DNA from: a virus | IMG/VR virus record: IMGVR_UViG_3300045284_000279 | Span: 1-64,000 of that record | Length of the DNA: 64,000 bases | Strand: one strand, 5' to 3' | Shown: one piece after another, positions 1 to 64,000 of the stretch | Position numbering within the stretch: position 1 is the stretch's first letter | Layout of the letters: each line of letters starts with the position of its first letter | Made by a program: the position numbers and the translations under genes | The notes under the pieces: model-generated | The model's input: the letters and a program-made list of their open reading frames with translations, nothing else | Database searches by the model: none | Told to the model about the DNA's origin: nothing

Positions 1-11
1 AGGAGTAGATC

Positions 12-170
12 GTGACGACGCTCTACGTGGTGATGGGATCTGAAGGCGAATACTCGGACCGCTCGACGTGGCCCGTCCGCGCGTTCATCGATCAGGCGAA
101 GGCGACGGCGCACGTCGTCAAGGCGACGTGCAGGGCGAATGAGATCGCAGCCGACCGCGAATCGCAATGA
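12..170 (+). CDS. hypothetical protein, 52 aa
   Basis: This small gene starts with GTG, preceded at positions 1-6 by AGGAGT, a good ribosome binding site. It encodes 52 residues beginning VTTLYVVMGSEGEYSD and ends at a TGA. The last 32 nt overlap the next gene in another frame. I recognise no domain. The N-terminal pattern resembles short phage proteins that begin with a beta strand followed by a YSDR motif, but no function follows from that. Confidence 0.55.
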   Translation: MTTLYVVMGSEGEYSDRSTWPVRAFIDQAKATAHVVKATCRANEIAADRESQ

Positions 171-435
171 GGCGCTAGGCCATCCACCGTCAGGCGATCT
201 ACCAGTTAATGAGTTTGATCCCAACGGCCTGCCCAATACCTCAGATGCTCCGTTCGTTGCCGCCGCTGACGATCATGAGTTTCCTCATAACTACGTCAGG
301 TATTACTTGATCGAAGTCGAGCTCGACGACGACGTGCGTGCCGACATCGTGGCCAGCGTGAAGGCCGACGTGGCGGCAGGTCTGTTCAGGCGCGCGATTG
401 CGCTCGACGGGAAGCTCGTCGTCGTCAAGGAGTAA
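139..435 (+). CDS. hypothetical protein, 98 aa
   Basis: An unrecognised 98-residue protein. The first 40 residues are polar and proline/asparagine-rich. The second half (YYLIEVELDDDVRADI, then an alanine-rich helix, then KLVVVKE) looks like a compact alpha/beta domain. AGGG at 132-135 could serve as ribosome binding site for the ATG at 139. The overlap with the upstream gene is longer than usual here, so the true start may be further in, but no later in-frame ATG exists near the conserved-looking part. It ends just before the promoter at 445-474. Confidence 0.5.
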   Translation: MRSQPTANRNEALGHPPSGDLPVNEFDPNGLPNTSDAPFVAAADDHEFPHNYVRYYLIEVELDDDVRADIVASVKADVAAGLFRRAIALDGKLVVVKE

Positions 436-444
436 GCCGGACAC

Positions 445-474
445 TTTACGTGAACGCTTCAGAGCTATTAGAAT
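445..474 (+). promoter_or_regulatory. sigma70-like promoter, copy 1
   Basis: The -35-like TTTACG (445-450) and -10-like TAGAAT (469-474) are separated by exactly 18 bases in a 71-base gap between genes. The same two hexamers with the same spacing, and an upstream GTAAGC, occur again at 7282-7311. It would drive the RHH-like gene at 507 and the recombination and replication genes behind it. Activity is inferred from the repetition and the match to bacterial consensus. Confidence 0.6.
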
Positions 475-506
475 CTGAAGTGGCCAAGGAAAGCGACCGA
501 TGACCG

Positions 507-860
507 ATGGACGCAAAGCACGGCACCGCACAGAACTACAGTCGAGGATGCAAGTGTCCGCGCTGCCGCAGCGCGTGGGCTCAGTACATGCGACTGCGGC
601 GAGCACCGCTGCGAAGGCCTCGCCGCGTCCGGCAGCCTCGCCGCGACGTTCCGAAGATCGTGTATCGCGGAAAGGTCGTCACGTCGATCGCGGTGACGCC
701 GTTCGCGAAGCAGATCCTCGAAGCCGCCAAGGCGCGCACCGGCAGGAGTTGGGGCGACGTCGTCGAGCACCTGCTCAGGCAAGCTGGCGGGACGGTGTCG
801 TTCGGAGACCAGGCGGAGTCCACGTCGTCGTCAGAGTCAAACAGTGCATGTTCGGCGTGA
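507..860 (+). CDS. zinc-finger plus RHH-like putative DNA-binding protein
   Basis: The 117-residue product has two parts. Residues 5-32 carry an HGT followed by C-x2-C and a basic helix (CKCPRCRSAW), the short 'HGT...CxCxxC' module common in phage proteins and related to HNH/zinc-knuckle folds. Residues about 56-92 read strand (VTSIAVT) followed by two helices, like a ribbon-helix-helix DNA-binding domain. It is the first gene behind promoter copy 1, which fits an early regulator. A competing frame from 500 was rejected because only this frame carries the motif. Target and effect are unknown. Confidence 0.65.
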   Translation: MDAKHGTAQNYSRGCKCPRCRSAWAQYMRLRRAPLRRPRRVRQPRRDVPKIVYRGKVVTSIAVTPFAKQILEAAKARTGRSWGDVVEHLLRQAGGTVSFGDQAESTSSSESNSACSA

Positions 861-1057
861 CGTCTGGCACGTACGGCATGGTTGCCTACGAGTGGAAGGA
901 TGGCTCCGAAGAGACGAATGCGCTCTACGGTCTTCCGTTGTCGCACGTGCTCGGCTCCGATCCATTGCCGACTGGAACAACGATCGAGGTTGACCTGCGG
1001 ATCGTGAAGCGCGGCAAGCACCTGCGAACGAATCCGTGGCTTAGGAAACGTCGATGA
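848..1057 (+). CDS. hypothetical protein, 69 aa
   Basis: This 69-residue protein starts at ATG 848 inside the end of the previous gene and overlaps the next by ATGA. No domain was recognised. The sequence is beta-rich (GTYGMVAYEWKDGSEE, then TTIEVDLRIVKRGKH) with a basic C-terminus. There is no obvious ribosome binding site, so it is probably translated by coupling. Confidence 0.5.
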   Translation: MFGVTSGTYGMVAYEWKDGSEETNALYGLPLSHVLGSDPLPTGTTIEVDLRIVKRGKHLRTNPWLRKRR

Positions 1058-1356
1058 CGTGGTTGACCTGCGCTTCGTCGAACGTCTCAGCTTTCGCCCG
1101 CGACGGCGCAGGCCTCGTCGTGCAGTTCAGGGGTGGCGGCGTCTATCGTTACGACGACGTGCCGTCCCACGTCGTCGAAGGCTTGATCTCCGCCGAGTCT
1201 AAGGGATCGTTCCTCTACCACAACGTCATCAAGTCGGCACCACTGAAGTCTTTCCGCAAGCTGTCTACTGACGAAGCCGCGCAGTTGGGCGCGCCAACAA
1301 TCGGAGCCGACCGTGAACAACGAGACCACCACGACTACCGACAATCAGCCTGTTGA
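1054..1356 (+). CDS. KTSC domain protein
   Basis: The 100-residue product matches the KTSC domain pattern. It has an S-S-N-V-S start (residues 8-12), LVVQFRGGGVYRYDDVP in the middle, then a helix and SKGSFLYHNVIKSAPLK. The domain is small, found alone or fused to lysyl-tRNA synthetases and phage or plasmid proteins, and a nucleic-acid-binding role has been suggested but not established. The last 44 nt overlap the ERF gene start, and the C-terminal 20 residues look unstructured. Confidence 0.75.
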   Translation: MTWLTCASSNVSAFARDGAGLVVQFRGGGVYRYDDVPSHVVEGLISAESKGSFLYHNVIKSAPLKSFRKLSTDEAAQLGAPTIGADREQRDHHDYRQSAC

Positions 1357-2200
1357 CTTCGAGCCGGATCATCCTGCTGAGCTGGTGCAGCAGCCGCCGC
1401 AGGAGCGTGGACCGCGTACGTCCCTCGTGAAGCCGCTGAATCAGGCGCCCGAAGGCATCGAGCGTGTGGCGCTGATGAAGATGTCTCCAGAGATAGGCGA
1501 GCTGATGGGCGCGCTGGCCGAGGCGCAGGGGAAGTTCGGCACGATCGAGCGAACCTTGAACGCACGCATCAAGAGCGCGAAGGCCGACTACGAGTACGAC
1601 TACGCGCCCCTTGACGAGGTGCTGCAGGCCGTGCGACCGCACCTCTCGGCAGCCGGCATCGCGATCACGCAGATTCCCTATGCACGTCAAGGGTCCGTGC
1701 TCGTCAGGACGATGCTCGCGCACAAGAGCGGTCAGTTCATGTTCTCGGACCTGCTCGTGCAGAGCGAAGGGTCGGATGCGCGCTCTGTTGGATCGGCCAT
1801 CACGTACGGTCGTCGCTATGCGCTCATGGCGATCCTCGGCGTGGCACCCGAGTACGACGACGACGGTGCCGCAGCGACGGCGACGCCGCCTGCGCCTCCG
1901 CGATCAGCGCCGCGTCAGAGGCAGGAGCAGTCACCAGCTGAAGGTGATATCAAGTCTCCGATCGGCAAGATCAAGTCCCTCGAAGTTGCCAGCGAAGAGC
2001 GCGCGCTCGTCCGCCTGTCGACCGGCTACGTTGCTGCGGCGAAGACTGCCGAACTGGTGCAGGCCTTGAGAGGTTTCAAGGCCGTCGACGCGACGATCGA
2101 GCTGCGCGCGTCGCCGTCGTCCGATCCGAAGAAGTACGCGCCGATCATCGACGAGATTCTCCTGAAGAAGAACACCAGTGCCACCGCGGAAACGAAGTAG
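1313..2200 (+). CDS. erf: ERF-family single-strand annealing protein
   Basis: The 295-residue product is an ERF-superfamily recombinase, which anneals complementary single strands during phage recombination. Family signatures are visible: a helix around residues 60-82, YEYDYAPLDEVL (93-104), the AGIAITQ strand, an AHKSG turn, GSAITYGRRYAL (160-171), and acidic DDDG (182-185) closing the core. The GTG start at 1313 gives about 55 disordered leading residues. A shorter start in the region of residue 55 is possible. The PD-(D/E)XK exonuclease gene follows with a 23-nt overlap, the usual annealase plus exonuclease pair. Confidence 0.9.
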   Translation: MNNETTTTTDNQPVDFEPDHPAELVQQPPQERGPRTSLVKPLNQAPEGIERVALMKMSPEIGELMGALAEAQGKFGTIERTLNARIKSAKADYEYDYAPLDEVLQAVRPHLSAAGIAITQIPYARQGSVLVRTMLAHKSGQFMFSDLLVQSEGSDARSVGSAITYGRRYALMAILGVAPEYDDDGAAATATPPAPPRSAPRQRQEQSPAEGDIKSPIGKIKSLEVASEERALVRLSTGYVAAAKTAELVQALRGFKAVDATIELRASPSSDPKKYAPIIDEILLKKNTSATAETK

Positions 2201-2894
2201 CACCACGGCGGCGCAGGGGCGTTTGCAGTGGACTGCCGCCGACGTTCGATTCGACCGAGAGACGCACACCTCGACCCTGCCTGACGGGTCGAGCGTGCCG
2301 CACGTGACGGCCATCCTCGAAGCTGTCGGATTGAAGACTGACTTCACCCGCATCGCCAGCTTCAATCAGAGAACGTCTGATGCCGTCGAACTGTCGACGC
2401 ATCGCGGCGAGGCAGTGCACGCAGACTGCCACGCGCTCGACGACGGTGAGCTCGCGTGGGATCTCGTCGACCCTCGTATCCTGCCGTACGTCAACGCGTG
2501 GGAACGCTGCAAGGCCGACCTCAACCTCTCACCAATCCTGCACGCCCGCGAGCGGTTCCTCTTTCATCCTGTCCATCAGTTCTGCGGCATCATGGACGGA
2601 CTGTTCAGGCGCGCTGATGCTAAGACGATCCTCGGCGACTTGAAGACAGGAGATCCCGAGGCTGCGGCTGCCCACGTCCAGACGGCTGCCTACGAGTTGG
2701 CGCTCTCAGCGACGCACCCTGAGCTGATCGTCGACGAGCGCTGGTCGATCTGGTTGACGCCTCGCCTCACCGTTCCGTATCGCATCCTCAACTACTCTGC
2801 GCGTCCCGATGCCTGGCTCGATCGCGGCAAGTTCCTCGCCTGCCTCACTGTCTACCGCGAGCAGGCCGGCCGACGAAGGAAGGTGACAGCATGA
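2178..2894 (+). CDS. PD-(D/E)XK exonuclease (RecB/YqaJ-like), recombination partner
   Basis: The 238-residue protein has the nuclease core in order: RGEAVH (H81), GIMD (D140), GDLKTG (D154, K156) and HVQTAAYELA (Q168). This is the RecB-like PD-(D/E)XK arrangement. It probably resects DNA ends to give the single strands that the upstream ERF protein anneals. No cysteine cluster is present, in contrast to the second PD-(D/E)XK gene at 13055. GTG start inside the ERF gene; overlaps the next gene by ATGA. Confidence 0.85.
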   Translation: MPPRKRSSTTAAQGRLQWTAADVRFDRETHTSTLPDGSSVPHVTAILEAVGLKTDFTRIASFNQRTSDAVELSTHRGEAVHADCHALDDGELAWDLVDPRILPYVNAWERCKADLNLSPILHARERFLFHPVHQFCGIMDGLFRRADAKTILGDLKTGDPEAAAAHVQTAAYELALSATHPELIVDERWSIWLTPRLTVPYRILNYSARPDAWLDRGKFLACLTVYREQAGRRRKVTA

Positions 2895-3772
2895 ACGACT
2901 TTGAGTCGCTGGAGATCGAACCAGACGCACCAGTTGACCCTCCGAACGAACGCCTGCTGATGCTGGCGAAGTCGAGCCAGATCTTGCAGGCGCTGCCTCC
3001 AGACTTTCCGCTCAAGACGCTGTTGATGTTCCTGCCTGACGTGGCCATGAAGGACCACGCGAACAGCCTCGCCGCGCAGGCCTTGAAGCTCGACGTCAGC
3101 GGCACGATGAACCTGCGCTTCGCCGACGGTAAGCTGGCCGAACTGCGGAAGGCCGTTGCTGACATCGAGGCCTGCTTCGTCGAGCCTGTCTCGCTCGCCA
3201 ATCAACTGCACAAGCGCCTGACGAAGCTGCGCAGCGACTTCACCAGTGCCGCCGACGCGGCTGTGACGTCGCTGTCGAGTCGAATCATCTTGGAACAGCG
3301 TCGCCTCGAACAGGAAGCGAACGCAGCGCAACGCAGGGCGCAGGAAGAAGCTGACCGACAGGCGCGAGAGGCAGCCGCGCGTGCCGCGCGCGAAGCGAAG
3401 GAACGTGGCGCGCCGAAGGCGACGGTGACGGCACTCAGAGAGCAGGCGAAGACGGCGACGGCTCCGCCGGTAGCGACGATGCCGCTGCCAAGTCTGGGCA
3501 ACTCGTCGAAGGCGCAGAAGTGGAAAGGACGCATCAGAGGCACGGAACCTGGCGAAGAACCCAATCCGAGCGTGCCGGAGATGAACGCGGCGCAGCAGGA
3601 GCAGGTCATGCAGCTGCTCGACGGCATCAGGAACAGTCGCGCGCCGCTCGCCTTCATCGACATCAATTGGTCCGTCGTGAACAAGCACGCCGTCGGCGCG
3701 AAGACCACGTTCGACTATCCAGGCCTCGAAGCCTTCGACGAAGGCAGCCTCAGAGCAAAGGCGACGCGATGA
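2891..3772 (+). CDS. coiled-coil recombination-module protein, unknown function
   Basis: The 293-residue protein is helical. Residues about 130-180 form a charged, alanine/arginine/glutamate-rich coiled coil (QEEADRQAREAAARAAREA). A proline-rich linker follows, and then a globular end containing INWSVVNKHAV and PGLEAFDEGSL. The last motif (PG-x-x-x-a/y-D-E) recurs at the C-terminus of many phage proteins next to annealases. It may be an accessory factor for ERF. No catalytic motif is visible. Confidence 0.6.
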   Translation: MNDFESLEIEPDAPVDPPNERLLMLAKSSQILQALPPDFPLKTLLMFLPDVAMKDHANSLAAQALKLDVSGTMNLRFADGKLAELRKAVADIEACFVEPVSLANQLHKRLTKLRSDFTSAADAAVTSLSSRIILEQRRLEQEANAAQRRAQEEADRQAREAAARAAREAKERGAPKATVTALREQAKTATAPPVATMPLPSLGNSSKAQKWKGRIRGTEPGEEPNPSVPEMNAAQQEQVMQLLDGIRNSRAPLAFIDINWSVVNKHAVGAKTTFDYPGLEAFDEGSLRAKATR

Positions 3773-4206
3773 AGCGCAGCGAGCAGGCCGAGCAGAAGAA
3801 GGCGCGCGGCGAATCAGCCAAGCGGTGCCTCGATACGTTCTACGAAGCCTTCATGCGCCGACACAATCCAGCGAACCTCGTCGACGAATGGTTGGCCATC
3901 AAGCCGTCCGAGCGGCACTCTGGCAAGTACGACGACCTCAAGGCGAAGCTCGTGCTGCCGCGCATCGAAGGCGCGAAGGACATGACGCTGATGAAGCGCA
4001 TGATCGAGTCGTGGGGTGAGGTGACCGTCAGGCGGCTGATCGAAGACTTCTTCGGATCCGCTTACCTCATGCACCAAGTGATCAACTCGAATCAGGACGT
4101 CGGCGCGCTGTGGTTCGCTGCGCCGAAGCTCCTGCTCCGCCGCGGCGTGCCGGACGATAGGACGCGCGGGAACCTCGACGCCGTGCGAAGGGCGATGGGC
4201 CAATGA
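3769..4206 (+). CDS. hypothetical helical protein, 145 aa
   Basis: The start is ATG 3769, overlapping the previous stop. The 145-residue product is mostly helical with many charged residues (KKARGESAKRCLDTFYEAF) and a conserved-looking core, TLMKRMIESWGEVTVRRLIEDFF. No family was recognised. Its position between recombination genes and the beta clamp suggests replication or recombination, but this is context only. Confidence 0.55.
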   Translation: MKRSEQAEQKKARGESAKRCLDTFYEAFMRRHNPANLVDEWLAIKPSERHSGKYDDLKAKLVLPRIEGAKDMTLMKRMIESWGEVTVRRLIEDFFGSAYLMHQVINSNQDVGALWFAAPKLLLRRGVPDDRTRGNLDAVRRAMGQ

Positions 4207-4484
4207 AGGTCCGCGTGACGCTGGACGCCGACGCGCGCCTGCGGTTCGTTGTCGCGAAGTACTTCGGATCGAAGGGTCGCGCGACGCGGAAGCAGGTCCG
4301 CGAATTCGTGCGCGGCGCCGTTGCATCGGCCGTGCGCGAACATCAGGAGGCGCTGCGGCCTCGTTCGCGCGCAGCCGCAGAGCGGTTGGCTACCGCCGAA
4401 GGTCAGCCCAAGGTCGTCGAAGAATGTCTTCGCGTGAGTGAAAAGCAGTTGAGCCTCTTGGCAGGAGAAGGAGAAGTAGGATGA
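4203..4484 (+). CDS. hypothetical basic protein, 93 aa
   Basis: A 93-residue protein with a beta start (MKVRVTLD) and a basic helix (GRATRKQVREFVRGAV). The C-terminal residues EKQLSLLAGEGEVG contain a QLSLL stretch that resembles the short clamp-binding peptide QLxLF. The gene lies directly upstream of, and overlaps, the phage clamp gene, so a clamp-interacting role is an appealing inference. No domain was recognised. Confidence 0.55.
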   Translation: MKVRVTLDADARLRFVVAKYFGSKGRATRKQVREFVRGAVASAVREHQEALRPRSRAAAERLATAEGQPKVVEECLRVSEKQLSLLAGEGEVG

Positions 4485-5593
4485 TCGAATTCAACGTGAA
4501 GCCGTCGCTGATGGTGAAGGAACTGGAATTCGGGCAGCGCATCGCGAACCGCAAGTCGACGATTCCTATCCTCACGCACGTCAGTGTGGCGACGCTCGAC
4601 GACCAGACGATCGCGTTCGGCGTGACGGACACCGTGACGGCGCTGAAGTCGCAGTGCCACGCTAAGGTCGTGCGGCCAGGTTCCTGCGTGATGCCGGCGC
4701 GGAAGCTCTACGAGATCGTTAAGACCCTGCCGGCCGAAGCCGACCTGAAGATCGTGCACGACGGTGCGTCGGCGACGTTGACCTGCGGCGGCTACCGCGG
4801 CCGTCTCCAGTCGCTGCCCGCGGCAGACTTTCCGTCGTTGCCGGAGCCTGACGGCCTGTCGGCCGTGCTGCCGCGCGCGACGCTGAAAGACCTGTTGGAG
4901 CGCACGCGCTACGCCACCGCGAAGCAGGATCAGCGCTACTTCCTCGACGGCGTGCGGCTCGAGATCACCAACGACTCCATCACCTGCGCCTCGACCGACT
5001 CGCATCGGCTCTCGACGAGTGCCGTCGGGTTCGCAGGCCCGAAAGACCCGATCCTCACCATCGTCCAGAACGACATCGTCGACGAGCTCATCGCCATGCT
5101 TGACGGCGAGGGCGAAGTGGACTGCACGCTCGGCGCGAGCCACCTGTTCTTCGAGGCCGACGGCCGATGCCTCGTGCAGACGCTTCCGGCAGGTCAGTTC
5201 CCCGCGTGGCGTCGCATCGTGCCGTCACGCGACGCAGGTCCGACCGTGGAGAAAGATTCCCTCGAAGCGATCATCCGTCGTATCATGCTGATGTCCGACG
5301 GCGCGCGGTCGCGGACGATCGACTTCACCTTCAACAACGGCACGCTGTCGGTGACGTCGAGCAGTCAGCAGTTCGGCGACGCGAGCGAAGACCTGCCGCT
5401 CAAGTACGGCGACGGCGTGAAGAAGCTGGCCACGTCGCTCGCCGTCAACGGTGGCTTCGTGCTGGACTTCCTCGATGCGTCAGGGACGCAGGCCGTCGAG
5501 CTCAGCGTCGTCGACGAAGGCTCGCCGCTCGTGATGCGGCCTGTCGGCGCAGCCGTCGAGCACGTGAACGTGATGATGCCAGTCAGGCGCTGA
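4481..5593 (+). CDS. dnaN: DNA polymerase III beta subunit (sliding clamp)
   Basis: The 370-residue product matches bacterial beta clamps in length and architecture, with three clamp domains. Recognisable parts are the N-terminal strand-helix-strand with TIPILTHV, the FPSLPE motif near residue 125, RYATAKQDQRYFLDGVRLE, the ASTDSHRLS segment of domain 2, and the terminal MMPVRR, equivalent to the MPMRL end of cellular clamps. It should encircle DNA and tether polymerase and clamp-binding proteins. No phage polymerase gene was recognised nearby, so it may recruit host Pol III. It sits between recombination genes and the helicase-loader gene. Confidence 0.93.
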   Translation: MIEFNVKPSLMVKELEFGQRIANRKSTIPILTHVSVATLDDQTIAFGVTDTVTALKSQCHAKVVRPGSCVMPARKLYEIVKTLPAEADLKIVHDGASATLTCGGYRGRLQSLPAADFPSLPEPDGLSAVLPRATLKDLLERTRYATAKQDQRYFLDGVRLEITNDSITCASTDSHRLSTSAVGFAGPKDPILTIVQNDIVDELIAMLDGEGEVDCTLGASHLFFEADGRCLVQTLPAGQFPAWRRIVPSRDAGPTVEKDSLEAIIRRIMLMSDGARSRTIDFTFNNGTLSVTSSSQQFGDASEDLPLKYGDGVKKLATSLAVNGGFVLDFLDASGTQAVELSVVDEGSPLVMRPVGAAVEHVNVMMPVRR

Positions 5594-5596
5594 AAG

Positions 5597-5800
5597 ATGG
5601 ACAGGAACATCGACGAGAGGTTCAGGGACGCCGCCGCGCAGATCTATCAGCGCGACGGCTTCAGCATCCCGGTCTTCGGAGCCGTCTGGCGCATGGCCGA
5701 CGGCTCCGCCTTCGTCGAGGCTGTCGTCGAGGTCAAGCGTGCGGACCTCGACGCACTTGAAGGTCAGCAGCAGAAAGGCGGCGAACGTGCGAACGTGTAG
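5597..5800 (+). CDS. hypothetical protein, 67 aa
   Basis: The gene starts 3 nt after the clamp stop and encodes 67 residues, with a helix (DERFRDAAAQIYQRDG) and then an amphipathic beta/alpha part. No domain was recognised. Translation is probably coupled to the clamp gene. Confidence 0.55.
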   Translation: MDRNIDERFRDAAAQIYQRDGFSIPVFGAVWRMADGSAFVEAVVEVKRADLDALEGQQQKGGERANV

Positions 5801-6122
5801 CGCAGGAAGGTGCGTCGCGCTGGCTGTTCCGAAGCCCGAACTGATTCCTGAGAAGGTCGCAGGGATCGTGAAAGACGACAGCGGTTCTTTTCACGTCATC
5901 CTTGGTGACTGCGAGCCGATCTTCTTGACGCATCGTCACGCTCGCGCGGCAATCGAGCGGCACTTCACGACGACGTGCGCCGTGCACCGCCTGCGTCCAG
6001 CATGGCGTTCGGACGGGTTCAAGGAGCAGTGGACGGACTGGTATCGTCCGCCGCAGGTGCCGTCGGCAGCTGACGACAGGTCGTGGCCGCCGCTCGATCG
6101 CGAACTTAGGTGGCGGCGGTAA
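5787..6122 (+). CDS. hypothetical protein, 111 aa
   Basis: The GTG at 5787 overlaps the end of the previous gene, with AAAGGCGG about 8 nt upstream. The 111 residues include KVAGIVKDDSGSFHVILGD and THRHARAAIERHF, suggesting a small alpha/beta domain, then a tryptophan- and proline-rich tail. No family was recognised. A longer start in the same frame at 5739 would create an implausible 62-nt overlap. Confidence 0.5.
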   Translation: MRTCSAGRCVALAVPKPELIPEKVAGIVKDDSGSFHVILGDCEPIFLTHRHARAAIERHFTTTCAVHRLRPAWRSDGFKEQWTDWYRPPQVPSAADDRSWPPLDRELRWRR

Positions 6123-6129
6123 CCTCGCC

Positions 6130-6774
6130 GTGAGCCTGCACCTCGATGCGCGCGGGAAGGTGACGGAAGACTTCGGGCTGTTTATGCTCCGCCTCGCGGC
6201 GGTCTATCCGACGACTGGCAAGCTCAATCCAGAGCTGATCTTGAGCTACGCCAAGATCCTCGGCGACCTGCCGCTCGACAAGCTCCATCAGGCCGGCGCG
6301 CGATGCGCGCGATCCGAGAAGTTCTTTCCGAGCGCAGCGACCCTGCGGAGCTTTCTCGAGACATCTCCCGACGATGCAGGACTGATCGCGTGGGCATCGT
6401 TCAGGACGGCTGCTGCAGACGTCGGCTGTTACGCCAGCCTGCTCGTGGAAGACCCTGCCGCTGCTGATGCCCTGACGGTCGTCTTCGGGACGTGGGCGGC
6501 GTACTGCGAATACGAGGAAGGGCCGGCCTTGCATGCCCGCAGGGCGGAATTCCTCGCGGCCTACCGAGATGCGGTCCGTCGAGGCCGTAGGCTGGCTTCT
6601 GGCGCGACGAGGCTGGCTGGCATGCTGGAAGCCTCAGGGAAGGCGTCCGACTCGCCAGCGGCTGTCCTGGGCCGGTTGCTGGCCTCGGGGAAGGTCGAGG
6701 TCATTCAGCAGCGCACGCTCGAAGGCTCGGCACCTGCTCTGCCGCCACCAGCAGGTCCAGATGGCCAGGATTAG
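6130..6774 (+). CDS. putative replicative helicase loader / replisome organiser
   Basis: The 214-residue GTG-started product begins with a helical domain: FGLFMLRLAAVYP, then LILSYAKILGDLPLDKLHQAGARCARSEKFFPSAATLRSFLE, through about residue 80. This fits phage helicase loaders of the G39P/DnaC-like kind, where a W/Y-helix 'l.dlp.e.l..A...c......FfPs..elr' domain binds DnaB. The rest is alanine-rich and helical. A phage DnaB lies at 14265, giving it a natural partner. Family assignment is by pattern only. Confidence 0.6.
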   Translation: MSLHLDARGKVTEDFGLFMLRLAAVYPTTGKLNPELILSYAKILGDLPLDKLHQAGARCARSEKFFPSAATLRSFLETSPDDAGLIAWASFRTAAADVGCYASLLVEDPAAADALTVVFGTWAAYCEYEEGPALHARRAEFLAAYRDAVRRGRRLASGATRLAGMLEASGKASDSPAAVLGRLLASGKVEVIQQRTLEGSAPALPPPAGPDGQD

Positions 6775-7270
6775 TAATCAATTAGCCAAGCCGGAGCCTC
6801 GCAAGCGGGCGAAGGCACGCCGTCGGAGGCGTGAAGTCGCCGTCATCAAGGACGTGCGCGCAGCAGTCGCAGAACGCGACGGGTCGTGTCGCCTGCTCGG
6901 CGGACCGTTCGGACCATGCACGGCGGTGAGCGAGTGGGCGCACTTCGGTTCGCATCGTCGCTCGGCGACGCGCGGTATGGATCCAGAGGAACGCCACACG
7001 TCGGAAGGTTCGTTGATGCTGTGCGGTGGACCTGCCGGTGGCCATCACCATGCCTACGACAAAGGATCGGGTGATCGGCGGCTGCAGATCGATGCGGTCG
7101 ATCCTGCGCGCGGCTGCGACGGACCACTGCGCTACGAGATGGGCAGCATCGTCTACGTCGAGCCTGAGTTGTCGAGCACCATCTCTCGCGCCGCGTTGGC
7201 GCGCGACGGCGCAGGCGACTTCGATTTTGACTTCGACGATGCAGAAGTGTTCGACGGAGATGACGCCTAG
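6761..7270 (+). CDS. HNH-like endonuclease / zinc-binding protein
   Basis: The ATG at 6761 gives 169 residues. After a basic start (RKRAKARRRRREVAVIKDVR) the core reads AERDGSCRLLGG, then SEWAHFGSHRRSATRG, then LMLCGGPAGGHHHAYDKGSG. That is a Cys/His arrangement like the beta-beta-alpha metal site of HNH nucleases, with E-W-A-H in place of the first His motif and GHHHAYD as the last. It probably cuts or nicks DNA. The C-terminus is acidic (GDFDFDFDDAEVFDGDDA). It is the last gene before promoter copy 2. Confidence 0.65.
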   Translation: MARISNQLAKPEPRKRAKARRRRREVAVIKDVRAAVAERDGSCRLLGGPFGPCTAVSEWAHFGSHRRSATRGMDPEERHTSEGSLMLCGGPAGGHHHAYDKGSGDRRLQIDAVDPARGCDGPLRYEMGSIVYVEPELSSTISRAALARDGAGDFDFDFDDAEVFDGDDA

Positions 7271-7281
7271 CGAGTAAGCTG

Positions 7282-7311
7282 TTTACGTTCACGCGGTTCG
7301 TTTACTAGAAT
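7282..7311 (+). promoter_or_regulatory. sigma70-like promoter, copy 2
   Basis: TTTACG at 7282-7287 and TAGAAT at 7306-7311 are again 18 bases apart, with GTAAGC just upstream (7274-7279), repeating the arrangement at 445-474. It sits in the 62-base gap between the HNH-like gene and the LmbU-like gene at 7333, which it should drive. Confidence 0.6.
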
Positions 7312-7332
7312 TCCACCATCGGAGTAGCAGGC

Positions 7333-7953
7333 ATGGCGAAGAAGCAGCAGCAGAGACGCGCACTGGCGATCGGGCAGACGATCGCGAGCGTCGTCAGCCC
7401 GACCGATGCCGTCGTGATCGGCAAAGGGTTCAAGGCGACGGCGAACGGCCTCATCATTCAAGGCACGCCGAAGTTCGAGTCCTGGGAGTCGACGATGAAC
7501 CGACTCCGCGTGGCCGAGAAGGCGGCGCCGTTCGCGCTCGGTGACGGCATCATCTGGGGCGAGACGCACTTCGACGAAAAGGCCTCGCAGGTGCTCGACG
7601 AAAGCTCCGGCTGGAGCCTCAAGACCATCTCCGTCTATCGCTGGCTCGCATCCCGCATCGCCTCGGCCGATCGCAGGATGGATCGTCTCGGCGTCTCGCA
7701 CCACCTGCTCGTCGCCGCCTTGACTCCTGTGAAGCAGCGCCAGTGGTTGAAGCTGGCGGCGGCCGACGAAGAAGACCACGCGTGGACCGTCGCGCGCATG
7801 CGCAAGGCGATGAAGGAAGGCGAAGACCTGCCGGCCGAGAAGTTCTGGGTGCTCGTTTCCGCCAACGATATCAGCGACCAGAACGAACTGATGGAGCGTC
7901 TGCAAGGCGAAGGTCGTGCCTGCAAGGCCGTCGTGCGGCGCGAGCGAAAGTAG
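7333..7953 (+). CDS. LmbU-like putative transcriptional regulator (copy 1)
   Basis: The 206-residue product shows the pattern of LmbU-family proteins. It has a W-x-x-W helix followed by ALGDGIIWGE (G-D-x-x-x-x-G-E), SLKTISVYRWLASRI, then RLGVSHHLLVAALTP, QRQWLKLAA and W-T-V-A-R-M-R. In the lincomycin regulator LmbU the same skeleton surrounds an unusual helix-turn-helix that activates transcription. It is the first gene after promoter copy 2, starts at an ATG with GGAG upstream, and has a divergent relative at 16787. A role in switching on phage genes is inferred. Confidence 0.65.
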   Translation: MAKKQQQRRALAIGQTIASVVSPTDAVVIGKGFKATANGLIIQGTPKFESWESTMNRLRVAEKAAPFALGDGIIWGETHFDEKASQVLDESSGWSLKTISVYRWLASRIASADRRMDRLGVSHHLLVAALTPVKQRQWLKLAAADEEDHAWTVARMRKAMKEGEDLPAEKFWVLVSANDISDQNELMERLQGEGRACKAVVRRERK

Positions 7954-7970
7954 AAGGAGAAGGAGGCTGC

Positions 7971-8546
7971 GTGAGTCGCTTGGCTCAGGACTTCCAGCGG
8001 CAGCTCGACGAGATGGCGAAGGACCGGCGCACGGTGCGTCGTAGCGAAAGAAGGAGTGGTTCAATGACCGAGGACGAGAGCGCAGGGAACGAGACGGCAG
8101 GCACCGAGATCGAACCGGATACCGAGACCAGCGGCGCCGACTACGCGAAGGCAACCTCGGAGACAGAAGGAGCAGCAGCAGACATGGCGAAGCAGCCGAC
8201 GGCGAAGAAGCGCACGAAGAAGGCGTCCGGCGCGAAGGCGGCGAAGAAGGCGACCCTGAAGACGGCAAAGGCTCCGAAGGCGCCCAAGGCCGCGAAGGCA
8301 CCCAAGGCCGAGAAGAAGAAGCCGTCGCACGACGGCGCAGGGTCGCGGACCGTGACGGCGCCGGCGAACCTGCCCGCCGCGGGATCGCTCAAGGTCGTCG
8401 GAGTCGAGCCCTACGGGTCGCGCTACGTCCGCGTCAACTTCGAGGACGAGAAGAGCGTGATGTTCCTGCCCGTCAACCTCAGCCCGAGCGACACTATCGC
8501 GATGCGCGACAAGATGGTGAAGTTCCTGAGCGATCGTCTGTCGTGA
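7971..8546 (+). CDS. lysine/alanine-rich protein with C-terminal domain
   Basis: The GTG start at 7971 has AAGGAGAAGGAGG upstream. The 191-residue product has a basic helix (1-28), an acidic threonine/glutamate stretch (32-68), and a strongly basic low-complexity segment (73-118) with KAPKAPKAAKAPKAEKKK-like repeats reminiscent of histone H1 tails. A conserved-looking small beta domain follows (140-191: KVVGVEPYGSRYVRVNFEDE, VMFLPVNLSP). The basic tail probably binds DNA. It could condense phage DNA or act as a linker for the C-terminal domain. Confidence 0.65.
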   Translation: MSRLAQDFQRQLDEMAKDRRTVRRSERRSGSMTEDESAGNETAGTEIEPDTETSGADYAKATSETEGAAADMAKQPTAKKRTKKASGAKAAKKATLKTAKAPKAPKAAKAPKAEKKKPSHDGAGSRTVTAPANLPAAGSLKVVGVEPYGSRYVRVNFEDEKSVMFLPVNLSPSDTIAMRDKMVKFLSDRLS

Positions 8547-8977
8547 CGACTAAGGCAGGTCAACCCGGCGCGTTGAACTTCGACGTGCCTGAGCCTGCCG
8601 AGAGCGACAAGGTCGAGCCTGTACAGGAGCAGGCTCGTCCGCTCTCGCCGCCGCAGGATGCGCCTCAAGTCGATGACGTGCCGCAGAGCGATGAGATGGA
8701 TGCCGCGGCGCTTGTCTTCCTCGAAGATCCGATCGCGCGGAGACTCGCCGTCGCGTGGGTGACGTGCCGCGGCAACGAACACGAGTGGCTGGTAGCTGCA
8801 GGCCTGCCGCGCCTCGAAGCCTCGTCGCAGCGCATTGCGGCTGCGTTGAGGGCCAACCAGATCTGTCGACCCGGCGGCGTGACGGATGCGCTCGCCCTGC
8901 GCTACATCAGGGCCGTCATCACGAAGCCCATCATGGCCGTCGCGGAGCGTGCCAACCGCGGAAAGGACAAACGATGA
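8543..8977 (+). CDS. hypothetical protein, 144 aa
   Basis: GTG start overlapping the previous stop (GTGA). The first 55 residues are acidic and disordered (PEPAESDKVEPVQEQARPLSPP). Residues 60-140 are helical, with AWVTCRGNEHEWLVAAGLPR and a possible helix-turn-helix (SSQRIAAALRANQICRPGGVT). No family was recognised. The gene leads directly into the ParB-like gene with an ATGA overlap. Confidence 0.55.
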   Translation: MTTKAGQPGALNFDVPEPAESDKVEPVQEQARPLSPPQDAPQVDDVPQSDEMDAAALVFLEDPIARRLAVAWVTCRGNEHEWLVAAGLPRLEASSQRIAAALRANQICRPGGVTDALALRYIRAVITKPIMAVAERANRGKDKR

Positions 8978-9714
8978 CGAAGAAAGCTCCTCCTCAGAGC
9001 GACGAATTCGCTCCGAAGGGGAAGGTCGAACGCGTTCCCGTCAGTAAGCTGAAGCCGCATCCGCGCAACTACAAGATCCACCCGCAGGAGCAGATCGACC
9101 ACATCGTCAAGAGCATCGCCGAGCACGGCATCTATCGCAACGTCGTCGTGGCAAAGGACTACACGATCCTCGCCGGGCACGGCGTCGTGCAGGCGATTCA
9201 AAGCATGGGTCTGCTCGGCCCTGACTTGGTGCCGGTCTTCCGCACAGACCTCGATCCGGAGGATCCGCGCGCGCTCAAGATCCTCACCGGCGACAACGAG
9301 ATCAGCCGCCTCGCGGAAGTCGACGATCGCACGTTGACGGGCGTGCTGAAAGACCTCGTCGAAGACCTCGCCGGCACGGGCTTCGACGCGCAGAGCTTGT
9401 CGGCGCTCGTGTTTGTGAGTCGTCCGATCGAGGAGGTCCGCGACAAGAACGAAGCCGCAGAGTGGGTCGGCATGCCGGCCTACGACGAAGGCTCGCAACA
9501 GCTCTTGCTTTCGATGATGTTCCGCGACCCCGATGCGCGGGCGCAGTTCGTCAAGCAGTTCGAGATCAAGATCTCGAAGCGCTCCACCAACGGCAAGGTC
9601 TGGTCGGCGTGGTGGCCGTTCGTGCCTCGCATGGCGCGGCAACAGCAGGTGCTTTTCACTGACGAGGATCTCGATGTCAAGCCAGACGCCAAGCCCGAAC
9701 CCGCCGCCGTCTGA
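8974..9714 (+). CDS. ParB/Srx-like nuclease-domain protein
   Basis: The 246-residue product carries an N-terminal ParB-like domain: VERVPVSKLKPHPRNYKIHP (18-37), IVKSIAEHGIYRNVVV, ILAGHG (65-70) in the place of the GERR/GHxR box, and LKILTGDNEISRLAEVDD. ParB-like domains in phages occur in plasmid-type CTPases, in nucleases and next to DNA methylases or base-modification enzymes. The overlap with a TET-associated-type glycosyltransferase gene supports the last setting here. Residues 165-246 (YDEGSQQLLLSMMFRDPDAR, then a tryptophan-rich part) are an additional domain not seen in chromosomal ParB. Confidence 0.8.
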   Translation: MTKKAPPQSDEFAPKGKVERVPVSKLKPHPRNYKIHPQEQIDHIVKSIAEHGIYRNVVVAKDYTILAGHGVVQAIQSMGLLGPDLVPVFRTDLDPEDPRALKILTGDNEISRLAEVDDRTLTGVLKDLVEDLAGTGFDAQSLSALVFVSRPIEEVRDKNEAAEWVGMPAYDEGSQQLLLSMMFRDPDARAQFVKQFEIKISKRSTNGKVWSAWWPFVPRMARQQQVLFTDEDLDVKPDAKPEPAAV

Positions 9715-10606
9715 TCGACTGCGGCCGAAGTATCCCGTCTACATCCCGTCGAAGGGCCGCGCGGCCAACATGCTGACGTGCCGCGTCTTCGACAGGGGCA
9801 ACGTGCCGTATCGCATCGTCGTGGAGCCGAGCCAGGTCGAGCACTATGCGCCGAAGTACGAGCACTGCCTGTTGGTCCTACCGGAAGACGGGAAAGGCCT
9901 CGTCTACTCGCGGAACTGGATCAAGCGCCACGCGACGGCGGAAGGTCACGCGCGGCACTGGCAGTTCGACGACGACATCAAGTTCATGACGCGGATGTAC
10001 AACGGCCATCGTCTGCCCATCGCGGCGAGCGCGGCGCTGGCGCTGGCTGAGACGTTCGTCGATCGCTACGAGAACGTCGCGCTGGCGAGCCTCAACAGCG
10101 AATTCTTCATCCCGTCGACCTACGGCACGAAGCGGATCTCCGTGCCGCCGTTCTACCTCAACGCGCGGTGCTACACCTGCTTCCTCGTGCTCAACTCGCT
10201 GCCGAACGAGTGGCGGCGACGCTACAACGAGGATACCGACATGACCTTGCAGGTGCTCGCCGACGGCTGGTGCACGGTCCTGTTCAACGCGTTCATGATC
10301 TCGACGCCAGAGACGATGACGGACAAGGGCGGACAGACCAGCATCTACGTCTCGGACGGTCGCCTGAAGATGGCGCGTCAGCTCGAGAGCATGTGGCCTG
10401 GCACGGTGTCGGTGATCCGCCGCCACGGCAGGCCGCAGCACATGATTCGGCACGACTGGAAGCACTTCGACACGCCGCTCAAGCGGAAGCCTGGGCTCGA
10501 GATTCCCGACGGTCCAGACGAGCACGGCATGCGGCTGAAGGCCGTCGGCGAGGTCACGCACCCAATGCTCAAGGAGATGTTGACCGAGATGGAGAGCAAA
10601 CGATGA
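9674..10606 (+). CDS. TET-associated-type glycosyltransferase (TAGT-like)
   Basis: The 310-residue product shows the pattern of the phage TAGT glycosyltransferases predicted to decorate hydroxylated DNA bases. It has YPVYIPSKGRA (20-30), YRIVVEPSQVEHYAP (46-60), GLVYSRNWIKRHA, and HWQFDDDIKFM (95-105) as the metal/nucleotide-sugar DxD-like site. NEDTDMTLQVLADGW then forms the second acidic motif. Start ATG 9674 lies inside the ParB-like gene (41-nt overlap), indicating tight co-expression. The sugar donor is unknown. A TET/JBP oxygenase or pyrimidine hydroxymethylase was not recognised in this window. Confidence 0.75.
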   Translation: MSSQTPSPNPPPSDRLRPKYPVYIPSKGRAANMLTCRVFDRGNVPYRIVVEPSQVEHYAPKYEHCLLVLPEDGKGLVYSRNWIKRHATAEGHARHWQFDDDIKFMTRMYNGHRLPIAASAALALAETFVDRYENVALASLNSEFFIPSTYGTKRISVPPFYLNARCYTCFLVLNSLPNEWRRRYNEDTDMTLQVLADGWCTVLFNAFMISTPETMTDKGGQTSIYVSDGRLKMARQLESMWPGTVSVIRRHGRPQHMIRHDWKHFDTPLKRKPGLEIPDGPDEHGMRLKAVGEVTHPMLKEMLTEMESKR

Positions 10607-11406
10607 AGGCCGTCGCCGTCGTCCCGTGGGTGACGCAACTCGAACGCGACGCCTTCTTGGGCGCGTGGGGCCTGTCGAAGTACAGCGCGCTGCCGTCGTT
10701 CCTGCACTTCCAGCAGGACAAGCACAAGGACGGCTGCGGCGCGACGAAGAACGCCGGCATCGGTGCCGCGGTCGATGCAGGAGCCGACGTCGTCGTCGTG
10801 CTGGACGGAGACTGCTATCCGTCGGAAGAAGCGCCGACGCTCGAACACCTCATGCAGCAGCACGTCGTCGCGTTGACGCCGCAGCATGTCAAGCTGTACG
10901 ATCAGGTGACGGCACCAGCCTCGCGCGGCACGCCGTACTACCACGAGAACTTCCACGTGCTTATGCCGGTCGCGGCGAGCATGGGTTTCTGGACGAACGT
11001 GCCGGACTACTGCGCCGTCAGGCAGTTGGCGCTGCAGGAGCCGATGACCTTCCGGCGCGAGACGGTCTTCGGTCGCTACTTCCCACTCTGCGGCATGAAC
11101 CTCGCCTTCAGGCCTGCCGAGTGGTTTCCGTGGTGCCAGTTCATCGAGGTCGATCGCTTCGACGACATCTGGATGGGATGGCTGTTCCAGAAGGAAGCGT
11201 ATCGCCGCGGCTACTGCTTCAACCTTGCAGGTCCGCTCGTGCACCACTCTCGCCAGAGCAACGTCTGGCGAAACCTCGCGTCTGAGGCACGCTTCCTCGA
11301 AGAGACTGAGACGCTGTGGCGGAAGATCGCCTTGGCGCCTCAGACGACATACGGCGACCTGCTGCCACTGCTACCTGCCGGCACGCGAGGGTTGAAGATC
11401 CGATGA
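10603..11406 (+). CDS. GT75/RGP-like glycosyltransferase or UDP-sugar mutase-like protein
   Basis: The 267-residue product resembles reversibly glycosylated polypeptides (GT75). The acidic metal site is VVVVLDGDCYP (64-73). The acceptor-side block has FPLCGMNLAF (160-169), the near-diagnostic RFDDIWMGW (185-193; RYDDMWAGW in plant proteins) and VHHSRQSNVWRNLASE (213-228, like HSKASNPFVNL). Known GT75 members interconvert UDP-arabinopyranose and furanose or self-glycosylate. A phage member beside a TAGT could supply or transfer a pentose to DNA. It overlaps its neighbours by ATGA on both sides. Confidence 0.75.
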   Translation: MKAVAVVPWVTQLERDAFLGAWGLSKYSALPSFLHFQQDKHKDGCGATKNAGIGAAVDAGADVVVVLDGDCYPSEEAPTLEHLMQQHVVALTPQHVKLYDQVTAPASRGTPYYHENFHVLMPVAASMGFWTNVPDYCAVRQLALQEPMTFRRETVFGRYFPLCGMNLAFRPAEWFPWCQFIEVDRFDDIWMGWLFQKEAYRRGYCFNLAGPLVHHSRQSNVWRNLASEARFLEETETLWRKIALAPQTTYGDLLPLLPAGTRGLKIR

Positions 11407-11840
11407 AGCCTCTCGTCGTCGGCGAAGCGCCCGGTCGTCGTGGTGGCCCACCTCTCGCGGGCGACTGCGGCCAACGCCTCGCCGACTTCTACGGCGTGTC
11501 GTTGCGAGACTTCAAACGGACGTTCACGTGCGTGAACCTGCTGCGCGAGTGGCCAGGGTCCGCAGGGAAGGGATCGAGGTTCCCTCTCGCCGAGGCCAAG
11601 GTGCAGGCTGAGCGGATCGCAGCGCGACTGCCGTGGGGTCGCGTAGTGATCCTGCTCGGTCGTCGCGTGGCCTCAGCATTCGGAGTCAAGACGGACTATT
11701 TCAGGCGAGCGCGGATCGGGAAGTGCATCATGGTCTTCGTCGTGCCTCACCCGTCGCGCGTGAACAGGTGGTTCAACGACCCTGCGAACGTCGACTCGAT
11801 GCGCGCGTTCATGCGAACTATGAAGCCGGTGTCGAGATGA
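11403..11840 (+). CDS. uracil-DNA glycosylase superfamily protein (family-4-like)
   Basis: The 145-residue protein has VGEAPG at residues 6-11 (motif 1 of family 4/5 UDGs), GGPPLAGDCGQRLADFYG, a NLLREWPG segment, VVILLGRRVASAFG, and the DNA-inserting VPHPSRVNRWFND (114-126), with HPS as motif 2. The four cysteines of an iron-sulphur cluster are absent, so it is a short Fe-S-less variant. The enzyme should flip out and excise or recognise a base. Embedded between sugar-transfer genes and a HARE-HTH gene, it may act on a modified or unmodified pyrimidine instead of uracil. Confidence 0.75.
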   Translation: MKPLVVGEAPGRRGGPPLAGDCGQRLADFYGVSLRDFKRTFTCVNLLREWPGSAGKGSRFPLAEAKVQAERIAARLPWGRVVILLGRRVASAFGVKTDYFRRARIGKCIMVFVVPHPSRVNRWFNDPANVDSMRAFMRTMKPVSR

Positions 11841-12811
11841 ACAGCGAAAACTTCAACGTCGTGTTTCCAGAGCGAAATGAGTTTGTCTCGATCGTAGAGC
11901 GAGCGCTGATGATGGCGAAGCATCCGATGAAGCCTCGCGAGCTTGCGCTGATCGTCTGGAAAGAATGGGGCGTGCAGGGAAAGTACATCGACGGCAAATA
12001 CAAGAACCTCCAGAACCTCGAAGAGAGGATCAGGACTGCTGCGATATGTTCCGGCAAGTTAGGGTATGGGGGCCTCGGACGCAATTCTCAGGCGTATGTC
12101 TTCATGCGGTGGTGGTTTGCCGATGCAGGATTGTTCAACGATCAGCCTGAGCCGATCGCGATAGAGGTGACGCGCGAGATCAGAGATTTGGCCATGCGAG
12201 ACGCCGAGCGTAGAGCGCGCTTCTTGCAGGCTGGCAGTCGAGGTGTCGGCCGGCACTTGAGCGACGTAGTGTCTGGATTCATCTGCCAGTATGCCGTTCG
12301 GTGCTATATGGAAGAACGATGGCCGACGATCGTGCTTCCGCCTAGCAACGAACACGACTTCAAGCGGCCTGCTCCAGACGATCTGAGGGTCGTCAAGATA
12401 TCCAAGAGGAAGCAGATCTTGGTTGACGTCACGTCGACTGCTAAGACTACAGGAGTGTTCGGACCTGTCGTAAAGGAAGTCAACGGCAGATCTGCCCACT
12501 TCCACGTGCTGACCTCTCCGGTGAGGAGCATGAGGAACGAGATCGTAAGGGTGCTCATCCACGGATGGGTGAGCAGGGGCGAACTAGAGAAAGGCGTTTA
12601 CGCCTGCGATGCGAGGAACTTCACTTCGCTCGAGGTGAGGCTCAACTGCATCGTGGCTGACGTTGACTATCACGAGATGCGGCGTGTCGACGACCTCGCT
12701 CAAGCGCAAAGGAACGCTGAACTCGTACAGTCTGGCCGCAAGCTACCGACGCACCAGTCGAAGAAGAAAAACAAAAAGCCGACAGGTCCTCTAGCGATGA
12801 TGTGGGATTGA
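11837..12811 (+). CDS. HARE-HTH domain protein with possible nuclease-fold C-terminus
   Basis: Residues about 15-75 (FVSIVERALMMAKHPMKPRE, then LALIVWKEWG) fit a HARE-HTH domain, a winged-helix-like module found in restriction and chromatin proteins and thought to sense DNA modification. Residues 138-230 contain a helix (RHLSDVVSGFICQYAVRCYM), then DDLRVVKISKRKQILVDVTS and HFHVLTSP. This order is compatible with a restriction-endonuclease-like fold, although a clear D/ExK is missing. The C-terminus is lysine-rich. Codons end in A/T more often than in neighbouring genes, suggesting later acquisition. Function is unproven. Confidence 0.6.
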   Translation: MNSENFNVVFPERNEFVSIVERALMMAKHPMKPRELALIVWKEWGVQGKYIDGKYKNLQNLEERIRTAAICSGKLGYGGLGRNSQAYVFMRWWFADAGLFNDQPEPIAIEVTREIRDLAMRDAERRARFLQAGSRGVGRHLSDVVSGFICQYAVRCYMEERWPTIVLPPSNEHDFKRPAPDDLRVVKISKRKQILVDVTSTAKTTGVFGPVVKEVNGRSAHFHVLTSPVRSMRNEIVRVLIHGWVSRGELEKGVYACDARNFTSLEVRLNCIVADVDYHEMRRVDDLAQAQRNAELVQSGRKLPTHQSKKKNKKPTGPLAMMWD

Positions 12812-12812
12812 A

Positions 12813-13058
12813 ATGGGATGCTGTGCGCTTGGGACTTGTGTTTTATCGAAGGCTCTTGGAGGGCCAGGCTGCTACCTGTGTGACGTCGTCGCGAAGCTCC
12901 CGCAACCGAAGAAGCTCTCGCGCGACCTCGATGCTCTGGCTGATGCTGCTGAAGCCGAAGCTGCTGCCAAGCTGAAAGCAGAAGACGGTCAGCAACCGAA
13001 GGAAAAGAAGCCGCGCAAGCAAGCGCGCAAGGCGCAGACGATGGACAGGTTGATATGA
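12813..13058 (+). CDS. small cysteine-containing protein, 81 aa
   Basis: An 81-residue protein with an N-terminal cysteine cluster (CCALGTC, CYLCD), then an alanine/glutamate/lysine-rich helix and a basic tail. The CC-x4-C-x12-C-x2-C spacing could hold zinc. No family was recognised. It overlaps the Cas4-like gene by ATGA. Confidence 0.5.
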   Translation: MGCCALGTCVLSKALGGPGCYLCDVVAKLPQPKKLSRDLDALADAAEAEAAAKLKAEDGQQPKEKKPRKQARKAQTMDRLI

Positions 13059-13771
13059 GCGATCGGCCTCGCGACGGCAAGCGGTTCGTGTGGACGACGT
13101 GGATCACGGGTCTGTTGGCAGCCGACAATCACTGCGCGTGGGCGACGTGGTATCGCGCGCACTACTTCTTCGCCAAGCGTCCAGAAAGCCCTGAGCGCGA
13201 AGCGAACCTCGCGCGTTGGCAGAACGACCACGTGCAGGCCGTGCGCGCGAAGGCCGACGAGCTCGAGAAAGAGGGCTGGACCGTCACGGTAGAAGACCAG
13301 AACAAGTTCTTCGTCCGCGGCGAGACGGCGACGCTGTCGGGTTGTGCCGACCTCGTCGCCGTGCGCGACGTAGGCCTGCCGAAGTACGAAGCCTTCGAGC
13401 TGACGGCTTCGCCTGCCGTCACGGCGACCCGCCACGCGATGATCGTCGACTGCAAAACTGGCGAACGCAGGAACGGCGACTGGTGGCAGGTTGCGATCTA
13501 CTTGGCGTATGCGCCTGCGGCGCTGCGCGTGCTCAACGGCGTCGACGTGCTGACGGGTCGCGTGTCGTATCGCGACGGGAACCTCGATCTGTCCAGCGAC
13601 GTGCTGACCGACGACGTGCGACGGCGCATCGGTGCCGAGGTCCGCTCTGCGGCCGGAGCGACGCCTCCACCTCGCACGCCGAGCCCACGCGAGTGTGCAT
13701 ACTGCAACATCTTGGCCTGTCCCGATCGCATCGATGAACCCATAAGCGAATCAGCGACGGAGGACTTTTGA
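13055..13771 (+). CDS. Cas4/RecB-like PD-(D/E)XK nuclease with cysteine cluster
   Basis: The 238-residue protein has nuclease motifs H59, GCADL (D99), IVDCKTG (D132, K134) and QVAIYL (Q145). C27 plus C214-x2-C217-x4-C222 resemble the four iron-sulphur cysteines of Cas4/AddB-type nucleases. It may process DNA ends or branched intermediates in replication. It is distinct from the ERF-linked nuclease at 2178, which lacks the cysteines. The neighbouring RuvC-like and DnaB genes point to replication and recombination. No CRISPR array is present, so no adaptation role is implied. Confidence 0.8.
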   Translation: MSDRPRDGKRFVWTTWITGLLAADNHCAWATWYRAHYFFAKRPESPEREANLARWQNDHVQAVRAKADELEKEGWTVTVEDQNKFFVRGETATLSGCADLVAVRDVGLPKYEAFELTASPAVTATRHAMIVDCKTGERRNGDWWQVAIYLAYAPAALRVLNGVDVLTGRVSYRDGNLDLSSDVLTDDVRRRIGAEVRSAAGATPPPRTPSPRECAYCNILACPDRIDEPISESATEDF

Positions 13772-14265
13772 CGAGCATATTCATCGGCCTCGACCCAGGC
13801 GTCACCGGCGGCATTGCGTTTCAGCAGATGCCCGGCGTCGTCTCGGCCGTCAAGATGCCTGAAACGGATCGCGACCTGTTCGACCTGCTGCACAGCTACG
13901 GCATTCACAGCGGCGCGCACGCGATGCTGGAGCGCGTGTCGTGCTCGCCTCAGATGGGCGTCAAGTCGGTCTGGACCTTCGCGTGCGGCTACGGGCGCCT
14001 GAGGATGGCGCTGACGGCGGCTGGCATTCCCTACGACGAGGTGTCGCCGCTGCGGTGGCAGAATGCGCTCGGCTGCCGATCGAAGGGCGACAAGAACGTG
14101 ACGAAGGCGCGCGCTCAGGCTCTCTTTCCGGACATCAAGGTCACGCATGCGATCGCCGACGCAATCCTGCTGTCGGAATACTGCCGCAGGGTGAGGACTG
14201 GCACGCTCGCTGCGCCTCCGCAGCCGAAGGCGAAGAAGAAGGTCAAGCAGCGCGAGTTGTTCTGA
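13768..14265 (+). CDS. RuvC-like Holliday junction resolvase
   Basis: The 165-residue protein has the RNase H-fold resolvase acids D9 (FIGLDPGVTGG), E55 (MLERV) and D131 (HAIADAILLSEY), plus lysines around 105-114. It should cut branched recombination or packaging intermediates. The start is TTG at 13768, chosen because GGAGGA stands 7 nt upstream and because the GLDPG strand must be near the N-terminus. The basic C-terminus (PKAKKKVKQRELF) may bind DNA. Confidence 0.87.
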   Translation: MTSIFIGLDPGVTGGIAFQQMPGVVSAVKMPETDRDLFDLLHSYGIHSGAHAMLERVSCSPQMGVKSVWTFACGYGRLRMALTAAGIPYDEVSPLRWQNALGCRSKGDKNVTKARAQALFPDIKVTHAIADAILLSEYCRRVRTGTLAAPPQPKAKKKVKQRELF

Positions 14266-15587
14266 TGGCTGCCATCCTCGACCGCACGTTGCCGCATTCG
14301 CTCGAAGCGGAGCGATTCGTGCTCGGCGCGCTGATGGTCTCGCAGAAGTTGTGGCACGCCGTCGCGGCAGAAGTCTCAGCGCAGGACTTCTTTCGCGACG
14401 CGCATCGCAAGGTCTTCGACTCGCTCGCGCGGCTCATCGAGAAGGGGAAGGTCATCGACTTGGTGACCGTGAAGAACGACCTCGGCGTGCGAGGCCTGCT
14501 CGACGAAGTCGGAGGGCCAGCTTATATCGCGTCCTTCGTCGACGGCATGCCGGCCTCGTCGAACGCAGTCGAGTATGCGCGGATCGTGAAGGACAACTCG
14601 CGACTGCGCGACTTGATCCACATCTCGAACAAGCTGATGGCCGCGGCCTACGACCGCGAAGATCAGGCACCGCAGTTGGCCGATGCCGCCCTGCGTGCAC
14701 TGCAAGGGATCTCTGGCGCGGGTGCCGTCGATGCGCCGGTCCTGCTCAAGGACGCGGTGAAGAGCTACTGCGACACGCTCTCGGCTGGAGAACTACCTCC
14801 GCCAACTCCGACAGGCTACGTCGACCTCGACTCGTTGATCGGTGGTATCCATCCTGAGACGCTCGTCATCGTCGCGGCCCGTCCGTCGGTCGGTAAAAGT
14901 TCGTTCGCTCTCGGCGTGTCGGATCAGATTGCGCGCTCAGGCGTGCCGGTCGGGTTCTTCTCGCTCGAGATGCGACAGGAAGATCTCTCGGCGCAGATCA
15001 TCGCGTGGGAATCGGACGTGCCTGTGCAGACCGTCGCGCGAGGTCTAGCCGACGACGTCGAGCTGGCGGAGATCAGCGCAGCGTGGATGCGCATCGATCA
15101 GATTGCTGCGCCGCTGTACATGTTGGCGTCCGACGCGTCGCTCTCGCGGCTCTGGACGTGGGCGCGCAGGCTCAAGGAAGACTGCGGCGTGCGCGTGATC
15201 GTCGTGGACTATATGCAGCTGCTCATGCCCGATCAGCGGCACGCGTCGCAGGAGCAGGAAGTCGCTGCGCTCTCGCGCGGCCTGAAGAAGCTCGCCCGCG
15301 ACCTGAAGGTAACCGTCGTAGCGCTGTCGCAGCTGTCGCGCGCGCCGGAGTCCCGCAACGACAAGCGGCCGCACCTCTCGGACCTGCGGAGCAGCGGCTG
15401 TCTCGAACAGGATTGCGACCTCGCGTTGCTCTTGTTCAGGCAGGAGATGTACAAGCGGTCTGACGAGAACGAAGGCACCGGCGAAGTGATCGTGGCGAAA
15501 AATCGGACCGGGCCAGTCGGCACCGTGCGCCTCTGCTTCGACGCACGCTTTGCGAGGTTCAGGAACCTCGCCAAGGGGGACTTCTGA
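14265..15587 (+). CDS. dnaB: replicative DNA helicase DnaB
   Basis: The 440-residue product has both DnaB domains. The N-terminal helical domain is at 8-110 (SLEAERFVLGALM, DFFRDAHRKVFD). The RecA-like motor has Walker A ARPSVGKSS (205-213), FFSLEM, Walker B VIVVDYMQLL (311-320), ALSQLSRAPE and the arginine-finger region LRSSGCLEQD. Cellular enzymes have M before GK in the P-loop and here it is V. It unwinds DNA at the phage fork, presumably loaded by the product at 6130. The ATG overlaps the resolvase stop by one base. Confidence 0.95.
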   Translation: MAAILDRTLPHSLEAERFVLGALMVSQKLWHAVAAEVSAQDFFRDAHRKVFDSLARLIEKGKVIDLVTVKNDLGVRGLLDEVGGPAYIASFVDGMPASSNAVEYARIVKDNSRLRDLIHISNKLMAAAYDREDQAPQLADAALRALQGISGAGAVDAPVLLKDAVKSYCDTLSAGELPPPTPTGYVDLDSLIGGIHPETLVIVAARPSVGKSSFALGVSDQIARSGVPVGFFSLEMRQEDLSAQIIAWESDVPVQTVARGLADDVELAEISAAWMRIDQIAAPLYMLASDASLSRLWTWARRLKEDCGVRVIVVDYMQLLMPDQRHASQEQEVAALSRGLKKLARDLKVTVVALSQLSRAPESRNDKRPHLSDLRSSGCLEQDCDLALLLFRQEMYKRSDENEGTGEVIVAKNRTGPVGTVRLCFDARFARFRNLAKGDF

Positions 15588-15874
15588 TGCTGTTCTTCTA
15601 CTCCGTCGTCCGCGCGGTAGGCTGGCGGCTCTCGGATTGGGCCGAGGCGAAGCTCGATCGCGGCAACCCTGCGCTCGACCTGCCGAAGTTGGCCAAGATG
15701 GCTGGTCCTGCGAAGCTGCCCCGCCAGACCGTGCCAGTGCCGGCAGGAGCGCCGGGCAGGTTGGCAGGTGGTAAGCCTGCCGCTCTGGCTGCTGCGTCAG
15801 CCTCCGGCCGGCCAGGGCAGCCGACCAGCCTGTTTTTCAGGGTCCGGCAACCGGACGTGAACTGGGTGCTCTGA
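15587..15874 (+). CDS. hypothetical protein, 95 aa
   Basis: A 95-residue protein that starts with a hydrophobic segment (MLFFYSVVRAVGWRL) and continues with a proline/alanine/glycine-rich tail. The beginning could be a weak membrane anchor. No family was recognised. It overlaps DnaB by one base. Confidence 0.45.
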   Translation: MLFFYSVVRAVGWRLSDWAEAKLDRGNPALDLPKLAKMAGPAKLPRQTVPVPAGAPGRLAGGKPAALAAASASGRPGQPTSLFFRVRQPDVNWVL

Positions 15875-15877
15875 GGA

Positions 15878-16300
15878 ATGGTCTGCCGGTCCTGCGGCGT
15901 TGCCTACCATCAGCCCTGGGTCGGGTTCCTCGGCACGTGTCCGCAGTGTGAAGGTATCCCAGCGCCAGCGCTGATAACCGTTCCTGACGGCCGCAGTGAT
16001 ATTCCTGAGTGGATCGTTGTGAAGTCTTTCTCGGCCGACGCGACCGAGTGCCCGTCGCGCTTCAGGTTTGTGCTCACGGCGATCCAAGCGCGTGCGCTCA
16101 ACATCAAAGTCGGTCTCGCGTTCCTGCTCGATGCGCAGGTCGCGCAGGCTTGCGTCGTGACGGGCCTCGTCTGTCAGCCTGACAAGTTCATGATCAACGT
16201 CGAAGCTGTGCCAGCTGAATGGGCACCTGTGCCGGTTCCAGAAGCCCGGCGCCGTCGTGCGATCTCCGTAACGGGGTCGCTGAGAAGGGAAGGCAAGTGA
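15878..16300 (+). CDS. zinc-ribbon protein, 140 aa
   Basis: The N-terminus has CRSCG (3-7) and CPQCEG (21-26), a CxxC-x14-CxxC zinc ribbon. The next 90 residues form a beta-rich domain (EWIVVKSFSADATECPSRFRFVL...). Its start lies 3 nt after the previous stop, and it is coupled to the SSB gene, so a nucleic-acid role is plausible. Specific function unknown. Confidence 0.6.
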   Translation: MVCRSCGVAYHQPWVGFLGTCPQCEGIPAPALITVPDGRSDIPEWIVVKSFSADATECPSRFRFVLTAIQARALNIKVGLAFLLDAQVAQACVVTGLVCQPDKFMINVEAVPAEWAPVPVPEARRRRAISVTGSLRREGK

Positions 16301-16776
16301 TGTCGTGGCAGCAGGTAGTGGTGTGCGGAAACCTCGGGCGAGACGCGGAGCTTCGCTATACGAGTGGCGGTCAACCGATCTCGACGTTTTCGGTCGCGAC
16401 TACCGAGCGGTGGAAGGACAAGAGCGGTCAGCGGCAGGAGCGGACCGAGTGGCACCGCATCGTGCTGTGGGGCAAGGCCGCCGAGAGCTTGCAGGAATTC
16501 CTCGTGAAGGGGAAGCAGGTGCTCGTCAGCGGCACGTTGCAGACGCGCAAGTGGGAGAAAGACGGCGTCGAGCGATACACGACCGAGATCAAGGCGCGCG
16601 ACGTCGTCCTGCTCGGCGGAGGCGGCGGAGGCGGAGGCGGCCGCAGGTCCAACCGCGGCGGTCACGTGTCGGACGAAGCGATGGGTGCCGAGATCGAAGG
16701 CGATCCAGTCGGCGGAGATCCAGTCGACGGCGATCCGATCGGTGGAGAGATCACCGACGACGACATTCCGTTCTGA
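16300..16776 (+). CDS. ssb: single-stranded DNA-binding protein
   Basis: The 158-residue protein has a complete OB fold (VVVCGNLGRDAELRYTSGG, ISTFSVATTERWKD, ERTEWHRIVLWGKAAE, VLVSGTLQTRKWE). A glycine run and an acidic repeat (GDPVGGDPVDGDPIGG) follow. The tip DDDIPF is the peptide that recruits replication and repair proteins. It protects single strands made during replication and ERF recombination. It belongs to the same run as DnaB and the nucleases. Confidence 0.95.
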   Translation: MSWQQVVVCGNLGRDAELRYTSGGQPISTFSVATTERWKDKSGQRQERTEWHRIVLWGKAAESLQEFLVKGKQVLVSGTLQTRKWEKDGVERYTTEIKARDVVLLGGGGGGGGGRRSNRGGHVSDEAMGAEIEGDPVGGDPVDGDPIGGEITDDDIPF

Positions 16777-16786
16777 GGAAAAGTCC

Positions 16787-17377
16787 ATGCGAGACCTGAC
16801 GCTGGATCCTGCGATCGTCGCAACGAACGGAGTCGTGATCGGTCCACGCGGCTTGACCGTGACGCGCGAGCTCAGCGAGGAGGAGTGGCTCGGCGTCGGT
16901 CGCCTGATCACGCGACGCCTCTCGCAGGCGTCGTGGCTGGTCGGTGACTGGCTGGTCTACGGAGGGAAGTTCAGCGGCGGTCGCTGGTCCAGCGGCATCG
17001 GGTCGTACGTCCTCGCGCAGGAAGTGACCGGCATGAGTCGGTCGCACCTGTCGAACTGCTACCGCACGGCGGCGACGTTTCCGGCCGGCGAGTGGCTGCG
17101 CACGCTGTCGTGGGCCCATCACTGCCTGCTCGTCTGCGAACCTCCGGCACGCCAACGCGAGTTGATCTCACAGGCTGAGTCGAACGGCTGGACCTGCAAC
17201 GACCTGCGGCAGCGTATCGTGCTGACGAGGGACCGCCCGCGTCCACGGCTGGTGAACAGGCCGAGCTACGTCTATGCCCGCACCCACGTGAAGTGTCCAC
17301 ACTGCGCGACAGTCTTTCAGGTGCAGGGAAACAAGTGCTCACCGCCTGCCGCGGTGCCTGAAGCTGCTTCAGCGTGA
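16787..17377 (+). CDS. LmbU-like putative transcriptional regulator with zinc ribbon (copy 2)
   Basis: The 196-residue protein repeats the LmbU pattern: EEEWLGVGRLI, WLVGDWLVYGG (G-D-W-L-V-Y-G), TGMSRSHLSNCYRTAATFP, LRTLSWAHHCLLVCEPP, then NGWTCNDLRQRI. Near the end, CPHCATVFQVQGNKC (CxxC...C) could bind zinc, which copy 1 lacks. It starts at ATG 16787 with GAGGAAAAG upstream. With the gene at 7333 it forms a divergent pair, possibly regulating different transcription stages. Confidence 0.65.
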   Translation: MRDLTLDPAIVATNGVVIGPRGLTVTRELSEEEWLGVGRLITRRLSQASWLVGDWLVYGGKFSGGRWSSGIGSYVLAQEVTGMSRSHLSNCYRTAATFPAGEWLRTLSWAHHCLLVCEPPARQRELISQAESNGWTCNDLRQRIVLTRDRPRPRLVNRPSYVYARTHVKCPHCATVFQVQGNKCSPPAAVPEAASA

Positions 17378-17391
17378 AAGGATCTTGCTGC

Positions 17392-17553
17392 ATGGAATAC
17401 CCAGGTGACGCGCGCTACGCCGCAGAAGCGCACCGAGCTAGAGTCGAAACAGTGGTCAAGTCTTGCTCTTGCGAAGCGATGCACATGCACCCTGAGTCGA
17501 GCGACGAACTGGCGCTGCGACTCGGACCTTCTCGAATGGAGATGTTCAAATGA
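17392..17553 (+). CDS. hypothetical protein, 53 aa
   Basis: A 53-residue reading frame from ATG 17392, with AAAGGA upstream, ends in ATGA overlap with the exported-protein gene. It reads MEYPGDARYAAEAHRARVET and then CSCEAMHMHPE. Start, stop overlap and codon use fit the gene chain, while the competing frame 17405-17653 has no such signals. Function unknown. Confidence 0.5.
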   Translation: MEYPGDARYAAEAHRARVETVVKSCSCEAMHMHPESSDELALRLGPSRMEMFK

Positions 17554-17969
17554 AGTACGGCGTGCTGCTCATCGTGCTGGCCGGTGTGATCGCGCACGGC
17601 CAACCTTCGATGGCTCCGGCTCCTTCAGCTCTTGCTGGTTCACGTTGGTGTGAGGAATACGCCGACGGCCACTTGACTGGCGGCAGGTTCCCAGCCGATA
17701 GCTCAGGCGTCTGTGTGCATGCCAGCGTGCCGGCGGTTGCATCGAGGCCTCCGAGCGATGCTGTTGGCATTCGCATGTGGGAAGTCGCACGCCTAGATGC
17801 GCAGGTCATCGCGCCTGGATGGACCATTCCGGATACTACGCCGAGCATACTCAGCGTCGTCGAGACGCGCGACACCTGCGTCTACGTCCTGCGGAGCATC
17901 GCTAATCAATCCGTGCATGCGATCGCGCGCAGGGTTCCAGGCCGATCGCGACGACTCTCATGTCAATGA
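17550..17969 (+). CDS. small exported protein, 139 aa
   Basis: The N-terminus MKYGVLLIVLAGVIAHGQPS is a likely signal peptide (short basic start, hydrophobic core, small residues at the cut). The remaining 120 residues contain four cysteines (WCEEYADG, GVCVHA, RDTCVYVL, LSCQ), which would suit disulphide formation outside the cytoplasm. No family was recognised. A periplasmic or surface role during infection is the inference. Confidence 0.6.
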   Translation: MKYGVLLIVLAGVIAHGQPSMAPAPSALAGSRWCEEYADGHLTGGRFPADSSGVCVHASVPAVASRPPSDAVGIRMWEVARLDAQVIAPGWTIPDTTPSILSVVETRDTCVYVLRSIANQSVHAIARRVPGRSRRLSCQ

Positions 17970-17979
17970 GGTGACGGCA

Positions 17980-18336
17980 GTGAACAAGTGGCTCTACGTA
18001 CGAATCTCGTCTCCTGAAGAAGGCGGCGGTCGTCCTGTCTTCACGCACCTCTTCGTCGAAGCCGAGACCGACCTCGATGCCTACGACGTCGGACATCGCA
18101 GGATGCCTGGGCAGGTCTACAACGACTACGTCGTGCCGCTGCAGCCTGACTACGGCACCGACTTCAGGCCTACCCGCTACCGCAAGCGCGTGACCATCGC
18201 TGAGCGCACGCAGGTTTGGGTGGAAGTCGGACCGACGACCGACATCCCGAGTATCCTCGACGAGGTGTGGCGCATAGTGAAGGGCGCACCGGACGTGGAG
18301 ATCCTCGACCCGACTCCGATCAGGATGCTGCCGTGA
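17980..18336 (+). CDS. hypothetical protein, 118 aa
   Basis: The GTG at 17980 is preferred because GAGGTGAC stands about 7 nt upstream. A GTG at 17971 is the alternative. The 118 residues begin VNKWLYVRISSPEEGGGRPV and look beta-rich with an acidic middle. No domain was recognised. Confidence 0.55.
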   Translation: MNKWLYVRISSPEEGGGRPVFTHLFVEAETDLDAYDVGHRRMPGQVYNDYVVPLQPDYGTDFRPTRYRKRVTIAERTQVWVEVGPTTDIPSILDEVWRIVKGAPDVEILDPTPIRMLP

Positions 18337-18434
18337 GCGTTGCTGGCAGCGTCGACGCCGGGCCTGCGATCTTCGACGAGACTCGAAGGCAGTGGACGGC
18401 CGCCTACTGGAAGCGGAAACGGGAGGACAGGTGA
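18333..18434 (+). CDS. very small protein, 33 aa
   Basis: A 33-residue frame starts at GTG 18333, overlaps the previous stop as GTGA and ends in GTGA overlap with the next gene, which is the junction style used throughout the window. The sequence includes RRQWTAAYWKRKREDR, a basic aromatic helix. Function unknown. Confidence 0.45.
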   Translation: MSVAGSVDAGPAIFDETRRQWTAAYWKRKREDR

Positions 18435-18637
18435 CGAAGCAGTTCTGCGACCGCGCGTGCTGTGGCCGCGAGATCACCAACCGCAGTTCAGCGTCTATAC
18501 ACGTCATTGGCGATGCTGACGCAGGCGGGAACGGCACCGTTACGACGACGTGGGATCTCTGTCAGAAGTGTTTGGAGTCGCTGGAAGCGTGGGTCGAGTC
18601 TGCATCGGCGCCACGAAGACGACGTAAGGGTGCTTGA
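18431..18637 (+). CDS. cysteine-rich small protein, 68 aa
   Basis: GTG start at 18431 overlaps the previous stop. The 68 residues have FCDRACCGREI near the start and LCQKCLESLEAW later, a C-x3-CC...C-x2-C pattern like a treble-clef zinc knuckle. The tail is basic (RRRRKGA). It is one of many small zinc-type proteins in this stretch. Confidence 0.55.
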   Translation: MTKQFCDRACCGREITNRSSASIHVIGDADAGGNGTVTTTWDLCQKCLESLEAWVESASAPRRRRKGA

Positions 18638-18638
18638 G

Positions 18639-18830
18639 ATGATGAGCATCGTGCCGACGCAGGTCACCATGATCCGTAGCTACCTGGCACGCGCTTGTGG
18701 CATCGAGCGCTGCGCGTACTGCGGGAAGCGTGGCCTCATCGAACGACTCGAAGGGCGCGTCCTTCATCGAGAGCGATGTTGGGCATCGTGGACGACCGTT
18801 CAGCGCAGGAAGCAGCTTAACCCGAGATGA
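18639..18830 (+). CDS. zinc-knuckle small protein, 63 aa
   Basis: Starts at ATG 18639 (or 18642), just after the previous stop. The 63 residues include CGIERCAYCGKRGLIERLEG and then RERCW, a CxxC plus distal Cys arrangement. It is basic overall and overlaps the next gene by ATGA. No function assigned. Confidence 0.5.
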   Translation: MMSIVPTQVTMIRSYLARACGIERCAYCGKRGLIERLEGRVLHRERCWASWTTVQRRKQLNPR

Positions 18831-19117
18831 GCTACACCACGGCGTCCTTCGCTGTTGGCGACCGCGTATTAGTCCTGAATGCCTTCCGCTTGCCGGCGAT
18901 TGAAGAAGTCCGGCATGTTGGCATCGTGCAGCGAATAGACGTGCGCGGGCCTTCCTTGCCAGATCTGTACTGGGTATCTGGGCTCGCGGTTGCTCGAACG
19001 GCACACGTACTACGGCGTGACGACGCGCACCTTCGAGTGTCAGGCGCACCACGAACCTTGGCCGAGCGATATGCCGCAGAGGACGAAGAAAATCAGGCTG
19101 AGGAGCGATACGAATGA
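18827..19117 (+). CDS. hypothetical SH3-like small protein, 96 aa
   Basis: The 96-residue product starts FAVGDRVLVLNAFRLPAI and continues VRHVGIVQRIDV and LYWVSGLAV, a short beta-barrel pattern like KOW/SH3-type folds. The end is acidic (AAEDEENQAEERYE). No specific family. Confidence 0.5.
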   Translation: MSYTTASFAVGDRVLVLNAFRLPAIEEVRHVGIVQRIDVRGPSLPDLYWVSGLAVARTAHVLRRDDAHLRVSGAPRTLAERYAAEDEENQAEERYE

Positions 19118-19521
19118 GTCCTGATACCCCGGCACCCTCGCGCACCCCCGAACAGATCGCCGTCGACCCGATGAGCGCCAAGCTGATCGCGCGACTCCGC
19201 GAACAGGCCGAGACGCTGGAGCGTGCGCCTGTTCACGACGACATGGGCCTGAGCCTGTGCCACACGCAGACGTGCGACCTTCTGCGCGCAGCCGCCGAGG
19301 TCTTGTCGCGTCTCGCCCTCGCCGAGCGGGGGGAGGGGTGGCGGCCAATCGAGACAGCGCCGAAGGATGGCACGCGCGTGCTCGGGACAGGTAATCGTGA
19401 CGGCACGCCTTGGAAGATCGTCATCCGCCAACTCGATCGATTGGACGGCTGGTATTCCGATCCGGGCAAACATCACGTCCAGCCGACGCACTGGATGCCC
19501 TTGCCCCCGTCTCCCGCCTAG
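19114..19521 (+). CDS. DUF551-like phage protein
   Basis: The 135-residue protein has a helical first half, then GWRPIETAPKDGTRVLGTG and THWMPLPPSP. This is the 'W.pIetAPkDGt.vL...ThWmPLP.pP' signature of DUF551-type proteins, common accessory genes in phages and prophages and of unknown role. From here to about 21857 the DNA uses more GGG/CCC runs than its surroundings, hinting at recent exchange. Confidence 0.75.
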   Translation: MSPDTPAPSRTPEQIAVDPMSAKLIARLREQAETLERAPVHDDMGLSLCHTQTCDLLRAAAEVLSRLALAERGEGWRPIETAPKDGTRVLGTGNRDGTPWKIVIRQLDRLDGWYSDPGKHHVQPTHWMPLPPSPA

Positions 19522-19536
19522 GGGAGTGGCGCGTAG

Positions 19537-19764
19537 ATGGCGAACAGCGGCAGGATTCCAGCCGGAGAGGGCCTTTCGTGGCCTGAGTGCCGCGTGGTGC
19601 GAACAGGCGTCAGCCCGATGAACCCGAAGGTGAAGTGGGCGGAGCTATCGTGCGGGCATGACGTCTATCGCAGCCGGCGGCCACGCATCGGCGCCACCGT
19701 TGTCTGCGAAAAGTGCTCAGCATCCGGACGTGGTGAGGCTCGCTCTCAGGGGGCCCAGGAGTAA
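19537..19764 (+). CDS. hypothetical zinc-binding protein, 75 aa
   Basis: ATG 19537 has GGGGAG about 10 nt upstream. Residues 39-62 (CGHDVYRSRRPRIGATVVCE, then KC) make a C-x-H...CxxC site. A start at ATG 19618 would give the zinc part alone but has no ribosome binding site. Function unknown. Confidence 0.45.
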   Translation: MANSGRIPAGEGLSWPECRVVRTGVSPMNPKVKWAELSCGHDVYRSRRPRIGATVVCEKCSASGRGEARSQGAQE

Positions 19765-19770
19765 CCCGAG

Positions 19771-20076
19771 ATGAACGGAAGCGAATTGATCGCCGAGAAG
19801 GCGCGGACGAACCGCGAGCACAAGGGCTATACGCCCGAGCACGACGACACCCACGACAAGGGGGAGCTGGTGGAGGCCGCCATCGCCTACGCGACGGTCG
19901 CCCGCACGCAGCAGATCATCGGGGATACCGAGCTGGCGAAGGCGGTCCCCGACTGCTGGCCGTTCGAGATGGCAGCGTGGAAGCCGTCCGACGATCCGAT
20001 CCGAAATCTGGTCCACGCGGGTGCGCTCATCGCGGCGGAAATCGACCGACTGCAACGTCTGGCGGTGCGCCGATGA
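19771..20076 (+). CDS. conserved phage accessory protein, 101 aa
   Basis: The 101 residues read KARTNREHKGYTPEHDDTHD, then GELVEAAIAYA, WPFEMAAWKPSDDPIRNL and AGALIAAEIDRLQR. This is a widespread phage family (start 'I..ER..Q...GYt.ehDD.H..GeL..AA..Ya', end 'LV.AgALiaAEIDRl'). The role is not known to me. An interaction with nucleotide metabolism has sometimes been proposed because it sits beside MazG-like genes, as it does here. Confidence 0.65.
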   Translation: MNGSELIAEKARTNREHKGYTPEHDDTHDKGELVEAAIAYATVARTQQIIGDTELAKAVPDCWPFEMAAWKPSDDPIRNLVHAGALIAAEIDRLQRLAVRR

Positions 20077-20348
20077 CCGATCCGATCCCGCCCTCGCGCG
20101 CCGAACAGATCGCCGCCGAGCGAGCCGTCATGGATGCGGCCGAAGCCCTCGCGAAAGCCGAAGCGAGGTACGCGCCGATGCGAGGGCCGCATGAGGGTTA
20201 CGCCGTGATCCTTGAAGAATTGGACGAGTTGTGGGCCGAGGTAAAGCGCTGGCCTAAGCACGATCCGGCGGACATGCGGAAGGAAGCGCTGCACGTCGCA
20301 GCAATGGCGCTCCGGTTCATCAAGGACGTGTGTGATGCTCACGAATAA
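20073..20348 (+). CDS. MazG-like nucleotide pyrophosphohydrolase fold protein
   Basis: The 91-residue product has a helix with EELDELWAEVKRWP (48-61) and a second helix RKEALHVAAMALRFIKDVCD. This matches the E-E-x-x-E ... E-x-x-D metal site of all-alpha NTP pyrophosphatases (MazG-like). It may hydrolyse non-canonical or host nucleotides. ATG overlaps the upstream stop. Confidence 0.65.
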   Translation: MTDPIPPSRAEQIAAERAVMDAAEALAKAEARYAPMRGPHEGYAVILEELDELWAEVKRWPKHDPADMRKEALHVAAMALRFIKDVCDAHE

Positions 20349-21336
20349 AGCCCGCGCTGATGCGTTCGCGGCGCAAGTCTCGACGTCTGGGCGCGTGAAC
20401 GAAGACCTGTATCTCGGAAAGGTCTGCTACGGAAGCGTGACCGCCATCGTGCGCGCGGCCTACCTCGCGGGCTTGGAAGAAGCTGCCGCCCTGCTGCGAT
20501 CCTCCCCGCCTCCCTCCTCACCAGATGACGGGGCGTTGAAGGCCGTGCTGGCGACATTCCGCTGCGCCTCCTGCGGCACGGCGTCGCACCAACCGAACGA
20601 GCGATGCGAGAACCACCAGCCTGACGTGACGGCGCTCGTGAACCGGCTCGGCACGGAGTTGTCGATGCACGCCGCATGGCGCAAGCGCGCAGAGGAAGCA
20701 GAAGCACGGGAAGCAGTCTCCCCGTCTCCCTCTTGGCGGGAGTCGGTCCGGGCAGAGATCGAGGGGTTGCGGCGTCCGAGGCTCGCAACAGTCGTGACGC
20801 TGACGTGGAACGAGGCCCTCGATGCCGTCCTCTCGCGGCTCGCGGCCCAGCCCGCCGGGACGCGGAGAGAACCGTCTAGTGCCGACTGGAAAGAAGACTG
20901 CCTGAAGTATCGCGGTGTCGTCCTGATCGGAAAATACGCCCATTGGTGCGCTGAGTGGGACGGTCTGCCGATTGACGAGCACATGCCGGAATGGCCGTGC
21001 GGCTGCTACCCAGAAGCGGCCCAGCCCGCAGGGACGCCGGTCTATTACGCGGAGGCGTTAGACCTCGCCGCAGACGAGTTGGCGAAGCTCGCGCCGGAGA
21101 AGGTTCCAGAGCGAGCGCCAAAGATCATCGCCATCATGCGGAATGCCGCGCACGCGATGAAGGCCCAGCCCGCCCCCGAGGATGACCGGGCACGGCTGCT
21201 GGATTTACGAGAACGATTATGGAGTGCGAGTCGTCATCCTGTATGGATGCGACGAACAACCGCGTTGCGGGTATTTGATGAATGGCTGGCCGAAATGGAC
21301 GCGGCGCTCGCCTCCCCTCCGAAGGAGAACACGTGA
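20335..21336 (+). CDS. modular accessory protein, 333 aa
   Basis: A 333-residue protein (GTG at 20332 or ATG at 20335). It looks modular: a helical start, a cysteine motif (FRCASCGTASHQPNERCENH, residues 80-100), a helix-rich middle, then WCAEWDGLPIDEHMPEWPCGC (about 205-226), followed by more helices. Three short AAQPAG-type linkers, encoded by the same 12 bases (20844, 21018, 21162), separate the parts. Such patchwork proteins are common in phage accessory regions. No function assigned. Confidence 0.55.
   Translation: MLTNKARADAFAAQVSTSGRVNEDLYLGKVCYGSVTAIVRAAYLAGLEEAAALLRSSPPPSSPDDGALKAVLATFRCASCGTASHQPNERCENHQPDVTALVNRLGTELSMHAAWRKRAEEAEAREAVSPSPSWRESVRAEIEGLRRPRLATVVTLTWNEALDAVLSRLAAQPAGTRREPSSADWKEDCLKYRGVVLIGKYAHWCAEWDGLPIDEHMPEWPCGCYPEAAQPAGTPVYYAEALDLAADELAKLAPEKVPERAPKIIAIMRNAAHAMKAQPAPEDDRARLLDLRERLWSASRHPVWMRRTTALRVFDEWLAEMDAALASPPKENT
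20844..21173 (+). repeat. three copies of GGCCCAGCCCGC in one gene
   Basis: The 12-mer occurs at 20844-20855, 21018-21029 and 21162-21173, all in the same frame, encoding AQPAG/AQPAP linkers. It could mark shuffling points between modules of this gene. Confidence 0.6.
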
Positions 21337-21857
21337 CCGAGCATGTGCATTGCGTTTGTCAGTGCTGCCGGTGCGGCGCATTGGATCTGACCCCACCCGC
21401 GTCTCGGCTCGCCGCGCCAGCCGCCGACCCGGACATGCGGCCCTGCAACTGCGCGGACCCCGAGAACTGCCGGGAGCCTGTGCCGGGACGCCTCTGCCGC
21501 CGCGGTTCTGCCGTCTCAGCCCCCGAGGGAGGACGGCTGCCTGTCTCTACTGACGAACGCGAACAGCTCCATCGACTTCTGCAAGCGTGCGATGCCCTGA
21601 TTGATTCGGAAGAACATCCAGAGCTACACGCGGCCATCTTCGCCGTCCTCGGGAAGTGCGACGGTGCTTGCGTGCCTCCGCCGCTCGTGCCGCTTCTCGC
21701 GCTCGCGGTCGAATGTGCGCGAGTACAACTGAAGACTGGTCATTGGGTCTGGACGCGCACGACGGTGAATGGTCCGCCTCAGTGCTGCAGCTGCCGCGTC
21801 TGCACGAAGGTCCGCGCGGCGTTCCAAACACAGGCTGACTATGAGGCGTTGCTATGA
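21333..21857 (+). CDS. cysteine-rich protein, 174 aa
   Basis: GTG start 21333 overlaps the previous stop. The N-terminus has CVCQCCRCG, then PCNCADPENCREP and LCRRG. A helical middle follows, and then QCCSCRVCTKVRAAF. Several CxC and CxxC pairs suggest two zinc sites. Function unknown. Confidence 0.5.
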   Translation: MTEHVHCVCQCCRCGALDLTPPASRLAAPAADPDMRPCNCADPENCREPVPGRLCRRGSAVSAPEGGRLPVSTDEREQLHRLLQACDALIDSEEHPELHAAIFAVLGKCDGACVPPPLVPLLALAVECARVQLKTGHWVWTRTTVNGPPQCCSCRVCTKVRAAFQTQADYEALL

Positions 21858-22405
21858 ACGACTGGTGGTCGAAGCAGGAGTGGCCGTGCGTCTGCCAAGG
21901 GACCGATCCGTGGATCCACTCGCACTACGACTACAACCAGCACCCGTGTGCGCGCTGCGAATGCGCTGGCTATCGACCTCGCATTCCAGAGGCCGTCGGT
22001 ATTCGCATCCTGCTCGGACCGGAGATGACGAACGAGCAGGCTGCGACGATCTTGCTTGGTCCTGAGCCTATGCGACCTGTGCAGCCGCCGGAAGACTTCA
22101 GGAACGAATACGAGCGGTACTGCCGCGAGGCCTGCGGCGCGAAGCCGGGCGCCCAGCTCCTGTGTGCGGACTGCCTGCACAATCGCGACCTCGTTGAGCG
22201 GCTGAAAGCGACTCAGGCGAGGAAGCTGACTGAGGTCTATCAGGTCATAGGATGGGATTCGATGGCTAGCAGTTGGGGCGATACCTATCTCGATAAGGTG
22301 TTCTGGACGATGGAGAAAGCCCTGCAGCGCTGCATCGAGTTAAACGTGAATGCCCCACTTCACCAACCGCGTGCGCACGTCAGGACTGTCGTCGTCGAGG
22401 ATTGA
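21854..22405 (+). CDS. hypothetical zinc-binding protein, 183 aa
   Basis: The 183-residue product begins MNDWWSKQEWPCVCQGTDPW and has HPCARCECAGY, then YCREACGAKPG and LCADCLHNRD. These pairs of CxC and CxxC could bind two metal ions. A helical C-terminal half follows (KLTEVYQVIGWDSMASSWGD). No family recognised. Confidence 0.5.
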   Translation: MNDWWSKQEWPCVCQGTDPWIHSHYDYNQHPCARCECAGYRPRIPEAVGIRILLGPEMTNEQAATILLGPEPMRPVQPPEDFRNEYERYCREACGAKPGAQLLCADCLHNRDLVERLKATQARKLTEVYQVIGWDSMASSWGDTYLDKVFWTMEKALQRCIELNVNAPLHQPRAHVRTVVVED

Positions 22406-22651
22406 ATGCTGAACGGCATCCGCATCATCGAGAGTGTCTACCTCGTCGAAGATGCCGAAGTCTGGGTGCCGCTCGGCCGTAGCGGCTGGAAGACTCCACG
22501 CGTCGTGCAGGTGCCGAGCCGCAAGGCCGTTGCGCTTGACTCCCACATGCTGGTGATGCATCCCGTCGCAGTCGCTGAACTACGCAGGCTGTCTGAAGGG
22601 AAGCAGCTGATCGCTTCCTTCAAGCTTCCACCTCAGGAGAGTCTTCGATGA
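22406..22651 (+). CDS. hypothetical protein, 81 aa
   Basis: Starts immediately after the previous stop. The 81 residues are beta-rich (IRIIESVYLVEDAEVWVPLG), with a helix near the end. No domain recognised; overlaps the next gene by ATGA. Confidence 0.5.
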   Translation: MLNGIRIIESVYLVEDAEVWVPLGRSGWKTPRVVQVPSRKAVALDSHMLVMHPVAVAELRRLSEGKQLIASFKLPPQESLR

Positions 22652-22920
22652 AGCTGCTGTTCTGTCCAGTCTGCGGCGACGTCGTGAAGTTGACGCACCA
22701 ATTCCGATCGTGCCAGTGTCGTGCCTGCCAGGGTCGCTACGTCTCAGATGATGTCGTCGCGGTAACTGGAGACTGCGCAGAAGTCATCGGGCTTGACTCA
22801 GGCGGAGTCCACGCTGCACTTGCGCTCGTCGACTCGAATGACCGCAGAGGCCCAGACATCGCCGCGTGGATGTTTCAGCACGGTTCCGATCGCATCCAGC
22901 GGTTAGGTAAACTTCGATGA
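22648..22920 (+). CDS. phage zinc-ribbon protein, 90 aa
   Basis: The 90-residue protein opens KLLFCPVCGDVVKLTHQFRS, then CQCRACQGRYV, a CxxC...CxC-xx-C ribbon typical of a common phage family ('CpvCgDvVkL...R.C.CG...g.Y'). The function of that family is not established. A DNA- or protein-binding adaptor is plausible. Confidence 0.65.
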   Translation: MKLLFCPVCGDVVKLTHQFRSCQCRACQGRYVSDDVVAVTGDCAEVIGLDSGGVHAALALVDSNDRRGPDIAAWMFQHGSDRIQRLGKLR

Positions 22921-23483
22921 CCGAGAAAGACTCGGATGGTTTCGTGCTCTGCCACCACGGCCGACCGATTCGCTGTCTTGAATGCGGAGCCGACTACGAA
23001 CGCGAGCTCGCCGACGCCGGGCAGAGGGTTGCGCAGCGAACGCGACGCGTGCCGCTCAGCTGCGCGGACATCGACGGGCAGACGTGGCACAAGGACGGCG
23101 AGGTCTGTACGGCCTGCGGCTTCGGGCAGTCCGTCGCGGAAGGCGTCCGCTGGCTGGTCGTGCGGAAGCGCGAGGCCGATACACCCGAGGTCTATCCGTT
23201 CGCGGACGAAGCGACAGCGAAGACCTTCTACGACCGCGCGCAACAGCAGTGGTCGGACTGCTACCTCACCCTCGTCGTGCGACACGGCATGCGGCCTGCG
23301 CGTCCGATCGTTCCTGACGACTTCGTGGCATTGGCCAACCTGAGCCTGCGCCTCTGCGAAGAGTCTGCGCAGCATCCTGCCGCCAGCGCGACGCGTGCTA
23401 CCTTGATGGCTGAGTCTGACCTCGTCGAACGACTCATGTCGGCCATCATCGATCGGACGAGACCCCAGGGGGAGACCAAGTGA
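22917..23483 (+). CDS. hypothetical zinc-binding protein, 188 aa
   Basis: The 188 residues contain LCHHGRPIRCLECGADYE near the start and WHKDGEVCTACGFGQS at about 57-72, two Cys/His sites. A mixed alpha/beta region (VRWLVVRKREADTPEVYPFA) and a helical end follow. It lies just before the terminase small-subunit candidate. Function unknown. Confidence 0.5.
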   Translation: MTEKDSDGFVLCHHGRPIRCLECGADYERELADAGQRVAQRTRRVPLSCADIDGQTWHKDGEVCTACGFGQSVAEGVRWLVVRKREADTPEVYPFADEATAKTFYDRAQQQWSDCYLTLVVRHGMRPARPIVPDDFVALANLSLRLCEESAQHPAASATRATLMAESDLVERLMSAIIDRTRPQGETK

Positions 23484-23484
23484 C

Positions 23485-24084
23485 ATGGCGACTCGTCGAA
23501 CTAATCTAAGGCAACCTAACCGACGGACGCGGTCAGTCGGGGGACCGCCCGCGCACAACCAGAGCGTCACCCTCGAGCGGAAACGACCGGAGATCCTCGC
23601 GCGTCAACGGAAGGCGTGGAAGCTGCACGCCGAAGACGGATTGACGTTCGCGCAGATCGGCGCGAAGCTCGGCGTCTCCGACTATACGGCGTACTACGAC
23701 ATGGTCGCGCACTCGAAGCGGCTGCAGGAGCTTGGCCTCGCGGAAGACGTCGAACTGCTGCGGGCGATCCACAAGTCGCGCGTCGAGAAGATCATCAGCC
23801 TGCACCTGCCGAAGGCCGGCGTCTCGAAGGAGTCGGCCCGAATCGTGCTCGATGCGCTGGAGCGCGAAGCGAAGCTGATGGGGTTGGACCTGAAGCGCGA
23901 CACCGGCTACTCGGTGGATGCGATCGAGCGGGTCATGCTGGCCATCACGCGCGTCTTCATCGACGCCGTCCAGGAAGGCGTGCCGGTAACCGAGAGCCGC
24001 AGGATGTTCGCGGCCGGCGTCCGCAGGCTCTCCGGCATCGACGTCGTCAACGCCATCGACGCGAAGGTCGAGAAGGTCGGCTGA
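23485..24084 (+). CDS. HTH protein, candidate terminase small subunit
   Basis: The 199-residue product has RQRKAWKLHAEDGLTFAQIG followed by AKLGVSDYTAYYDMV (about 35-70), a clear helix-turn-helix of the sigma-like type used by terminase small subunits. Long helices follow, including KESARIVLDALEREAKLMGLD. It lies 2.3 kb upstream of the large subunit gene with small genes between. In a packaging complex it would recognise the phage end site. A transcription regulator is the alternative. Confidence 0.6.
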   Translation: MATRRTNLRQPNRRTRSVGGPPAHNQSVTLERKRPEILARQRKAWKLHAEDGLTFAQIGAKLGVSDYTAYYDMVAHSKRLQELGLAEDVELLRAIHKSRVEKIISLHLPKAGVSKESARIVLDALEREAKLMGLDLKRDTGYSVDAIERVMLAITRVFIDAVQEGVPVTESRRMFAAGVRRLSGIDVVNAIDAKVEKVG

Positions 24085-24446
24085 TGCGGATCCGCGTCGG
24101 CGACGCGCTGTTCTCACCGTCCGGCATGAAGTTCCTCGTCGAAGCTGTCGACGCGGGAGACGTCACCTGCCGCTTTGCCGAGACGAAGAGCAAAAGCATC
24201 GCGTACTTCTCGCTGGACTACGTGAAGCAGGTCATGTCGCACAGGCCCGCGTTCAGTGTCGGCGACATCGTGCGTGCCAGAGTCAGAATCGGCGATAGTC
24301 TTTCAGGTACGCTCGGCAGGATCATCAGCGAGCTTGAGCACGTCGAACAGTCAGCTGAGGATGTTCCGCAGGAGCAGGAAGAAGTTGTGTCGCTGCTGCT
24401 ACCGCGGAAGCGACCCATCGCCGTTGAAGGAGTGAGACCTCGATGA
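24084..24446 (+). CDS. hypothetical protein, 120 aa
   Basis: ATG 24084 overlaps the HTH gene by one base. The 120 residues start MRIRVGDALFSPSGMKFLVE and include FSVGDIVRARVRIGDSLSGT, so two short beta-barrel-like segments. No family recognised. Confidence 0.5.
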   Translation: MRIRVGDALFSPSGMKFLVEAVDAGDVTCRFAETKSKSIAYFSLDYVKQVMSHRPAFSVGDIVRARVRIGDSLSGTLGRIISELEHVEQSAEDVPQEQEEVVSLLLPRKRPIAVEGVRPR

Positions 24447-24676
24447 CCAAGGCCGAGACGTTGAATGCGTTGACGCGAGGCGAAGGGTGCCTCGGTAAGA
24501 GTCAGGACGACGAGCCCGTCTTCGTGCTGACCGCGCGAGACCCTGCGGCGCCTGAGGCCGTGCGCAAGTGGGCCGAGCACGCGTGGCAGGCCGGCCACTC
24601 GGCGAAGAAGATCGACGAAGCCTTGTCCATCGCAACTGAGATGGAGCGGTGGCGCGACCGCAGGGTGAGCGTATGA
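24443..24676 (+). CDS. conserved phage protein, 77 aa
   Basis: The 77 residues carry EGCLGKSQDDEPVFVLTARD, then PAAPEAVRKWAEHAW, matching a common small phage family ('gCL.Ka..dEPvFvLrA.D..AP..V..W'). The function of the family is unknown to me. It overlaps both neighbours by four bases. Confidence 0.6.
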   Translation: MTKAETLNALTRGEGCLGKSQDDEPVFVLTARDPAAPEAVRKWAEHAWQAGHSAKKIDEALSIATEMERWRDRRVSV

Positions 24677-25308
24677 CCGAGCAGTGCGCGACGTGCTTCT
24701 ATTGGACGGCAATCTCCCAGAGCGACCGAGGCATCTGCTGTCGGTTCGGCCTTAGCATGTCTCGGCCACTCGATCCTGCGGCGCAGTTGGTCATCTACGT
24801 CACCGGCACCGGCCGCGCGCAGGTCATCACGCAGAGCACGTTCGGGTGTGTGCAGCACGTGAAGCCGAGCGTGCCTTCTTACGTGACCATCGAAGAGGCG
24901 GATGATTACTTGAAGAAGGCGCTCCAACGGAACGAGAGAGTGAACTACCATGTTCCTGCGATTCCTGTTGATGGTGCTGATCCTTGGCTTCGGCATTGGC
25001 GCGATCATCGCTTTGCTGTGGAGTCTGTCGAGCGTGTTCCAGTGAAGCGTCCACTGCTGGAAGTGCGCGTCCGCATGACTCCGATCGTGGAAAGCAATCC
25101 TGAGGTCGAACCGATTCTCGTGTGGAGGCACGACGGCGACGCAGGTCAGGTCTTCAAGCTCACCGTCTCGCCTCTTGACTATGCACGCGGCCTGCTAGTG
25201 CCATACGTCGACGGCGCGCAGGCTGAGCTCAAGTTCTTCGAGGGTGAATTGGCGAAAGTCGGGCTGACCGTTGGCACGCTCACTCGGAATATCTTCGAGA
25301 GCTGGTGA
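24673..25308 (+). CDS. zinc-type protein, frame open through a nested gene (211 aa if read whole)
   Basis: From ATG 24673 the frame stays open for 211 residues. Residues 1-92 look coding: CATCFYWTAISQSDRGICCR, a beta segment, then EEADDYLKKALQRNE. From about 24947 to 25041 the codon third positions in this frame become T-rich (GTT CCT ATT CCT GTT GAT GGT GCT GAT CCT), unlike the rest. At the same place another frame (24950-25045) encodes a clean membrane peptide with GC-rich third positions. The part after GTG 25042 looks coding again in this frame. This may be two genes that lost the stop between them, or a real fused protein with an embedded gene. Confidence 0.55.
   Translation: MTEQCATCFYWTAISQSDRGICCRFGLSMSRPLDPAAQLVIYVTGTGRAQVITQSTFGCVQHVKPSVPSYVTIEEADDYLKKALQRNERVNYHVPAIPVDGADPWLRHWRDHRFAVESVERVPVKRPLLEVRVRMTPIVESNPEVEPILVWRHDGDAGQVFKLTVSPLDYARGLLVPYVDGAQAELKFFEGELAKVGLTVGTLTRNIFESW
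24950..25045 (+). CDS. nested small membrane protein, 31 aa
   Basis: An ATG at 24950 opens a 31-residue frame (MFLRFLLMVLILGFGIGAII, then ALLWSLSSVFQ), a single membrane-spanning helix with one Arg at the start. Third codon positions are mostly G/C, as in true phage genes here. GAGAG lies about 9 nt upstream. The stop overlaps a GTG at 25042 as GTGA, the usual junction in this genome. It could be a holin-like or superinfection peptide; function unknown. Confidence 0.6.
   Translation: MFLRFLLMVLILGFGIGAIIALLWSLSSVFQ
25042..25308 (+). CDS. hypothetical protein, 88 aa (possible separate gene)
   Basis: GTG 25042 overlaps the nested membrane gene's stop as GTGA and shares its frame with the gene starting at 24673. 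Read from here it gives 88 residues (VKRPLLEVRVRMTPIVESNP, then VWRHDGDAGQVFKLTVSP), a beta-rich small domain. I favour a separate cistron because of the junction and codon pattern. Confidence 0.5.
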   Translation: MKRPLLEVRVRMTPIVESNPEVEPILVWRHDGDAGQVFKLTVSPLDYARGLLVPYVDGAQAELKFFEGELAKVGLTVGTLTRNIFESW

Positions 25309-25311
25309 CCC

Positions 25312-25632
25312 ATGCTGGCGAATCCTCCAGAGATCATCGAGGCCGCGTGGCGGACGTTTAATGCCCATCACTTTGCGACGAAGGCCAACATCTATGCCGA
25401 CCTCGATCCTGTCGTCGTGAAGGTGGCCATCTGTGCCGACTGCTTTACTGTTCTGGTGCTGGTAGCAGTAGACGCGTTGCCTGGGTGGTACTGTCATGCC
25501 TGCCGCAGGGTGTGCTCTTACCGCCAGGTCCGTTGGCGGTCTCGCTGGGAAGACTACCAACTGATTCAGCCAGTTGTTGTGCCGGCCTCGATCGGCGACA
25601 TCGTGAGTGCTTCTGTCGGCAGGCGTCTATGA
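25312..25632 (+). CDS. zinc-binding protein, 106 aa
   Basis: The 106-residue product has VAICADCFTVLVLVAVDALP, then WYCHACRRVCSY, two CxxC pairs 20 residues apart as in a zinc ribbon, followed by a beta-rich end. It overlaps the next gene by ATGA. No specific family. Confidence 0.5.
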   Translation: MLANPPEIIEAAWRTFNAHHFATKANIYADLDPVVVKVAICADCFTVLVLVAVDALPGWYCHACRRVCSYRQVRWRSRWEDYQLIQPVVVPASIGDIVSASVGRRL

Positions 25633-25862
25633 CGGCCGAAGAACTGCCGGACCTCAAGCACCGTGCGATCTCTCAGCTCGAGCTCGACGACATCAAGTGC
25701 GAAGCGCACGGTGCCAGCTGCGACTGTCGCTTTGCGAACCTGTCCTCGGCGTGTTGTAATTCCAGTGCGATGCTCATCGCGTACGAGTACAAGACCGGCG
25801 TGCTGGTCTTCAGGTGCGCGAAGTGCCAGTCGTTCGTCGTTGCTGTCAAGGTCGCTGACTGA
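25629..25862 (+). CDS. zinc-binding protein, 77 aa
   Basis: Start ATG 25629. The 77 residues contain CEAHGASCDCRF, SSACCN and FRCAKCQSFVV, giving several possible zinc ligands. Function unknown. Confidence 0.5.
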   Translation: MTAEELPDLKHRAISQLELDDIKCEAHGASCDCRFANLSSACCNSSAMLIAYEYKTGVLVFRCAKCQSFVVAVKVAD

Positions 25863-25882
25863 AAGTAGCAGGAGGAGCAGAG

Positions 25883-26152
25883 ATGAAGCTCGACGGAAAG
25901 TTCTACGGCGAGATACGCAAGGCGAAGGACGACAGCCTCGTCGGTGAAGACGAGTACGTCGTCTTCCTCGCGAAGGACGATGCCTTCGCACAAGTCCTGC
26001 CGATCTACCGCCTCGCCTGCCTCGGCCTCGGGTGTGACGCCGCGCAGCTGGCCTCGCTTGACAGGATGATCGCGCGCGTCAACGAATGGCGTGAGTGGCA
26101 TCCCGATCGCTGCAAGAAACCAGACGCGAACGGGGAGAAGCTCCTTGCCTGA
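25883..26152 (+). CDS. conserved phage protein, 89 aa
   Basis: AGGAGGAG precedes ATG 25883. The 89 residues KFYGEIRKAKDDSLVGEDEY, then VVFLAKDDAFAQVLPIY, LGCDAAQLASLDRMIARVNEW and PDANGEKLL match a frequent phage family ('KFyGEIRKa.D...v.eDeyvvFLAkDnaFa..LP.Y'). No function is known to me. Its end overlaps the next, TTG-started gene. Confidence 0.65.
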   Translation: MKLDGKFYGEIRKAKDDSLVGEDEYVVFLAKDDAFAQVLPIYRLACLGLGCDAAQLASLDRMIARVNEWREWHPDRCKKPDANGEKLLA

Positions 26153-26336
26153 GACGACGGTTGAGGTCACATACCTCCACGTGCCGTGCCTGCGGCCGCT
26201 GCGGATGGTGTCTCGCGTCGTCATAAGCGAACCCATGGACGAGAGCTGGCCGCAGAATTTCAAGGCCTCGATGCCGTGGTGCGATTCCTGCCGCCGCTTT
26301 GCGACGGTGCCTGAAGTCAAGGAACGCCTCAAGTAG
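26145..26336 (+). CDS. small protein with CxxC, 63 aa
   Basis: TTG start at 26145 overlaps the previous gene by 8 bases, with GGGGAG about 8 nt upstream. The 63 residues contain LHVPCLRPLRMVSRVV and WCDSCRRFATVPEVKERLK, so a distal C plus CxxC. It lies one base before the terminase gene. No function assigned. Confidence 0.5.
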   Translation: MPETTVEVTYLHVPCLRPLRMVSRVVISEPMDESWPQNFKASMPWCDSCRRFATVPEVKERLK

Positions 26337-26337
26337 C

Positions 26338-27924
26338 ATGCCTAGGCGTCCTGCGGCGGCGGCCGATCCGATGCGGCGCTTCCTCGCGGCGATGGCAGAC
26401 GAGGTCGACGGCTCCGTGCCGCTCGAAGACGGTCCACCGATCTGGGAACCGCTGCCGCCGCAACCGAAGCGCGGCATCTTCCATCCAGACGGCTCAGGCC
26501 GCATCGTCTCGCCGCAGGAAGCGGCGTACGACTCACTCGCTGACGAGCTGTTCTTCGGCGGAGCAGGCGGTGGCGGGAAGACGGACCTGCTGCTCGGCCT
26601 CTCGCTGACGAAGCATCGTCGATCGATCATCTTCCGTCGAGAGTTTGCGCAGTTCCGCGGCGCAGAGGGCATGATCGAGCGCTCGCGTCAGATCATCGGC
26701 CTGCGCGGAAGGCTGGCCGAAGGGAAGGTCTGGCGAGACCTGCCTGGAGCCCGCGCCTTGGAATTCGGCGGCGTCGAGCACGACCACGACAAGGACAAGT
26801 ACAAGGGCCGACCGCACGACCTGAAAGGCTTCGACGAACTACCGGAATTCACCGAGGGCGTCTATCGGTTCCTGATCGCGTGGCTGCGCACGTCGGTGAT
26901 AGGACAGCGCACGCGCGTCGTCGGCACTGGGAATCCACCGACGACGATCGAAGGTCAGTGGGTGATCAAGTATTGGGGTCCGTGGTTGGACCCTGCGCAC
27001 CCGAAGCCTGCGAAGGCCGGCGAGCTTCGCTGGTATGCGGCCATCAACGGCAAGGACGTCGAGCTCGAGTCGGGCGATCCGTTTACGATCGAGGAAGAGG
27101 GGAAGCCTCGCGTCGTGCGACCGCGTTCTCGCACGTTCATTCCTGCTGCCGTCGAAGACAACCCCTATTACGTTCGCACTGGATACATGGACGTACTCGA
27201 CAGCCTGCCTGAGCCGCTGCGCTCTCAGATGCGCTTCGGGAACTTCCAAGCCTCGTCGCCTGACGATCAGTGGCAGGTCATTCCGACTGCGTGGGTGTTG
27301 CGGGCGCAGGAACGCTGGCGCGAGGACGGGCGCGGAAAGACCTTGACCGGCGTCGGTGTTGACCCGAGTCGCGGCGGCAAGGCGGAATTCGCCATCGGGC
27401 TCTGCTACGATGCGTGGGTGGATCTGAAGGTCCATCAGGCAACCGAAGCTCCGGATGGCTTCGCAGGCGCGAACCTCGTCTTCTCGGCCGTACAGGCCGC
27501 GGGCGGAGACTTGACGACGCCGGTCCAGATCGACATCATAGGAACCGCAGGGTCATCGGTCTACGATCAGGCGCGGGCCCTGAAGCTGTCCGTGGTCGAC
27601 ATGAACGGCTCAGAACGCAGCGAAGCGCGAGACCGCAGTGGGAAGCTCGGCTTCTTCAACCAGCGCTCTGAATGGCACTGGCGGCTCCGAGAGATCCTCG
27701 ACCCGAAGTCCGGGCAGGACATCGCGCTGCCGCCGGACCCTCAGCTGCGGAGCGACCTCGTGGCGCCACGGTGGAAGCCGACCCCGCGCGGCATCCAGGT
27801 TGAATCGAAGGACGACATCGTGGCGCGCCTCGGGCGATCTCCAGATCGTGGTGAGGCGGTGATCTACGCCGTCGTGCGGAAGCACGGCAAGGCCTCGTCG
27901 GTGTTGACCAGTCTGACGTGGTGA
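26338..27924 (+). CDS. terL: terminase large subunit (packaging ATPase/nuclease)
   Basis: The 528-residue product packages phage DNA into proheads. The ATPase has the glycine-rich P-loop FFGGAGGGGKT (72-82) and Walker B with catalytic acid LKGFDELPEF (162-171). The C-terminal RNase H-like nuclease has VGVDPSRGGKAEFAIG (first Asp), VQIDIIGTAGSSVYDQA (second Asp region) and GEAVIYAV near the end. ATG 26338 follows the previous stop by one base. Portal, MuF, protease and capsid genes follow, the expected order. Confidence 0.93.
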   Translation: MPRRPAAAADPMRRFLAAMADEVDGSVPLEDGPPIWEPLPPQPKRGIFHPDGSGRIVSPQEAAYDSLADELFFGGAGGGGKTDLLLGLSLTKHRRSIIFRREFAQFRGAEGMIERSRQIIGLRGRLAEGKVWRDLPGARALEFGGVEHDHDKDKYKGRPHDLKGFDELPEFTEGVYRFLIAWLRTSVIGQRTRVVGTGNPPTTIEGQWVIKYWGPWLDPAHPKPAKAGELRWYAAINGKDVELESGDPFTIEEEGKPRVVRPRSRTFIPAAVEDNPYYVRTGYMDVLDSLPEPLRSQMRFGNFQASSPDDQWQVIPTAWVLRAQERWREDGRGKTLTGVGVDPSRGGKAEFAIGLCYDAWVDLKVHQATEAPDGFAGANLVFSAVQAAGGDLTTPVQIDIIGTAGSSVYDQARALKLSVVDMNGSERSEARDRSGKLGFFNQRSEWHWRLREILDPKSGQDIALPPDPQLRSDLVAPRWKPTPRGIQVESKDDIVARLGRSPDRGEAVIYAVVRKHGKASSVLTSLTW

Positions 27925-27931
27925 GGTTGTA

Positions 27932-28045
27932 ATGCGTACGTTCCTGTGGATGGTGTTTGCGGCGGCGGTCGTCTTCGCGTTCATTGCGTGGTTGCGATCA
28001 GGTGTGTTTTCGTTGCCTCGACGAAGGCGCGCTCGTCAAGCTTGA
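27932..28045 (+). CDS. small membrane protein, 37 aa
   Basis: ATG 27932, 7 nt after the terminase stop, with GAGGTTG upstream. The 37 residues form one hydrophobic helix (MRTFLWMVFAAAVVFAFIAW) and an arginine-rich end (PRRRRARQA). It resembles small anchored peptides of unknown role in phages. Confidence 0.55.
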   Translation: MRTFLWMVFAAAVVFAFIAWLRSGVFSLPRRRRARQA

Positions 28046-28139
28046 AGGGAAGCTCTGCCCATTTCACGGCATCAACATCCACCAGACGCTGGAAGCAAAG
28101 CAGGCTCCACGACGCGAGACGAGAGGCTTCAATCGATGA
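28002..28139 (+). CDS. zinc-finger small protein, 45 aa
   Basis: From GTG 28002 (a TTG at 27957 is also in frame), this encodes CFRCLDEGALVKLEGKLCPF followed by HG, a C-x2-C-x13-C-x2-H zinc finger, and a basic tail. It overlaps the membrane peptide gene by 44 nt and ends in ATGA overlap with the ATP-grasp gene. The motif supports the frame; the start is uncertain. Confidence 0.5.
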   Translation: MCFRCLDEGALVKLEGKLCPFHGINIHQTLEAKQAPRRETRGFNR

Positions 28140-28870
28140 ACAGCATGAGCATCGAGAGTAAGACGCGCCTGAGCTTTTGGTTCCCGCTCATCAAGGCTGC
28201 AGGCCTGCCTGTTCCCAAGACGCAGATCGTTGGGATCTCGCCTGACGAAGACCGCAGTATGGTGCTTCTGCTTGACGGCAACCTTCCGCCATGTTGGGAA
28301 GATCTGATCAATCGCATAGAGGTCTCAGCTGAAGCCTTCGGGTATCCGTTCTTCCTGCGGACTGACTTCACCAGCAACAAGCACGATTGGGATGATTCGT
28401 GCTGCGTGAGGAATCCTGCGAAGCTCTCACATCACGTGGAAAACCTTATAGCATTCAGCGAAATGGCTGATATGTTCGGTGGCGTTCCTGTAGGCGCCTT
28501 CGTCCTGCGCGAGATGCTGCCGACGGTGCCAGCGTTCTACGCCTTCAATGGCATGCCCATCGTGCGTGAATTCCGCGTCTTCGTGCGTGACGGTCTCGTC
28601 GAACACATACAGCCGTACTGGCCGCCTGAGGCCATCGAGCGCAGTATCATCGAACCGAGCCTCAAGTCATGGCGCACGGCACTCCAGATGATGTCGGTGC
28701 TCGACGACGAGACCAAGCAGGTCTTGACTCGCCTCGCGCTGCAAGCGAATGCGGCCGTACCTGGGTATTGGTCGGTAGACTTCCTCGACGTCTCTGGATG
28801 TTGGGTGCTTACCGACATGGCCGAAGGCGACCTGTCGTTCAAGTGTAACCCTCAAGCAGCAGGAGTATGA
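28136..28870 (+). CDS. ATP-grasp-like (D123-like) protein
   Basis: The 244-residue protein has an ATP-grasp arrangement. PFFLRTDFTSNKHDWDDSC (about 71-89) supplies the first Arg and Lys, AFVLREMLP the hinge, MPIVREFRVFVRDG an R-E-x-R segment, and YWSVDFLDV...WVLTDMAEGD (about 213-234) the metal-binding acids. This matches phage ATP-grasp proteins related to the D123 family, which ligate or phosphorylate unknown substrates. It sits between the large terminase and the portal genes, an unusual place for an enzyme. Substrate unknown. Confidence 0.7.
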   Translation: MNSMSIESKTRLSFWFPLIKAAGLPVPKTQIVGISPDEDRSMVLLLDGNLPPCWEDLINRIEVSAEAFGYPFFLRTDFTSNKHDWDDSCCVRNPAKLSHHVENLIAFSEMADMFGGVPVGAFVLREMLPTVPAFYAFNGMPIVREFRVFVRDGLVEHIQPYWPPEAIERSIIEPSLKSWRTALQMMSVLDDETKQVLTRLALQANAAVPGYWSVDFLDVSGCWVLTDMAEGDLSFKCNPQAAGV

Positions 28871-28872
28871 CG

Positions 28873-29073
28873 ATGGACACCACTACGCGTGGCACGATCT
28901 CGGCTGAGTATGACTACGAGAAAGAAGCCAAGGAGCACCTCGAAGCAGCCAAGATCTCAGCGAAGGGTAACGAGGTCGGATGGGTGATCGCAAAGTCTGC
29001 GGCAGCCATCGTTGCGTCGCTGAGCGACATCGCGTCCGAGTTGCGTAAGATGCGCCGTAGTAAAGTCGATTGA
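28873..29073 (+). CDS. hypothetical helical protein, 66 aa
   Basis: ATG 28873 is preferred over ATG 28867 because AGGAG at 28861-28865 is correctly spaced for it. The 66 residues are helical and charged (YDYEKEAKEHLEAAKISAKG), with a second helix (SDIASELRKMRRSKVD). No family recognised. Confidence 0.5.
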   Translation: MDTTTRGTISAEYDYEKEAKEHLEAAKISAKGNEVGWVIAKSAAAIVASLSDIASELRKMRRSKVD

Positions 29074-29082
29074 GCCCTTGCC

Positions 29083-29283
29083 GTGCTCCGCACCCATTCT
29101 GAAAACGATCCGGTCGTGCTCATCGAGAAACGCAGGGGGAATCGTCACGAGGTGACGGCCCGCTTCGGGAAGAACTACCGCGCGAGCGTGACGCGCTTCT
29201 CTCGACGTGAGGCCGTCATTTCGCTTGAGCAGCGCGTCATTGACGACGTGCGTCGCTTGTTCCGAGAGGAAGTTCTGCGGTGA
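29083..29283 (+). CDS. hypothetical basic protein, 66 aa
   Basis: GTG start at 29083. The 66 residues are strongly basic (IEKRRGNRHEVTARFGKNYR, ASVTRFSRREAVISLE) with a beta then helix pattern. No domain recognised. Overlaps the next GTG-started gene. Confidence 0.5.
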   Translation: MLRTHSENDPVVLIEKRRGNRHEVTARFGKNYRASVTRFSRREAVISLEQRVIDDVRRLFREEVLR

Positions 29284-29792
29284 TCCGCAGGCCTCTGGCG
29301 CCCAGCGGAGTTGTCCCAGTCGAGGTCAAGCCTCGACCTGCGCCTGCTGTTAGGCCGAAGCCTCTAGCACCCATACCAGCGCTGCGAGCGCGTGTTCGCG
29401 CTGAAGTCGGAAGTGCTAGCGAAGCCTTCGGTCAAGTGACGGCGGCGGTCGTCGATGCAACGTCGATGACGAATCAGTTCTCGTCGGCTGTTGCTGGCCT
29501 TCGCAGAGTCGTCGCGCAGAGCTTTCGCTGTGATCTGTGCGACGACGACGGCATCATCTCGCGGATCGACGTCGGCTTGTCGAGCGACAAGTCGGTCTTC
29601 ACGGCGAAGGTGTCAGTCGTCCAGTTTGCGGACAAGCAGCGCTGGCCGAACATGGCTCACGTCTATGCCTCACCCGATCACGTGTTGCATTGTCCGATCG
29701 TGCTGCCGTCAGCTGATACGTCAGGCATGACGACCATCACGATTCCGATTCCGATGTCCATGCGCTTCAGCGTTCAAGGGCCAGGAATTTGA
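29280..29792 (+). CDS. hypothetical protein, 170 aa
   Basis: GTG start 29280. Residues 1-45 are proline-rich, 46-75 helical. The rest is beta-rich with CDLCDDDGIISRIDVGLSSD and a last hydrophobic stretch (TTITIPIPMSMRFSVQG). A CxxC may bind metal. No known family. Confidence 0.5.
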   Translation: MIRRPLAPSGVVPVEVKPRPAPAVRPKPLAPIPALRARVRAEVGSASEAFGQVTAAVVDATSMTNQFSSAVAGLRRVVAQSFRCDLCDDDGIISRIDVGLSSDKSVFTAKVSVVQFADKQRWPNMAHVYASPDHVLHCPIVLPSADTSGMTTITIPIPMSMRFSVQGPGI

Positions 29793-30001
29793 CTGCGCAC
29801 AAGAAGTCGATGAAGTTGGTCCTGCCGAACCCAGAGCGCTGCCGGGTATGCAAGAAGAAGGCACGCGTGGTCAGCACGAAGATGCGCGCCAGAGGCGTCA
29901 GGCGTCGAACCCACCTGTGCTCCTGCGGCCGTTCGTGGCCGAGCTACGAATCCATCCTTGACCCTCGCAATATCCGCATTCGCACCGATACCGAAAGCTG
30001 A
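29789..30001 (+). CDS. zinc-ribbon protein, 70 aa
   Basis: TTG at 29789 overlaps the previous stop. An ATG seven codons further in is the alternative. The protein is basic and has CRVCKKKARVVS...HLCSCGRSW, a CxxC-x19-CxC ribbon as in phage zinc proteins. It ends before the 88-base gap upstream of the portal. Confidence 0.55.
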   Translation: MTAHKKSMKLVLPNPERCRVCKKKARVVSTKMRARGVRRRTHLCSCGRSWPSYESILDPRNIRIRTDTES

Positions 30002-30028
30002 GTAGCATCGGCATACTCGACCTTCGGT

Positions 30029-30050
30029 TTTGGTTCATTAGTGAGCCAAA
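30029..30050. promoter_or_regulatory. 9-bp inverted repeat upstream of portal gene
   Basis: TTTGGTTCA and TGAGCCAAA surround a TTAG loop, pairing over 9 bp with one G-T wobble. It lies in the only sizeable gap (30002-30089) of the packaging-head region. No T-run follows, so it suits an operator or RNA hairpin better than an intrinsic terminator. A TAGTAT at 30076-30081 could be a -10 element, but it would leave almost no leader before GTG 30090. Confidence 0.4.
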
Positions 30051-30089
30051 GCGCACGATTCAGGCACCTGACTGCTAGTATGCTCGCCG

Positions 30090-31535
30090 GTGCAACAAGC
30101 CGTCATCAGAGTCCTCGGAGCACTCGCCGATCGGTTGACGCTGGGCAAAGTCCTGGGCACGACCTTCGGCGGAAAGCGCAACGTCGCCGAAGCGCTCGGC
30201 TACGCCTTGGAACTTGGAATGGGCGACTACCGCAATCGCTACGATCGCGGAGACGTTGCAGGGCGGATCGTGGACTTCTACCCGAAGTCGACGTGGCGCG
30301 GCGGCTGTCAGGTCTACGACTCCGAAGACCCGAACGAGGTCACGCCGTTCGAGGCCGCCGTCGAATTCATCGTCACGAAGCACGACCTGTGGTCTCGCTT
30401 ACTCTCAGCTGACATCGTCTCAGGCATCGGCCGCTACTCCGTCCTCGTGCTCGGCGCGGAAGGCACGAACTGGAAACAGGAGTTGCCGACGATCAGCGGC
30501 CCCGAAGGCCTGCTGTACCTGTCGCCTCCCTACGGCGAAGACAAGGCCACGATCTCTCAGTGGGTGGAAGATCGGACCAACCCTCGCTACGCCAAGCCGC
30601 TGTTCTACTCGATCAAGTCGACGCGCGCAGACGGTGCCGCCAGCATCGCGCAGGACGTGCACTGGTCTCGCGTCATCCACGTCGCCGACGTGAAGGGCGA
30701 AGACGACATCTTCGCTGAGCCTCGCCTCCGCAGGATCTGGAATCGCCTCGACGACCTCGACAAGGTGGTTGGCGGAGGCTCAGAGGCATTCTGGCAGCGC
30801 GTCCACCGTGGGATGCAGGCCAACGTCGACAAGGAAGTCGCCGTCGCGATGGCCGGCCTGCCCGACGGCGGCAAGGCGATGAAGGACGACCTCGAGAAGC
30901 AGTTCGACGAGTACGTCCACGGATTCCGCCGCTACCTGCGGACGGCCGGCGTCGAGATTCAGGAATTCGGGACCGACGTCTCGAACTTCTCGAATCAGGT
31001 CGACGCGCTGATGACGATCATCGCCTGCGCCGCCCACGTGCCGAAGCGCATCCTGATGGGTACAGAGCGCGGCGAGCTGGCGAGCGGGCAGGACAAGGGC
31101 GAATTCGACGACGCCGTGCAGGGTCGTCGTGCGGGCTTCGGCGAGCGCGTCGTGCGGCAGTTCTTCGATCGGCTGATCTCGGTCGGGTGCCTGCCGGAAC
31201 CTGCCGACGGCAGCTACGACGTCGCGTGGCCCGACATCGAAGAAGAGGACCAGGTCGGCAAGGCCGACATCACCGTCAAGATCGCCGACGCGAATCAGAA
31301 GCAGACGAGCGCAGGGCAGCCGGTCATCATGTCGTCGGCTGAGATCCGCGACATGGTGTACGGTCTCGATCCGCTCGACGAGCTCGACGCGGCGATGCGG
31401 CAGGACGATCAGGCGCTCGCTGCCGCGGCAAAAAAAAAGTCACGCAACCGCGCGAGGGCTCAGGTCGTCGCCGCTCAGCGGCGCCTGTCCATCGTGCGAC
31501 GAGTCGTCACGTCGCGAGGCTCCGTCGCGTCATGA
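30090..31535 (+). CDS. portal protein (DUF1073 / Acb1-N type)
   Basis: The 481-residue protein is the head portal through which DNA enters and leaves. DUF1073-type landmarks are YRNRYDRGDVAGRIVDFYPK, FEAAVEFIV, GIGRYSVLVLGAEG, HWSRVIHVADVKGEDDIFAE, RLRRIWNRLDDLDKVVGGGS, HVPKRILMGTERGELASGQD and the late AWPDIEEEDQVGKADI. The C-terminus is basic after a run of seven lysine-rich bases (31431-31440). The GTG at 30090 is chosen because no in-frame ATG precedes it. It overlaps the next gene by ATGA. Confidence 0.9.
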   Translation: MQQAVIRVLGALADRLTLGKVLGTTFGGKRNVAEALGYALELGMGDYRNRYDRGDVAGRIVDFYPKSTWRGGCQVYDSEDPNEVTPFEAAVEFIVTKHDLWSRLLSADIVSGIGRYSVLVLGAEGTNWKQELPTISGPEGLLYLSPPYGEDKATISQWVEDRTNPRYAKPLFYSIKSTRADGAASIAQDVHWSRVIHVADVKGEDDIFAEPRLRRIWNRLDDLDKVVGGGSEAFWQRVHRGMQANVDKEVAVAMAGLPDGGKAMKDDLEKQFDEYVHGFRRYLRTAGVEIQEFGTDVSNFSNQVDALMTIIACAAHVPKRILMGTERGELASGQDKGEFDDAVQGRRAGFGERVVRQFFDRLISVGCLPEPADGSYDVAWPDIEEEDQVGKADITVKIADANQKQTSAGQPVIMSSAEIRDMVYGLDPLDELDAAMRQDDQALAAAAKKKSRNRARAQVVAAQRRLSIVRRVVTSRGSVAS

Positions 31536-31780
31536 TCGAGACCTTCGCCTCGATCCGCGACGGCGTCTCGCTGGCCGACATCGAAGCGGCCGTGAAGACC
31601 GGCAGCGTCGAACACGTCGTGGCAGTCTTCGACGGCCTCGCCGCCTTGCAGCCTCGCGCGGCAGGCGCCAGTCAGCGGTTCCTGTCAGGCGTAGCGATCG
31701 CGAACGTCGTCTCCGATGCGATGGCTGCTGGTTCATCGGCCGTGCCGCTCTGCGTGCCGAAGAGGCACGGCGCATCGTGA
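31532..31780 (+). CDS. MuF-type head protein, N-terminal part (separate frame)
   Basis: An 82-residue product (IETFASIRDGVSLADIEAAV, ASQRFLSGVAIANVVSDAMA) resembling the helical N-terminal section that normally belongs to a single MuF-like head morphogenesis protein. It ends at a TGA overlapping the GTG of the next gene, which carries the rest. Either the head protein is made from two coupled genes here, or a shift has split it. Confidence 0.55.
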   Translation: MIETFASIRDGVSLADIEAAVKTGSVEHVVAVFDGLAALQPRAAGASQRFLSGVAIANVVSDAMAAGSSAVPLCVPKRHGAS

Positions 31781-32352
31781 GCCGCTGCGGCACAGGCTTC
31801 ATCGAGGTGGCCTTCGACAGGACCAATCCCGAAGCCGTCGCATATGCGGAAGCTCGAGCTGGTGAGATGGTGACGGCCGTCACGTCGAGCGTGCGCGATA
31901 CGATCCGCGAGATCATCACGCGGGCCTTTACCGAGAAGATCACGCCAGCTGAAACGGCCGCGCTCATCCGCGACACCGTCGGCCTCACGGTACGCGATGC
32001 GACGGCTGTGCTGAACCTGCGGCGCGACCTGATCGACGGAGGTGCGACGAAGGCGCAGGTCAAGAAGCAGACGACGGCCTATGCCGACGGCCTTCTCAAG
32101 CGTCGCGCCGAGACCATTGCGCGCACGGAGATCATGCGCGCCTCAAACGAAGGCACCGCGCAGCTCTGGAGCCAAGCGAAGGATCGCGGCCTGTTGACCG
32201 GCGACGAGAAGAAGGTCTGGATCGCCGCTGACCCGTGTCCCGAGTGCGAAGACGTCGACGGCGAGGAAGTCGGAATCTTCGACGACTTCTCGGTCGGCAC
32301 GAATCCACCACTGCATCCGAACTGCCTGTGCACGATCGGTCTGATCGCGTAG
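31777..32352 (+). CDS. MuF-like head morphogenesis (minor capsid) protein
   Basis: The 191-residue product has the MuF C-terminal signature: FDRTNPEAVAYAEARAGEMV, IARTEIMRASNEGTAQLWSQ, KKVWIAADPCPECEDVDGE and PPLHPNCLCTIGL. These cysteine and histidine positions are conserved in the family. The protein joins portal to capsid and is ejected or structural in other phages. Usual proteins have an additional N-terminal domain, here encoded in the preceding overlapping frame. Confidence 0.85.
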   Translation: MSRCGTGFIEVAFDRTNPEAVAYAEARAGEMVTAVTSSVRDTIREIITRAFTEKITPAETAALIRDTVGLTVRDATAVLNLRRDLIDGGATKAQVKKQTTAYADGLLKRRAETIARTEIMRASNEGTAQLWSQAKDRGLLTGDEKKVWIAADPCPECEDVDGEEVGIFDDFSVGTNPPLHPNCLCTIGLIA

Positions 32353-32361
32353 GAGGAACCG

Positions 32362-32496
32362 ATGCCGAATCTGCTCGCCCTGCTCGCCGTCGTCGCCCTG
32401 CTCTTGACCATCGCGTCGGCCATCGGGAAGGCGCCGCTTTGGGTGGCGGTCTTCCTGCTCGCGTTCGTCGCCTGCGTGCAGTTGTGGGGACGCTGA
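32362..32496 (+). CDS. small membrane protein, 44 aa
   Basis: ATG 32362 follows a strong AGGAGGA. The 44 residues form two membrane helices (NLLALLAVVALLLTIASAI and WVAVFLLAFVACVQLW) with GKAPL as the turn. A holin-like or inner-membrane assembly role is possible. It is too short to be identified by family. Confidence 0.65.
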   Translation: MPNLLALLAVVALLLTIASAIGKAPLWVAVFLLAFVACVQLWGR

Positions 32497-32502
32497 CGTT
32501 GC

Positions 32503-32529
32503 GCTTCGTTTAATCGGTTAGTCGAAAGC
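32503..32529. promoter_or_regulatory. imperfect palindrome before protease gene
   Basis: GCTTCG and CGAAAGC enclose TAA-TCGG-TTA, giving an interrupted hairpin directly before ATG 32532. The left part resembles the spacer of promoter copy 2 (TTCGTTTA). It might be a regulatory hairpin controlling the protease/scaffold gene, or a weak promoter with CTGACG at 32493. The evidence is limited to symmetry and position. Confidence 0.3.
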
Positions 32530-32531
32530 TC

Positions 32532-34499
32532 ATGGCCAGCACCAGTCAGCACACCTACCGACACAAGAGCGGGCATTCCATCGTCAAGCACGACGGAAGC
32601 TGGAGCGTGATGTCGAAGGACGGGAATCAGGTGCTGAAGCGCGTCGGTTCACTCGACGAGGCCATCGCGTGGTGCGATGCGAAGTTCGTGAAGGTCGCAC
32701 GCTGCCTGCACCTGCTCGGCGCAACCGGCGACATCCGCACGGCGAAGTTCGAGGACCGCGACCACGTCGTCGTACCTGTCGTCGCGCTGCTCGGCGACAC
32801 GACGATCTGGCCGGTCAATGCGCCGGCACCTGAATACGTGCCTGCTGAGACGCTGGCCGTTGCGCCGCAGGGGTGGAACGGTCGGCCGTGCGTCGGCGAT
32901 CATCCGCAGGACAACGGCACGCAGATCTCCGCCAACTCGCCGCGTATCCTCGAGCGCGAAGCCTTCGGTCGGATCTTCGACGCGCAGTTCAAGAACAACA
33001 GCCTCGCCGTCGAAGGCTGGCTCGATCGGTCTCGCGCTGATGCCCTGCCGGAACCGCAGCGCACGAATGCGCTCGACGTGCTCGATCGCGTGCTCGCAGG
33101 CGAGGTCGTCGAGGTTTCAGTCGGCTGCTACGTCGTGACGGAAGAGCACCCAGGCATCGACGCCAACGGCATGGCATACAACGAGATCTGGACCGAGGTC
33201 GTGCCCGATCACCTCGCGTTCCTGCCTGCCGGATCGACTGGCGCCTGCTCGGTCGAGATGGGCTGCGGCGCTCCGCGTGCCGCACGCATCCACATCCCCG
33301 CAGGCGACCACTACGTCGACGGCGCGTCGGCCGTCTCCGATCCGACCTCGATTGCTGCAGGTCGTGAAGCATCCGCCGTGCTCGCGATCCTTCGCTCGGT
33401 GACGGCGCACGTACCAGAGACGACCGCGGCGCCCGTGCCCGATCCGGCACAGGTCCCGCAGGAGGACGCGATGAGCGGAACGAAGAAGGGCAGCGAGGAT
33501 CTGCCGCAGCCGAAGTCCACGATGAAGACCATGCTCGCGCGCTTCGCGTCGAGCTTCGTGTCGTTCTTCCGCAGCGCACAGGAAGGCATGAGCGACGCCG
33601 ACCTGCGCGGCAAGCTGTACGACGCCGTGCGGGCCGACGAGCCGGGCTTCCTCTGGATCGAGGAGGTCTATCCGACCGACAGCATCGTCATCTACTGCGT
33701 GCAGCCGGAGCAGGAGATGCAGACCATCCGCCGGACCTTCGCGTTGAGCGAATCCGGTGACGTCACACTGAACGGCGACCGCGAAGAAGTCGAGCGCGTC
33801 ACGTCGTATCAGCCGAAGGCCGCCGCGGCGAGCGCCGCAAGCGGAGTGGTCGCGGGAGATCCCGCGCCGAAAACCGCCGCATGCGGGTGCGGCGGGCAGA
33901 AGGAGTCACAAACGCCCGCTCATACCGCAGCAGCGGAGGTCAAGATGCACAGGAACGCGGAGCGCATCAGTGCGCTCATCGCCAACCCGAAGACGTACTG
34001 GAAGGCCGCCGACCAGACGTTCCTCGAGGGTCTCGACGACGCGCGCCTCTCGGAAGTCGAGGCGGCGGCCGTGCCACCGACCGAGACCGAAGAGGAGCGT
34101 CGGCGGCGCGAGGCAGCAGCAGTCGCAGGGACCGGAACCGAGACGCCGGCCGCGACGACGACGGAGCAGCCGAAGGCGGCTGCGGCCAAGAAGACGACGG
34201 CCGAGTGGCTGTCGGATGCGCCCGCAGAGGTGCGGTCGCTCGTGGCGAATGCCCAGCGTCAGGAGCAGGCCCGCCGTACGGCGCTGGTCGGCTCGCTGAA
34301 GGGGTGCCAGTCGGAGTACACCGAAGCGGAGCTGGGATCGATGCCGATCGATCAGCTCGAGCGCATCGCGCGCCTCGCGCGCGCCACCGTGCCGGACGCG
34401 GACTTCGCGGCGCTCGGCGGACCGGCGCGTGAAGCGGTCGACGACTTCATCGAGAACCCGCCGAACGGCTGGTTCCCGGCCGGAAAGGCGGCGAACTGA
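32532..34499 (+). CDS. prohead protease (DUF2213-type) fused to scaffold-like region
   Basis: The 655-residue product starts with a 55-residue basic module, then a DUF2213-type protease domain (about 55-240): GWNGRPCVGDHP, REAFGRIFDAQFKNNSLAVE, VVEVSVGCYVVTEEHPG, PDHLAFLPAGSTGACSVEMG. Residues about 250-655 are helical, alanine/glutamate-rich and low in complexity, as expected for a scaffold that is cleaved out during maturation. Within it residues 340-430 contain a small alpha/beta segment (LYDAVRADEPGFLWIEEVYP). Position before decoration and capsid genes supports this. Confidence 0.82.
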   Translation: MASTSQHTYRHKSGHSIVKHDGSWSVMSKDGNQVLKRVGSLDEAIAWCDAKFVKVARCLHLLGATGDIRTAKFEDRDHVVVPVVALLGDTTIWPVNAPAPEYVPAETLAVAPQGWNGRPCVGDHPQDNGTQISANSPRILEREAFGRIFDAQFKNNSLAVEGWLDRSRADALPEPQRTNALDVLDRVLAGEVVEVSVGCYVVTEEHPGIDANGMAYNEIWTEVVPDHLAFLPAGSTGACSVEMGCGAPRAARIHIPAGDHYVDGASAVSDPTSIAAGREASAVLAILRSVTAHVPETTAAPVPDPAQVPQEDAMSGTKKGSEDLPQPKSTMKTMLARFASSFVSFFRSAQEGMSDADLRGKLYDAVRADEPGFLWIEEVYPTDSIVIYCVQPEQEMQTIRRTFALSESGDVTLNGDREEVERVTSYQPKAAAASAASGVVAGDPAPKTAACGCGGQKESQTPAHTAAAEVKMHRNAERISALIANPKTYWKAADQTFLEGLDDARLSEVEAAAVPPTETEEERRRREAAAVAGTGTETPAATTTEQPKAAAAKKTTAEWLSDAPAEVRSLVANAQRQEQARRTALVGSLKGCQSEYTEAELGSMPIDQLERIARLARATVPDADFAALGGPAREAVDDFIENPPNGWFPAGKAAN

Positions 34500-34501
34500 T
34501 C

Positions 34502-34948
34502 ATGGCGATCACCAGATACGATCCGAACACCATCTGGCTCGGTGGCAACGTGACGCAGGTCGGCGACGTCGTCGCGTCCGAAGCCATCACGCCCGGTCAC
34601 CTCGTCGAGCGGTTCAACAGCTCCGGCACTGCGAAGTTCCGCAAGTGCACGCTGGTGACCGGTGCCACGCTGCCGGCATTCGCGCTCAACCAGTCGATGC
34701 TCAACAAGGGCGTCGACGACGCCTACGCGTCGGGCGACCTCGTCGAGGTCGCTATCGGCTCGAAGGGTGCCACGTTCTGGGCCATCATCGCGTCCGGACA
34801 GAACATCGTCGCCGGCGCGCGCCTCGAATCGGCAGGCAACGGGACGCTGCGGGCGCTGGCGAGCGGCGTGGCAATCGCGCAGGCCGTCCGCGGCGTCGAC
34901 AACTCGGCCGGACCGGGCGACGCCCGCATCCCGGTCGAAGTGATCTGA
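34502..34948 (+). CDS. capsid decoration / cement-like protein
   Basis: A 148-residue beta-rich protein (VTQVGDVVASEAITPGHLVE, GATLPAFALNQSMLNKGVDD, GDLVEVAIGSKGATFWAIIA, GNGTLRALASG). The pattern of 'a...I.pG.lve' plus repeated strands matches head decoration proteins that precede the major capsid gene in many phages (DUF2190-like). AGGAGG then leads to the capsid gene 16 nt later. Confidence 0.7.
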   Translation: MAITRYDPNTIWLGGNVTQVGDVVASEAITPGHLVERFNSSGTAKFRKCTLVTGATLPAFALNQSMLNKGVDDAYASGDLVEVAIGSKGATFWAIIASGQNIVAGARLESAGNGTLRALASGVAIAQAVRGVDNSAGPGDARIPVEVI

Positions 34949-34964
34949 GGAGGAGTCAAAAGCC

Positions 34965-35975
34965 ATGATCAACAGATTCGGAGACCTCCGCCTCAGCGGC
35001 GCGCCAACGCACTTCCAGACGCTGGCGGCGATGCTGGCGCGGAACCTGTCCGTGGGGCAGCTGCGGTCGTTGACCCCGCTGCCTGCCGAGGCGCAGAAGG
35101 AGATCGACAAGGCCGTCGTCAGGGTGGGCCGTACGCGGCTCGTCCTCGTCGACGACCTGATCTCGGAAGGCCTCGTCTACAACCTGACCGACCCGCTCTC
35201 GGTCATGCAGCTGGAATGGGAGTCGACCTCCGAGACCGGCGGCGCGCAGCGGACGATGAGCCCGTCTGCGCGCGGAGAGAACCAGCTGCCGAACCGCACG
35301 CCGAGCCGCGTGCCGATCTTCCTGACGACCGACGACTTCTTCCTCGGCATCAGGACGTTCCGCGCGAGCCAGCGCGTCGGTCAGCCGCTGGACACGACGC
35401 TCGTCGAGCAGGCGACGCGTCGAGTCAACGAGGCGATCGAAGACCAGGCCTTCAACGGCGCCTCGCTCGCCGTCGGCGGCTACTCGGCGCCGGGCGTGCT
35501 CGGCGCACCGAGCGTCAACAGCTACGTCTACAACGACTCCGGCCAGGCGTGGGACAACGCCGGCAAGACGGGGGAGGAGATCCTCTCCGACGTGCTGTCG
35601 ATGATCGACCTCGCCGTCGGCGACAAGCGGTACGGTCCGTACAACCTGTACGTGCCGACGCTCTACGGCAACAAGCTGAACGCCGACTTCAAGGCGAACA
35701 GCGCGATGACGACGCTCCAGCGCCTGGAGCAGATCAGCGTCGGCGGCCGCAACCTGCAGGTGCGCGTCGCGGACGCGCTGCCGGCGAATAAGACCGTGCT
35801 CGTGCAGATGACGAGCGACGTCATCGACCTGATCAACGGTCAGGCTCCGGTGACGATCCCGTGGACGTCCCCGGACGGCTTCACGCTGTACTGGCTCGTG
35901 ATGGCGATCCAGGTCGTGCGCGTGCGCGCCGACTACTCGTCCAACTCGGGCATCGTCGTCGGCTTCACGTCGTAA
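34965..35975 (+). CDS. major capsid protein (HK97 fold, encapsulin-like)
   Basis: The 336-residue product is the expected shell protein: AGGAGG before ATG 34965, location after protease and decoration genes. Family features of encapsulin/linocin-type capsids are DDLISEGLVYNLTDPLSVMQ, the arm ENQLPNRTPSRVPIFLTTDD, FFLGIRTFRASQRVGQPLDT, a glycine-rich spine region, YGPYNLYVPTLYGNKL and IVVGFTS at the end. Several hundred copies would form the head. Confidence 0.88.
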   Translation: MINRFGDLRLSGAPTHFQTLAAMLARNLSVGQLRSLTPLPAEAQKEIDKAVVRVGRTRLVLVDDLISEGLVYNLTDPLSVMQLEWESTSETGGAQRTMSPSARGENQLPNRTPSRVPIFLTTDDFFLGIRTFRASQRVGQPLDTTLVEQATRRVNEAIEDQAFNGASLAVGGYSAPGVLGAPSVNSYVYNDSGQAWDNAGKTGEEILSDVLSMIDLAVGDKRYGPYNLYVPTLYGNKLNADFKANSAMTTLQRLEQISVGGRNLQVRVADALPANKTVLVQMTSDVIDLINGQAPVTIPWTSPDGFTLYWLVMAIQVVRVRADYSSNSGIVVGFTS

Positions 35976-36016
35976 GCCGCGTCGAAGTCTACCGAAGGGA
36001 GCGAGGAGAAACCGCC

Positions 36017-36421
36017 ATGCCGAAGTATCGCATCGTGGCCGGCAAGATCAGCCGGCCTGTTCGCCGCGAGAACACGCAGCCCGATCCGAAGACGGGCAAG
36101 CATCCCGAAGATCGCGTGGTCTTCAGGGCCGGTCAGGTCGTCGACTTGTCGCACGAGGAAGCGGCGCGCCTCGGCGCGAACGTCGTGCCCGTCGCCGACG
36201 AGATGGCCGATCAGATCCCGTCGGGGTCTGTCGGCGTGCCGCTCGGATTCGGCGCCGGTCCGGATCGTGCCGTGCCGGTGAAGGGTTCGACGGCCACCCA
36301 GCCGCCGCAGCCTGCCAGCCGGCCGACCGGTGGCACGACCGACCTGTCGACGCCGGTCGACGAGGCCGGAGACAAGACCCAGGCCGACGGCAAGTCGGAA
36401 GGCCGCAAGGGCCGCGGGTAG
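36017..36421 (+). CDS. hypothetical head-region protein, 134 aa
   Basis: ATG 36017 has GAGGAG 10 nt upstream. Residues 1-65 are a folded-looking part (YRIVAGKISRPVRR, VVFRAGQVVDLSHEEAARLG). The remainder is a proline/threonine/glycine-rich tail (TATQPPQPASRPTGG). Such proteins after the capsid gene are often head-associated. Function unknown. Confidence 0.55.
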   Translation: MPKYRIVAGKISRPVRRENTQPDPKTGKHPEDRVVFRAGQVVDLSHEEAARLGANVVPVADEMADQIPSGSVGVPLGFGAGPDRAVPVKGSTATQPPQPASRPTGGTTDLSTPVDEAGDKTQADGKSEGRKGRG

Positions 36422-36449
36422 TCAACGCGGATCAGGAGGAGGAGTATCG

Positions 36450-36680
36450 GTGCTGACGATCCGCGTCGAGCACAGCGCGTCCGTCCACGAGGTCTTCGAG
36501 GCCTCGCGCTACACCTACGACAGCGAGGCTTGTCACTTGACCATCGATCAGGTCGAGGGCGGGCCTCGCGTCGTCCAGCTCGGACAGGGCGCGAAGTACT
36601 ACGTGATGAACAGCGTCGGGCAGACGGTGGCGACGGAGACCGTCGGCCGGCCTCGCTCGGCGCAGTTCAGGACTGGATAG
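36450..36680 (+). CDS. hypothetical protein, 76 aa
   Basis: GTG 36450 is preceded by AGGAGGAGGAG. The 76 residues are beta-rich (LTIRVEHSASVHEVFEASRY, PRVVQLGQGAKYYVMNSVGQ). No family recognised; head-region location suggests a small structural protein. Confidence 0.55.
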   Translation: MLTIRVEHSASVHEVFEASRYTYDSEACHLTIDQVEGGPRVVQLGQGAKYYVMNSVGQTVATETVGRPRSAQFRTG

Positions 36681-36683
36681 GCG

Positions 36684-37037
36684 ATGGCGTGGGGATTCAC
36701 CGGCGCGGCGGAGCCTGACGTCAACGTGCGTGCCGCCGTCGTGCCCGTCGCCGACGACGTGACGGAAGCCATCGCGCAGGGCGGACAGATCGTCAGCGGC
36801 AACGTACGCATTCAGTGGATCAACGTCATCAACGACGCGCAGCAGGAAGAAGGCGTGCGCGTCACCGACACGGCCGGGAATCCGATCTTGCCGATGGTGA
36901 AGGTGCCGGAGCGCGACAACCGCGAGAAGGAGTGGCCGTTCCCGAAGTACAACGGCGTCGTCGTGTGGCGTCCCTTGTCGGGTGCCGTCGCCAACGGTGC
37001 CGTGACCGTCGACTTGACCGGCTACGCGGTGACCTAA
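36684..37037 (+). CDS. hypothetical structural-region protein, 117 aa
   Basis: ATG 36684 follows the previous stop by three bases. The 117 residues are beta-rich (NVRAAVVPVADDVTEAI, GGQIVSGNVRIQWINVIND, KEWPFPKYNGVVVWRPL), consistent with a small virion protein. No export signal, unlike the next six genes. Function unknown. Confidence 0.55.
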   Translation: MAWGFTGAAEPDVNVRAAVVPVADDVTEAIAQGGQIVSGNVRIQWINVINDAQQEEGVRVTDTAGNPILPMVKVPERDNREKEWPFPKYNGVVVWRPLSGAVANGAVTVDLTGYAVT

Positions 37038-37041
37038 CACA

Positions 37042-37647
37042 GTGAGACGCTGGCTGCACCTCGCGCTCGTCGGTGCCTTCGGGATGTTGGCTGGGAACCT
37101 GCTGACGGGCCGACCCGTCGAAGCGCAGAACATCAAGGCGACGGATCCGCGCAACGGCCACACCGTCGACCTCGGCGACTGGGGCGGGAAGCTCGACACG
37201 ATCGCCGGCGACACGACGGTGATGCAGACGCAGCTGGCGAGCATCCTCAAGCGGCTCAATCGTCCGCTCGTCGTGATTCCGCAGCCGCTCGGTGCCTGCG
37301 CAGCGACGAACACCACGCTCTTCGATCAGGCCATCTCGCAGACGGCGACGACGAGGATCATCACCGGCGTCCCGGGCATGCGGTGGGTGGTCTGCGCGAT
37401 TCGCATCGTGGCGAATGCGGCCGAGGTCACGTCGGAGTTGGAAGGCACGGGCACCAACTGCGGCACCGGCACGGTCGCGCACAGCGGCTCGACGACGGCA
37501 GCGAGCGGTGAGAGCTTTTCAGCAGGCGGCGGCTACCAGAGCACGCAGCCGTTCTACGCGAACAAGCCCGGCACGGACTTCTGCATCGGCGACAGCGGAT
37601 CGAGCAGGGTGACCGGCAAGGTGACGGCGGCGTTCGTGCCGTCTTAG
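37042..37647 (+). CDS. exported protein 1 of a six-gene run, 201 aa
   Basis: GTG start. RRWLHLALVGAFGMLAGNLL followed by TGRPVEAQ is a signal peptide or anchor with a VEA-Q cut site. Then a helix (VMQTQLASILKRLN) and a beta domain with four cysteines (LGACAATN, WVVCAIRI, TNCGTG, DFCIGD) suited to disulphides outside the cytoplasm. Unrelated in detail to the three following paralogues, but it shares their size and placement. Role unknown: surface factor, or virion protein exported before assembly. Confidence 0.65.
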   Translation: MRRWLHLALVGAFGMLAGNLLTGRPVEAQNIKATDPRNGHTVDLGDWGGKLDTIAGDTTVMQTQLASILKRLNRPLVVIPQPLGACAATNTTLFDQAISQTATTRIITGVPGMRWVVCAIRIVANAAEVTSELEGTGTNCGTGTVAHSGSTTAASGESFSAGGGYQSTQPFYANKPGTDFCIGDSGSSRVTGKVTAAFVPS

Positions 37648-37662
37648 GGTGGAGCAGACACG

Positions 37663-38160
37663 ATGAAGACGTGGAAGGCCTTCGACATCATCTTCGCGAC
37701 GCTCAGCGCGGTCGTCGTGGCACTCGTCGTGCCGCTGCACGCGCAGTTGAATCAGCCGGACCCTGCGAAGGTCCAGGCCGAACTGGGCGTCCCTGCGATC
37801 TACCTGGTTCCGATCTCGGCGACAGCAGGTAACTCGACGCAGACGACGCTGACGATTCCTGCACCTCCGCCCGGTGCCTACAACTACGTGTGCAAGCTCG
37901 ACTTCAACGACTCGCAGGGCACGACCGGCAACGCACAGACCAACTCCACGATCACGACGACGAACTTCAACTCGTGGGCGTGGAAGTACAGCCTCGCCGC
38001 GGCGACCAACACGCAGTACGAGCATTCGTTCGACTGGGGTCAGCCGGCGACCGGCTGCGCGAAGAGCACCTCGCCCGCGACGGCGACGACCTTCGTGAGC
38101 CCGAGCGGCGGCAACGCGACGCAGTTCACGTTCTCGGCGATGTACTACCAAGCGAAGTGA
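37663..38160 (+). CDS. exported protein 2 (tandem paralogue A)
   Basis: The 165-residue product starts with a hydrophobic segment (IIFATLSAVVVALVVPLHAQ), then DPAKVQAELGVPAIY, TLTIPAPPPGAYNYVCKLDF, NFNSWAWKYSLAAATNTQYE, HSFDWGQPATGCAKSTSP and a final strand FTFSAMYYQAK. The same blocks recur in the next two genes. Two cysteines (VCKL and TGCAK) are conserved in all three and may pair. The pattern is an exported beta-sandwich of unknown function. Confidence 0.65.
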   Translation: MKTWKAFDIIFATLSAVVVALVVPLHAQLNQPDPAKVQAELGVPAIYLVPISATAGNSTQTTLTIPAPPPGAYNYVCKLDFNDSQGTTGNAQTNSTITTTNFNSWAWKYSLAAATNTQYEHSFDWGQPATGCAKSTSPATATTFVSPSGGNATQFTFSAMYYQAK

Positions 38161-38168
38161 GGATTCCG

Positions 38169-38705
38169 ATGAAGCGTGCCGTCGTCTTCCTGATCGCCTT
38201 CTTCGGTCTGCTCGTCCTCGGGCCGCGTGCCACGCAGGTAATCTGGCGCGCCGCCGAGATGCCGTTCTCGTTGGCGGAAAGGCTCGACGCGCAGAACCTC
38301 TCCGATCCTGCGAAGACGCAGGTTGAGATCGGCATCCCGGCCGTCTACACGATTGCGATCTCGGCGACGGCCGCCGTCAACAACCAGACGACGCTGACGA
38401 TTCCGCAGCCGCCGTCCGGTCAGTACAACTACGTGTGCAAGCTCGAATTCAGCGCGAGCCAGAACGGCACGTCGACGGCTAACCCGAACAGCACGACGAG
38501 CTCGACGAACTTCAACAGCTGGGCGTGGAAGTATTCGCTGGCGGCGACGGCGAACCTGTCGTACGAACATTCGTTCGACATGGGCAACCCTGCGACCGGC
38601 TGCGCGAAGAGCACGTCACCCGGCACCGTCACGACGTTCGTCTCGCCGGCAGCGCTGACCAACACGGCCTTCACGTGGTCGGCCACCTACTATCAGGCGA
38701 AGTAA
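38169..38705 (+). CDS. exported protein 3 (tandem paralogue B)
   Basis: The 178-residue product is a paralogue of its neighbours. A hydrophobic start (AVVFLIAFFGLLVLGPRA) is followed by a longer spacer ending DAQ, then DPAKTQVEIGIPAVY, NYVCKLEFSASQNG, NFNSWAWKYSLAATANLSYE, HSFDMGNPATGCAKSTSPGT and WSATYYQAK. It overlaps the next gene by one base. Conservation of the tryptophan-rich block and cysteines, with changed loops, suggests duplication and diversification. Confidence 0.65.
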   Translation: MKRAVVFLIAFFGLLVLGPRATQVIWRAAEMPFSLAERLDAQNLSDPAKTQVEIGIPAVYTIAISATAAVNNQTTLTIPQPPSGQYNYVCKLEFSASQNGTSTANPNSTTSSTNFNSWAWKYSLAATANLSYEHSFDMGNPATGCAKSTSPGTVTTFVSPAALTNTAFTWSATYYQAK

Positions 38706-39220
38706 TGGGGACGTCAGCCTTCGCTCGAACGATCGTCCGCGACGCGCTGCGCATCGTCGGCCTGCTCGCCTGCGCCATCATCGCGCTCGGCCTCAGGCAG
38801 CAGCAGAATACGCCGGACCCTGCGAAGCTCCAGATTGAGCTCGGCGTGCCGGGCGTCTACCTGACGCAGTCGTCGGCGACTGGCGCGAGCAGCGCACAGG
38901 TGACGCTCACGATTCCTGCGCCGCAGCCGAACAACTTCGTCTACGTCTGCAAGCTCGAGATCTCGGCGTCGAACGACGGCGTCGGAGCAGGTGCACTGAC
39001 GAACGCCACGTGGACCTCGACGAACTTCAACTCGTGGGCCTGGAAGTATTCCTCGCCGATGGCTGCGCGCACGAACTACGAACACGCGTTCGACTGGGGT
39101 CAACCTGCGTCCGGCTGCGCGAAGGCGATCCTGCCCGGCACGGCAGTGACGTTCGTGTCGACGGCGGCGACCGGCAACGACCAGTTCACGATGAGCGCCG
39201 TGTGGTTCTACGGGAAGTAA
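38705..39220 (+). CDS. exported protein 4 (tandem paralogue C)
   Basis: The third paralogue, 171 residues. Hydrophobic segment LRIVGLLACAIIALGL without a clear cut site, so possibly anchored. Then DPAKLQIELGVPGVY, VYVCKLEISASNDG, NFNSWAWKYSSPMAARTNYE, HAFDWGQPASGCAK and FTMSAVWFYGK. It is more divergent at both ends than A and B. ATG 38705 overlaps the previous stop. Confidence 0.65.
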   Translation: MGTSAFARTIVRDALRIVGLLACAIIALGLRQQQNTPDPAKLQIELGVPGVYLTQSSATGASSAQVTLTIPAPQPNNFVYVCKLEISASNDGVGAGALTNATWTSTNFNSWAWKYSSPMAARTNYEHAFDWGQPASGCAKAILPGTAVTFVSTAATGNDQFTMSAVWFYGK

Positions 39221-39233
39221 AGGAGTGTCCTGC

Positions 39234-39608
39234 ATGACTCGCCCTGTTCGGCTGGTGCTCGCGCTGATCGTCGCCGCGAGCCTCGCCTCGCCCGCGTCGG
39301 CCGCCATCACGTATACGCAGGCTGCGGCGCTCGCTGTCGACACGGTCTTTATCGGTCAGGTGCTGGTGTCAGTCGAAAAGGCGGCCGTCTCCATCAACGC
39401 GGAAGCGACGACCGTCGCAGGTCATCGCGAGCGTGCGGCGCTGGCGACGCGCGTGATGGCCGACCCAGACGTCTGGAAGCTCAAGTTCGCCAACGCCTGC
39501 GCCGGCAACCTCACGTCGACGCTGTCGGGCGTGTCGGCCACCGACGCACAGGTCGACACGGCCGTGTCGTCCGTCTGGAATACGATGGCCGGCTACTTCG
39601 CGCAGTAG
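39234..39608 (+). CDS. exported protein 5, 124 aa
   Basis: ATG 39234 is chosen over GTG 39225 because AAAGGAG at 39219-39225 is correctly spaced for it. The N-terminus (RPVRLVLALIVAASLASPAS) followed by AAITYTQ is a typical signal peptide with an ASA cut site. The mature part is helical and alanine/valine-rich (YTQAAALAVDTVFIGQVLVS, RERAALATRVMADPDVWKLK). Unknown family. Confidence 0.65.
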   Translation: MTRPVRLVLALIVAASLASPASAAITYTQAAALAVDTVFIGQVLVSVEKAAVSINAEATTVAGHRERAALATRVMADPDVWKLKFANACAGNLTSTLSGVSATDAQVDTAVSSVWNTMAGYFAQ

Positions 39609-39615
39609 ACTTCCG

Positions 39616-40347
39616 ATGCGTAGACTACTCATCGCCTTCGCGCTGTTCCTCATCTGCGCCTCTCGCGTCGATGCAGCGCTGGCCGTCGTGCAGGAGAAGG
39701 GCGTCTTCAACCCGAACCCTGCGAGCACGACCGCCGCGATTACGATCACCAGTTCAGTCTCGGGGAACCTCCTCATCGCGCTGGTGATGAACGACGCTTC
39801 CCAGCCGACCGTGTCTGGTGTCAGCGGCGGCGGCGCGAACACCTTCACGCAGGTGCCGTCGGCCCGCGCGCTGGACGGCGGCACGCACATGTCGGACATC
39901 TGGTATCTGCCGAACAACGCCGGCGGGATCACGACTGTCACGGCGACGCTCAGCGCGTCGAGTAGTTCGCACGGCATCTGGGTGATGGAAGTGTCGGGTG
40001 CCGCGACGGCGAGTCCCGTCGACATCCAGTCGGTGAAGAACAACGCAACGGCCTCGACGACGGTCACCGGCACGTCGATGAACACGACGAACGCCGCCGA
40101 CATCATCGTGGCGAACTGGACGACCGGCGCGACGACGACGACGGCCAACGCGCCGTGGACGCTGTTCACGAATATCCTGAACGGAAACGGTGCCGGCTAC
40201 CAGATCGTCGCCGTCACCAACTCGTACGCCGTGTCGGCCAACCAGAATTCAAGTCAGACGTACTGCGTGTCGCAGGTCGCCTTCAAGGGTACTGCGGCGG
40301 CGGCACCGTGCACCCGATCGTTGCTCGGCGTCGGGTGCCTGCCGTGA
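39616..40347 (+). CDS. exported protein 6, beta-sandwich type, 243 aa
   Basis: MRRLLIAFALFLICASRVDA is a clear signal peptide. The mature 220 residues are Ser/Thr/Gly/Ala-rich strands: ITITSSVSGNLLIALVMNDA, GGITTVTATLSASSSSHGIW, PVDIQSVKNNATASTTVTGT. This resembles beta-sandwich surface proteins seen in bacteria and metagenomic phages, often adhesion-related. Two cysteines occur near the C-terminus. It could be an exported lectin or decoy, or part of the virion. Confidence 0.65.
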   Translation: MRRLLIAFALFLICASRVDAALAVVQEKGVFNPNPASTTAAITITSSVSGNLLIALVMNDASQPTVSGVSGGGANTFTQVPSARALDGGTHMSDIWYLPNNAGGITTVTATLSASSSSHGIWVMEVSGAATASPVDIQSVKNNATASTTVTGTSMNTTNAADIIVANWTTGATTTTANAPWTLFTNILNGNGAGYQIVAVTNSYAVSANQNSSQTYCVSQVAFKGTAAAAPCTRSLLGVGCLP

Positions 40348-40383
40348 TCTTTCGTTCACTGTAGCCTTGGAAAGGTGCCGTCG

Positions 40384-40902
40384 ATGATGCCGATGATTAC
40401 GAGACAGCGCAAGCGCCAGCGAGCTATCGGCCTGCTCGCGCTCTTCGGGCTGCAGCCGATCTACGACCTGCGCCGGTCGAAGGGGAACACCTTCGAAGAC
40501 GACGTGTTGAAGCTGTACTTCAACGCGACGGCGATCGCGAACATCGCCGACAACGCGGCGAGCTCGCCCATCACGAACATCGAAGTCGCGCTGCACACCG
40601 CCGACCCAGGTGAGGCCGGGAACCAGACGACGAGCGAAGCGGCCTACACCAGCTACGCGCGCGTCGCCGTGGCGCGGACCTCGGGCGGCTGGTCGGTCTC
40701 GTCCGGCAGCGTGTCGCCCGTCGCGAACATCGACTTCCCTGCGGCGACCGGCGGATCGGAAACCGAGACGCACGGATCGGTCGGCACAGCGCACACCGGC
40801 ACCGGCAAGATCATGTACAGCGGCACCGTGACGCCGAACATCGCCGTCGCGAACGGCGTGACGCCTCGCCTGACGACGGCGAGTGCGATCACGGAGGACT
40901 GA
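40384..40902 (+). CDS. conserved phage structural protein, 172 aa
   Basis: ATG 40384 is better spaced from GGAAAGG (40366-40372) than GTG 40375. After a basic start come NTFEDDVLKLYFNATA, ITNIEVALHTADPGEAGNQT, TSEAAYTSYARVAVARTSGG and GSETETHGSVGTAHTGTGKI. This is a known virion-associated family ('lhtadPG..g.q.t.E..Yt.YaRvavart.ggw'), probably a head or tail decoration. Unlike the six genes before it, it has no export signal. Confidence 0.7.
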   Translation: MMPMITRQRKRQRAIGLLALFGLQPIYDLRRSKGNTFEDDVLKLYFNATAIANIADNAASSPITNIEVALHTADPGEAGNQTTSEAAYTSYARVAVARTSGGWSVSSGSVSPVANIDFPAATGGSETETHGSVGTAHTGTGKIMYSGTVTPNIAVANGVTPRLTTASAITED

Positions 40903-40906
40903 CGCC

Positions 40907-41338
40907 ATGACCGAGCAGCAGAAGATCTCATCCGAGGACGTGATGGAAGTCGACGCCGCGGACCTTGTCAAGGCGACGCCGTACGAAGAAGTCGGCGACC
41001 GCTGGGACATCGACCGCTCGACTGGCACCGTGCAGGCCGTGTGCCCGCGCTGCCAGAAGCCTCGCGGCGCCGAGTGCTGCGACGACTGCCGCGTCCAGAG
41101 CACGCTGCATACGAAGACGGCTGGGAACAAGCCGCGCATCGTGAGTGCCGTCGGCGCGATGGCCTCGCACGGCGCGATGGGGTCCGAAGCCGGTCTCGGG
41201 AAAGAGATCCAGGAAGCGATGGTTGCCGCGGTGCAACGCCTGCTCGACGAAGGCGTTCCGATCGACGCAGAAGCCGCGAAGTATCGCGAGGCGCAGATGG
41301 CCGCGCGCAAGGCCGTGCTCGACAAGCATCGAGGATAG
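40907..41338 (+). CDS. zinc-binding protein, 143 aa
   Basis: ATG 40907 has GGAGG upstream. CPRCQKPRGAECCDDCR (about 46-62) holds CxxC...CC-x2-C zinc ligands. The rest is helical (LGKEIQEAMVAAVQRLLDEG, AAKYREAQMAARKAVLDKH). It precedes the repeat protein. Unknown function. Confidence 0.55.
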   Translation: MTEQQKISSEDVMEVDAADLVKATPYEEVGDRWDIDRSTGTVQAVCPRCQKPRGAECCDDCRVQSTLHTKTAGNKPRIVSAVGAMASHGAMGSEAGLGKEIQEAMVAAVQRLLDEGVPIDAEAAKYREAQMAARKAVLDKHRG

Positions 41339-41344
41339 CGACGC

Positions 41345-43141
41345 ATGAAGCTCGGGCTCCGCATTCCGTACTACTACGCCGCAGGACCGGTCATCGTCGC
41401 AGCCGCCTTGACGTGTGCGAGTGCCTCGTCGGCGTCCTTCGTCGGCCGCTCGACGCGCGCGGGCGCGTTGTCGAGTGCCGGCACGGCTGCCGCAACCTTC
41501 GTCGGGCGGAGCACGCGCGCGGCGAGCCTGTCTAGCGCAGGAGTCGGTACGGCGACGTACGTCGGGGCGCCTCGCGCAGCCGGCGCGCTCGCGTCGGCAG
41601 GAGTCGGAGCCGTGACCTTCGTGGGTCGGTCCACCGCTGCTGGCAGTCTCGCGTCGGCAGGCGTCGGCGCGGCGACCTTCGTGGGCCGCTCTACGGCTGC
41701 AGGAGCGCTGTCATCTGCGGGGGGTGCCTCAGTAGCCTGGACGGGCCGCTCGACAGCCTCCGGGGCACTGGTCAGCGCTGGCATCGGGTCTGCGACCTTA
41801 GTAGGACGAGCCGTCAAGTCGGCCGCCCTGTCGGCCGCAGGAGCAGGAACGGCGTCGTACGTCGGACGATCTACGGCTGCAGGCGCCTTGGCAGCTGCAG
41901 GAGTTGGCACGGCAACCTTCACCGGCAGGTCTACGGCCTCGGCCGCCCTGTCCTCGGCAGGCCTGTCTACGGCTGCTCTGGTAGGCCGGTCCACCGCGGC
42001 CGGGGCGTTAGCCGCCTCAGGGGCGGCGACAGCGTCCTGGGCCGGGAGGTCCAGCGCAGTAGCCATCCTGGCCGCAGCCGGCACCGGCACCGCGTCGTGG
42101 ACCGGCGCGAGTCGGTCTGCCGCGGCGTTGTCGTGCACTGGCGCAGCAACCGTCCTCTTCGTCTCGAAGCCGGAAGGCCGCTTGCTGGCGGCAGGAGTCA
42201 GCGCGGCGAGCTTCGTCGGTAGTTCGACGGCGGCCGCAGTGCTGTCGTGCGCCGGTGCATCCTCGGTCGCCTTCGACGGCAGGGCGAGCAAAGCAGCCGC
42301 CCTGTCGAGCGCAGGTCTGTCCTCGGCGAGCTTCGTCGGGCGATCCACCTTCTCGGCCTCGATGTCGGCGAGTGCTGCCAGCACTGCGACATTCGTCGGC
42401 GCGCCTCGGACGGCTGCCGCGCTCTCGGCCGCGGGGATCTCGAGCGCGACCTTCGTCGGCAGGTCGACGACGGCCGGAGTGCTGTCGAGTGCAGGCGCAT
42501 CTTCAGCACCCTTCGTCGGACGGGCGACGGCCGCAGGTGCCTTGACGGCCGCAGGCGCAGGATCGGCGACCTTCGTCGGTCGCTCGACGTCGGCCGGCGT
42601 GTTGTCGGCCGCAGGCACGAGCGCGCTGTCGTTCTCGACGAACGCCACTCGCTCTGCGGTCTTCTCGTCCGCAGGAGTCGGCTCGGCATCGTGGACCGGT
42701 GCGAGCATCAAGGCCGGCGCGCTCTCGTCGGTAGGTCTCAGCGCGGCGAGCTTCGTCGGTCGTTCGACTCGCGCTGGTGCCTTGTCGACATCTGGCGCAG
42801 CAACGGCGACATTCGTCGGGCGCACGACGCGAGCGGGAAGTCTGACGGCAGCCGGCGTTGGATCGGCGACCTTCGTAGGCCGCTCGACTCGCTCTGCGGT
42901 TTTCTCGGCGACGGGCTTCGGTTCTGTCTCGTGGAACGGCGTCATCTCAGGCACGGCGTCAGAGACGCACCTCATCGCCGTCTTCTCGCCCGCGTTGGCC
43001 TGCGTCGCGCAGGTCCAAGGCGACTCCGTGCTCGCCGCGACGTGGCGACAGGCCGTGCAGGTCGCCGTCGTCTATGCGCCCTCGGCAGGCCTGCTCGGCT
43101 CTGCTCGCGTCGACGACACGGAAGGCGAAGGCGACTTCTGA
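41345..43141 (+). CDS. large repeat protein with 25 copies of a 20-residue unit (598 aa)
   Basis: The first 31 residues include a hydrophobic stretch. Residues 32-529 are 25 consecutive units with consensus FVGRSTxAGxLSSAGxxSAT; unit 13 is two residues short. Each unit holds two likely short strands (SATFVG and AGALSSAG), so a beta-solenoid or stacked fibre is plausible. Residues 530-598 form a different C-terminal part (THLIAVFSPALACVAQVQGD...VDDTEGEGDF). It sits between head and tail genes, so a head fibre, tail-associated fibre or adhesin is likely. No known family was recognised. Confidence 0.75.
   Translation: MKLGLRIPYYYAAGPVIVAAALTCASASSASFVGRSTRAGALSSAGTAAATFVGRSTRAASLSSAGVGTATYVGAPRAAGALASAGVGAVTFVGRSTAAGSLASAGVGAATFVGRSTAAGALSSAGGASVAWTGRSTASGALVSAGIGSATLVGRAVKSAALSAAGAGTASYVGRSTAAGALAAAGVGTATFTGRSTASAALSSAGLSTAALVGRSTAAGALAASGAATASWAGRSSAVAILAAAGTGTASWTGASRSAAALSCTGAATVLFVSKPEGRLLAAGVSAASFVGSSTAAAVLSCAGASSVAFDGRASKAAALSSAGLSSASFVGRSTFSASMSASAASTATFVGAPRTAAALSAAGISSATFVGRSTTAGVLSSAGASSAPFVGRATAAGALTAAGAGSATFVGRSTSAGVLSAAGTSALSFSTNATRSAVFSSAGVGSASWTGASIKAGALSSVGLSAASFVGRSTRAGALSTSGAATATFVGRTTRAGSLTAAGVGSATFVGRSTRSAVFSATGFGSVSWNGVISGTASETHLIAVFSPALACVAQVQGDSVLAATWRQAVQVAVVYAPSAGLLGSARVDDTEGEGDF
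41438..42931 (+). repeat. 60-bp tandem coding repeat, about 25 copies
   Basis: A period of 60 bp (one unit of 54) follows the protein repeat. DNA copies have diverged at third positions while FVGRST and SSAG are kept, so protein structure, not DNA, appears to be selected. The periodicity also opens long antisense frames that are not genes. Confidence 0.85.
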
Positions 43142-43581
43142 TGGCCATCACCTTCGACATCACCGAAGATCACGGATGGTTCGTCGGCGACGACAAGGAC
43201 TTCGTCTTCGAGATCCTCGCCGACGACGGTATCGATCCGTGGCTCGACGAAGAACAGACGATCCCGAATCCTGCGAAGGGCGTCGTCAACGTCAGCACCT
43301 GGACGCTCGCGTGGACGGTGCGGAAGAAGGACGACTCGCCGGATCCGCCGCTCGTGCAGAAGACGACGACGAGCGGCATCACGATCGAAGGCACCTACAA
43401 CTCGTCGCGTGCCTCGAACACGCAGCGCGTGCGCGTCTCAGTTGCCGACACGGACACCGACGCCGTCACCGCAGGGAACTGGCGCCACGCGCTGAAGCGC
43501 ATGACCGACGGCGCTGAGCAGGTTATCTCACGCGGCGACGCGCTCCTGCAGCGCGCAACGACGCCGGCCTCACTGTCATGA
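43141..43581 (+). CDS. phage structural beta protein (baseplate-upper/neck type), 146 aa
   Basis: ATG 43141 overlaps the repeat-protein stop. The 146 residues (GDDKDFVFEILADDGIDPWL, WTLAWTVRKKDDSPDPPLVQ, ITIEGTYNSSRASNTQRVRV, GNWRHALKRMTDGAEQVISR GDALLQ) fit the widespread pattern 'gddkdf.f.v.d..g....l.gw...w.vr......v.i..adt..l..g.y.h.l...d.g...v...G...l', an Ig-like virion protein. Its exact role here is not certain. Confidence 0.6.
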   Translation: MAITFDITEDHGWFVGDDKDFVFEILADDGIDPWLDEEQTIPNPAKGVVNVSTWTLAWTVRKKDDSPDPPLVQKTTTSGITIEGTYNSSRASNTQRVRVSVADTDTDAVTAGNWRHALKRMTDGAEQVISRGDALLQRATTPASLS

Positions 43582-44144
43582 GCATCACCATCGTCGCCAC
43601 GCCCGGCGCCGCCGACGCGAACTCGTACGCGACTCTCGACGAAGCCGCGTCGTACTTCGAGGTCCGCCTGCACGACGAAGCGTGGGAATCGGCGGCAACC
43701 GAAGACCAGAAGGCAGCGCTCGTGTGGGCGACGCGTTTGATCGACGGCTTTGATCCGTGTCCGGACCTGCCGTCGACGCTCGGGCCGTGGACCGGCACGG
43801 TGTCGTCCGCCACGCAGGCCTTGGCATGGCCGCGCACCGGCATGACGGATTCGAACGGGCGCGCTATCGCGAGCACCGTCATTCCGAACCAGTTGAAGTG
43901 GGCTGAATTCGAGCAGGCGCTGGCGCTCCTGAAGGCCGACCGCACGCTCGAGAGTGCCGCGGGAGCGCAGGGCATCACGCGCCTGAAGGCCGGCTCAGTC
44001 GAGCTCGGCTTCAAGGACGAGATCACGATCCAATCCATCGCGCCGGGCGTGCGTGCGCTCCTGCCTCGCTCGTGGGTGCGGCAGTGCTCCGGCATCACCT
44101 CGTATCTCTTCGACGTGGTCGGTCCGTCGAAGCCGTGCGGATAG
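43578..44144 (+). CDS. DnaT-like / head-tail connector protein
   Basis: The 188-residue product has TPGAADANSYATLDEAASYF, DQKAALVWATRLIDGF, TQALAWPRTGMTDSNGRAI and IPNQLKWAEFEQALALLKAD. This is the DnaT-like (DnaT_2) family found directly after head genes, where it acts as a head completion/connector protein. Despite the name, no replication role is implied. It starts at ATG 43578 inside the previous stop. Confidence 0.8.
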   Translation: MSITIVATPGAADANSYATLDEAASYFEVRLHDEAWESAATEDQKAALVWATRLIDGFDPCPDLPSTLGPWTGTVSSATQALAWPRTGMTDSNGRAIASTVIPNQLKWAEFEQALALLKADRTLESAAGAQGITRLKAGSVELGFKDEITIQSIAPGVRALLPRSWVRQCSGITSYLFDVVGPSKPCG

Positions 44145-44145
44145 C

Positions 44146-44502
44146 ATGGCGCTCGATGACCTCATTCGTGGCGGCATCGCGCTGGCGAAGGATCTGACGG
44201 CCGACCTGCAAGCGACCGTCAAGCATCGCCGCTACAAGGGCCAGCTGCACACCGGCGAGCGGGACTTCTATCCGGTCGTCCTGCGGCAGGCCATCGTCGA
44301 CGCGAAGCAGGAGAAGGTTCGCGCAGCCGACGGGCGCGAGGTCGTCAGCAGGATGTACGTGCTGTTCCTCGAACCCGTCGACGTCACGTTGAAGGACGAG
44401 ATCACCTTGCCGGACGGCACGAAGCCTGAGCTCATCGCGCTGGCAGGGTTCGTCGACAAAGGATCTGGGAATCCCTATTACCGAGAGATCTGGACGGCAT
44501 GA
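44146..44502 (+). CDS. head-closure / minor capsid protein, 118 aa
   Basis: ATG 44146, one base after the connector stop. The 118 residues (KHRRYKGQLHTGERDFYPVV, REVVSRMYVLFLEPVDVTLK, LPDGTKPELIALAGFVDKGS GNPYYREIW) match the small beta-barrel stopper proteins that lie between connector and tail completion genes. Uniquely, the next gene is not the tail completion gene but an aminotransferase, overlapping by ATGA. Confidence 0.65.
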   Translation: MALDDLIRGGIALAKDLTADLQATVKHRRYKGQLHTGERDFYPVVLRQAIVDAKQEKVRAADGREVVSRMYVLFLEPVDVTLKDEITLPDGTKPELIALAGFVDKGSGNPYYREIWTA

Positions 44503-45575
44503 TCCGCGTGGCACTCGCTGAGCCCTACCTGATCGGCAATGAACGCCGATACGTCCTCGATGCGATGGACAAGGGCGAGCTGACGTGGCGCGGAGCCTAT
44601 GTCGAACGCTTCGAGCACGCCTTTGCGAAGTACGTCGGCGCGCGCTACGCCATCGCCTGCTGTAACGGCACGGCCGCCCTGCACCTCGCCCTGCGTGCTG
44701 CAGGAGTCGAGCGCGGCATGCGCGTCGCCATGCCGACGCTGACCTACGTGGCGACGGCGAACGCCGTCCGCTACTGTGAGGCTGTGCCAGTCTTCTGCGA
44801 CGTCGATCCCGAGACGTGGCAGATGAGGCTGGACTACCGCCGACACGACCACGTCGACGCCATCCTGCCGGTGCACCTCTACGGCATTCCTGCGACGTCT
44901 GTCTCGCGATCGCCTGGCCTCGTCGTAGAAGATGCGGCCGAAGCCTTCGGCGCGCTGTTCGACGGCGTGACGCACGTCGGCATGATGGGGGCAGCCGGGT
45001 CGTTCTCGTTCTACGCGAACAAGATTCTGACCTGCGGCGAAGGCGGCATCGTCGTGACGAACGACGAGCAGGTCGCCGCGAAGGCTCGCCTGCTGCGCGG
45101 GCAGGCGCAAAGTCCCGATCGGCTGTACTGGCACGTCGACGTCGGCTTCAACTACCGCATGACGAACCTGCAAGCGGCCGTTGCGCTCGGACAGATCGAA
45201 AAGGCCGGCATCCACCTTTCCGCGCGCCTCGGGATCTTCGACCACTACCGCTTTCGCCTGCGTGACGAATCCGTGTCGTGGCCGCGCACGGAGCACGTCA
45301 CCGACATTCAGGCGCCGTGGATGTTCGTCGTGCAGCTGCCGCCGTACGTCAATCGTGACAGCACGATCGAGAAGCTCGCAGGTCGAGGCGTAGAGACGCG
45401 GCCGGCCTTCGCCTGCCTGCACACGATGCCGCCCTACGCAACTGGCGAACAGCTGCCTCACGCGCAGGCGATCTCCGCGAGTGCGCTGTGCCTGCCGACG
45501 CACGGAGGTCTGACGTATGCCGAGGTCGACTACGTCTGCGACAGCCTGCTCGAGATCATCAGGAGGGCAGCGTGA
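44499..45575 (+). CDS. DegT/DnrJ/EryC1 aminotransferase, perosamine-synthase-like
   Basis: The 358-residue PLP enzyme transfers an amino group to a keto-sugar nucleotide. Signatures: GELTWRGAYVERFE (26-39), CNGTAALHLAL (55-65), PTLTYVATANAV (79-90), VVEDAAEAFGA (142-152, Asp for the PLP nitrogen) and GSFSFYANKILTCGEGG (167-183), with K175 as Schiff-base lysine. Then NYRMTNLQAAVALGQIE. Overall it is closest to GDP-perosamine synthases, so a 4-amino-4,6-dideoxyhexose is the likely product type. Its substrate must come from the host or from genes outside the window. It is placed inside the head-tail gene run. Confidence 0.88.
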   Translation: MIRVALAEPYLIGNERRYVLDAMDKGELTWRGAYVERFEHAFAKYVGARYAIACCNGTAALHLALRAAGVERGMRVAMPTLTYVATANAVRYCEAVPVFCDVDPETWQMRLDYRRHDHVDAILPVHLYGIPATSVSRSPGLVVEDAAEAFGALFDGVTHVGMMGAAGSFSFYANKILTCGEGGIVVTNDEQVAAKARLLRGQAQSPDRLYWHVDVGFNYRMTNLQAAVALGQIEKAGIHLSARLGIFDHYRFRLRDESVSWPRTEHVTDIQAPWMFVVQLPPYVNRDSTIEKLAGRGVETRPAFACLHTMPPYATGEQLPHAQAISASALCLPTHGGLTYAEVDYVCDSLLEIIRRAA

Positions 45576-46297
45576 GCTACGTCGGCGCTGAAGCGACCGT
45601 CAGAGGCTTCAACGCGAAGTGCTTCTTCGGCGCAGGCGAGAAGACGCCCGGCTGGTATCTGTACGGCGGCTTCCGCGGCCAGATCCACGAGGTGCCGCTC
45701 GCAGGTCCATTCAATGACGAAGCGACCTGCCTGCGCGCGGCCGTCTGGATGGAAGCGCAGGCGCACCCGACGTGGTCTGAGGTCTATCAGACGGTGAAGC
45801 TGATACCTGCCGCCGACGGGGCGTTCCAGATCGAGCAGGTGCCGGAGATCTACGACCCAGTCATCGTCCTGCGCGCTCAGGCGATTCGCATCGCCCGCAC
45901 TGCCCGCGTCGACAGCTTCGTGAAGCTCGAAGGCGGCGAAGGCCTGTTCATCGGCGAGCACGTGCACGTCGCGTCGTTCTGCCACCTTGGCATCGGCGGT
46001 GGCCTGACGCTGCTCGAAGACGGATCGTCGTTCGGCTCTGGATCGAAGGTGCTGAGCGGCAGCAATACGCACGGCCTCGGGCATGGCTGCTCGGCTATCG
46101 TGCCGGACGCACAGTTCTCGCGGTCCTTCGTCCACGTCAAGAAGAACGCCACGTTGTTCGTCAATGCTGTTGTCCTGCCGGGCGTAACCGTCGGCGAGAA
46201 TGCGGTCGTCGCCGCAGGTGCCGTCGTAACGAAGGACGTGCCGGACGGCGAGATCTGGGGCGGGATTCCTGCGCGCAAGATCGGAGTCGTCCTGTGA
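45572..46297 (+). CDS. hexapeptide-repeat (left-handed beta-helix) acyltransferase
   Basis: The GTG at 45572 overlaps the aminotransferase stop. Of 241 residues, 1-100 are a non-repeat domain, and 105-240 show hexapeptide turns: GLFIGEHVHVASFCHLG, GSKVLSGSNTHG (H167 likely catalytic), NAVVLPGVTVGENAVVAAGA and VVTKDVPDGEIWGGIPARKI. This is the sugar N- or O-acyltransferase fold. Paired with an aminotransferase it should N-acetylate or N-formylate the amino sugar. The extra N-terminal domain is unusual. Confidence 0.85.
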   Translation: MSYVGAEATVRGFNAKCFFGAGEKTPGWYLYGGFRGQIHEVPLAGPFNDEATCLRAAVWMEAQAHPTWSEVYQTVKLIPAADGAFQIEQVPEIYDPVIVLRAQAIRIARTARVDSFVKLEGGEGLFIGEHVHVASFCHLGIGGGLTLLEDGSSFGSGSKVLSGSNTHGLGHGCSAIVPDAQFSRSFVHVKKNATLFVNAVVLPGVTVGENAVVAAGAVVTKDVPDGEIWGGIPARKIGVVL

Positions 46298-46929
46298 GCG
46301 TGCGCTGCTTCATGATCGAACCGATCGGGCGTGCGCGCCTGACCCTGCGCCGCTATGCCGACGGCCCGTGTCCGAACATGCCGGGACAGCACGGCTATCA
46401 CAACGCCGAGGCGCCGCTGTTCGACGTCGACGAGCGAAAAGACCCTACCGGTTCGCCCGGCGATTGGGTCTACAAGCACGACGGTCCGCAGCGTCTGGAA
46501 GACGTGCCTCCTGAGTATGCGTTTCCGACGCACTGCGCCTGCGGCTTCGCGTTTCCAGAGAAGGGCGGACAGATCTTCTCGGTCCACCTCTATCGTCGCG
46601 TCGACAACGGCGAGGTCCGCACGCACCGCGAGTGGGTGAAGGTGCCTGGGGCGATGTGGAACGCCGAGTGGCTGGCGCGCTATCCGCACTACTGCGGGCC
46701 TGACGGCCTCGCGCTGACGGTCGTCTGTCCGAACGGACAGGAGTGGTCGATCGACGGACGCTGCAGCAACTGTACGATGCCGGAAGACATGACGCACAAG
46801 TGTTGGGTGCGTCACGGGGTGCCTCCGCTCATCACAGTTGACAAGGACGGCGTGACGTGTGCCGCCGGCGCAGGGTCCATTCAGGCAGGTGACTATCACG
46901 GGTTCCTGCGGAACGGAGAATTCACGTGA
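46294..46929 (+). CDS. cysteine-containing protein of the sugar cassette, 211 aa
   Basis: GTG start overlapping the acyltransferase stop. The 211 residues include MPGQHGYHNAEAPLF, THCACGFAFPEKGGQIF, VPGAMWNAEWLARYPHYCGP DGL, SIDGRCSNCTMPEDMTHKC and a last block WVRHGVPPLITVDKDGVTCA, then AGSI...YHGFLRNGEFT. CxxC pairs suggest zinc. The WVRHG...YHGFLrnG end is shared by small phage proteins of unknown role and is echoed in the next gene (WHGFLERGTW). Confidence 0.6.
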   Translation: MSVRCFMIEPIGRARLTLRRYADGPCPNMPGQHGYHNAEAPLFDVDERKDPTGSPGDWVYKHDGPQRLEDVPPEYAFPTHCACGFAFPEKGGQIFSVHLYRRVDNGEVRTHREWVKVPGAMWNAEWLARYPHYCGPDGLALTVVCPNGQEWSIDGRCSNCTMPEDMTHKCWVRHGVPPLITVDKDGVTCAAGAGSIQAGDYHGFLRNGEFT

Positions 46930-47165
46930 CCGGCCTGCGCCTTGCCGACGGCCAGCCTGCTGAGATTCCTGCGGCGGGATCGTACTGGCTACACGGGACG
47001 ACGTGGTATGCGATCACGCCGAACGGCATGCTGGCCTCGCTGGCAAACCACACCGTCGAAGTCCACGACGACGGCACCATCTCGGTTAGCCCGTCGATCA
47101 GGTGCCGCAGTCCACTGCGTGAGTGGCATGGCTTTCTCGAACGTGGCACGTGGAGGGACGCGTGA
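46926..47165 (+). CDS. small protein related to neighbour's C-terminus, 79 aa
   Basis: GTG start, overlapping both neighbours by four bases. The 79 residues (YWLHGTTWYAITPNGMLASL, HTVEVHDDGTISVSPSIRCR, EWHGFLERGTWRDA) end like the preceding protein and resemble DUF6527-type phage proteins with 'H.v..h.DGtisvsPSI...wHgfl..G'. Function unknown. Confidence 0.55.
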   Translation: MTGLRLADGQPAEIPAAGSYWLHGTTWYAITPNGMLASLANHTVEVHDDGTISVSPSIRCRSPLREWHGFLERGTWRDA

Positions 47166-47839
47166 AGGTCGTCGTCGGATCGGCGTTCAGGAACAGCGAA
47201 GGTCGCGTCGACCGCTACTTCGAGCAGGTCGCGGCCTTCGCGCGCTACGGGAAGGAGCACGCCTTCGACGTGCGCGTCGCGGCCATCGAAGGTGATTCGA
47301 CCGACGGCACGCGTGCTCGCCTGCAGCAGCCTCGCGACCTCGACGTCGACGTGGTCATTCACGAACACGGCGGACCCGTCTACGGGTCGACGGAAGACCC
47401 TGCGCGCATGGCGCAGCTGACCGGCGTCGGCAACGCCATCTTCAACAGTGTGCGCGAGAGCGACGACGTGCTCGTCTACGTCGAGAGCGACCTCATGTGG
47501 GACGCTGCGACGATCCACTCGCTCATGCTGTCGGTGATCTGCGGAGCCTGCGACGTAGTTGCGCCGCTCGTCTTTGCTGGCCCTCACTTCTACGACATCT
47601 ACGCCTTCAGGAAGAACGGCGTGCGCTTCAGCCCGTTCTATCCGTATCACGCGGACCTGAACGGCGAGCAACTCGTCGACGTGGATTCTGCCGGTAGTTG
47701 CCTCGTGATGTCGGCGCAGGTCGCGCGCGAGGTGAGGATTCCTGTCGGTGGAGTCCTCGTCGAGTGGTGCAACTCTGCGCGCGCGGCTGGCTATCGCGTC
47801 TGTGCGCGGCTCGACCTCGGAATCCAGCATGGTATCTGA
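47162..47839 (+). CDS. GT-A glycosyltransferase, Anp1/GT62-like or GT2-like
   Basis: GTG start 47162 overlaps the previous stop. The 225 residues have a Rossmann-like start VKVVVGSAFRNSEG (1-14), AAIEGDSTDGT (40-50), and DDVLVYVESDLMWD (101-114) holding the ESD metal site. DVVAPLVFAGPHFYDIYAFR, then DSAGSCLVMSAQVA, completes a mannan-polymerase-like (Anp1) pattern. It transfers a sugar from a nucleotide donor using metal. With the aminotransferase and acyltransferase it forms a synthesis plus transfer set. Confidence 0.75.
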   Translation: MKVVVGSAFRNSEGRVDRYFEQVAAFARYGKEHAFDVRVAAIEGDSTDGTRARLQQPRDLDVDVVIHEHGGPVYGSTEDPARMAQLTGVGNAIFNSVRESDDVLVYVESDLMWDAATIHSLMLSVICGACDVVAPLVFAGPHFYDIYAFRKNGVRFSPFYPYHADLNGEQLVDVDSAGSCLVMSAQVAREVRIPVGGVLVEWCNSARAAGYRVCARLDLGIQHGI

Positions 47840-48757
47840 ATGCTGAAGGTCTTCGCCAACCCAGTCGGTCTGCACAGCAGGGCGATGGTGCGCGTGGTCA
47901 ACGGCCTGGCCTCGCATGCGCCGAGCCACGTGCGGTTCGTCACCGACCCTGCGGAGGCCGACCTGCGCGTCATTCACGCGATCAGTCACGAATTTGCGCA
48001 GCAGATCGTTCCGGGTCAGGCGTACGTCTGGATTCAGTACTGCCTGCGAACGACGAGCGACCAGAAGATCGACGAGCACTTCTGGCTGCCCATCTGGGAC
48101 AACGCGGCGCTCGTGTGGAGCTACTTCGACCTGCCGGAGATCCTGCGGGAGAGCGAAGCCTCGCGCACGAACGGCTTCGCGTTCTACCACTCGCCGCTCG
48201 GTTTAAGCACGGCCTTCGTAGACTCTCGACCGAACGTGTTCCTGCCGGTGAAGCGAGACATCGGCGTGATGTCGTCTGGCTTCGTCTCGGGGCCGTCCGC
48301 TGAGGCCATCGAAGAAGTGGCGATGGCGGCAGACACCGTGGGGATCTCGGTCCTGCACCTCGGTCCAGAAGCTGTCGTCGGCATGCGCGTCAAGCCACCG
48401 CGCTGGAAGAACGTGCTCGGCGTCAGCGACGTGGACCTAGCGCACTACTACGAGCGGTGCGAGTGGGTCTCAGCCTTGCGGCACGTGGAAGGCTTTGAGA
48501 TGCCGGCCATCGAAGCACTGGCCTGCGGCGCTCGCCCGATCGTCTTCGACCGTCCCGACATGACGCAGTGGTATGAAGGCCTTGCCACCTTCGTGCCGGA
48601 AGCGCACGGCTACGAGTTGGTCGATTCGCTCACGGAGATCCTGCGCCATCACCCGAAGCCGGTGACCGACGCGCAGCGAGAGGAGGTCCGCCGCAGGTTC
48701 GATTGGAAGACGGTTGCGACAGGGTTTTGGGACAGAGTGTTGTCTGAGCAGCAGTAG
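47840..48757 (+). CDS. GT-B glycosyltransferase (GT4-like), 305 aa
   Basis: Starts directly at the base after the previous stop. The N-terminal half (VFANPVGLHSRAMVRVVNGL, AEADLRVIHAISHEFA) is a diverged acceptor domain. The C-terminal half carries YERCEWVSALRHVEGFEMPAIEAL (EGFE at 217-220, EAL at 225-227), then CGARPIVFDRPDM, the E-x7-E donor-sugar site of GT4-type enzymes. It is shorter than usual (305 versus 350-400 residues). Acceptor unknown. Confidence 0.75.
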   Translation: MLKVFANPVGLHSRAMVRVVNGLASHAPSHVRFVTDPAEADLRVIHAISHEFAQQIVPGQAYVWIQYCLRTTSDQKIDEHFWLPIWDNAALVWSYFDLPEILRESEASRTNGFAFYHSPLGLSTAFVDSRPNVFLPVKRDIGVMSSGFVSGPSAEAIEEVAMAADTVGISVLHLGPEAVVGMRVKPPRWKNVLGVSDVDLAHYYERCEWVSALRHVEGFEMPAIEALACGARPIVFDRPDMTQWYEGLATFVPEAHGYELVDSLTEILRHHPKPVTDAQREEVRRRFDWKTVATGFWDRVLSEQQ

Positions 48758-48772
48758 AAGGAGTCCATCGAA

Positions 48773-49081
48773 ATGCCTGACTACTTTTCAAGCCATGCGT
48801 TGGGACAGGCACTGTCTACGCGCGGCATCTTGCCGAAGAACTGTGGCGACGTCGAACTGCTGATTCCAGTTGACGGCGTGCTCCAGCTTCAGTGCAAGAT
48901 CAACGTCGAGGCCGGCGACATTCCGAAGATCATCGATGCGCTCAAAGAGCTTGCGGCAGGACCGACTGTCGATGCGTCGGTTGCGCTGACTGTCGTCGAG
49001 ACCGAACGCGATGCCAAGGAGCAGGATGCGTTCGTCTCGCGGCTGCGCGGTAGCCTGAACGGAGGAGCCGACCATGCGTAG
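48773..49081 (+). CDS. hypothetical protein, 102 aa
   Basis: AAGGAG precedes ATG 48773. The 102 residues (VELLIPVDGVLQLQCKINVE, AGDIPKIIDALKELAAG, then an acidic end) form an apparent beta-beta-alpha domain. It interrupts two glycosyltransferase genes and overlaps the second by 8 bases. No family recognised. Confidence 0.5.
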   Translation: MPDYFSSHALGQALSTRGILPKNCGDVELLIPVDGVLQLQCKINVEAGDIPKIIDALKELAAGPTVDASVALTVVETERDAKEQDAFVSRLRGSLNGGADHA

Positions 49082-50291
49082 GCTGCTCTGGATCGGCGAC
49101 GCGTGCTGCTCGACTGGCTTCGCGCGCATCACGCACGGCGTGCTTGACGTCGTGCGGCACTCGTGGGATGTCTGCGTGCTCGGCCTCAACGCGCAGGGCG
49201 AACCGCACGACTACCCGTATCGCGTCTGGCCGTGCTATCCGGGCGGTGACTTCTGGGGCATCGGCCGCATGCGTGAGTTGATCTACAAGCTCGAGCCGGA
49301 CCTGATCGTGATCCAGAACGACCCGTGGAACTTCCCGCGCTACATGGAGCACGTCGGGAAGATCCCCGTCGTTGCTGCTGTCGCCGTCGACGGGAAGAAC
49401 TGCCGTGGGCGAGACCTCAACGGCGTGAAGCATGCGATCTTCTGGACCGGCTTCGGAGCCGACGAAGCGGCGCAGGGTGGCTATCGCGGACCAGCCAGCG
49501 TGATTCCGCTTGGCGTTGACCTCGAGACGTATCAGCCTCGCCCGCGTCAGCTCGCCCGCGAGCAACTTGGTCTGTCGCCTAAGTTGATGCCAGCCTTCAT
49601 CGTCGGCACGGTATGTAGGAACCAGCCGCGCAAGCGCCTCGACCTGACGGTGATGTACTTCGCCGAGTGGGTGAAGTCGCGCAGCGTCGAAGATGCCTAC
49701 CTGTACGTCCACGCTAATCCGATCGGCAGGGAAGACATGCCGACTGGTCTCAGCGCTGAAGCCTTCGACGTGCCGCAGCTGATGTCGTACTTCGGTCTCG
49801 GCGGTCGCCTGATCTGGTCCAATCCGGAGATCATGCGCGGCGACTCCGAAGAGCACATAGTTCGCACGTACAACGCCTTCGACGTTCAGATGACGCAGTC
49901 GCAGAACGAAGGGTGGGATCTGCCGGTGATGGAAGGGATGGCCTGCGGCATTCCGCAGATCGTTCCAGAGTGGGCGGCGCTCGGTGAGTGGGCGCACGAC
50001 GCAGCGATGCTGGTGCAGTGCACGACCTTCGCCTGTACGCCGAACAAGGTCAACGCGATCGGCGGGATTCCCGACAGGATGCAGACGCTGGAGTGGCTCG
50101 ATTCGATCTACGAGTCGAAGCACGGACAGCTCTGGGCCCGCTGCCGACAGCGCGGCCTCGACCTCGTGCGGCAGCCGCAGTTCCGCTGGTCGGCCATCGG
50201 GCAGGCCTATGCGGACGTGTTCGATCGCGTGCACGCGAGCTTCCCGATGGAGCATGCTCGCCCAGGCGCAGGCGTGCTGCAGGAGCAGTGA
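49074..50291 (+). CDS. GT-B glycosyltransferase (GT4 family), 405 aa
   Basis: The 405-residue product matches a phage-borne GT4 lineage. It starts RRLLWIGDACCSTGFARITH (2-21). Mid-protein landmarks are IQNDPWNFPRYMEHVG, AVDGKNCRGRDLNG, FWTGFGADEAAQGGY and VIPLGVD. The donor-binding half has CRNQPRKRLDLTVMYFAEW (181-199), and QNEGWDLPVMEGMACGIPQI (277-296) includes E279 and E287 of the EX7E motif. It probably acts with retention of configuration. The one-base overlap with the tail completion gene puts it in the morphogenesis transcript. Confidence 0.82.
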   Translation: MRRLLWIGDACCSTGFARITHGVLDVVRHSWDVCVLGLNAQGEPHDYPYRVWPCYPGGDFWGIGRMRELIYKLEPDLIVIQNDPWNFPRYMEHVGKIPVVAAVAVDGKNCRGRDLNGVKHAIFWTGFGADEAAQGGYRGPASVIPLGVDLETYQPRPRQLAREQLGLSPKLMPAFIVGTVCRNQPRKRLDLTVMYFAEWVKSRSVEDAYLYVHANPIGREDMPTGLSAEAFDVPQLMSYFGLGGRLIWSNPEIMRGDSEEHIVRTYNAFDVQMTQSQNEGWDLPVMEGMACGIPQIVPEWAALGEWAHDAAMLVQCTTFACTPNKVNAIGGIPDRMQTLEWLDSIYESKHGQLWARCRQRGLDLVRQPQFRWSAIGQAYADVFDRVHASFPMEHARPGAGVLQEQ

Positions 50292-50683
50292 TGGCAACTG
50301 GCGTGAAGACGGACGGACACACGAAGCTGCTCCAGCAGACTCGCGCGCTGAAGCAGAACTTCCCGCGCGAGGTCATGTCGGCGCTCTTCGCCGAGATGCA
50401 GATCGAACGCACGGAGTCCATCCGAAAGACGCCGAGGTTGACCGGCGCACTTCGTGCGTCGCACATGGTGCTGCCGCCCGTCCAGAGAGGGAACGATCTG
50501 TCCGTGACCATCGCCGTCGGAGGCGTGTCGGCTCCGTATGCGATCTACGTCCACGAGGATCTCGAAGCCATCCATCCGATCGGTCAAGCGAAGTTCCTCG
50601 AGCAGACGCTGAACGAAAGCGCGCCGTACATGTCGTCGCGCATCGCCAAGCGCATCGACCTGCGAAGGGCGATGCGCACGTGA
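50291..50683 (+). CDS. tail completion protein (HK97 gp10-like)
   Basis: The 130-residue product (LQQTRALKQNFPREVMSALF, TESIRKTPRLTGALRASHMV, GGVSAPYAIYVHEDLEA, AKFLEQTLNE) fits gp10-type tail completion proteins: a helix, 'tP..tG.Lr.s', a strand and 'Ya.yvHe', 'p.Kfle.al'. It resumes the head-tail order after the sugar cassette. Confidence 0.8.
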   Translation: MATGVKTDGHTKLLQQTRALKQNFPREVMSALFAEMQIERTESIRKTPRLTGALRASHMVLPPVQRGNDLSVTIAVGGVSAPYAIYVHEDLEAIHPIGQAKFLEQTLNESAPYMSSRIAKRIDLRRAMRT

Positions 50684-51090
50684 GCTACTACCGCGAGCTG
50701 ACGCCGAGGCAGGAGCCGTACGACATGGGCCCGGACAATGCAGGGCTCGCGCGTGTCGGCTTCAACCTCGACGCGGTCAAGCGCCCAGGCTCAGACACGT
50801 ATGCAGACGAGGTGCGTGCTTACCTGATCGCGGGGCAGATCATCGCAGCGCGCTCGATCCTCGTCGGGTCGGCTGGAGATCAACCTGACGGGACGACGGC
50901 GTTCCTGTTGATTCTGGAGTCGCCCGGCGTTAACCCGTTGCGGACGCACAACTCGGTGAGCACGCCAGCGTATCAGCGACCGACGCTGGAGATCATCGCG
51001 AAGGGGAAGTCTTACTCGTCGTGCATGTCGTTGGCGCGTCGGGCCTACGATCGGCTGGTTGGCGTGAGGAACGCCACCATCAGCGCGTGA
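50680..51090 (+). CDS. tail terminator / minor capsid-type protein, 136 aa
   Basis: GTG start 50680 overlaps the previous stop. The 136 residues (RAYLIAGQIIAARSILVGSA, TTAFLLILESPGVNPLRTHN, YQRPTLEIIAKGKSYSSCMS LARRAYDRL) resemble the terminator fold, where a short strand set is followed by 'P.lqii.rg..y..a...a..ay..L'. It precedes the tail tube gene. Confidence 0.72.
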   Translation: MSYYRELTPRQEPYDMGPDNAGLARVGFNLDAVKRPGSDTYADEVRAYLIAGQIIAARSILVGSAGDQPDGTTAFLLILESPGVNPLRTHNSVSTPAYQRPTLEIIAKGKSYSSCMSLARRAYDRLVGVRNATISA

Positions 51091-51175
51091 CGTGATCGGA
51101 TAGAGCGGCGGAGCAGTAGAAGCAGCAGCAGGAAAGGAGCCTCAACCATGAAGACCTGATACAGGAGTCGAGATC
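51091..51175 (+). other. 85-base gap with a three-codon minigene
   Basis: The gap before the tail tube gene contains AAAGGAG (51133-51139) followed at 51148 by ATG AAG ACC TGA, a Met-Lys-Thr minigene ending at 51159. A second binding site, CAGGAG (51161-51166), then serves the real start at 51176. This could be the scar of a deleted gene or a translation-tuning leader for the very abundant tube protein. Confidence 0.35.
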
Positions 51176-51580
51176 ATGAGCAACGCCATCTCGGCGCACG
51201 GAACGCTGATCTCCCGCAACGGGACGACGATCGGTGAAGTGCGCGACATCACGCCGCCGCCTCGGCAGAGAAACACGTTCGAGGTGACGACTCAGAACGA
51301 CAGCGACGACAGCTACGTCGTCGGCATCCGCCGGAAGGGCGAGATGACATTCAAGGTCAACTGGCTCGTCAGCGGAGACGTGACGCACGGCCCGTCGTCG
51401 GGCTTGCAGTCGGCGTACGCCAACGGCTCGAAGGACACGTACAAGGTGACGTATCCGGACAGCTCGTCGGAGCTGTTCTCGGGGTTCCTGACGAACCTCG
51501 CGATCGGCGCGCCGGTCGACGGCGAGCTCGCAGCCGACATCACGATCCGTCCGACGGGCGGTTCGATCTACGTGCCGTAA
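51176..51580 (+). CDS. major tail (tube) protein
   Basis: The 134-residue product is a beta-rich protein (HGTLISRNGTTIGEVRDITP, TFEVTTQNDSDDSYVVGIRR, GEMTFKVNWLVSGDVTHGPS, DTYKVTYPDSSSELFSGFLT NLAIG) with the tube signature 'g..f....f...', short for the family, lacking an additional C-terminal Ig-like domain. Position between terminator and tail chaperones is the standard place. Confidence 0.8.
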   Translation: MSNAISAHGTLISRNGTTIGEVRDITPPPRQRNTFEVTTQNDSDDSYVVGIRRKGEMTFKVNWLVSGDVTHGPSSGLQSAYANGSKDTYKVTYPDSSSELFSGFLTNLAIGAPVDGELAADITIRPTGGSIYVP

Positions 51581-51611
51581 ATTGGTGCCAGAGCAGGAGT
51601 AGGAGAGACAG

Positions 51612-52001
51612 ATGGCAACGCATGGAAAACAGACCGAAGGCGTGCTGGTTGCGCCGGACGCGTTCCTCGAGGAACACGACATCCAGTTCGCCGAGGTCTC
51701 ACTGCCGGGCGGGAAGAAGATTCGCATCGGGTCACTCGACGCCGACACGATGATGGACTTCGTCTCGCTCGAAGGTCCGGAGAAGCGTCAGCGCATGCTC
51801 CGCATGATCGCGATGAGTCTCGTCGACGCGGAAGACGTGCGCGTCGGCCTCGACGAGCAGGGCGAGGTGAAGCCGGAGATCCTCGCCAAGCTCGGGAAGA
51901 AGGACGCGCGGACCATCGCGCGTCTGTCCGAAGCGATCATGATCCACAACGAGATGATCGCTGCACCGAAAGGCGACGACAGCGAAGCAAAAAAAGACTG
52001 A
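51612..52001 (+). CDS. tail assembly chaperone, short form (gpG-like)
   Basis: AGGAG precedes ATG 51612. The 129 residues (LPGGKKIRIGSLDADTMMDF, KRQRMLRMIAMSLVDAEDVR, ARTIARLSEAIMIHNEM) are the helical gpG-type chaperone that coats the tape measure. The frame ends GCA AAA AAA GAC TGA, and the run of seven A (51989-51995) is a slippery site allowing a -1 shift into the downstream frame. Confidence 0.85.
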   Translation: MATHGKQTEGVLVAPDAFLEEHDIQFAEVSLPGGKKIRIGSLDADTMMDFVSLEGPEKRQRMLRMIAMSLVDAEDVRVGLDEQGEVKPEILAKLGKKDARTIARLSEAIMIHNEMIAAPKGDDSEAKKD

Positions 52002-52321
52002 GGCGGAACCCGACGCGCCTGTTCGCGTTCCGCCTTGCCGCACACCTCGGGCAGGCGAACCCGTTCGCCATGCTCCGAGGCATGCCGGCCTGGCTCTTGA
52101 GTGAGTGGCTGGCGTACGCAGAGCTTGAACCGTTCGGAGAATTCCGCGACGACGTGAGAGCAGCGATAATCGCATCGACGGTCGCGAACATGTTGAGAGG
52201 TCGGAAGCAAAAAGCCTTCAGCATTTCAGACTTCATGCTCAAGTTCGACGAGCCGAAGAAGCAGCAGAAGGACTGGCGCGTGATGAAGGCGCAGATGCGC
52301 GCCTTCTTCGATGGTAAATAG
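51612..52321 (+). CDS. tail assembly chaperone, long form by -1 frameshift (gpGT-like)
   Basis: A -1 slip on A-AAA-AAA at 51989-51995 continues the protein as RLRRNPTRLFAFRLAAHLGQ, then ANPFAMLRGMPAWLLSEWLA and YAELEPFGEFRDD. This is the conserved T-domain pattern 'lA..lG.......m...el.eW.ay...ePfG..r.d'. The extension begins upstream of any start codon, so only shifting can produce it fully. The ATG at 52070 in this frame is not needed. The fused protein, about 235 residues, should be made at a few per cent of the short form and recruits tube subunits to the tape measure. Confidence 0.85.
51989..51995 (+). promoter_or_regulatory. programmed -1 frameshift slippery site (A7)
   Basis: Seven A residues follow GC and precede GACTGA, in the phase A-AAA-AAA that permits tandem -1 slippage just before the zero-frame stop. 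It joins the two tail chaperone frames, as in lambda G/GT and many siphoviruses. Confidence 0.85.
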
Positions 52322-52327
52322 GATCCG

Positions 52328-55300
52328 ATGGCCGTCGAAATTCAAACGCTGACCGGCAAAGTAACCCTCGAGGACATCTATACCCAAGTCCTCGACAAGG
52401 TCAACAAGTCCGTGCTCGACTCCGTGCGGACGATGGGTCAGCTCGACGAGTCAGTCAAGAAGACCGGCAAGTCGTTGGAGCAGCCGACGACAGCCGCGCA
52501 GTTCTTCAGTAAGACCTTCAACGAAGGCCTCAAGGAGCTGAATCACAGCAGCGACGCCGCCAAGGAGCACCTTGAACAGTTCAAGGAGGCGGCCGAGAGC
52601 CCGATCGGTGCAGCGAAGCAGTTGGTGTCGTGGTTCGCCGACGCTGTTCCAGGCGCTCTCGGCCTGACCGTCGCAGCCTTTGCAGCCGTTGCCGTGGCTG
52701 AATTCGCCGTCGCTGAGAAGTTCTTCAGCTTCGTTGAATCGGCGGCAAGCGTCGGCGAGCAACTCGAACACTTCTCAAAGAAGGCTGGCGTCAGCGCCGA
52801 GAAAGCGAGCGAGCTGGCCTTCGCAGGGAAGGCGCTCGGAAAAGACATGGGCGCCGTCGGCGACGCGATGTTCAAGTTGAACATCCGCGTGAGCGAAGGA
52901 TCGGAGGACGTACAGAAAGCACTCAAGGATTTCGGTCTCAACTGGAAGTCGTTCGCCGACCTCAAGCCGGACGAACAGCTCGTCTCGATCTCGAACGCGT
53001 TCAGGGCACTGCCTGAAGACGCCGACAAGGGCGTGATCGCCTTCAAGCTCCTGTCGCGGCAGGGCAAGGACATGTTGCCCTTCCTGCTCGAGCCGATCGA
53101 CGAGCTGATGAAGAAGACGCGCTCGCTCGGCATGGTCTGGGGCGAAGAAGAAGTCAAGCAGGCGCAGGACTTCGAGATCGCGATGAATTCGCTGAAGGCT
53201 GAATTCGAAGGCCTCGGCACGACGATCGGTCGCGACCTGCTGCCAGACTTCCTCAAGCTCGTGAAGATGCTCGAGAATTCGACGATCATCATGAAGGGCC
53301 TCCCGGCCGCGGCGCACCTAGCGGCCGGAGTGTTCGACGAGGTCTTCCACGTTTCGGAAACGGTTGCGGCGCTGACCGTCCTCGAAGCCTTGGCGACGAA
53401 GCTCGGTCTCATCGAGTCGCCTGCTCAGCGCGCAGCCGCGGCGATGGACGACCTCGCCAAGTCGATGAAGCCTGTGGCTACGCATGCGTCGGCCGCATCC
53501 GAATCGACTGGCAGACTCACCGACGAACAGAAGCTCGCCAAGCTCACCGCCGAGTTGCAGGAAAACTCGACGTACAAGCTCTCAAAGAGCGTCGCTGACT
53601 ACGTCAACAAGGCACTGAAAGCTGGTCAGACGACTGAGCAGATCAGCAAGTCTCTGACGGAGCAACATGTCGTCGGGCAGGAAGCATCGCTGTCCATCCA
53701 GGAGTTGGGTAAGTCCTTCGAGAAGACGAAGAGTCAGACGGAGCAACACGCCGAGGCACTGAAGAAGGCGCAGGAGCACATGACTGGTGCTTCGAGCGAC
53801 GTCGGGAACCTCAGCGGATACTTGCAGGCGCAGATCGAGTACTGGCATCGCCTCGGCGTCAGCGCGGAAGACATCGCCGTCCACTTCGGCGTGTCATCGG
53901 CGGCCGTCTCGGACTACATCGGCGGGCTCGAGCGCGGAGAGAAAGCTGCGCAGGACTGGATCAACCTGCACAAGGAGATGGAGAAAGCCACGCGCGAAGC
54001 GTTGGCCAAGCAGACGAAGGCCGTCGAGCAGGCTGCTGAAGCAGAAGCGCACGCGCGCGCCGATCAGCAGATGACGCAGTTCAAGATGATGAAGGACTAC
54101 TCGGATCGTCTGGGCGACCTCTCGCGCAGCGCGACCGAGATCAACCTTCGGAACATCGAGAAGGAACGTCAGGCGGCGCTCGATGCCGCGGCAGGACGGT
54201 TCGGAAAGGAAGGCGCGCTGTACGACGCAGCGGCAGCGAAGATCAATGCGTTCTACGACCATCAGAAGGAGAAGGCGCTCGGCACGTACGACACCATCGT
54301 CGAGCGCATGCGCGAGGCAGGCATTCAGACTGCCGTCGTGATGCAGAAGGAAGCCGCCGACGCGACGCGCGACTACGAACAGATGAAGGCGTCAGGCCTC
54401 TTCACGGCAGGAGCCTTGCAGATCGCGTGGAAGCGCATGGTCGACGCGAACCTCGCGGTGCAGGGTATCTGGACGCAGAGGTTCGTCAGTTGGATCGAAT
54501 CGATTCCGCAGCTGTTGGAGCAGGCACTCACCGGCGGCGGTGGCCTCGCAGGCTTTGCGAAGGCATTGACGGCTGAAATCGGCGGCGGGATCGGGAAGGG
54601 TCTGTTCGAGGAAGGCGGACTGTTCGCAGGGTTCGCCAAGTCGTTGCAGAGCGGTACGGGTGCGCTGAGCGGCATCTTCGGGAGCACCTTCAGCAAAGCG
54701 CTCGGCTTCGCCCTGCCAGGTATTGGTGCTGCGCTCGGCTCGATGCTCGGTCCGCTCGTAGGGAAGATCTTCGGCATGTTCGGCGAGAACGTCGGGCACA
54801 AGACGGCGAAGGATCTGGCGGCCGGCATGGGCGGCTTCGACGAGGTCCGAAAGAAGTTGAACGACCTCGGCGAAGAAGGAAACCAACTCTGGATCAACTT
54901 CACGCAGCGTGCCCGTTCTGCGGACGCAGCGAAGAAGGCGTGGGATGACATCACGGCTGCCCTGGACCGCTATAACCAGAAGCAGAAGGAAGTCATCACC
55001 ACGAGCAACACGCAGCTGCAGGGTCTCATTCAGACGAGCGCCGTCTGGAAGCAGCTGCCGGCGAACATCCAGGCCTACATCGACCCACTCGAAAAGGCCG
55101 GCCTGCTGACCGAGGCGAACGCCACGGCGCTGAGAGGCTTCGGCGCGTTCGGCGACGACGCCTTCAACCGCTTGAAGTCCGAAGCGGAATCCTTCGGCGT
55201 GTCGCTCGATGCGCTCGGCCCGAAGTTCAAGCAGGAGGGGCTCAACAAGTCGGCGAAGGGCATCATCAACTTCTTCGACGAAGCGATCGAGCAGGGCGGG

Positions 55301-56014
55301 AACTACGGCCAGTTGCTCAACGGCCTCAAGGAGGAGATCTCTGGCGTCGCGCAGAATTCGATCAAGTTCGGCACGGAGATCCCCGAGAACATGAAGCCGT
55401 GGATCGCCGACCTGATCGCAAGCGGAGACCTGCTCGACGAGAACGGCAACAAGATCACCGACATGAACGGGATGACGTTCGGTGCGCCGATCAAGGCCGG
55501 CCTCGACGACGTCGTCTCGAAGCTGCAGGAGTTGATCGACATCTTCACGAAGCAGATCCCGCAGGCCGTCGACACGGTCGGCAGCAGCCTGAAGAACAAC
55601 GTCGTGGCCTTCGACGACTGGCGGCGCAAGGCGAAGGAAGCGACCGACGACGTCTACGACGGCGTCACCGCCGTGGCCGTCGGCCACTCGCCCGGCGGGG
55701 TCAAGCAGATCACGCACGAACTCGGCGTTGCGTCGAAGGCCTCGTCGCACTTCGCGCGCATCGCCTCGGCGAACATGGGCAAGGCTGAGGATTCCATCGA
55801 CAGCATGTACGGCGCCTTCGATCCGATGCGCGGCAAGCTGCTCGACTTCTCGGCCAAGGCCGACATCAATCGCGCCGTCACCGACGCGACCGATCAGGGC
55901 ACGCTCGATTCGGGCGATCAGACGACCATCATCAACCTCGACGGCGAGGTGCTGACGAAGGTCGTCACGAAGCGCATGCGGAAGTTCGTCGGCAACGCGA
56001 GAGCGACTGGATGA
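52328..56014 (+). CDS. tail tape measure protein
   Basis: The 1228-residue protein sets tail length (about 0.15 nm per residue gives roughly 180 nm). It is mostly helical, with hydrophobic stretches near 105-135 (GALGLTVAAFAAVAVAEFAV) and 795-850 (GFALPGIGAALGSMLGPLVG) that may contact the host membrane at ejection. Long charged coiled coils lie in between (EKATREALAKQTKAVEQAAE). Its place directly after the chaperones and before the hub gene is diagnostic. It ends in ATGA overlap with the hub/fibre gene. Confidence 0.9.
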   Translation: MAVEIQTLTGKVTLEDIYTQVLDKVNKSVLDSVRTMGQLDESVKKTGKSLEQPTTAAQFFSKTFNEGLKELNHSSDAAKEHLEQFKEAAESPIGAAKQLVSWFADAVPGALGLTVAAFAAVAVAEFAVAEKFFSFVESAASVGEQLEHFSKKAGVSAEKASELAFAGKALGKDMGAVGDAMFKLNIRVSEGSEDVQKALKDFGLNWKSFADLKPDEQLVSISNAFRALPEDADKGVIAFKLLSRQGKDMLPFLLEPIDELMKKTRSLGMVWGEEEVKQAQDFEIAMNSLKAEFEGLGTTIGRDLLPDFLKLVKMLENSTIIMKGLPAAAHLAAGVFDEVFHVSETVAALTVLEALATKLGLIESPAQRAAAAMDDLAKSMKPVATHASAASESTGRLTDEQKLAKLTAELQENSTYKLSKSVADYVNKALKAGQTTEQISKSLTEQHVVGQEASLSIQELGKSFEKTKSQTEQHAEALKKAQEHMTGASSDVGNLSGYLQAQIEYWHRLGVSAEDIAVHFGVSSAAVSDYIGGLERGEKAAQDWINLHKEMEKATREALAKQTKAVEQAAEAEAHARADQQMTQFKMMKDYSDRLGDLSRSATEINLRNIEKERQAALDAAAGRFGKEGALYDAAAAKINAFYDHQKEKALGTYDTIVERMREAGIQTAVVMQKEAADATRDYEQMKASGLFTAGALQIAWKRMVDANLAVQGIWTQRFVSWIESIPQLLEQALTGGGGLAGFAKALTAEIGGGIGKGLFEEGGLFAGFAKSLQSGTGALSGIFGSTFSKALGFALPGIGAALGSMLGPLVGKIFGMFGENVGHKTAKDLAAGMGGFDEVRKKLNDLGEEGNQLWINFTQRARSADAAKKAWDDITAALDRYNQKQKEVITTSNTQLQGLIQTSAVWKQLPANIQAYIDPLEKAGLLTEANATALRGFGAFGDDAFNRLKSEAESFGVSLDALGPKFKQEGLNKSAKGIINFFDEAIEQGGNYGQLLNGLKEEISGVAQNSIKFGTEIPENMKPWIADLIASGDLLDENGNKITDMNGMTFGAPIKAGLDDVVSKLQELIDIFTKQIPQAVDTVGSSLKNNVVAFDDWRRKAKEATDDVYDGVTAVAVGHSPGGVKQITHELGVASKASSHFARIASANMGKAEDSIDSMYGAFDPMRGKLLDFSAKADINRAVTDATDQGTLDSGDQTTIINLDGEVLTKVVTKRMRKFVGNARATG

Positions 56015-59000
56015 GCACGACCGTCGAAGTCGCAGGGACGCCGCGCAACTTCCTTCTTGGGTCGCTCGCGTGGGATGAGTCGATCAAGAGCGCCGGCACG
56101 GCGACGTGTGTCTTCGTCAACGAAAACTCAGGCGCCGTGTGGATTCCTTCACACGGCGAGACATTCGAGGTCAAGGTCGGCGGCAACGTCAAGTTCGGCG
56201 GGGAGGTCAAGGGCATCTCCGAGCAGTACCTCATCGAAGGGAAGGGCACCGCAGTCAAGGTCGACATACAGAGTTACTCGGCCTACCTCGACGACGAGAT
56301 CGTCGACTTCGAGATCGCCGACGGCGCCTACACCGACGCGAGTCTGATTACCTACCTGTGCTCGAACTACCTCGGGCCCGACTACGGTATCACGGCCGAC
56401 GCCGCCAACACGCCGGTCTTGACGCTGCCGGCCTTGCAGTTCAGGAACGTCTCGGCACGCTCGGTGCTCGACACGATCATGCGTCTCAGTGGGCGCGTCT
56501 ATCGCCTGTCGGCCGCGAAGTTGCTCTCGCTCTACACGCCCGGCGCAGCGAGCGCAACCTTCGGCGTGACGGAATCAGACATGCTCCGCGGCGCCATCGT
56601 CGCGGACGTACAGCCAGACGGCTACTACAACAGCATCGCCGTCAAGGGCATCTTCGCAGGGACGGATTCGTACACCGGTAACGGCGTGCTCTCGGCCTTC
56701 GGCCTGACCTACGATCCGATGCTCGACACGGCCGGCTGGATCGTGTCGCAAGGCTACGTCACCGAAGCCGGCGTGAACTATCCGATCGGCGTCTACCTCG
56801 TCGATCCGCTCCTGTGGACCTTCGACGTCGCGACGAACACCCTGCACAGGTCGTCGGCGCTCGGGAACACCGTCGTCGCGACCTTTAACTACACCGTCGC
56901 GGTCGTGACGTACGAAGACGCGGCCGAGGTGACGGCGCACAAGCGTCGGAAGAAGATCTATGAATCTGCCGCCGCGGTGTCTGCTGACGCCGCGCACGAC
57001 ACGGCCGTTGCGCTCGTCCGCATCGGGCTCGAAGGCGACGCGAAGAAGATCGACGTCACGCGTCGAGCGAGCCTGCTCAGCGGCGCGAGCACGGAGCCAG
57101 TCGCACCGTCGCAGGTCATCGCGCTCAACATCCCGACGCGGAACGTCGCCTCGGCGAACTACCTGATCGAAACCGTCAGCGTCTCATTCCCAGAAGAAGA
57201 AGGCCTCAGCGGCCTCGCGACGGTGAAGGTGACGTGCCGCGAAGGGTCCGAGGTCGGCCTCGAGTGGCAGGACTTGTTCAAGGGTCTGTCCGGCGGCGGT
57301 GGAGCGGTCTCGTCGTCACTCTCCATCTTGCCGGCCTCGGGCGGCAGCAGCATCACCGGCAGCGGCACGGCGAATAAGCTCGCGAAGTGGGGATCGTCGA
57401 CGGTCCTGACCGACTCAATCTTCAGCGAGTCTGGATCGACTGGCACCGTCACCGGCATCCTCTCGGTGACGAGCGACTTCAAGGTCAACGCGACCAAGTT
57501 CACCGTCGACGCAGCGACGGGGAATACCGTCGCCGCAGGGACGCTCTCGGCTACAGGTAACTTCGCGATCAACACCAACAAGTTCACCGTCAACGCCTCG
57601 AACGGTAACACGGCCGTCCTCGGCGACTTCGCGATCAACACCAACAAGTTCACCGTCGCGGCCGCGTCCGGCAACACCCTCGTCGCAGGGACGCTCGACG
57701 CAACTGGCGACTTCAAGGTCAACACCAACAAGTTCACCGTCGTCGCGTCCAGCGGGAACACGGTCGTCGCTGGCACGCTTGGGGTCACCGGCGACTTCAC
57801 CATCAACACGAACAAGTTCACTGTCACGGCGTCGACAGGCGCCACGGTTGCCGCAGGTACGATTCGCTCGACCGACACCAACGGCTGGGCGATCGGCAAC
57901 CTCGCAGGCGTCGCAAGGATTCAGCACGCGTCGGACGTGTTCACGTTCATTGCCTCGTCGAATGCCACGGCGAGCATCTCGGCTCTCGACGGCACGTTCG
58001 CAGGCAACGTCAGCATCACCGGCTTCGTCGGCAATCCGTCCTACGCTTCAGAGACGACGGCGTGGCGCATCACGACGGCTGGCGAGGCCGACTTCCGCTA
58101 CCTGTTCGTCGACGAGATGCACGCCAAGTCGTTCATCGCGGACCTCGAACAGGCACTCGCAGGCGGGCAGATTATCGGCAAGTCCGTGGCGATGGTCTCG
58201 CAGGCCTTCACGGCTCCGTCGAAGGGCGGCTCGATCAGCGGTATCACGCGCTCTGGGTCGACGGCGACGGCGACGACGGCGATCCCGCACGGCATGTCGA
58301 GCGGCTACAGCGTGACGATCGCCGGTGCTACGCAGACGGAGTACAACGGCACCTTCGTCGTCGTCGTGACGGGAGCCTCGACCTTCACGTATACCGTGAG
58401 CGGCACGCCGGCGACTCCTGCAACCGGCACGATCATCTTCAACGGCGTGACGACGCTGTGGGTGCGCGACCTGCCAAGTGCCTCCAACGTCGCAGCCTTC
58501 CAGTCCGGCGACTCCGTCGTGCTCAGGAAGTTCACGCGCGGCGTCGAAGGCAGCCTGACGATCTCAGAGTGCATCGGTGTCCTCACCAGCTACACCGACG
58601 GGACGAGCGGCAACGAAGGCCAGCAGTCGTGGACCTTCACGCGCAACAGCGGTGCCGACTCGGGTGCGATGCTGGCCGGGCAGGTCGTCGCCGTCGACTC
58701 AGTCGTGCTCGACTTCGGCGTCAGCGGGAACGGTTACTACGAGGTGTCGGCCATCGACGGCACCGTGACCGTCGCCAGCATCACGCGCGTCAGCACGACG
58801 GCGACCTTGACGACGTCGTCGGCGCATGGGTATCAGACCGGAGACAGCGTCACCATCAGCGGCGCGAACGAGACGCAGTACAACGGCACGTTCACCATCA
58901 CCGTCACGAGCGCAACGGTCTTCACCTACACCGTCAGCGGATCTCCTGCGACGCCTGCGACCGGCACGATCTTGGTGAACGGCACGAACGGCACGAATGC

Positions 59001-60468
59001 GCCGTACGCGCAGATCGTCACGTGGGCGACTTCGCCCATAGCTGCGAACAGGACCGTGCGGACGCGCTTCGGGAACTTGCGAGGCCTCACCGGCACGAAC
59101 GCCGAGTATGGCATGATCGCCGGCACCTACGCAGGGTCGAACGGCCAGTACTTCCGCGCGTCGAACACGACCTTCGAGCTGCACGGCATCGACATGTCGC
59201 TGTGGGACGGTTCGACGAACGTCTTCGCCGTCCGGCGTAACTCTGGCTCGCCGTATCTGTCCTTGGGTTCACCTGCTCCGTCGTCCTACGGCGCCAATGC
59301 CGGTGCCTTCATCGGCTGGTCGCATTCGTCGTCGAAGGCGCAGGTCTCGTTCTACAGCAACGCGAGCAACTTCTTCCAGTTCGACGGATCGAAGATCACG
59401 TGGTCGGCGGCGAACACGTCGCTCGACGGTTCCGGCAACCTGACCGCGACGAGCGCAACGCTGAGCGGTGCGATCACGGCGACGAGCGGAGCCATCAGCG
59501 GAGACTTCGCGATCGGATCCGGCGGCGACATCAGGTCCGTTGCGACCTCGTTTGCGAGCGGCACAGGATTCTGGATTGCCTACAACGCCGGCACGCCGCA
59601 GTTCAGGATCGGCACGACGAGCGGCAACAGGCTGTCGTGGGACGGGACTGATGTCGTCATACAGGCTGCGACGGTATCGATCAATTCTGGTGGCATCACA
59701 CTCGGGACGCCGGGCTCAAGCCTGAGCGCAGACTACGCCTACAAGTTCACGACCGCCTTTGCAGGGACAAACCTTACTGGGCTGTTCAGCTTTGAGCCCT
59801 CCGGCACAGAGCGCGGGTTGTTCGTGTTCAACAGCACGAACCAGGCCAGCAAGATTGTCTATACGAGGATCGAGGCAAGCGGTGGCTCGGCGGCTTACGT
59901 TGAGGCTCGGGACAACAACGGCACTGGGACGATTGAGATCGCTTGCAACAGCACGATCACGTTCATAGGCAACATCTCGCAGTCGTCGTCCTACACGTAC
60001 TCTGTCCCAGGCGTCGGTAGTGGTTACGTGATGTGTTGCGACACGAACCTGTGGACGTCTGGGTTCGCCTACCAGTACAACGGCGGCGGCCTGCCGACGG
60101 GACAGTACGTGCAGTTCAACGCGTCGACTTCAGGCGGCGGCGGTGGAACGCTGGCCATCTACGTCGACTTCGCTTCAGATGAACGCCTGAAACGGAACAT
60201 CAAGCCATCGTCGGCATCGGCGATCGACACGCTGTTTCGTCGGCTGGACTTCATTGAGTATGAACTGATCGACGGCGGCCGCTACGTGCCGATCGGGCTG
60301 AGTGCCCAAGGTCTCCAGAAGATCGATCCGCTGTTGGCAACCGACATCGACGGCACGCTGACGCCGGTGTGGCCGCACCTCTACCAGATGGGTCTCAAGG
60401 CTATTCAGGAACTGGACCAGCGACTGTCGAGGATCGAACGTCTGCTCGATCCTCAAGCTATTCATTGA
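56011..60468 (+). CDS. tail hub / fibre protein with C-terminal S74 chaperone domain
   Basis: A 1485-residue modular protein. Residues 1-430 are a hub-like part (RNFLLGSLAWDESI, VDIQSYSAYLDDEIVDFEIA, LSGRVYRLSAAKLLSL). Residues about 480-620 hold five repeats based on FxINTNKFTVxASxGNT, a trimeric beta-fibre pattern. Two copies of a 71-72-residue domain follow (58231-58446 and 58771-58983; HGYQTGDSVTISGANETQYN). After more beta regions, 1389-1485 is the self-cleaving S74 chaperone: SDERLKRNI (S1389, K1394 dyad), then a coiled end (LKAIQELDQRLSRIERLL). Fusion of hub and fibre in one chain is notable. Confidence 0.85.
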   Translation: MSTTVEVAGTPRNFLLGSLAWDESIKSAGTATCVFVNENSGAVWIPSHGETFEVKVGGNVKFGGEVKGISEQYLIEGKGTAVKVDIQSYSAYLDDEIVDFEIADGAYTDASLITYLCSNYLGPDYGITADAANTPVLTLPALQFRNVSARSVLDTIMRLSGRVYRLSAAKLLSLYTPGAASATFGVTESDMLRGAIVADVQPDGYYNSIAVKGIFAGTDSYTGNGVLSAFGLTYDPMLDTAGWIVSQGYVTEAGVNYPIGVYLVDPLLWTFDVATNTLHRSSALGNTVVATFNYTVAVVTYEDAAEVTAHKRRKKIYESAAAVSADAAHDTAVALVRIGLEGDAKKIDVTRRASLLSGASTEPVAPSQVIALNIPTRNVASANYLIETVSVSFPEEEGLSGLATVKVTCREGSEVGLEWQDLFKGLSGGGGAVSSSLSILPASGGSSITGSGTANKLAKWGSSTVLTDSIFSESGSTGTVTGILSVTSDFKVNATKFTVDAATGNTVAAGTLSATGNFAINTNKFTVNASNGNTAVLGDFAINTNKFTVAAASGNTLVAGTLDATGDFKVNTNKFTVVASSGNTVVAGTLGVTGDFTINTNKFTVTASTGATVAAGTIRSTDTNGWAIGNLAGVARIQHASDVFTFIASSNATASISALDGTFAGNVSITGFVGNPSYASETTAWRITTAGEADFRYLFVDEMHAKSFIADLEQALAGGQIIGKSVAMVSQAFTAPSKGGSISGITRSGSTATATTAIPHGMSSGYSVTIAGATQTEYNGTFVVVVTGASTFTYTVSGTPATPATGTIIFNGVTTLWVRDLPSASNVAAFQSGDSVVLRKFTRGVEGSLTISECIGVLTSYTDGTSGNEGQQSWTFTRNSGADSGAMLAGQVVAVDSVVLDFGVSGNGYYEVSAIDGTVTVASITRVSTTATLTTSSAHGYQTGDSVTISGANETQYNGTFTITVTSATVFTYTVSGSPATPATGTILVNGTNGTNAPYAQIVTWATSPIAANRTVRTRFGNLRGLTGTNAEYGMIAGTYAGSNGQYFRASNTTFELHGIDMSLWDGSTNVFAVRRNSGSPYLSLGSPAPSSYGANAGAFIGWSHSSSKAQVSFYSNASNFFQFDGSKITWSAANTSLDGSGNLTATSATLSGAITATSGAISGDFAIGSGGDIRSVATSFASGTGFWIAYNAGTPQFRIGTTSGNRLSWDGTDVVIQAATVSINSGGITLGTPGSSLSADYAYKFTTAFAGTNLTGLFSFEPSGTERGLFVFNSTNQASKIVYTRIEASGGSAAYVEARDNNGTGTIEIACNSTITFIGNISQSSSYTYSVPGVGSGYVMCCDTNLWTSGFAYQYNGGGLPTGQYVQFNASTSGGGGGTLAIYVDFASDERLKRNIKPSSASAIDTLFRRLDFIEYELIDGGRYVPIGLSAQGLQKIDPLLATDIDGTLTPVWPHLYQMGLKAIQELDQRLSRIERLLDPQAIH
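57460..57885 (+). repeat. five 'FxINTNKFTVxASxGNT' fibre repeats
   Basis: Five in-frame copies of roughly 23-28 codons lie within the tail fibre gene, each beginning D/NFxx-N-TNKFTV and ending GNT(V/L)xAGTL. The DNA of the first four copies keeps AACACCAACAAGTTCACCGT nearly unchanged, indicating recent duplication or gene conversion. Confidence 0.75.
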
Positions 60469-60492
60469 AACCAACCAGAAGGAGTAGGCATC

Positions 60493-60822
60493 ATGATCGA
60501 AGCCGTCGTCGATTGGTTCCGCGTAGAAAACGGCAAGCTACTCATCGCAGGGTGGGCGATGAATACGAGCATGCTCGGGCAGCACCCGTGGAGCTGCCTC
60601 GTGCGTATCGGTCAAGCGCAGCAGCCGTTGCACACTGACCTTCGACAGAGCGGCCTGCACCGTCCAGACGTCGCAGGCGCGTTCGGTCCGCAGTTTAATC
60701 CGTACGTCGGCTACCAGCTCACGCTCGGTCTCGACGGCGCGCCTGCTGGCGAGCAGGTCGTGACAGTTGAATGGGCTGACAGTCAAGCCTCCAAATACAA
60801 CCAGTTCTCTGTTACGATCTAG
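60493..60822 (+). CDS. small beta-sandwich protein, 109 aa
   Basis: AAGGAG precedes ATG 60493. The 109 residues (NGKLLIAGWAMNTSML, SCLVRIGQAQQPLHTDLRQS, LHRPDVAGAFGPQ, GYQLTLGLDGAPAGEQVVTV EW) follow a 'l.i.GWA....v.i...........RpDVa..f......Gf...l....aGe..v.v.w' pattern. That module is often attached to carbohydrate-related proteins. It could be a tail-tip carbohydrate-binding subunit. Confidence 0.6.
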   Translation: MIEAVVDWFRVENGKLLIAGWAMNTSMLGQHPWSCLVRIGQAQQPLHTDLRQSGLHRPDVAGAFGPQFNPYVGYQLTLGLDGAPAGEQVVTVEWADSQASKYNQFSVTI

Positions 60823-60845
60823 GCCTTCCCAAGAAGGAGTACAGC

Positions 60846-61316
60846 ATGGACGGGCAGGCGACCGAACCGGAGCAGCAGACCATCCGCACGACGCTCGGGG
60901 CGCTCTGCGACGCGCAGAATGCGATCGACCGCCTCGCGCAGATCAAGCTCACCGACTTGCCGCCGGAAACGTCGATGAAGACGGCGTATCACATGAAGCG
61001 CCTGATCGACTTCGCGCGGAAGCACATCAGGACGTTCAACGACCTGCACGGGAAGCTGATCAAGGAGCTTGGCGAGCCGCGCGACCCGACGACGGCCGAG
61101 CGCAGGACGAACGGTGGGCAGAAGGTGTGGCAGGTGAAGCCGGACAACGCCGATGCGTTCGTTGCGCAAGTCGGCCAGCTGCGAGAGCAGGAAGTGACGA
61201 TCGCGTGGCGTCCGCTCGACCTGCGCGACCTCGGCGGAGGCGCGCAACTCAGCATCGAGGATCTCATCCAGCTCGGCGAGCTCGTCATCATCGAGAGCAA
61301 GGTCAAGCAAAACTAG
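60846..61316 (+). CDS. phage protein of DUF1617-like pattern, 156 aa
   Basis: AAGGAG precedes ATG 60846. The 156 residues are helical then beta: AQNAIDRLAQIKLTDLPPET, MKRLIDFARKHIRTFNDLHG KLIKELGEP, KVWQVKPDNADAFVAQVGQL and VTIAWRPLDLRDLGG...LSIEDLIQLGELVI. This is the familiar 'L..L...kLp......i.k....i..e...~~~~r..l...~G~~~~~g' tail-region family of unknown function. Confidence 0.65.
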   Translation: MDGQATEPEQQTIRTTLGALCDAQNAIDRLAQIKLTDLPPETSMKTAYHMKRLIDFARKHIRTFNDLHGKLIKELGEPRDPTTAERRTNGGQKVWQVKPDNADAFVAQVGQLREQEVTIAWRPLDLRDLGGGAQLSIEDLIQLGELVIIESKVKQN

Positions 61317-61332
61317 AACCCAGGGGGTCTCA

Positions 61333-61641
61333 GTGAGCAGCGAAGTCATCCCAATCACGCAGCGCACGCGCAAGGTCGACATGAAGATCTTCGTGTGGGT
61401 GATCGCAACCCAGTCGACGCTCTTCAGTCTCGGGCTCGGGTGGGCGTTCATGGAGAACGACGTCGCCAACACCCGCGCCGCTGCGGCTGAGGCCAAAGTA
61501 GAAACCTGCAGCGCGAAGATCGACGCCATTGTGCAGAGACTCAACGACGGATCGTCCGCCGTCGGTCGCGAGCTGACGGCCCTTCAAACGGACCTCGTCT
61601 GGATCAAGCAGACGTTGGCAGGCCAGCCTCCTCGTCGATGA
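61333..61641 (+). CDS. membrane-anchored coiled-coil protein (lysis region), 102 aa
   Basis: GTG start with GGGGGT upstream. The 102 residues have a single hydrophobic helix (IFVWVIATQSTLFSLGLGWA, about 19-38) and then a coiled coil (NTRAAAAEAKVETCSAKIDA IVQRLND, SAVGRELTALQTDLVWIKQ). The layout resembles XhlA-like or spanin-like lysis accessory proteins, and the endolysin gene lies nearby. Confidence 0.6.
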   Translation: MSSEVIPITQRTRKVDMKIFVWVIATQSTLFSLGLGWAFMENDVANTRAAAAEAKVETCSAKIDAIVQRLNDGSSAVGRELTALQTDLVWIKQTLAGQPPRR

Positions 61642-61647
61642 CCTTCC

Positions 61648-62415
61648 ATGGATGCGCGCAGCGGTCGCGGGAAAGCCGACCTCTACTTCCGCAACGCGGT
61701 TGCGGCAGACGTGGCGATCGGTCCAGACGAAGTGCCTGTCGTCGCCGTGCTGACGTTGAGCATGGAGCTGGTCGTCGTGTGGGATTCGATATTCCCTGCG
61801 GCAGCCGTAGAAGTCGCTTCCCGCTCGGCAGCGGGAGCGCCGAGGATCTTCGTCGCGCGCGACGAATTGTGGTTGGCATACGCAGAAGGCACGCCGGCGC
61901 AGGCGATGCTCCGCGAGGTGCGCACAGGCACTCGAGGTCCGACGCTGTCCGACCCTCGACGTCTCGGGTTCGCCTTCGGCGCGCGGCCAGTCGGCTTCGG
62001 TGCGACGCCGGACCTGCGAGGCCTCGTCGGTTGGCAGGAACCGACGACCGGCGCGATCGAAGGTTTGTACTTGGCCTCAGGCATGTACGTGGACCTGCGA
62101 CCGACGACGGAGCAGGTCGGCGGGATCTCGCGCATCGTCAACGGCTGGCCAGTGTTGGCATCGGAAGACTACTGGCTGATCCCAGGCCTGCGGAACCCTG
62201 CGTGGGCGAACGGCTGCGTCGTCGGGGAACACGAGACGGGCATCATCTCTCGCGTATCCAATCACGCTGGCCTCGTGTTGCCTGGGGCGTATCGCGATCC
62301 TCGCCTCGCCGCCGTGTGGGACGGCAGCTACGTCGTCGCGGCGATCGGTCCTGCGGGCTTGGCGCTCTCGCGCTTCTCTGGAGCTGAGCTGACCTATGAA
62401 GGTAGCGTCGTTTGA
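61648..62415 (+). CDS. hypothetical beta-propeller-like protein, 255 aa
   Basis: The 255 residues consist of repeating short strands with W, Y and G turns (VVAVLTLSMELVVVWDSIFP, RIFVARDELWLAYAEG, LRGLVGWQEPTTGAIEGLYL, AAVWDGSYVVAAIGPAGLAL). This looks like blades of a propeller such as a sialidase-like or receptor-binding domain. No catalytic residues can be assigned. The last 20 bases overlap the endolysin gene. A tail-tip or secreted role is possible. Confidence 0.55.
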   Translation: MDARSGRGKADLYFRNAVAADVAIGPDEVPVVAVLTLSMELVVVWDSIFPAAAVEVASRSAAGAPRIFVARDELWLAYAEGTPAQAMLREVRTGTRGPTLSDPRRLGFAFGARPVGFGATPDLRGLVGWQEPTTGAIEGLYLASGMYVDLRPTTEQVGGISRIVNGWPVLASEDYWLIPGLRNPAWANGCVVGEHETGIISRVSNHAGLVLPGAYRDPRLAAVWDGSYVVAAIGPAGLALSRFSGAELTYEGSVV

Positions 62416-62968
62416 AGACTTCGTCGAGGCGACCTTCGAGCGCGAAGGTGACACCTACGAGGAACCTCCGAAGATCGATCAGCCGACTGGGCGCGGCGGC
62501 ATCACGCTTCCAGAGTTGAAGGCCTACGTTGCCTCGAAGGGCGGCACCGCTGCTTCTGTGACGGTGGCAACGTTGGCGAGTCTGACGCACGAGGCCGCGC
62601 GCGACGTCGTACGCTGGGCGCATCAGGATTCGCTGCATCGCTTCGGACTCGACGCGATCGACTTCGAGCCGCTTCAGTTGCAGATGTTGGACTTCGCATA
62701 CAACTCCGGCGCCCCGCTGGCGATTCGCTGGCTGCAGCGCACGCTCAACGTGCCGGTGACTGGATCGATGGACGTGGCGACGCGCGGTGCCATCGCCATC
62801 ATCACGCAGGCCGGATACGCCTTCCTGTTGAATCAAGCGGTGTGCGCGGCTCGCTTCGAGATGATCGACGACTGGACCGACGACAAGGGTCACCCGGACA
62901 GGAAGAAGTGGGAAGAAGGTCTCGAATCGCGCGCGCTCTCGTTCTCGTTGATCGACGTCACACATTGA
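62396..62968 (+). CDS. endolysin, GH108-like N-acetylmuramidase
   Basis: The 190-residue product begins with FEDFVEATFEREGDTYEEPP (5-24), where E17 corresponds to the catalytic glutamate of the family's E-G-G motif (here EGD). GRGGITLPELKAYV follows, matching 'GG.T.yGIt...l'. VATLASLTHEAARDVVRWAH, LQLQMLDFAYNSGAPLAIRW LQ and VTGSMDVATRGAI complete the GH108 pattern. It hydrolyses the peptidoglycan backbone at the end of infection. No export signal is visible, so a holin is needed. Confidence 0.8.
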   Translation: MKVASFEDFVEATFEREGDTYEEPPKIDQPTGRGGITLPELKAYVASKGGTAASVTVATLASLTHEAARDVVRWAHQDSLHRFGLDAIDFEPLQLQMLDFAYNSGAPLAIRWLQRTLNVPVTGSMDVATRGAIAIITQAGYAFLLNQAVCAARFEMIDDWTDDKGHPDRKKWEEGLESRALSFSLIDVTH

Positions 62969-62979
62969 AGGAGCAGAAG

Positions 62980-63483
62980 ATGAAGAGCAGGTTGATCGGC
63001 CCGTCCCTGTTGGTGGCTTCCGCGTCGGCGTTCGCCTTGGCCGTGGCCTTCACCGTCTCGTCGGTGGCGACGACGGCGGCGCAGGCGAATCCGTGTACGG
63101 CCGCTCCCGTTACGTCGCTCAATCCGACGACGCTGTTCGCGCAGCTTCCCGATCAGAACGTGAACGAGGCCGACGGGCAACCTCGCGTCACTGACTATCA
63201 GTTTGCCTACTTCACCTCGCCCGTGGCGACCGTGCCGATCCTGCCGGCGGTGACCGTCGCGAAGTCGGCATTTACGTTGGTCGCAGGGACGCAGGACTGT
63301 TACCGCGCAGCCCTGCCGGCAACGCTTCCGACCGTCCTCGGCACGGCCGTCGGCGGCCTGAAGACCCACCGTGCCGCGCGCACGGGCCTACCGGAAGCGG
63401 AGTCGGCCTTCACGATCAGCAACCCTTTCGGAACCGCTCCGTCTGTGCTGGCGGCACCGGGGCGAGTGGTAATCAGCCAGTAA
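62980..63483 (+). CDS. exported protein, 167 aa
   Basis: GAAGGAG precedes ATG 62980. A signal peptide is evident (MKSRLIGPSLLVASASAFAL, AVAFTVSSVATTAAQA-N). The mature part has cysteines NPCTAAP and QDCYRAA, with proline/threonine/alanine-rich strands. It is not obviously related to the six exported proteins at 37-40 kb. Surface or periplasmic function is inferred only. Confidence 0.6.
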   Translation: MKSRLIGPSLLVASASAFALAVAFTVSSVATTAAQANPCTAAPVTSLNPTTLFAQLPDQNVNEADGQPRVTDYQFAYFTSPVATVPILPAVTVAKSAFTLVAGTQDCYRAALPATLPTVLGTAVGGLKTHRAARTGLPEAESAFTISNPFGTAPSVLAAPGRVVISQ

Positions 63484-63491
63484 CGGTCCTC

Positions 63492-63788
63492 GTGCTCGAC
63501 TTCGATCCGACCACGCGCCGCAGCGATCCGAACGGCGCACTCGTGCGCTTCGACGCATCGAGCGATCAGCCGATCGTGCGCGTCGACCTCGACCTCGAAG
63601 GCGACGGCGAGCCGCCGATTCAGGTGAGCTTCTCGGTCGGCCTTGGCTTCGACGGTCGCTACGTGCGAGGCCTCGCGTTCAAGCCGACTGTGAACGGCAC
63701 GTGGCCGCTCGTCGTGACGGCGTACGATGCGCTCGGCAGGTCAGGCGTCGCGCGCTGCGAGCCAGGCATGACGGTCACCATCTTCTGA
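63492..63788 (+). CDS. hypothetical Ig-like protein, 98 aa
   Basis: GTG start at 63492. The 98 residues (VRFDASSDQPIVRVDLDLEG, PPIQVSFSVGLGFDGRYVRG, NGTWPLVVTAYDALGRSGVA) match a single immunoglobulin-like beta sandwich, common in phage surface proteins. No further assignment. Confidence 0.55.
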   Translation: MLDFDPTTRRSDPNGALVRFDASSDQPIVRVDLDLEGDGEPPIQVSFSVGLGFDGRYVRGLAFKPTVNGTWPLVVTAYDALGRSGVARCEPGMTVTIF

Positions 63789-63795
63789 GGCTGCG

Positions 63796-64000
63796 ATGCG
63801 ATTCAACGTGTTCGGCAACGCCGGAGCAGGGATCGACGAGACGATCTCGATCGACAAGTCTGCCGTGGCCAAGGGCAGCGGATCGTCCGTCGGTCCCTGT
63901 TGGTTGACGCCCGAGCGGTTGCTCTACCGCGATCAGCACGATGCGCTCGCCGTGTACGTGAAGACGACCGGCGCCTATGAGCTCGTCGATCCGCGCGGCG
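63796..64000 (+). CDS. hypothetical protein, partial (runs off the window)
   Basis: ATG 63796 opens a frame that continues to the right edge, giving 68 complete codons. It reads MRFNVFGNAGAGIDETISID, then VGPCWLTPERLLYRDQHDAL and VYVKTTGAYELVDPRGG. The pattern of short strands with W/Y (like the protein at 61648) suggests a propeller-like or structural protein, but the fragment is too short to decide. Confidence 0.45.
   Translation, partial: MRFNVFGNAGAGIDETISIDKSAVAKGSGSSVGPCWLTPERLLYRDQHDALAVYVKTTGAYELVDPRG

Follow-up and report, generated by a model that had tools for sequence, protein, structure and literature searches.

The window analysed here comprises 64,000 bases, positions 1-64,000 of the 69,760-base record IMGVR_UViG_3300045284_000279, from an uncultured virus of bacteria. 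Five genes on its plus strand, from 8974 to 12811, encode a ParB-like protein, a TAGT glycosyltransferase, a GT75/RGP-like protein, a UDG-like protein and an orphan protein. The original prediction described five genes joined throughout by ATGA overlaps. The five genes are present, as are three internal ATGA joins, between TAGT and RGP at 10603, RGP and UDG at 11403, and UDG and the orphan at 11837, and the preceding gene also meets ParB at an ATGA, at 8974. The ParB/TAGT junction is of another kind, with the TAGT starting either at ATG 9674, for a 41-base overlap, or at CTG 9719. The cassette is surrounded by replication and recombination genes, far from the terminase and portal genes, and a nucleotide search of the cassette against phage records gave no match.

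The ParB-like protein (8974-9714, plus strand; 246 residues) carries its ParB domain at the N-terminus, at about residues 17-150, and a companion domain at the C-terminus. Its proposed identity was borne out by matches to phrog_620 (1.2e-26) and to phrog_498, a "DNA methyltransferase" family (8e-27), and it matches the PADLOC model MTase_II at 1.6e-16 over residues 17-160. The companion domain (approximate limits 9454-9681, plus strand) spans about 75 residues, at profile positions of about 150-225 of 227, and carries an EW..MP...F..W.P motif. In the window it ends the ParB protein; elsewhere it occurs as a stand-alone protein, and in other phages it is N-terminally fused to the TAGT, in 11 ORFs that include one from Aeromonas phage Aeh1. 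A first tally, with ParB within 150 bases in 66 of 81 TAGT loci, was too high because about half of its matches are to the C-terminal companion domain only; after de-duplication, a full-length ParB was counted before the TAGT 29 times, and the companion domain by itself in 34 ORFs.

The next gene (9674-10606, plus strand) encodes the TAGT, a presumed DNA glycosyltransferase with an HWQFDDDI active-site motif. Its assignment to this family was confirmed by a match to PF20691 at 1.1e-38 over the whole domain (133.6 bits, with a cut-off of 27.5; profile positions 1-205 of 205) and to phrog_842 at 2.8e-46. The AF2 model (mean pLDDT 87) retrieves GT-A enzymes by Foldseek, and residues D86, D87, D174 and D176 are invariant across 17 sequences.

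The 267-residue protein encoded at 10603-11406 (plus strand) had been read as a GT75-like transferase that is paired with the TAGT. Both the pairing and the GT75/RGP resemblance stand. The protein matches PF03214 (RGP) at 1.3e-7 (31.6 bits, with a cut-off of 23.8), and ranks 1-7 of the Foldseek search are all GT75 mutases, with OsUAM2 (8cid) at 5.7e-8, MtdL at 7.9e-8 to 6.2e-7, and TM-scores to GT75 entries of 0.58-0.62 by query length, for a model of only moderate confidence (pLDDT 72.5). A search of PDB sequences with its profile returned four MtdL sequences as the best matches (0.0024-0.01) and the sole ones below 0.1. Using the MtdL residues described in PMC9937993, the hmmsearch alignment pairs D109, D111, R159, D195, R257, D260 and H287 of MtdL with D68, D70, R108, D135, R185, D188 and H215 of the phage protein. 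All seven residues, which make up the DXD metal site, the sugar-bonded (autoglycosylated) arginine, and the sugar- and diphosphate-binding Asp, Arg and His, are thus present, and they are invariant in 10 of 10 phage homologues. Judged by sequence and model, the second partner is best explained as an NDP-pyranose mutase, which would make a furanose donor, rather than as a second glycosyltransferase. Structure models, put forward as a check on the two presumed transferases, bear out the TAGT as a GT-A fold and place the RGP-like protein with the GT75 mutases.

An alternative, which we consider improbable, is that the RGP-like protein adds a second sugar, so that pyranose donors would give a conventional di-glycosyl base. 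GT75 proteins do have a GT-A fold and self-glycosylate, and 26 of the 81 loci carry two to four TAGTs, such that chain extension is likely within the TAGT family. However, the protein retains every residue that mutase chemistry requires, the seven closest folds are GT75 mutases, and at one locus, L011, the place of the RGP is taken by a flavin mutase incapable of sugar transfer.

The predicted mutase is coupled to one clade of TAGTs. In a TAGT tree, the window falls in a clade of 15 rows (support 99/96), 12 of which have an RGP, usually as the next gene after the TAGT, versus 1 of 62 rows elsewhere (Fisher 1.5e-10). Two clade members, L003 and L007, carry neither mutase on their partial contigs. 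L011 is nested among the RGP-bearing L009 and L012-L014 (100/100 and 99/97) and has no RGP, but encodes an FAD-dependent UDP-galactopyranose mutase, unrelated to RGP (PF03275, 3e-51; TIGR00031, 2e-79). By homology, this enzyme replaces the RGP and would yield the same kind of product. Because an unrelated furanose mutase takes the place of RGP, the sugar donor is probably a furanose. UDP-galactofuranose is probably the common denominator, with arabinofuranose as the alternative; plant GT75 enzymes can produce UDP-Galf as well as UDP-Araf (PMC9937993). The pentose addition guessed at earlier is possible, but galactofuranose better explains the swap of RGP for UDP-galactopyranose mutase.

Displacement is seen at this single locus within the clade. 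In the 50 records searched, UDP-galactopyranose mutase was found in L011 and L037 only, in both cases inside the TAGT operon. Other TAGTs are accompanied by UDP-glucose dehydrogenases and epimerases, and the TAGT of L055 lies beside a UDP-glucuronate decarboxylase (5e-130 to human UXS1), with similar proteins in L021, L073 and L076. No close homologue of the RGP-type mutase was found in isolated phages, among 50,697 records searched. The closest cellular relative, at 61%, lies in a Gemmatimonadales sugar cluster that has no TAGT, and no clear partner was found for RGP at the loci that lack a TAGT (L097-L101).

The protein encoded at 11403-11840 (plus strand) is a divergent member of the UDG superfamily, with matches to PF03167 (9.7e-6) and phrog_12275 (3.4e-22), and only 0.018 to the NCBIfam model for UDG family 4. 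Aligned with its relatives, it shows the HPS motif and a GEAPG motif with no following acid. As had been suggested, it lacks the Fe-S set of family 4, because it has just three cysteines, whereas that family is marked by GEAPG(E)...HPS motifs and by four cysteines that hold the Fe-S cluster; a search of PDB sequences gave nothing meaningful. The gene occurs in seven other TAGT loci and is a sporadic accessory. The orphan at 11837-12811 (plus strand), a putative member of the system by its shared ATGA overlap, had been labelled a HARE-HTH protein. That label is unsupported because the orphan has no match in Pfam, PHROG, NCBIfam, PADLOC or PDB, nor, by peptide patterns, any relative in IMG/VR; the curated HARE-HTH model in Pfam gives no match up to E = 1, although a remote resemblance is possible. 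What is conserved at the core is the pair of ParB and TAGT, to which a furanose mutase may be added; the orphan lies outside this core.

No base-oxidising enzyme had been visible near the cassette, and this holds for the whole 69,760-base record, in which searches for TET/JBP and thymidylate-synthase-family genes came up empty, both beside the TAGT and elsewhere. TET/JBP was found in none of 65 IMG/VR records, and the thymidylate-synthase family in none of 46, both sets being mostly fragments; the TET search did detect its positive control, phage P12024L, where the TET lies directly upstream of the TAGT. Another TET-like dioxygenase family, PF20515, gave only a sub-threshold match, to that same TET. 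The thymidylate-synthase family was considered as a hydroxymethylase; its matches in Aeh1, henriette and Kuja are annotated as thymidylate synthases and so say nothing decisive about the acceptor base. The T4 alpha-GT family was not matched in 27 records, including that of the window and 24 related virus records, in a search that also left its positive control unmatched. In the window, palindromes of six bases occur slightly less often than expected (mean z -1.1 vs 0.02), contrary to the prediction for full protective modification.

Because the searches gave neither a TET nor a hydroxymethylase that could produce the acceptor base, DNA as the acceptor is inferred rather than shown. ParB domains are common companions of DNA-modifying enzymes (PMC12783734), and DNA is therefore the likely acceptor of the sugar. 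It has also to be asked whether the target is instead the surface of the host or a protein of the virion, for which we see about one chance in five. Sulfotransferase, NeuB, cytidylyltransferase or FkbM-type genes lie near the TAGT in some relatives, and the sulfotransferase, NeuB and FkbM genes are known also from surface or virion glycan systems. Virion glycosylation is reported for mycobacteriophages in work cited in PMC12619734, and the 61% mutase relative belongs to a bacterial sugar cluster. Against this, DNA is the substrate of this TAGT family in T2/T6 (PMC13216743), ParB and the companion domain are tied to TAGT by both adjacency and fusion, and the cassette lies amid replication and recombination genes rather than near those for terminase and portal. 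The L037 cassette, by eye, flanks a DNA-polymerase-like gene. Least probable is that DNA is modified from an ordinary host sugar nucleotide and that the mutase is merely co-located for another purpose, as L003 and L007 might suggest; against it stand the RGP carried by most members of the clade, usually as the gene after the TAGT, and its non-homologous substitute in L011.

Glycosylation of DNA remains the best reading of the cassette, as originally proposed from the TAGT, the GT75 likeness and the UDG, although a second transferase is now improbable and the HARE-HTH label unsupported. We put at roughly 50% the probability that the phage uses the cassette to attach a furanose sugar to its own DNA. 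This is supported by the family and fold of the TAGT, mutase homology with intact active-site residues, the coupling of mutase and TAGT across a clade, the substitution of an unrelated furanose mutase for it in L011, and the domain that links ParB to TAGT. In the proposed mechanism, the host would supply an NDP-pyranose, most likely UDP-galactopyranose or alternatively UDP-arabinopyranose, and the GT75 homologue (10603-11406) would contract the ring via its conserved arginine to give an NDP-furanose. The TAGT (9674-10606) would then move the furanosyl group onto a hydroxylated pyrimidine in DNA, the base coming from the host or from an unrecognised phage gene. The ParB protein and its companion domain may bring the TAGT to DNA, perhaps at particular sites, and the furanosylated product may shield the DNA from restriction.

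Several known systems come close to this one. The T2/T6 beta-glucosyl-HMC-alpha-glucosyltransferase is a phage-encoded GT-A enzyme of the same Pfam and PHROG families, but it places a second glucose on glucosyl-hmC in DNA (PMC13216743), whereas the TAGT of the window is accompanied by ParB and a predicted furanose mutase. The TET-TAGT module of Nonlabens phage P12024L likewise has a dedicated partner gene before the TAGT in an operon; there the partner is a TET dioxygenase (5.9e-27), with an adjoining N6_N4-type methylase-domain gene, rather than ParB. The predicted mutase has the same fold as the plant UAM/RGP and bacterial MtdL and Hyg20 mutases and agrees with them at all seven residues compared, the autoglycosylated arginine among them, but it is shorter, phage-encoded and set in a DNA-modification context. 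RB69-like Mosigvirus arabinosyl-cytosine systems also put a non-glucose sugar on phage DNA with phage-encoded donor genes, but with a candidate transferase of GT-B fold, a base made via a 5-hydroxy-dCMP synthase and no mutase described (PMC6024577, PMC13390438). ParB domains also sit beside the cytosine-modifying CmoX and DNA methyltransferases (PMC12783734), but the ParB of the window bears the TAGT-associated companion domain.

A 2026 survey found a solitary TAGT in 288 of 753 glycosyltransferase-bearing phage genomes and proposed them to be novel transferases (PMC13216743). For one clade of them, the cassette offers a specific donor open to testing, an NDP-furanose, with ParB as the likely partner. 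The literature searched held no paper that describes phage GT75 proteins or DNA carrying galactofuranose, although an earlier prediction is possible. More tentatively, and with the odds somewhat against it, there may be a widespread family of uncultured phages with furanose-decorated DNA, carrying galactofuranose or arabinofuranose and possibly sulfated in some relatives, that uses two unrelated mutases and a ParB-linked TAGT, with no TET or hydroxymethylase. If so, the acceptor base would have to arise in a way not yet known. The mutase-TAGT pair is a potential tool for furanose labelling of DNA, and furanosylated DNA, if real, would add a new kind of base modification, with a bearing on evasion of restriction and CRISPR.

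Four of the five gene identities originally predicted for the cassette (8974-12811, plus strand) hold, in that the ParB-like, TAGT, RGP-like and UDG-like proteins give genuine family matches in Pfam and PHROG profile searches. For the fifth protein, neither a family nor a relative was detected with Pfam, PHROG, NCBIfam, PADLOC and the PDB or with peptide patterns run against IMG/VR.

The GT75-like protein (10603-11406) is probably a mutase, as judged from profile, fold and active-site comparisons. It matches the Pfam RGP family at 1.3e-7. A profile built from ten phage homologues was used to search the PDB, and the bacterial GT75 mutase MtdL is the top match (0.0024); the remaining matches are two unrelated proteins at 0.14 and 0.97. 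With an AlphaFold model as the Foldseek query, the best seven matches are the plant mutase OsUAM2 and six MtdL entries. In MtdL, the Mn2+ ligands are His287 and the two aspartates of the DXD motif, Arg159 corresponds to the residue that is glycosylated in the plant enzymes, and activity is lost in mutants of D109, R159, D195, R257 and D260 (PMC9937993). Phage residues D68 and D70 align with the DXD aspartates, and R108, D135, R185, D188 and H215 align with R159, D195, R257, D260 and H287, as counted along the profile-MtdL alignment, in which the numbering is offset from PMC9937993 by one residue. None of the seven phage residues varies among the ten homologues. Where MtdL has S228-Q229, the phage proteins have G-M. 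A mutase that is 61% identical to the phage enzyme is encoded in a Gemmatimonadales metagenome-assembled genome (L112:7573-8346), in a bacterial sugar cluster that lacks a TAGT, and Gemmatimonadales is a possible source lineage or host group.

The mutase is coupled to one lineage of TAGT. Two IMG/VR scans yielded 81 TAGT loci, near-duplicates included. In a maximum-likelihood tree, the window TAGT (9674-10606) falls inside a clade of 15 rows with support of 99/96. An RGP gene lies close to the TAGT in 12 of these 15 rows, and outside the clade in a single row, a fragment on a long branch (Fisher test, 1.5e-10, uncorrected for shared ancestry). One locus within the clade, L011, lacks the RGP gene; present there are genes for a UDP-galactopyranose mutase and a sulfotransferase. 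Its TAGT groups with full support with those of the RGP-bearing loci L009 and L012-L014. A UDP-galactopyranose mutase is likewise found in the TAGT operon of L037, outside the clade. Therefore, two unrelated enzymes fill one place, and all that they have in common is the class of product, an NDP-furanose.

The sugar that is transferred would accordingly be a furanose. UDP-galactofuranose is the only product known for both types of mutase: the flavin enzyme UDP-galactopyranose mutase makes it by definition. For plant GT75 enzymes it is among the products (PMC9937993). Arabinofuranose is a possible alternative. Genes for UDP-glucuronate decarboxylase occur at other TAGT loci, one copy of which (L055) matches human UXS1 at 5e-130, and UDP-glucose dehydrogenase and epimerases are also encoded beside other TAGTs. 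No epimerase of the family seen at TAGT loci was found in the window's record, and therefore the pyranose donor would be supplied by the host.

Other genes accompany TAGT and mutase at related loci. Sulfotransferase genes adjoin the TAGT and a furanose mutase in L011 (2082-3005), L012 (9666-10514), L013 (3175-3879) and L037 (2385-2984); the first three match Sulfotransfer_2, and the L037 gene was assigned by a weak profile match and by eye. The DNA sugars of such loci may be sulfated. A radical SAM/SPASM protein is encoded between TAGT and RGP in L004 (8824-10763), and an uncharacterised protein family beginning FIHPGKEQ, for which Pfam gave no match, occupies the same place in L004 (8824-10763) and L008 (9639-10508). 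Downstream of the ParB-TAGT-RGP cassette of L009 and its terminase lie genes for a cytidylyltransferase (PF02348, 3.8e-21) and NeuB (1e-55) (4445-6048). At a further TAGT locus, L046, a Vsr-like mismatch endonuclease, recognized by eye, is encoded immediately after the TAGT gene (3010-3471).

Several lines point to DNA as the likely acceptor. DNA is the substrate that the TAGT of phages T2 and T6 glucosylates (PMC13216743), and cytosine-modifying enzymes commonly have ParB domains in their vicinity (PMC12783734). The window ParB protein resembles phage DNA methyltransferase families (phrog_498; PADLOC MTase_II), the match being to their ParB portion. Its C-terminal end is a companion domain of about 75 residues, which elsewhere is encoded on its own just upstream of the TAGT or forms an N-terminal fusion with it; the fusion is found in 11 ORFs, including one from Aeromonas phage Aeh1. 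The occurrence of this domain in all three settings ties ParB and TAGT together.

The cassette lies within a replication and recombination region that encodes an ERF protein, a RuvC-like resolvase and a complete, phage-encoded DNA polymerase III beta clamp (4481-5593; three domains, 1.6e-19 or weaker), along with DnaB-like and SSB-like genes recognized by eye. The window, with a G+C content of 64%, covers bases 1-64,000 of an IMG/VR virus record whose full length is 69,760 bases. Terminase-like and portal-like genes, also seen by eye, follow from 26 kb onward. Between them is an ATP-grasp protein of the R2K clade (28136-28870; PF14243, 5.9e-6), a group of enzymes that ligate amino acids or peptides.

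A search for TET gave no match in 65 IMG/VR records, with recovery of the TET beside the TAGT of Nonlabens phage P12024L as a control, and no gene of the thymidylate synthase family was found in 46 IMG/VR records. That no step to a hydroxylated acceptor base was found is suggestive only, given that most records are fragments. The cassette would serve in protection of the DNA, and palindromes are mildly avoided in the window, which argues against complete protection of all sites. Across the whole window, TTCGAA is seen 3 times against 21.6 expected, CTAG 22 against 51.7 and TGCA 195 against 286.6.

A relative of the mutase was found in only one uncultured record among 50,697 phage records, as a weak match (31%), and no TAGT-furanose mutase pairing turned up in the literature searched. 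Sugars on phage DNA, arabinose included, are already known. Mutase activity, a furanose as the sugar, DNA as the acceptor and a protective role are inferred; the computation supports the family assignments, the fold, the conserved active site, the clade association, the displacement of one mutase by another and the domain fusion.

What the first reader, a model, noticed from the sequence alone, without database searches (positions are those of the whole stretch)
37042..40347. Six consecutive exported-protein genes inside the structural module
Each of the genes at 37042, 37663, 38169, 38705, 39234 and 39616 begins with a signal peptide or anchor, a property rare for phage head-tail genes. Cysteines in several fit extracytoplasmic disulphides. 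They may form a surface or periplasmic complex (receptor masking, superinfection exclusion, adhesion) or an exported virion ornament.
Basis: partly seen in the sequence, partly recalled or inferred. Interest (0 to 1): 0.78.

Follow-up and report, generated by a model that had tools for sequence, protein, structure and literature searches.

The report
Exported proteins in phage structural module
Six neighbouring genes in the head-and-tail region of an uncultivated soil phage all appear to encode proteins that leave the cytoplasm, and the same arrangement recurs in unrelated phages (some of Acidobacteriota), which suggests that these phages send coat or adhesion parts through the host's secretion pathway, or that they coat the host with them.

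Summary
All six genes start with signal-peptide-like sequences; of 93 genes in the window only nine score, including a run of seven (six-gene run by chance about 1e-5). It also recurs. The two main families (A = 37042; B = 37663/38169/38705, tandem paralogues) occur in about 20 other viral or prophage contigs: 29 of 29 members carry signal peptides, mature parts have even cysteine numbers, and both are predicted jelly rolls. They sit in runs of 2-7 exported genes inside head/tail modules with at least four unrelated capsid proteins. In an epsilon15-like relative the block occupies the place of the gp10 capsid staple. None of 102 structural genes in seven named phages with related capsids scored. 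Two relatives lie in Acidobacteriota genomes; cultured Acidobacteriota phages Tunturi 1 and 2 carry signal peptides on tailspike-like genes. Best reading: a mobile cassette of Sec-exported, disulphide-stabilised surface proteins that probably end up on the virion at or after lysis (about 0.5); exported non-virion envelope or extracellular proteins remain close (about 0.33). Export is well supported by inference; location and function are not shown. Families A and B lack PHROG and Pfam matches; no publication describing this was found.

The parts
34965..35975 (+). major capsid protein, start of the local structural module
   Evidence: phrog_771 4e-17, phrog_264 6e-12, Pfam Major_capside; 32% identity to the MCP of Brevundimonas phage StAshley
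36684..37037 (+). 117-aa protein without signal peptide, directly upstream; conserved neighbour of the exported block
   Evidence: homologue at the same place in L008 (6247), phmmer 2e-5
37042..37647 (+). family A exported protein (201 aa): signal peptide MRR..VEA|Q, C-terminal jelly-roll domain with EGTGTNCGTG motif, 4 cysteines
37663..38160 (+). family B exported protein, paralogue 1 (165 aa): signal peptide MKT..LHA|Q, jelly roll, 2 invariant cysteines
38169..38705 (+). family B exported protein, paralogue 2 (178 aa): hydrophobic N-terminus, cleavage site uncertain
38705..39220 (+). family B exported protein, paralogue 3 (171 aa): signal peptide or uncleaved anchor; start overlaps the stop of the previous gene
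39234..39608 (+). 124-aa exported protein, signal peptide ending PASA|A; start preceded by AGGAG
   Evidence: weak phrog_33419 (unknown function) 1e-3
39616..40347 (+). family C exported protein (243 aa), signal peptide ending VDA|A, conserved C-terminal LLGVG
   Evidence: two of six family members match phrog_553 minor tail protein, best 2.4e-8
40375..40902 (+). head protein / fibre I-like gene that closes the exported block
   Evidence: phrog_240 head protein 1.7e-15; Pfam Gp80 (podophage GP4 fiber I) 1.9e-15
41345..43141 (+). 598-aa repeat protein, syntenic with L008:9479
   Evidence: L008 counterpart hits phrog_8510 virion structural protein
62980..63483 (+). further exported-looking protein outside the block (167 aa, 2 cysteines)

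Best explanation
A mobile accessory cassette inside the late (structural) module encodes small beta-sandwich proteins that are exported through the host Sec pathway, lose their signal peptide and form disulphides outside the cytoplasm. Most likely they then coat the phage: they wait in the periplasm or on the envelope and bind heads or tails when the cell lyses, as decoration or adhesion proteins. Shown: presence, clustering, conservation and even-cysteine bias of the signal-peptide genes, and their place in structural modules. Predicted: jelly-roll fold. Inferred: actual export, cleavage and disulphides, binding to the virion, timing, and the benefit (stability in soil or adhesion to the host).
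For: Export: all six genes score; 9 of 93 genes in the window. All 29 family A/B genes in about 20 contigs carry a signal peptide, although the signal region is only 25% identical between family B members against 50% for the mature part. Cysteine counts of signal-peptide genes: 51 even, 10 odd, against 78 even, 116 odd for other genes in the same contigs (p about 1e-9; without families A and B 26:10, p 4e-4; relatedness makes p-values optimistic). Virion side: blocks lie next to at least four unrelated MCPs (phrog_283, phrog_212, phrog_771-like, and that of L008). In L024, epsilon15-like with an MCP 49% identical to phiV10, families B and A sit between the cement-protein homologue and the tail protein, where phiV10 has its homologue of epsilon15 gp10, the capsid staple (PDB 3j40); gp10 is listed as a jelly-roll (predicted) stability protein (PMC7602432). 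AF2 jelly rolls for A and B, with phage cement, turret and baseplate proteins among the middling structural matches. Family C members match a minor tail protein family. In the L031 prophage the exported genes lie between the tail-tip-like gene and lysis genes, where fibre genes usually sit. Tunturi 1/2: exported genes include annotated tail spike, tail fibre and pectin lyase. Decoration proteins such as Dec and Hoc/Soc bind finished heads in vitro (PMC7602432).
Against: No proteomics: nothing shows these proteins in particles (the Tunturi paper PMC11924767 has no mass spectrometry). The same cassette sits beside unrelated capsid proteins, which is odd for a capsid-lattice binder. Attachment after lysis would be diluted in the environment. 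Disulphides can form in virions without export (phage Milano, PMC10811340). Structural Z-scores of 8.2 or less do not separate phage ornaments from other jelly rolls.
Confidence: 0.5

Rival explanations
1. Exported but not part of the virion: the proteins stay on the infected cell or are released to the medium, where they mask receptors (superinfection exclusion, keeping progeny off debris) or bind and degrade matrix polysaccharide.
For: Signal peptides are the normal route to the envelope. The cassette is independent of the capsid type. Exported block members elsewhere are lectin- or lyase-like: Laminin_G_3 in L034, beta-helix in L016 and Tunturi gp17, pectin lyase annotation in Tunturi 2. 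The window has a glycan gene block nearby. Bdellovibrio uses exported phage-fibre-like surface adhesins (PMC10769870), and a Bdellovibrio protein (8okh, Bd1399) is among the structural matches.
Against: Classical superinfection-exclusion proteins are small morons, often expressed from the prophage, not three to seven genes between head and tail genes. The exact position at the epsilon15 gp10 locus and the phrog_553 minor tail match are unexplained. No lipobox or sorting domain was seen by eye.
Confidence: 0.33
2. The hydrophobic N-termini are not export signals in the producing cell: they are membrane-active segments of virion proteins that act when the phage ejects its DNA, or anchors that tether assembly to the membrane.
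For: 38705 and 38169 lack a clean cleavage site; some phage pilot proteins carry hydrophobic ends (established knowledge).
Against: n-h-c architecture with A-x-A then Q in most homologues, and the even-cysteine bias of the mature parts, fit cleaved Sec signals. Jelly-roll domains are not typical ejection proteins.
Confidence: 0.12
3. Chance or gene-calling artefact: alanine- and leucine-rich N-termini of a GC-rich genome imitate signal peptides.
For: Shuffled N-termini of the six genes pass the rule in 3-25% of cases.
Against: Run of six with probability about 1e-5; conservation in 29 of 29 relatives, including 40%-GC contig L026; 0 of 102 control structural genes.
Confidence: 0.03

Closest known systems
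epsilon15 gp10 capsid staple (PDB 3j40) and other head decoration proteins (BPP-1 cement, KHP30/KHP40 cement, Dec, Hoc/Soc)
   Same: same genomic place in the epsilon15-like relative L024; small jelly-roll or beta proteins between capsid and tail genes
   Different: no sequence similarity found; known decoration proteins are cytoplasmic and lack signal peptides; here several divergent paralogues with invariant cysteines
Tailspike/fibre-like genes gp12-gp17 of cultured Tunturi 1 and 2 (Tunturiibacter phages, PMC11924767)
   Same: run of signal-peptide genes inside the structural module, many cysteines
   Different: long proteins with no detected homology to families A, B or C; their signal peptides are not reported in the paper's main text (no occurrence of 'signal peptide')
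Superinfection-exclusion and envelope morons of phages
   Same: phage-encoded exported proteins
   Different: multi-gene cassette in the late module; no lipobox seen; no known exclusion family matched
Exported phage-fibre-like adhesins of Bdellovibrio (PMC10769870)
   Same: phage-fibre-like beta proteins routed to the envelope
   Different: bacterial, not phage-encoded in a structural operon; only a generic structural match here
Ena endospore appendage subunits
   Same: small jelly-roll subunits with cysteines among the structural matches (Z 7.6 or less)
   Different: fold similarity not discriminating; no cysteine in the N-terminal linker of family B for disulphide polymerisation

Membership tests
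Sec-exported (signal peptide) proteins | n-h-c signal peptide with A-x-A-like site | tested here: met
   rule-based test positive for six of six and 29 of 29 relatives; 38169 and 38705 without a clear site; no SignalP available
Sec-exported (signal peptide) proteins | processed and found outside the cytoplasm | not testable with these tools
   needs fractionation and N-terminal mapping
Tailed-phage head decoration proteins | gene in the head module next to the MCP | tested here: met
   window and L008, L021, L024, L025, L028
Tailed-phage head decoration proteins | small beta fold seen in known decoration proteins | tested here: inconclusive
   AF2 jelly rolls with confident cores; best Z 8.2 and 7.6, not specific
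Tailed-phage head decoration proteins | sequence homology to a known decoration family | tested here: not met
   families A and B: no PHROG, Pfam or PDB sequence match at a meaningful E-value
Tailed-phage head decoration proteins | present on the virion | not testable with these tools
   no proteomics of a carrier found
Phage minor tail protein family phrog_553 (for 39616) | profile match | tested here: inconclusive
   two of six family C members match (best 2.4e-8), the window member does not
Superinfection-exclusion proteins | homology to known exclusion proteins, or an exclusion phenotype | tested here: inconclusive
   no match in PHROGs or Pfam; phenotype untestable; PADLOC not searched
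Superinfection-exclusion proteins | lipoprotein or membrane anchoring, as in several known ones | tested here: inconclusive
   no lipobox seen by reading the sequences; 38705 may be an anchor

The most novel reading that the evidence does not exclude
Some tailed phages, at least of Acidobacteriota, send part of their virion (head ornaments and tailspikes) through the host secretion pathway for disulphide folding and complete the particle outside the cytoplasm at lysis, a second assembly compartment not known for tailed phages.
Probability: 0.35. Interest if true: 0.9.

Novelty: new variant of a known kind. Interest (0 to 1): 0.64.

Why it matters
Tailed phages are thought to assemble in the cytoplasm. 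A recurrent, transferable set of exported proteins inside structural operons of diverse soil phages would mean either that virions are finished outside the cytoplasm or that late genes remodel the host surface. Both are testable now, because cultured Acidobacteriota phages (Tunturi 1 and 2) carry a comparable block. It would also give functional meaning to unannotated protein families in soil viromes.

Tried and rejected
Chance or artefact: rejected by clustering, conservation and controls. Copying of a host protein: 84,980 species genomes scanned; family B none, family A domain two Acidobacteriota genomes (L031 clearly a prophage end, L030 beside terminase-like genes); 396 Acidobacteriota genomes: A in one, B in none, although the first look was shallow. 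Families A and B as one sequence family: hhalign not significant. Homology of 39234 to L006:6364 (same as L008:8254): alignment not convincing, no phmmer hit. Named phages: no tblastn relatives of families B or C and none for the bare A domain; one relative of the long family A protein, L034. Ena-like disulphide polymer: no cysteine in the family B linker. Best BFVD match of family B, Curvibacter phage P26059B, probably its ORF 38231-38611 (inferred from length): jelly-roll-like, no real signal peptide, near spanin-like genes, not informative on location. epsilon15 gp10 was not among the Foldseek PDB rows shown for family B. Literature: no report of signal peptides on structural genes of such phages in the open-licence library. 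The Acidobacteriota host is inferred for relatives only, not shown for this window.

Full report
What is there. The window is 64 kb of a 69,760-base uncultivated virus record. The six ORFs lie on the + strand between the major capsid gene (34965) and a head-protein gene (40375; phrog_240, Pfam Gp80). A codon-usage gene caller returns about 93 genes. A simple signal-peptide rule is positive for the six, for 40384 and 41345 (doubtful) and for 62980; a run of six or more has a probability near 1e-5 if positives are placed at random. SignalP was not available. The rule passes 3.8% of shuffled N-termini overall, and up to 25% for single alanine-rich ones, so the group is safe but single calls are not. 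38705 and 38169 have no clean cleavage site.

Families. 37663, 38169 and 38705 are tandem paralogues (family B; 53-64% identity). Their N-termini differ, while the mature part keeps two invariant cysteines and a T-N-F-N motif. A tree groups the three window copies (support 99/97) and the two copies of L008 (99/99), so duplication happened separately in the two lineages. 37042 (family A) has a C-terminal domain with the motif EGTGxxCGT, which in other phages ends proteins of up to about 850 aa. 39616 is family C, with a weak link to minor tail proteins (phrog_553 for two of six members). None of A, B and C has a meaningful PHROG or Pfam match in the window or a PDB sequence match.

Recurrence. 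Relatives were found in viral contigs and in two Acidobacteriota genomes. L031 is a prophage end: tail-tip-like gene, exported genes, lysozyme-like gene, then chromosomal genes (gene names there are my reading of the sequences). All 29 family A or B genes examined carry a signal peptide. In 18 distinct sequences, 67 of 350 genes longer than 70 aa score, in runs of up to 7 (window), 6 (L008), 4 (L013, L020, L025) and 3 (L016, L024, L026). Signal-peptide genes have even cysteine counts far more often than their neighbours (51:10 against 78:116; without families A and B 26:10), as expected for proteins with disulphides. The genes are related, so the p-values are optimistic.

Genomic place. The blocks sit beside unrelated capsid proteins: phrog_283 (L021, L025, L028), phrog_212 (L024), phrog_771-like (window) and another in L008. 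L024 is epsilon15-like; its order is MCP, cement homologue, small gene, exported B, exported A, exported 703-aa protein, one further gene, tail proteins. phiV10 has in this place the homologue of epsilon15 gp10, the capsid staple (PDB 3j40). Seven named phages with related capsids (phiV10, BcepC6B, PBR31, FGH, cta1H496, MaInes, StAshley) have 0 of 102 positive structural genes; the Brevundimonas phage MaInes shares portal, protease, decoration-like and capsid genes with the window but lacks the block.

Cultured parallel. Tunturi 1 and 2, podophages of Tunturiibacter (Acidobacteriota; PMC11924767), have five exported-looking genes between a tail gene and the endolysin, including annotated tail spike, tail fibre and pectin lyase genes. 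Tunturi 3 has none in 31 genes; Tunturi 4 has one, a membrane-like protein. The feature is therefore not universal in this phylum. The paper contains no mass spectrometry and no mention of signal peptides in its main text.

Structure. AlphaFold models give jelly rolls for 37042 (residues 93-200) and 37663 (45-165) with confident cores and poor N-termini. Structural matches are middling (Z 8.2 and 7.6): phage baseplate, turret and cement proteins, but also spore appendages, BclA/C1q and plant virus coats. They support the fold only.

Mechanism. Export with disulphide folding is the best-supported step (my estimate 0.85-0.9), by inference from sequence. Where the proteins act is open. The position at the staple locus, the match of family C to minor tail proteins and the tailspike-like exported genes of Tunturi favour virion decoration or adhesion, completed at lysis. 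The indifference of the cassette to capsid type, and lectin- or lyase-like exported neighbours, favour envelope or extracellular roles. I give about 0.5 and 0.33. Cysteines alone would not prove export, since phage Milano has disulphides in its tail (PMC10811340).

Relation to known systems. Known decoration proteins such as epsilon15 gp10 are the closest in place and probably in fold (PMC7602432), but no sequence homology was found and they are not exported. Membership in that kind is therefore not claimed; 'works like' is an inference. No paper describing such a module was found in the open-licence library searched.

Noticed in passing
window 44499-50288: Sugar-modification genes inside the structural module: DegT aminotransferase, hexapeptide acyltransferase, glycosyltransferase-like genes. 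They could glycosylate virion or exported proteins, or alter the host surface.
   Followed up: partly
window 41345-43141: 598-aa protein of about 24-aa repeats (SAG..TATFVGRST), with a 533-aa antisense ORF opposite; the counterpart L008:9479 has different repeats and hits phrog_8510 virion structural protein.
   Followed up: partly
window 62980-63483: Another exported-looking 167-aa protein with two cysteines in the mature part, near the right end.
   Followed up: no
L035 10371-23028 (Tunturi 1) and L064 803-13745 (Tunturi 2): Five signal-peptide genes, including tail spike, tail fibre and pectin lyase annotations, in cultured Acidobacteriota phages.
   Followed up: partly
L031 and L022 (7628-9330 in L031): Family A gene split by a frameshift between the signal-peptide part and the rest, in an Acidobacteriota prophage and a matching viral contig.
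   Followed up: no
window 40318-40344 and family C relatives: Conserved C-terminal motif LLGVG at the end of several family C proteins; purpose unknown.
   Followed up: no
L034 11872-17372 (MW202554): Exported family A-like 846-aa protein and exported LamG lectin-like protein shortly after the portal gene of a spring podophage, followed by a pectate-lyase-like gene.
   Followed up: partly
L070 38231-38611 (Curvibacter phage P26059B): 126-aa jelly-roll-like protein without a real signal peptide next to spanin-like genes; probably the closest viral fold match of family B.
   Followed up: partly
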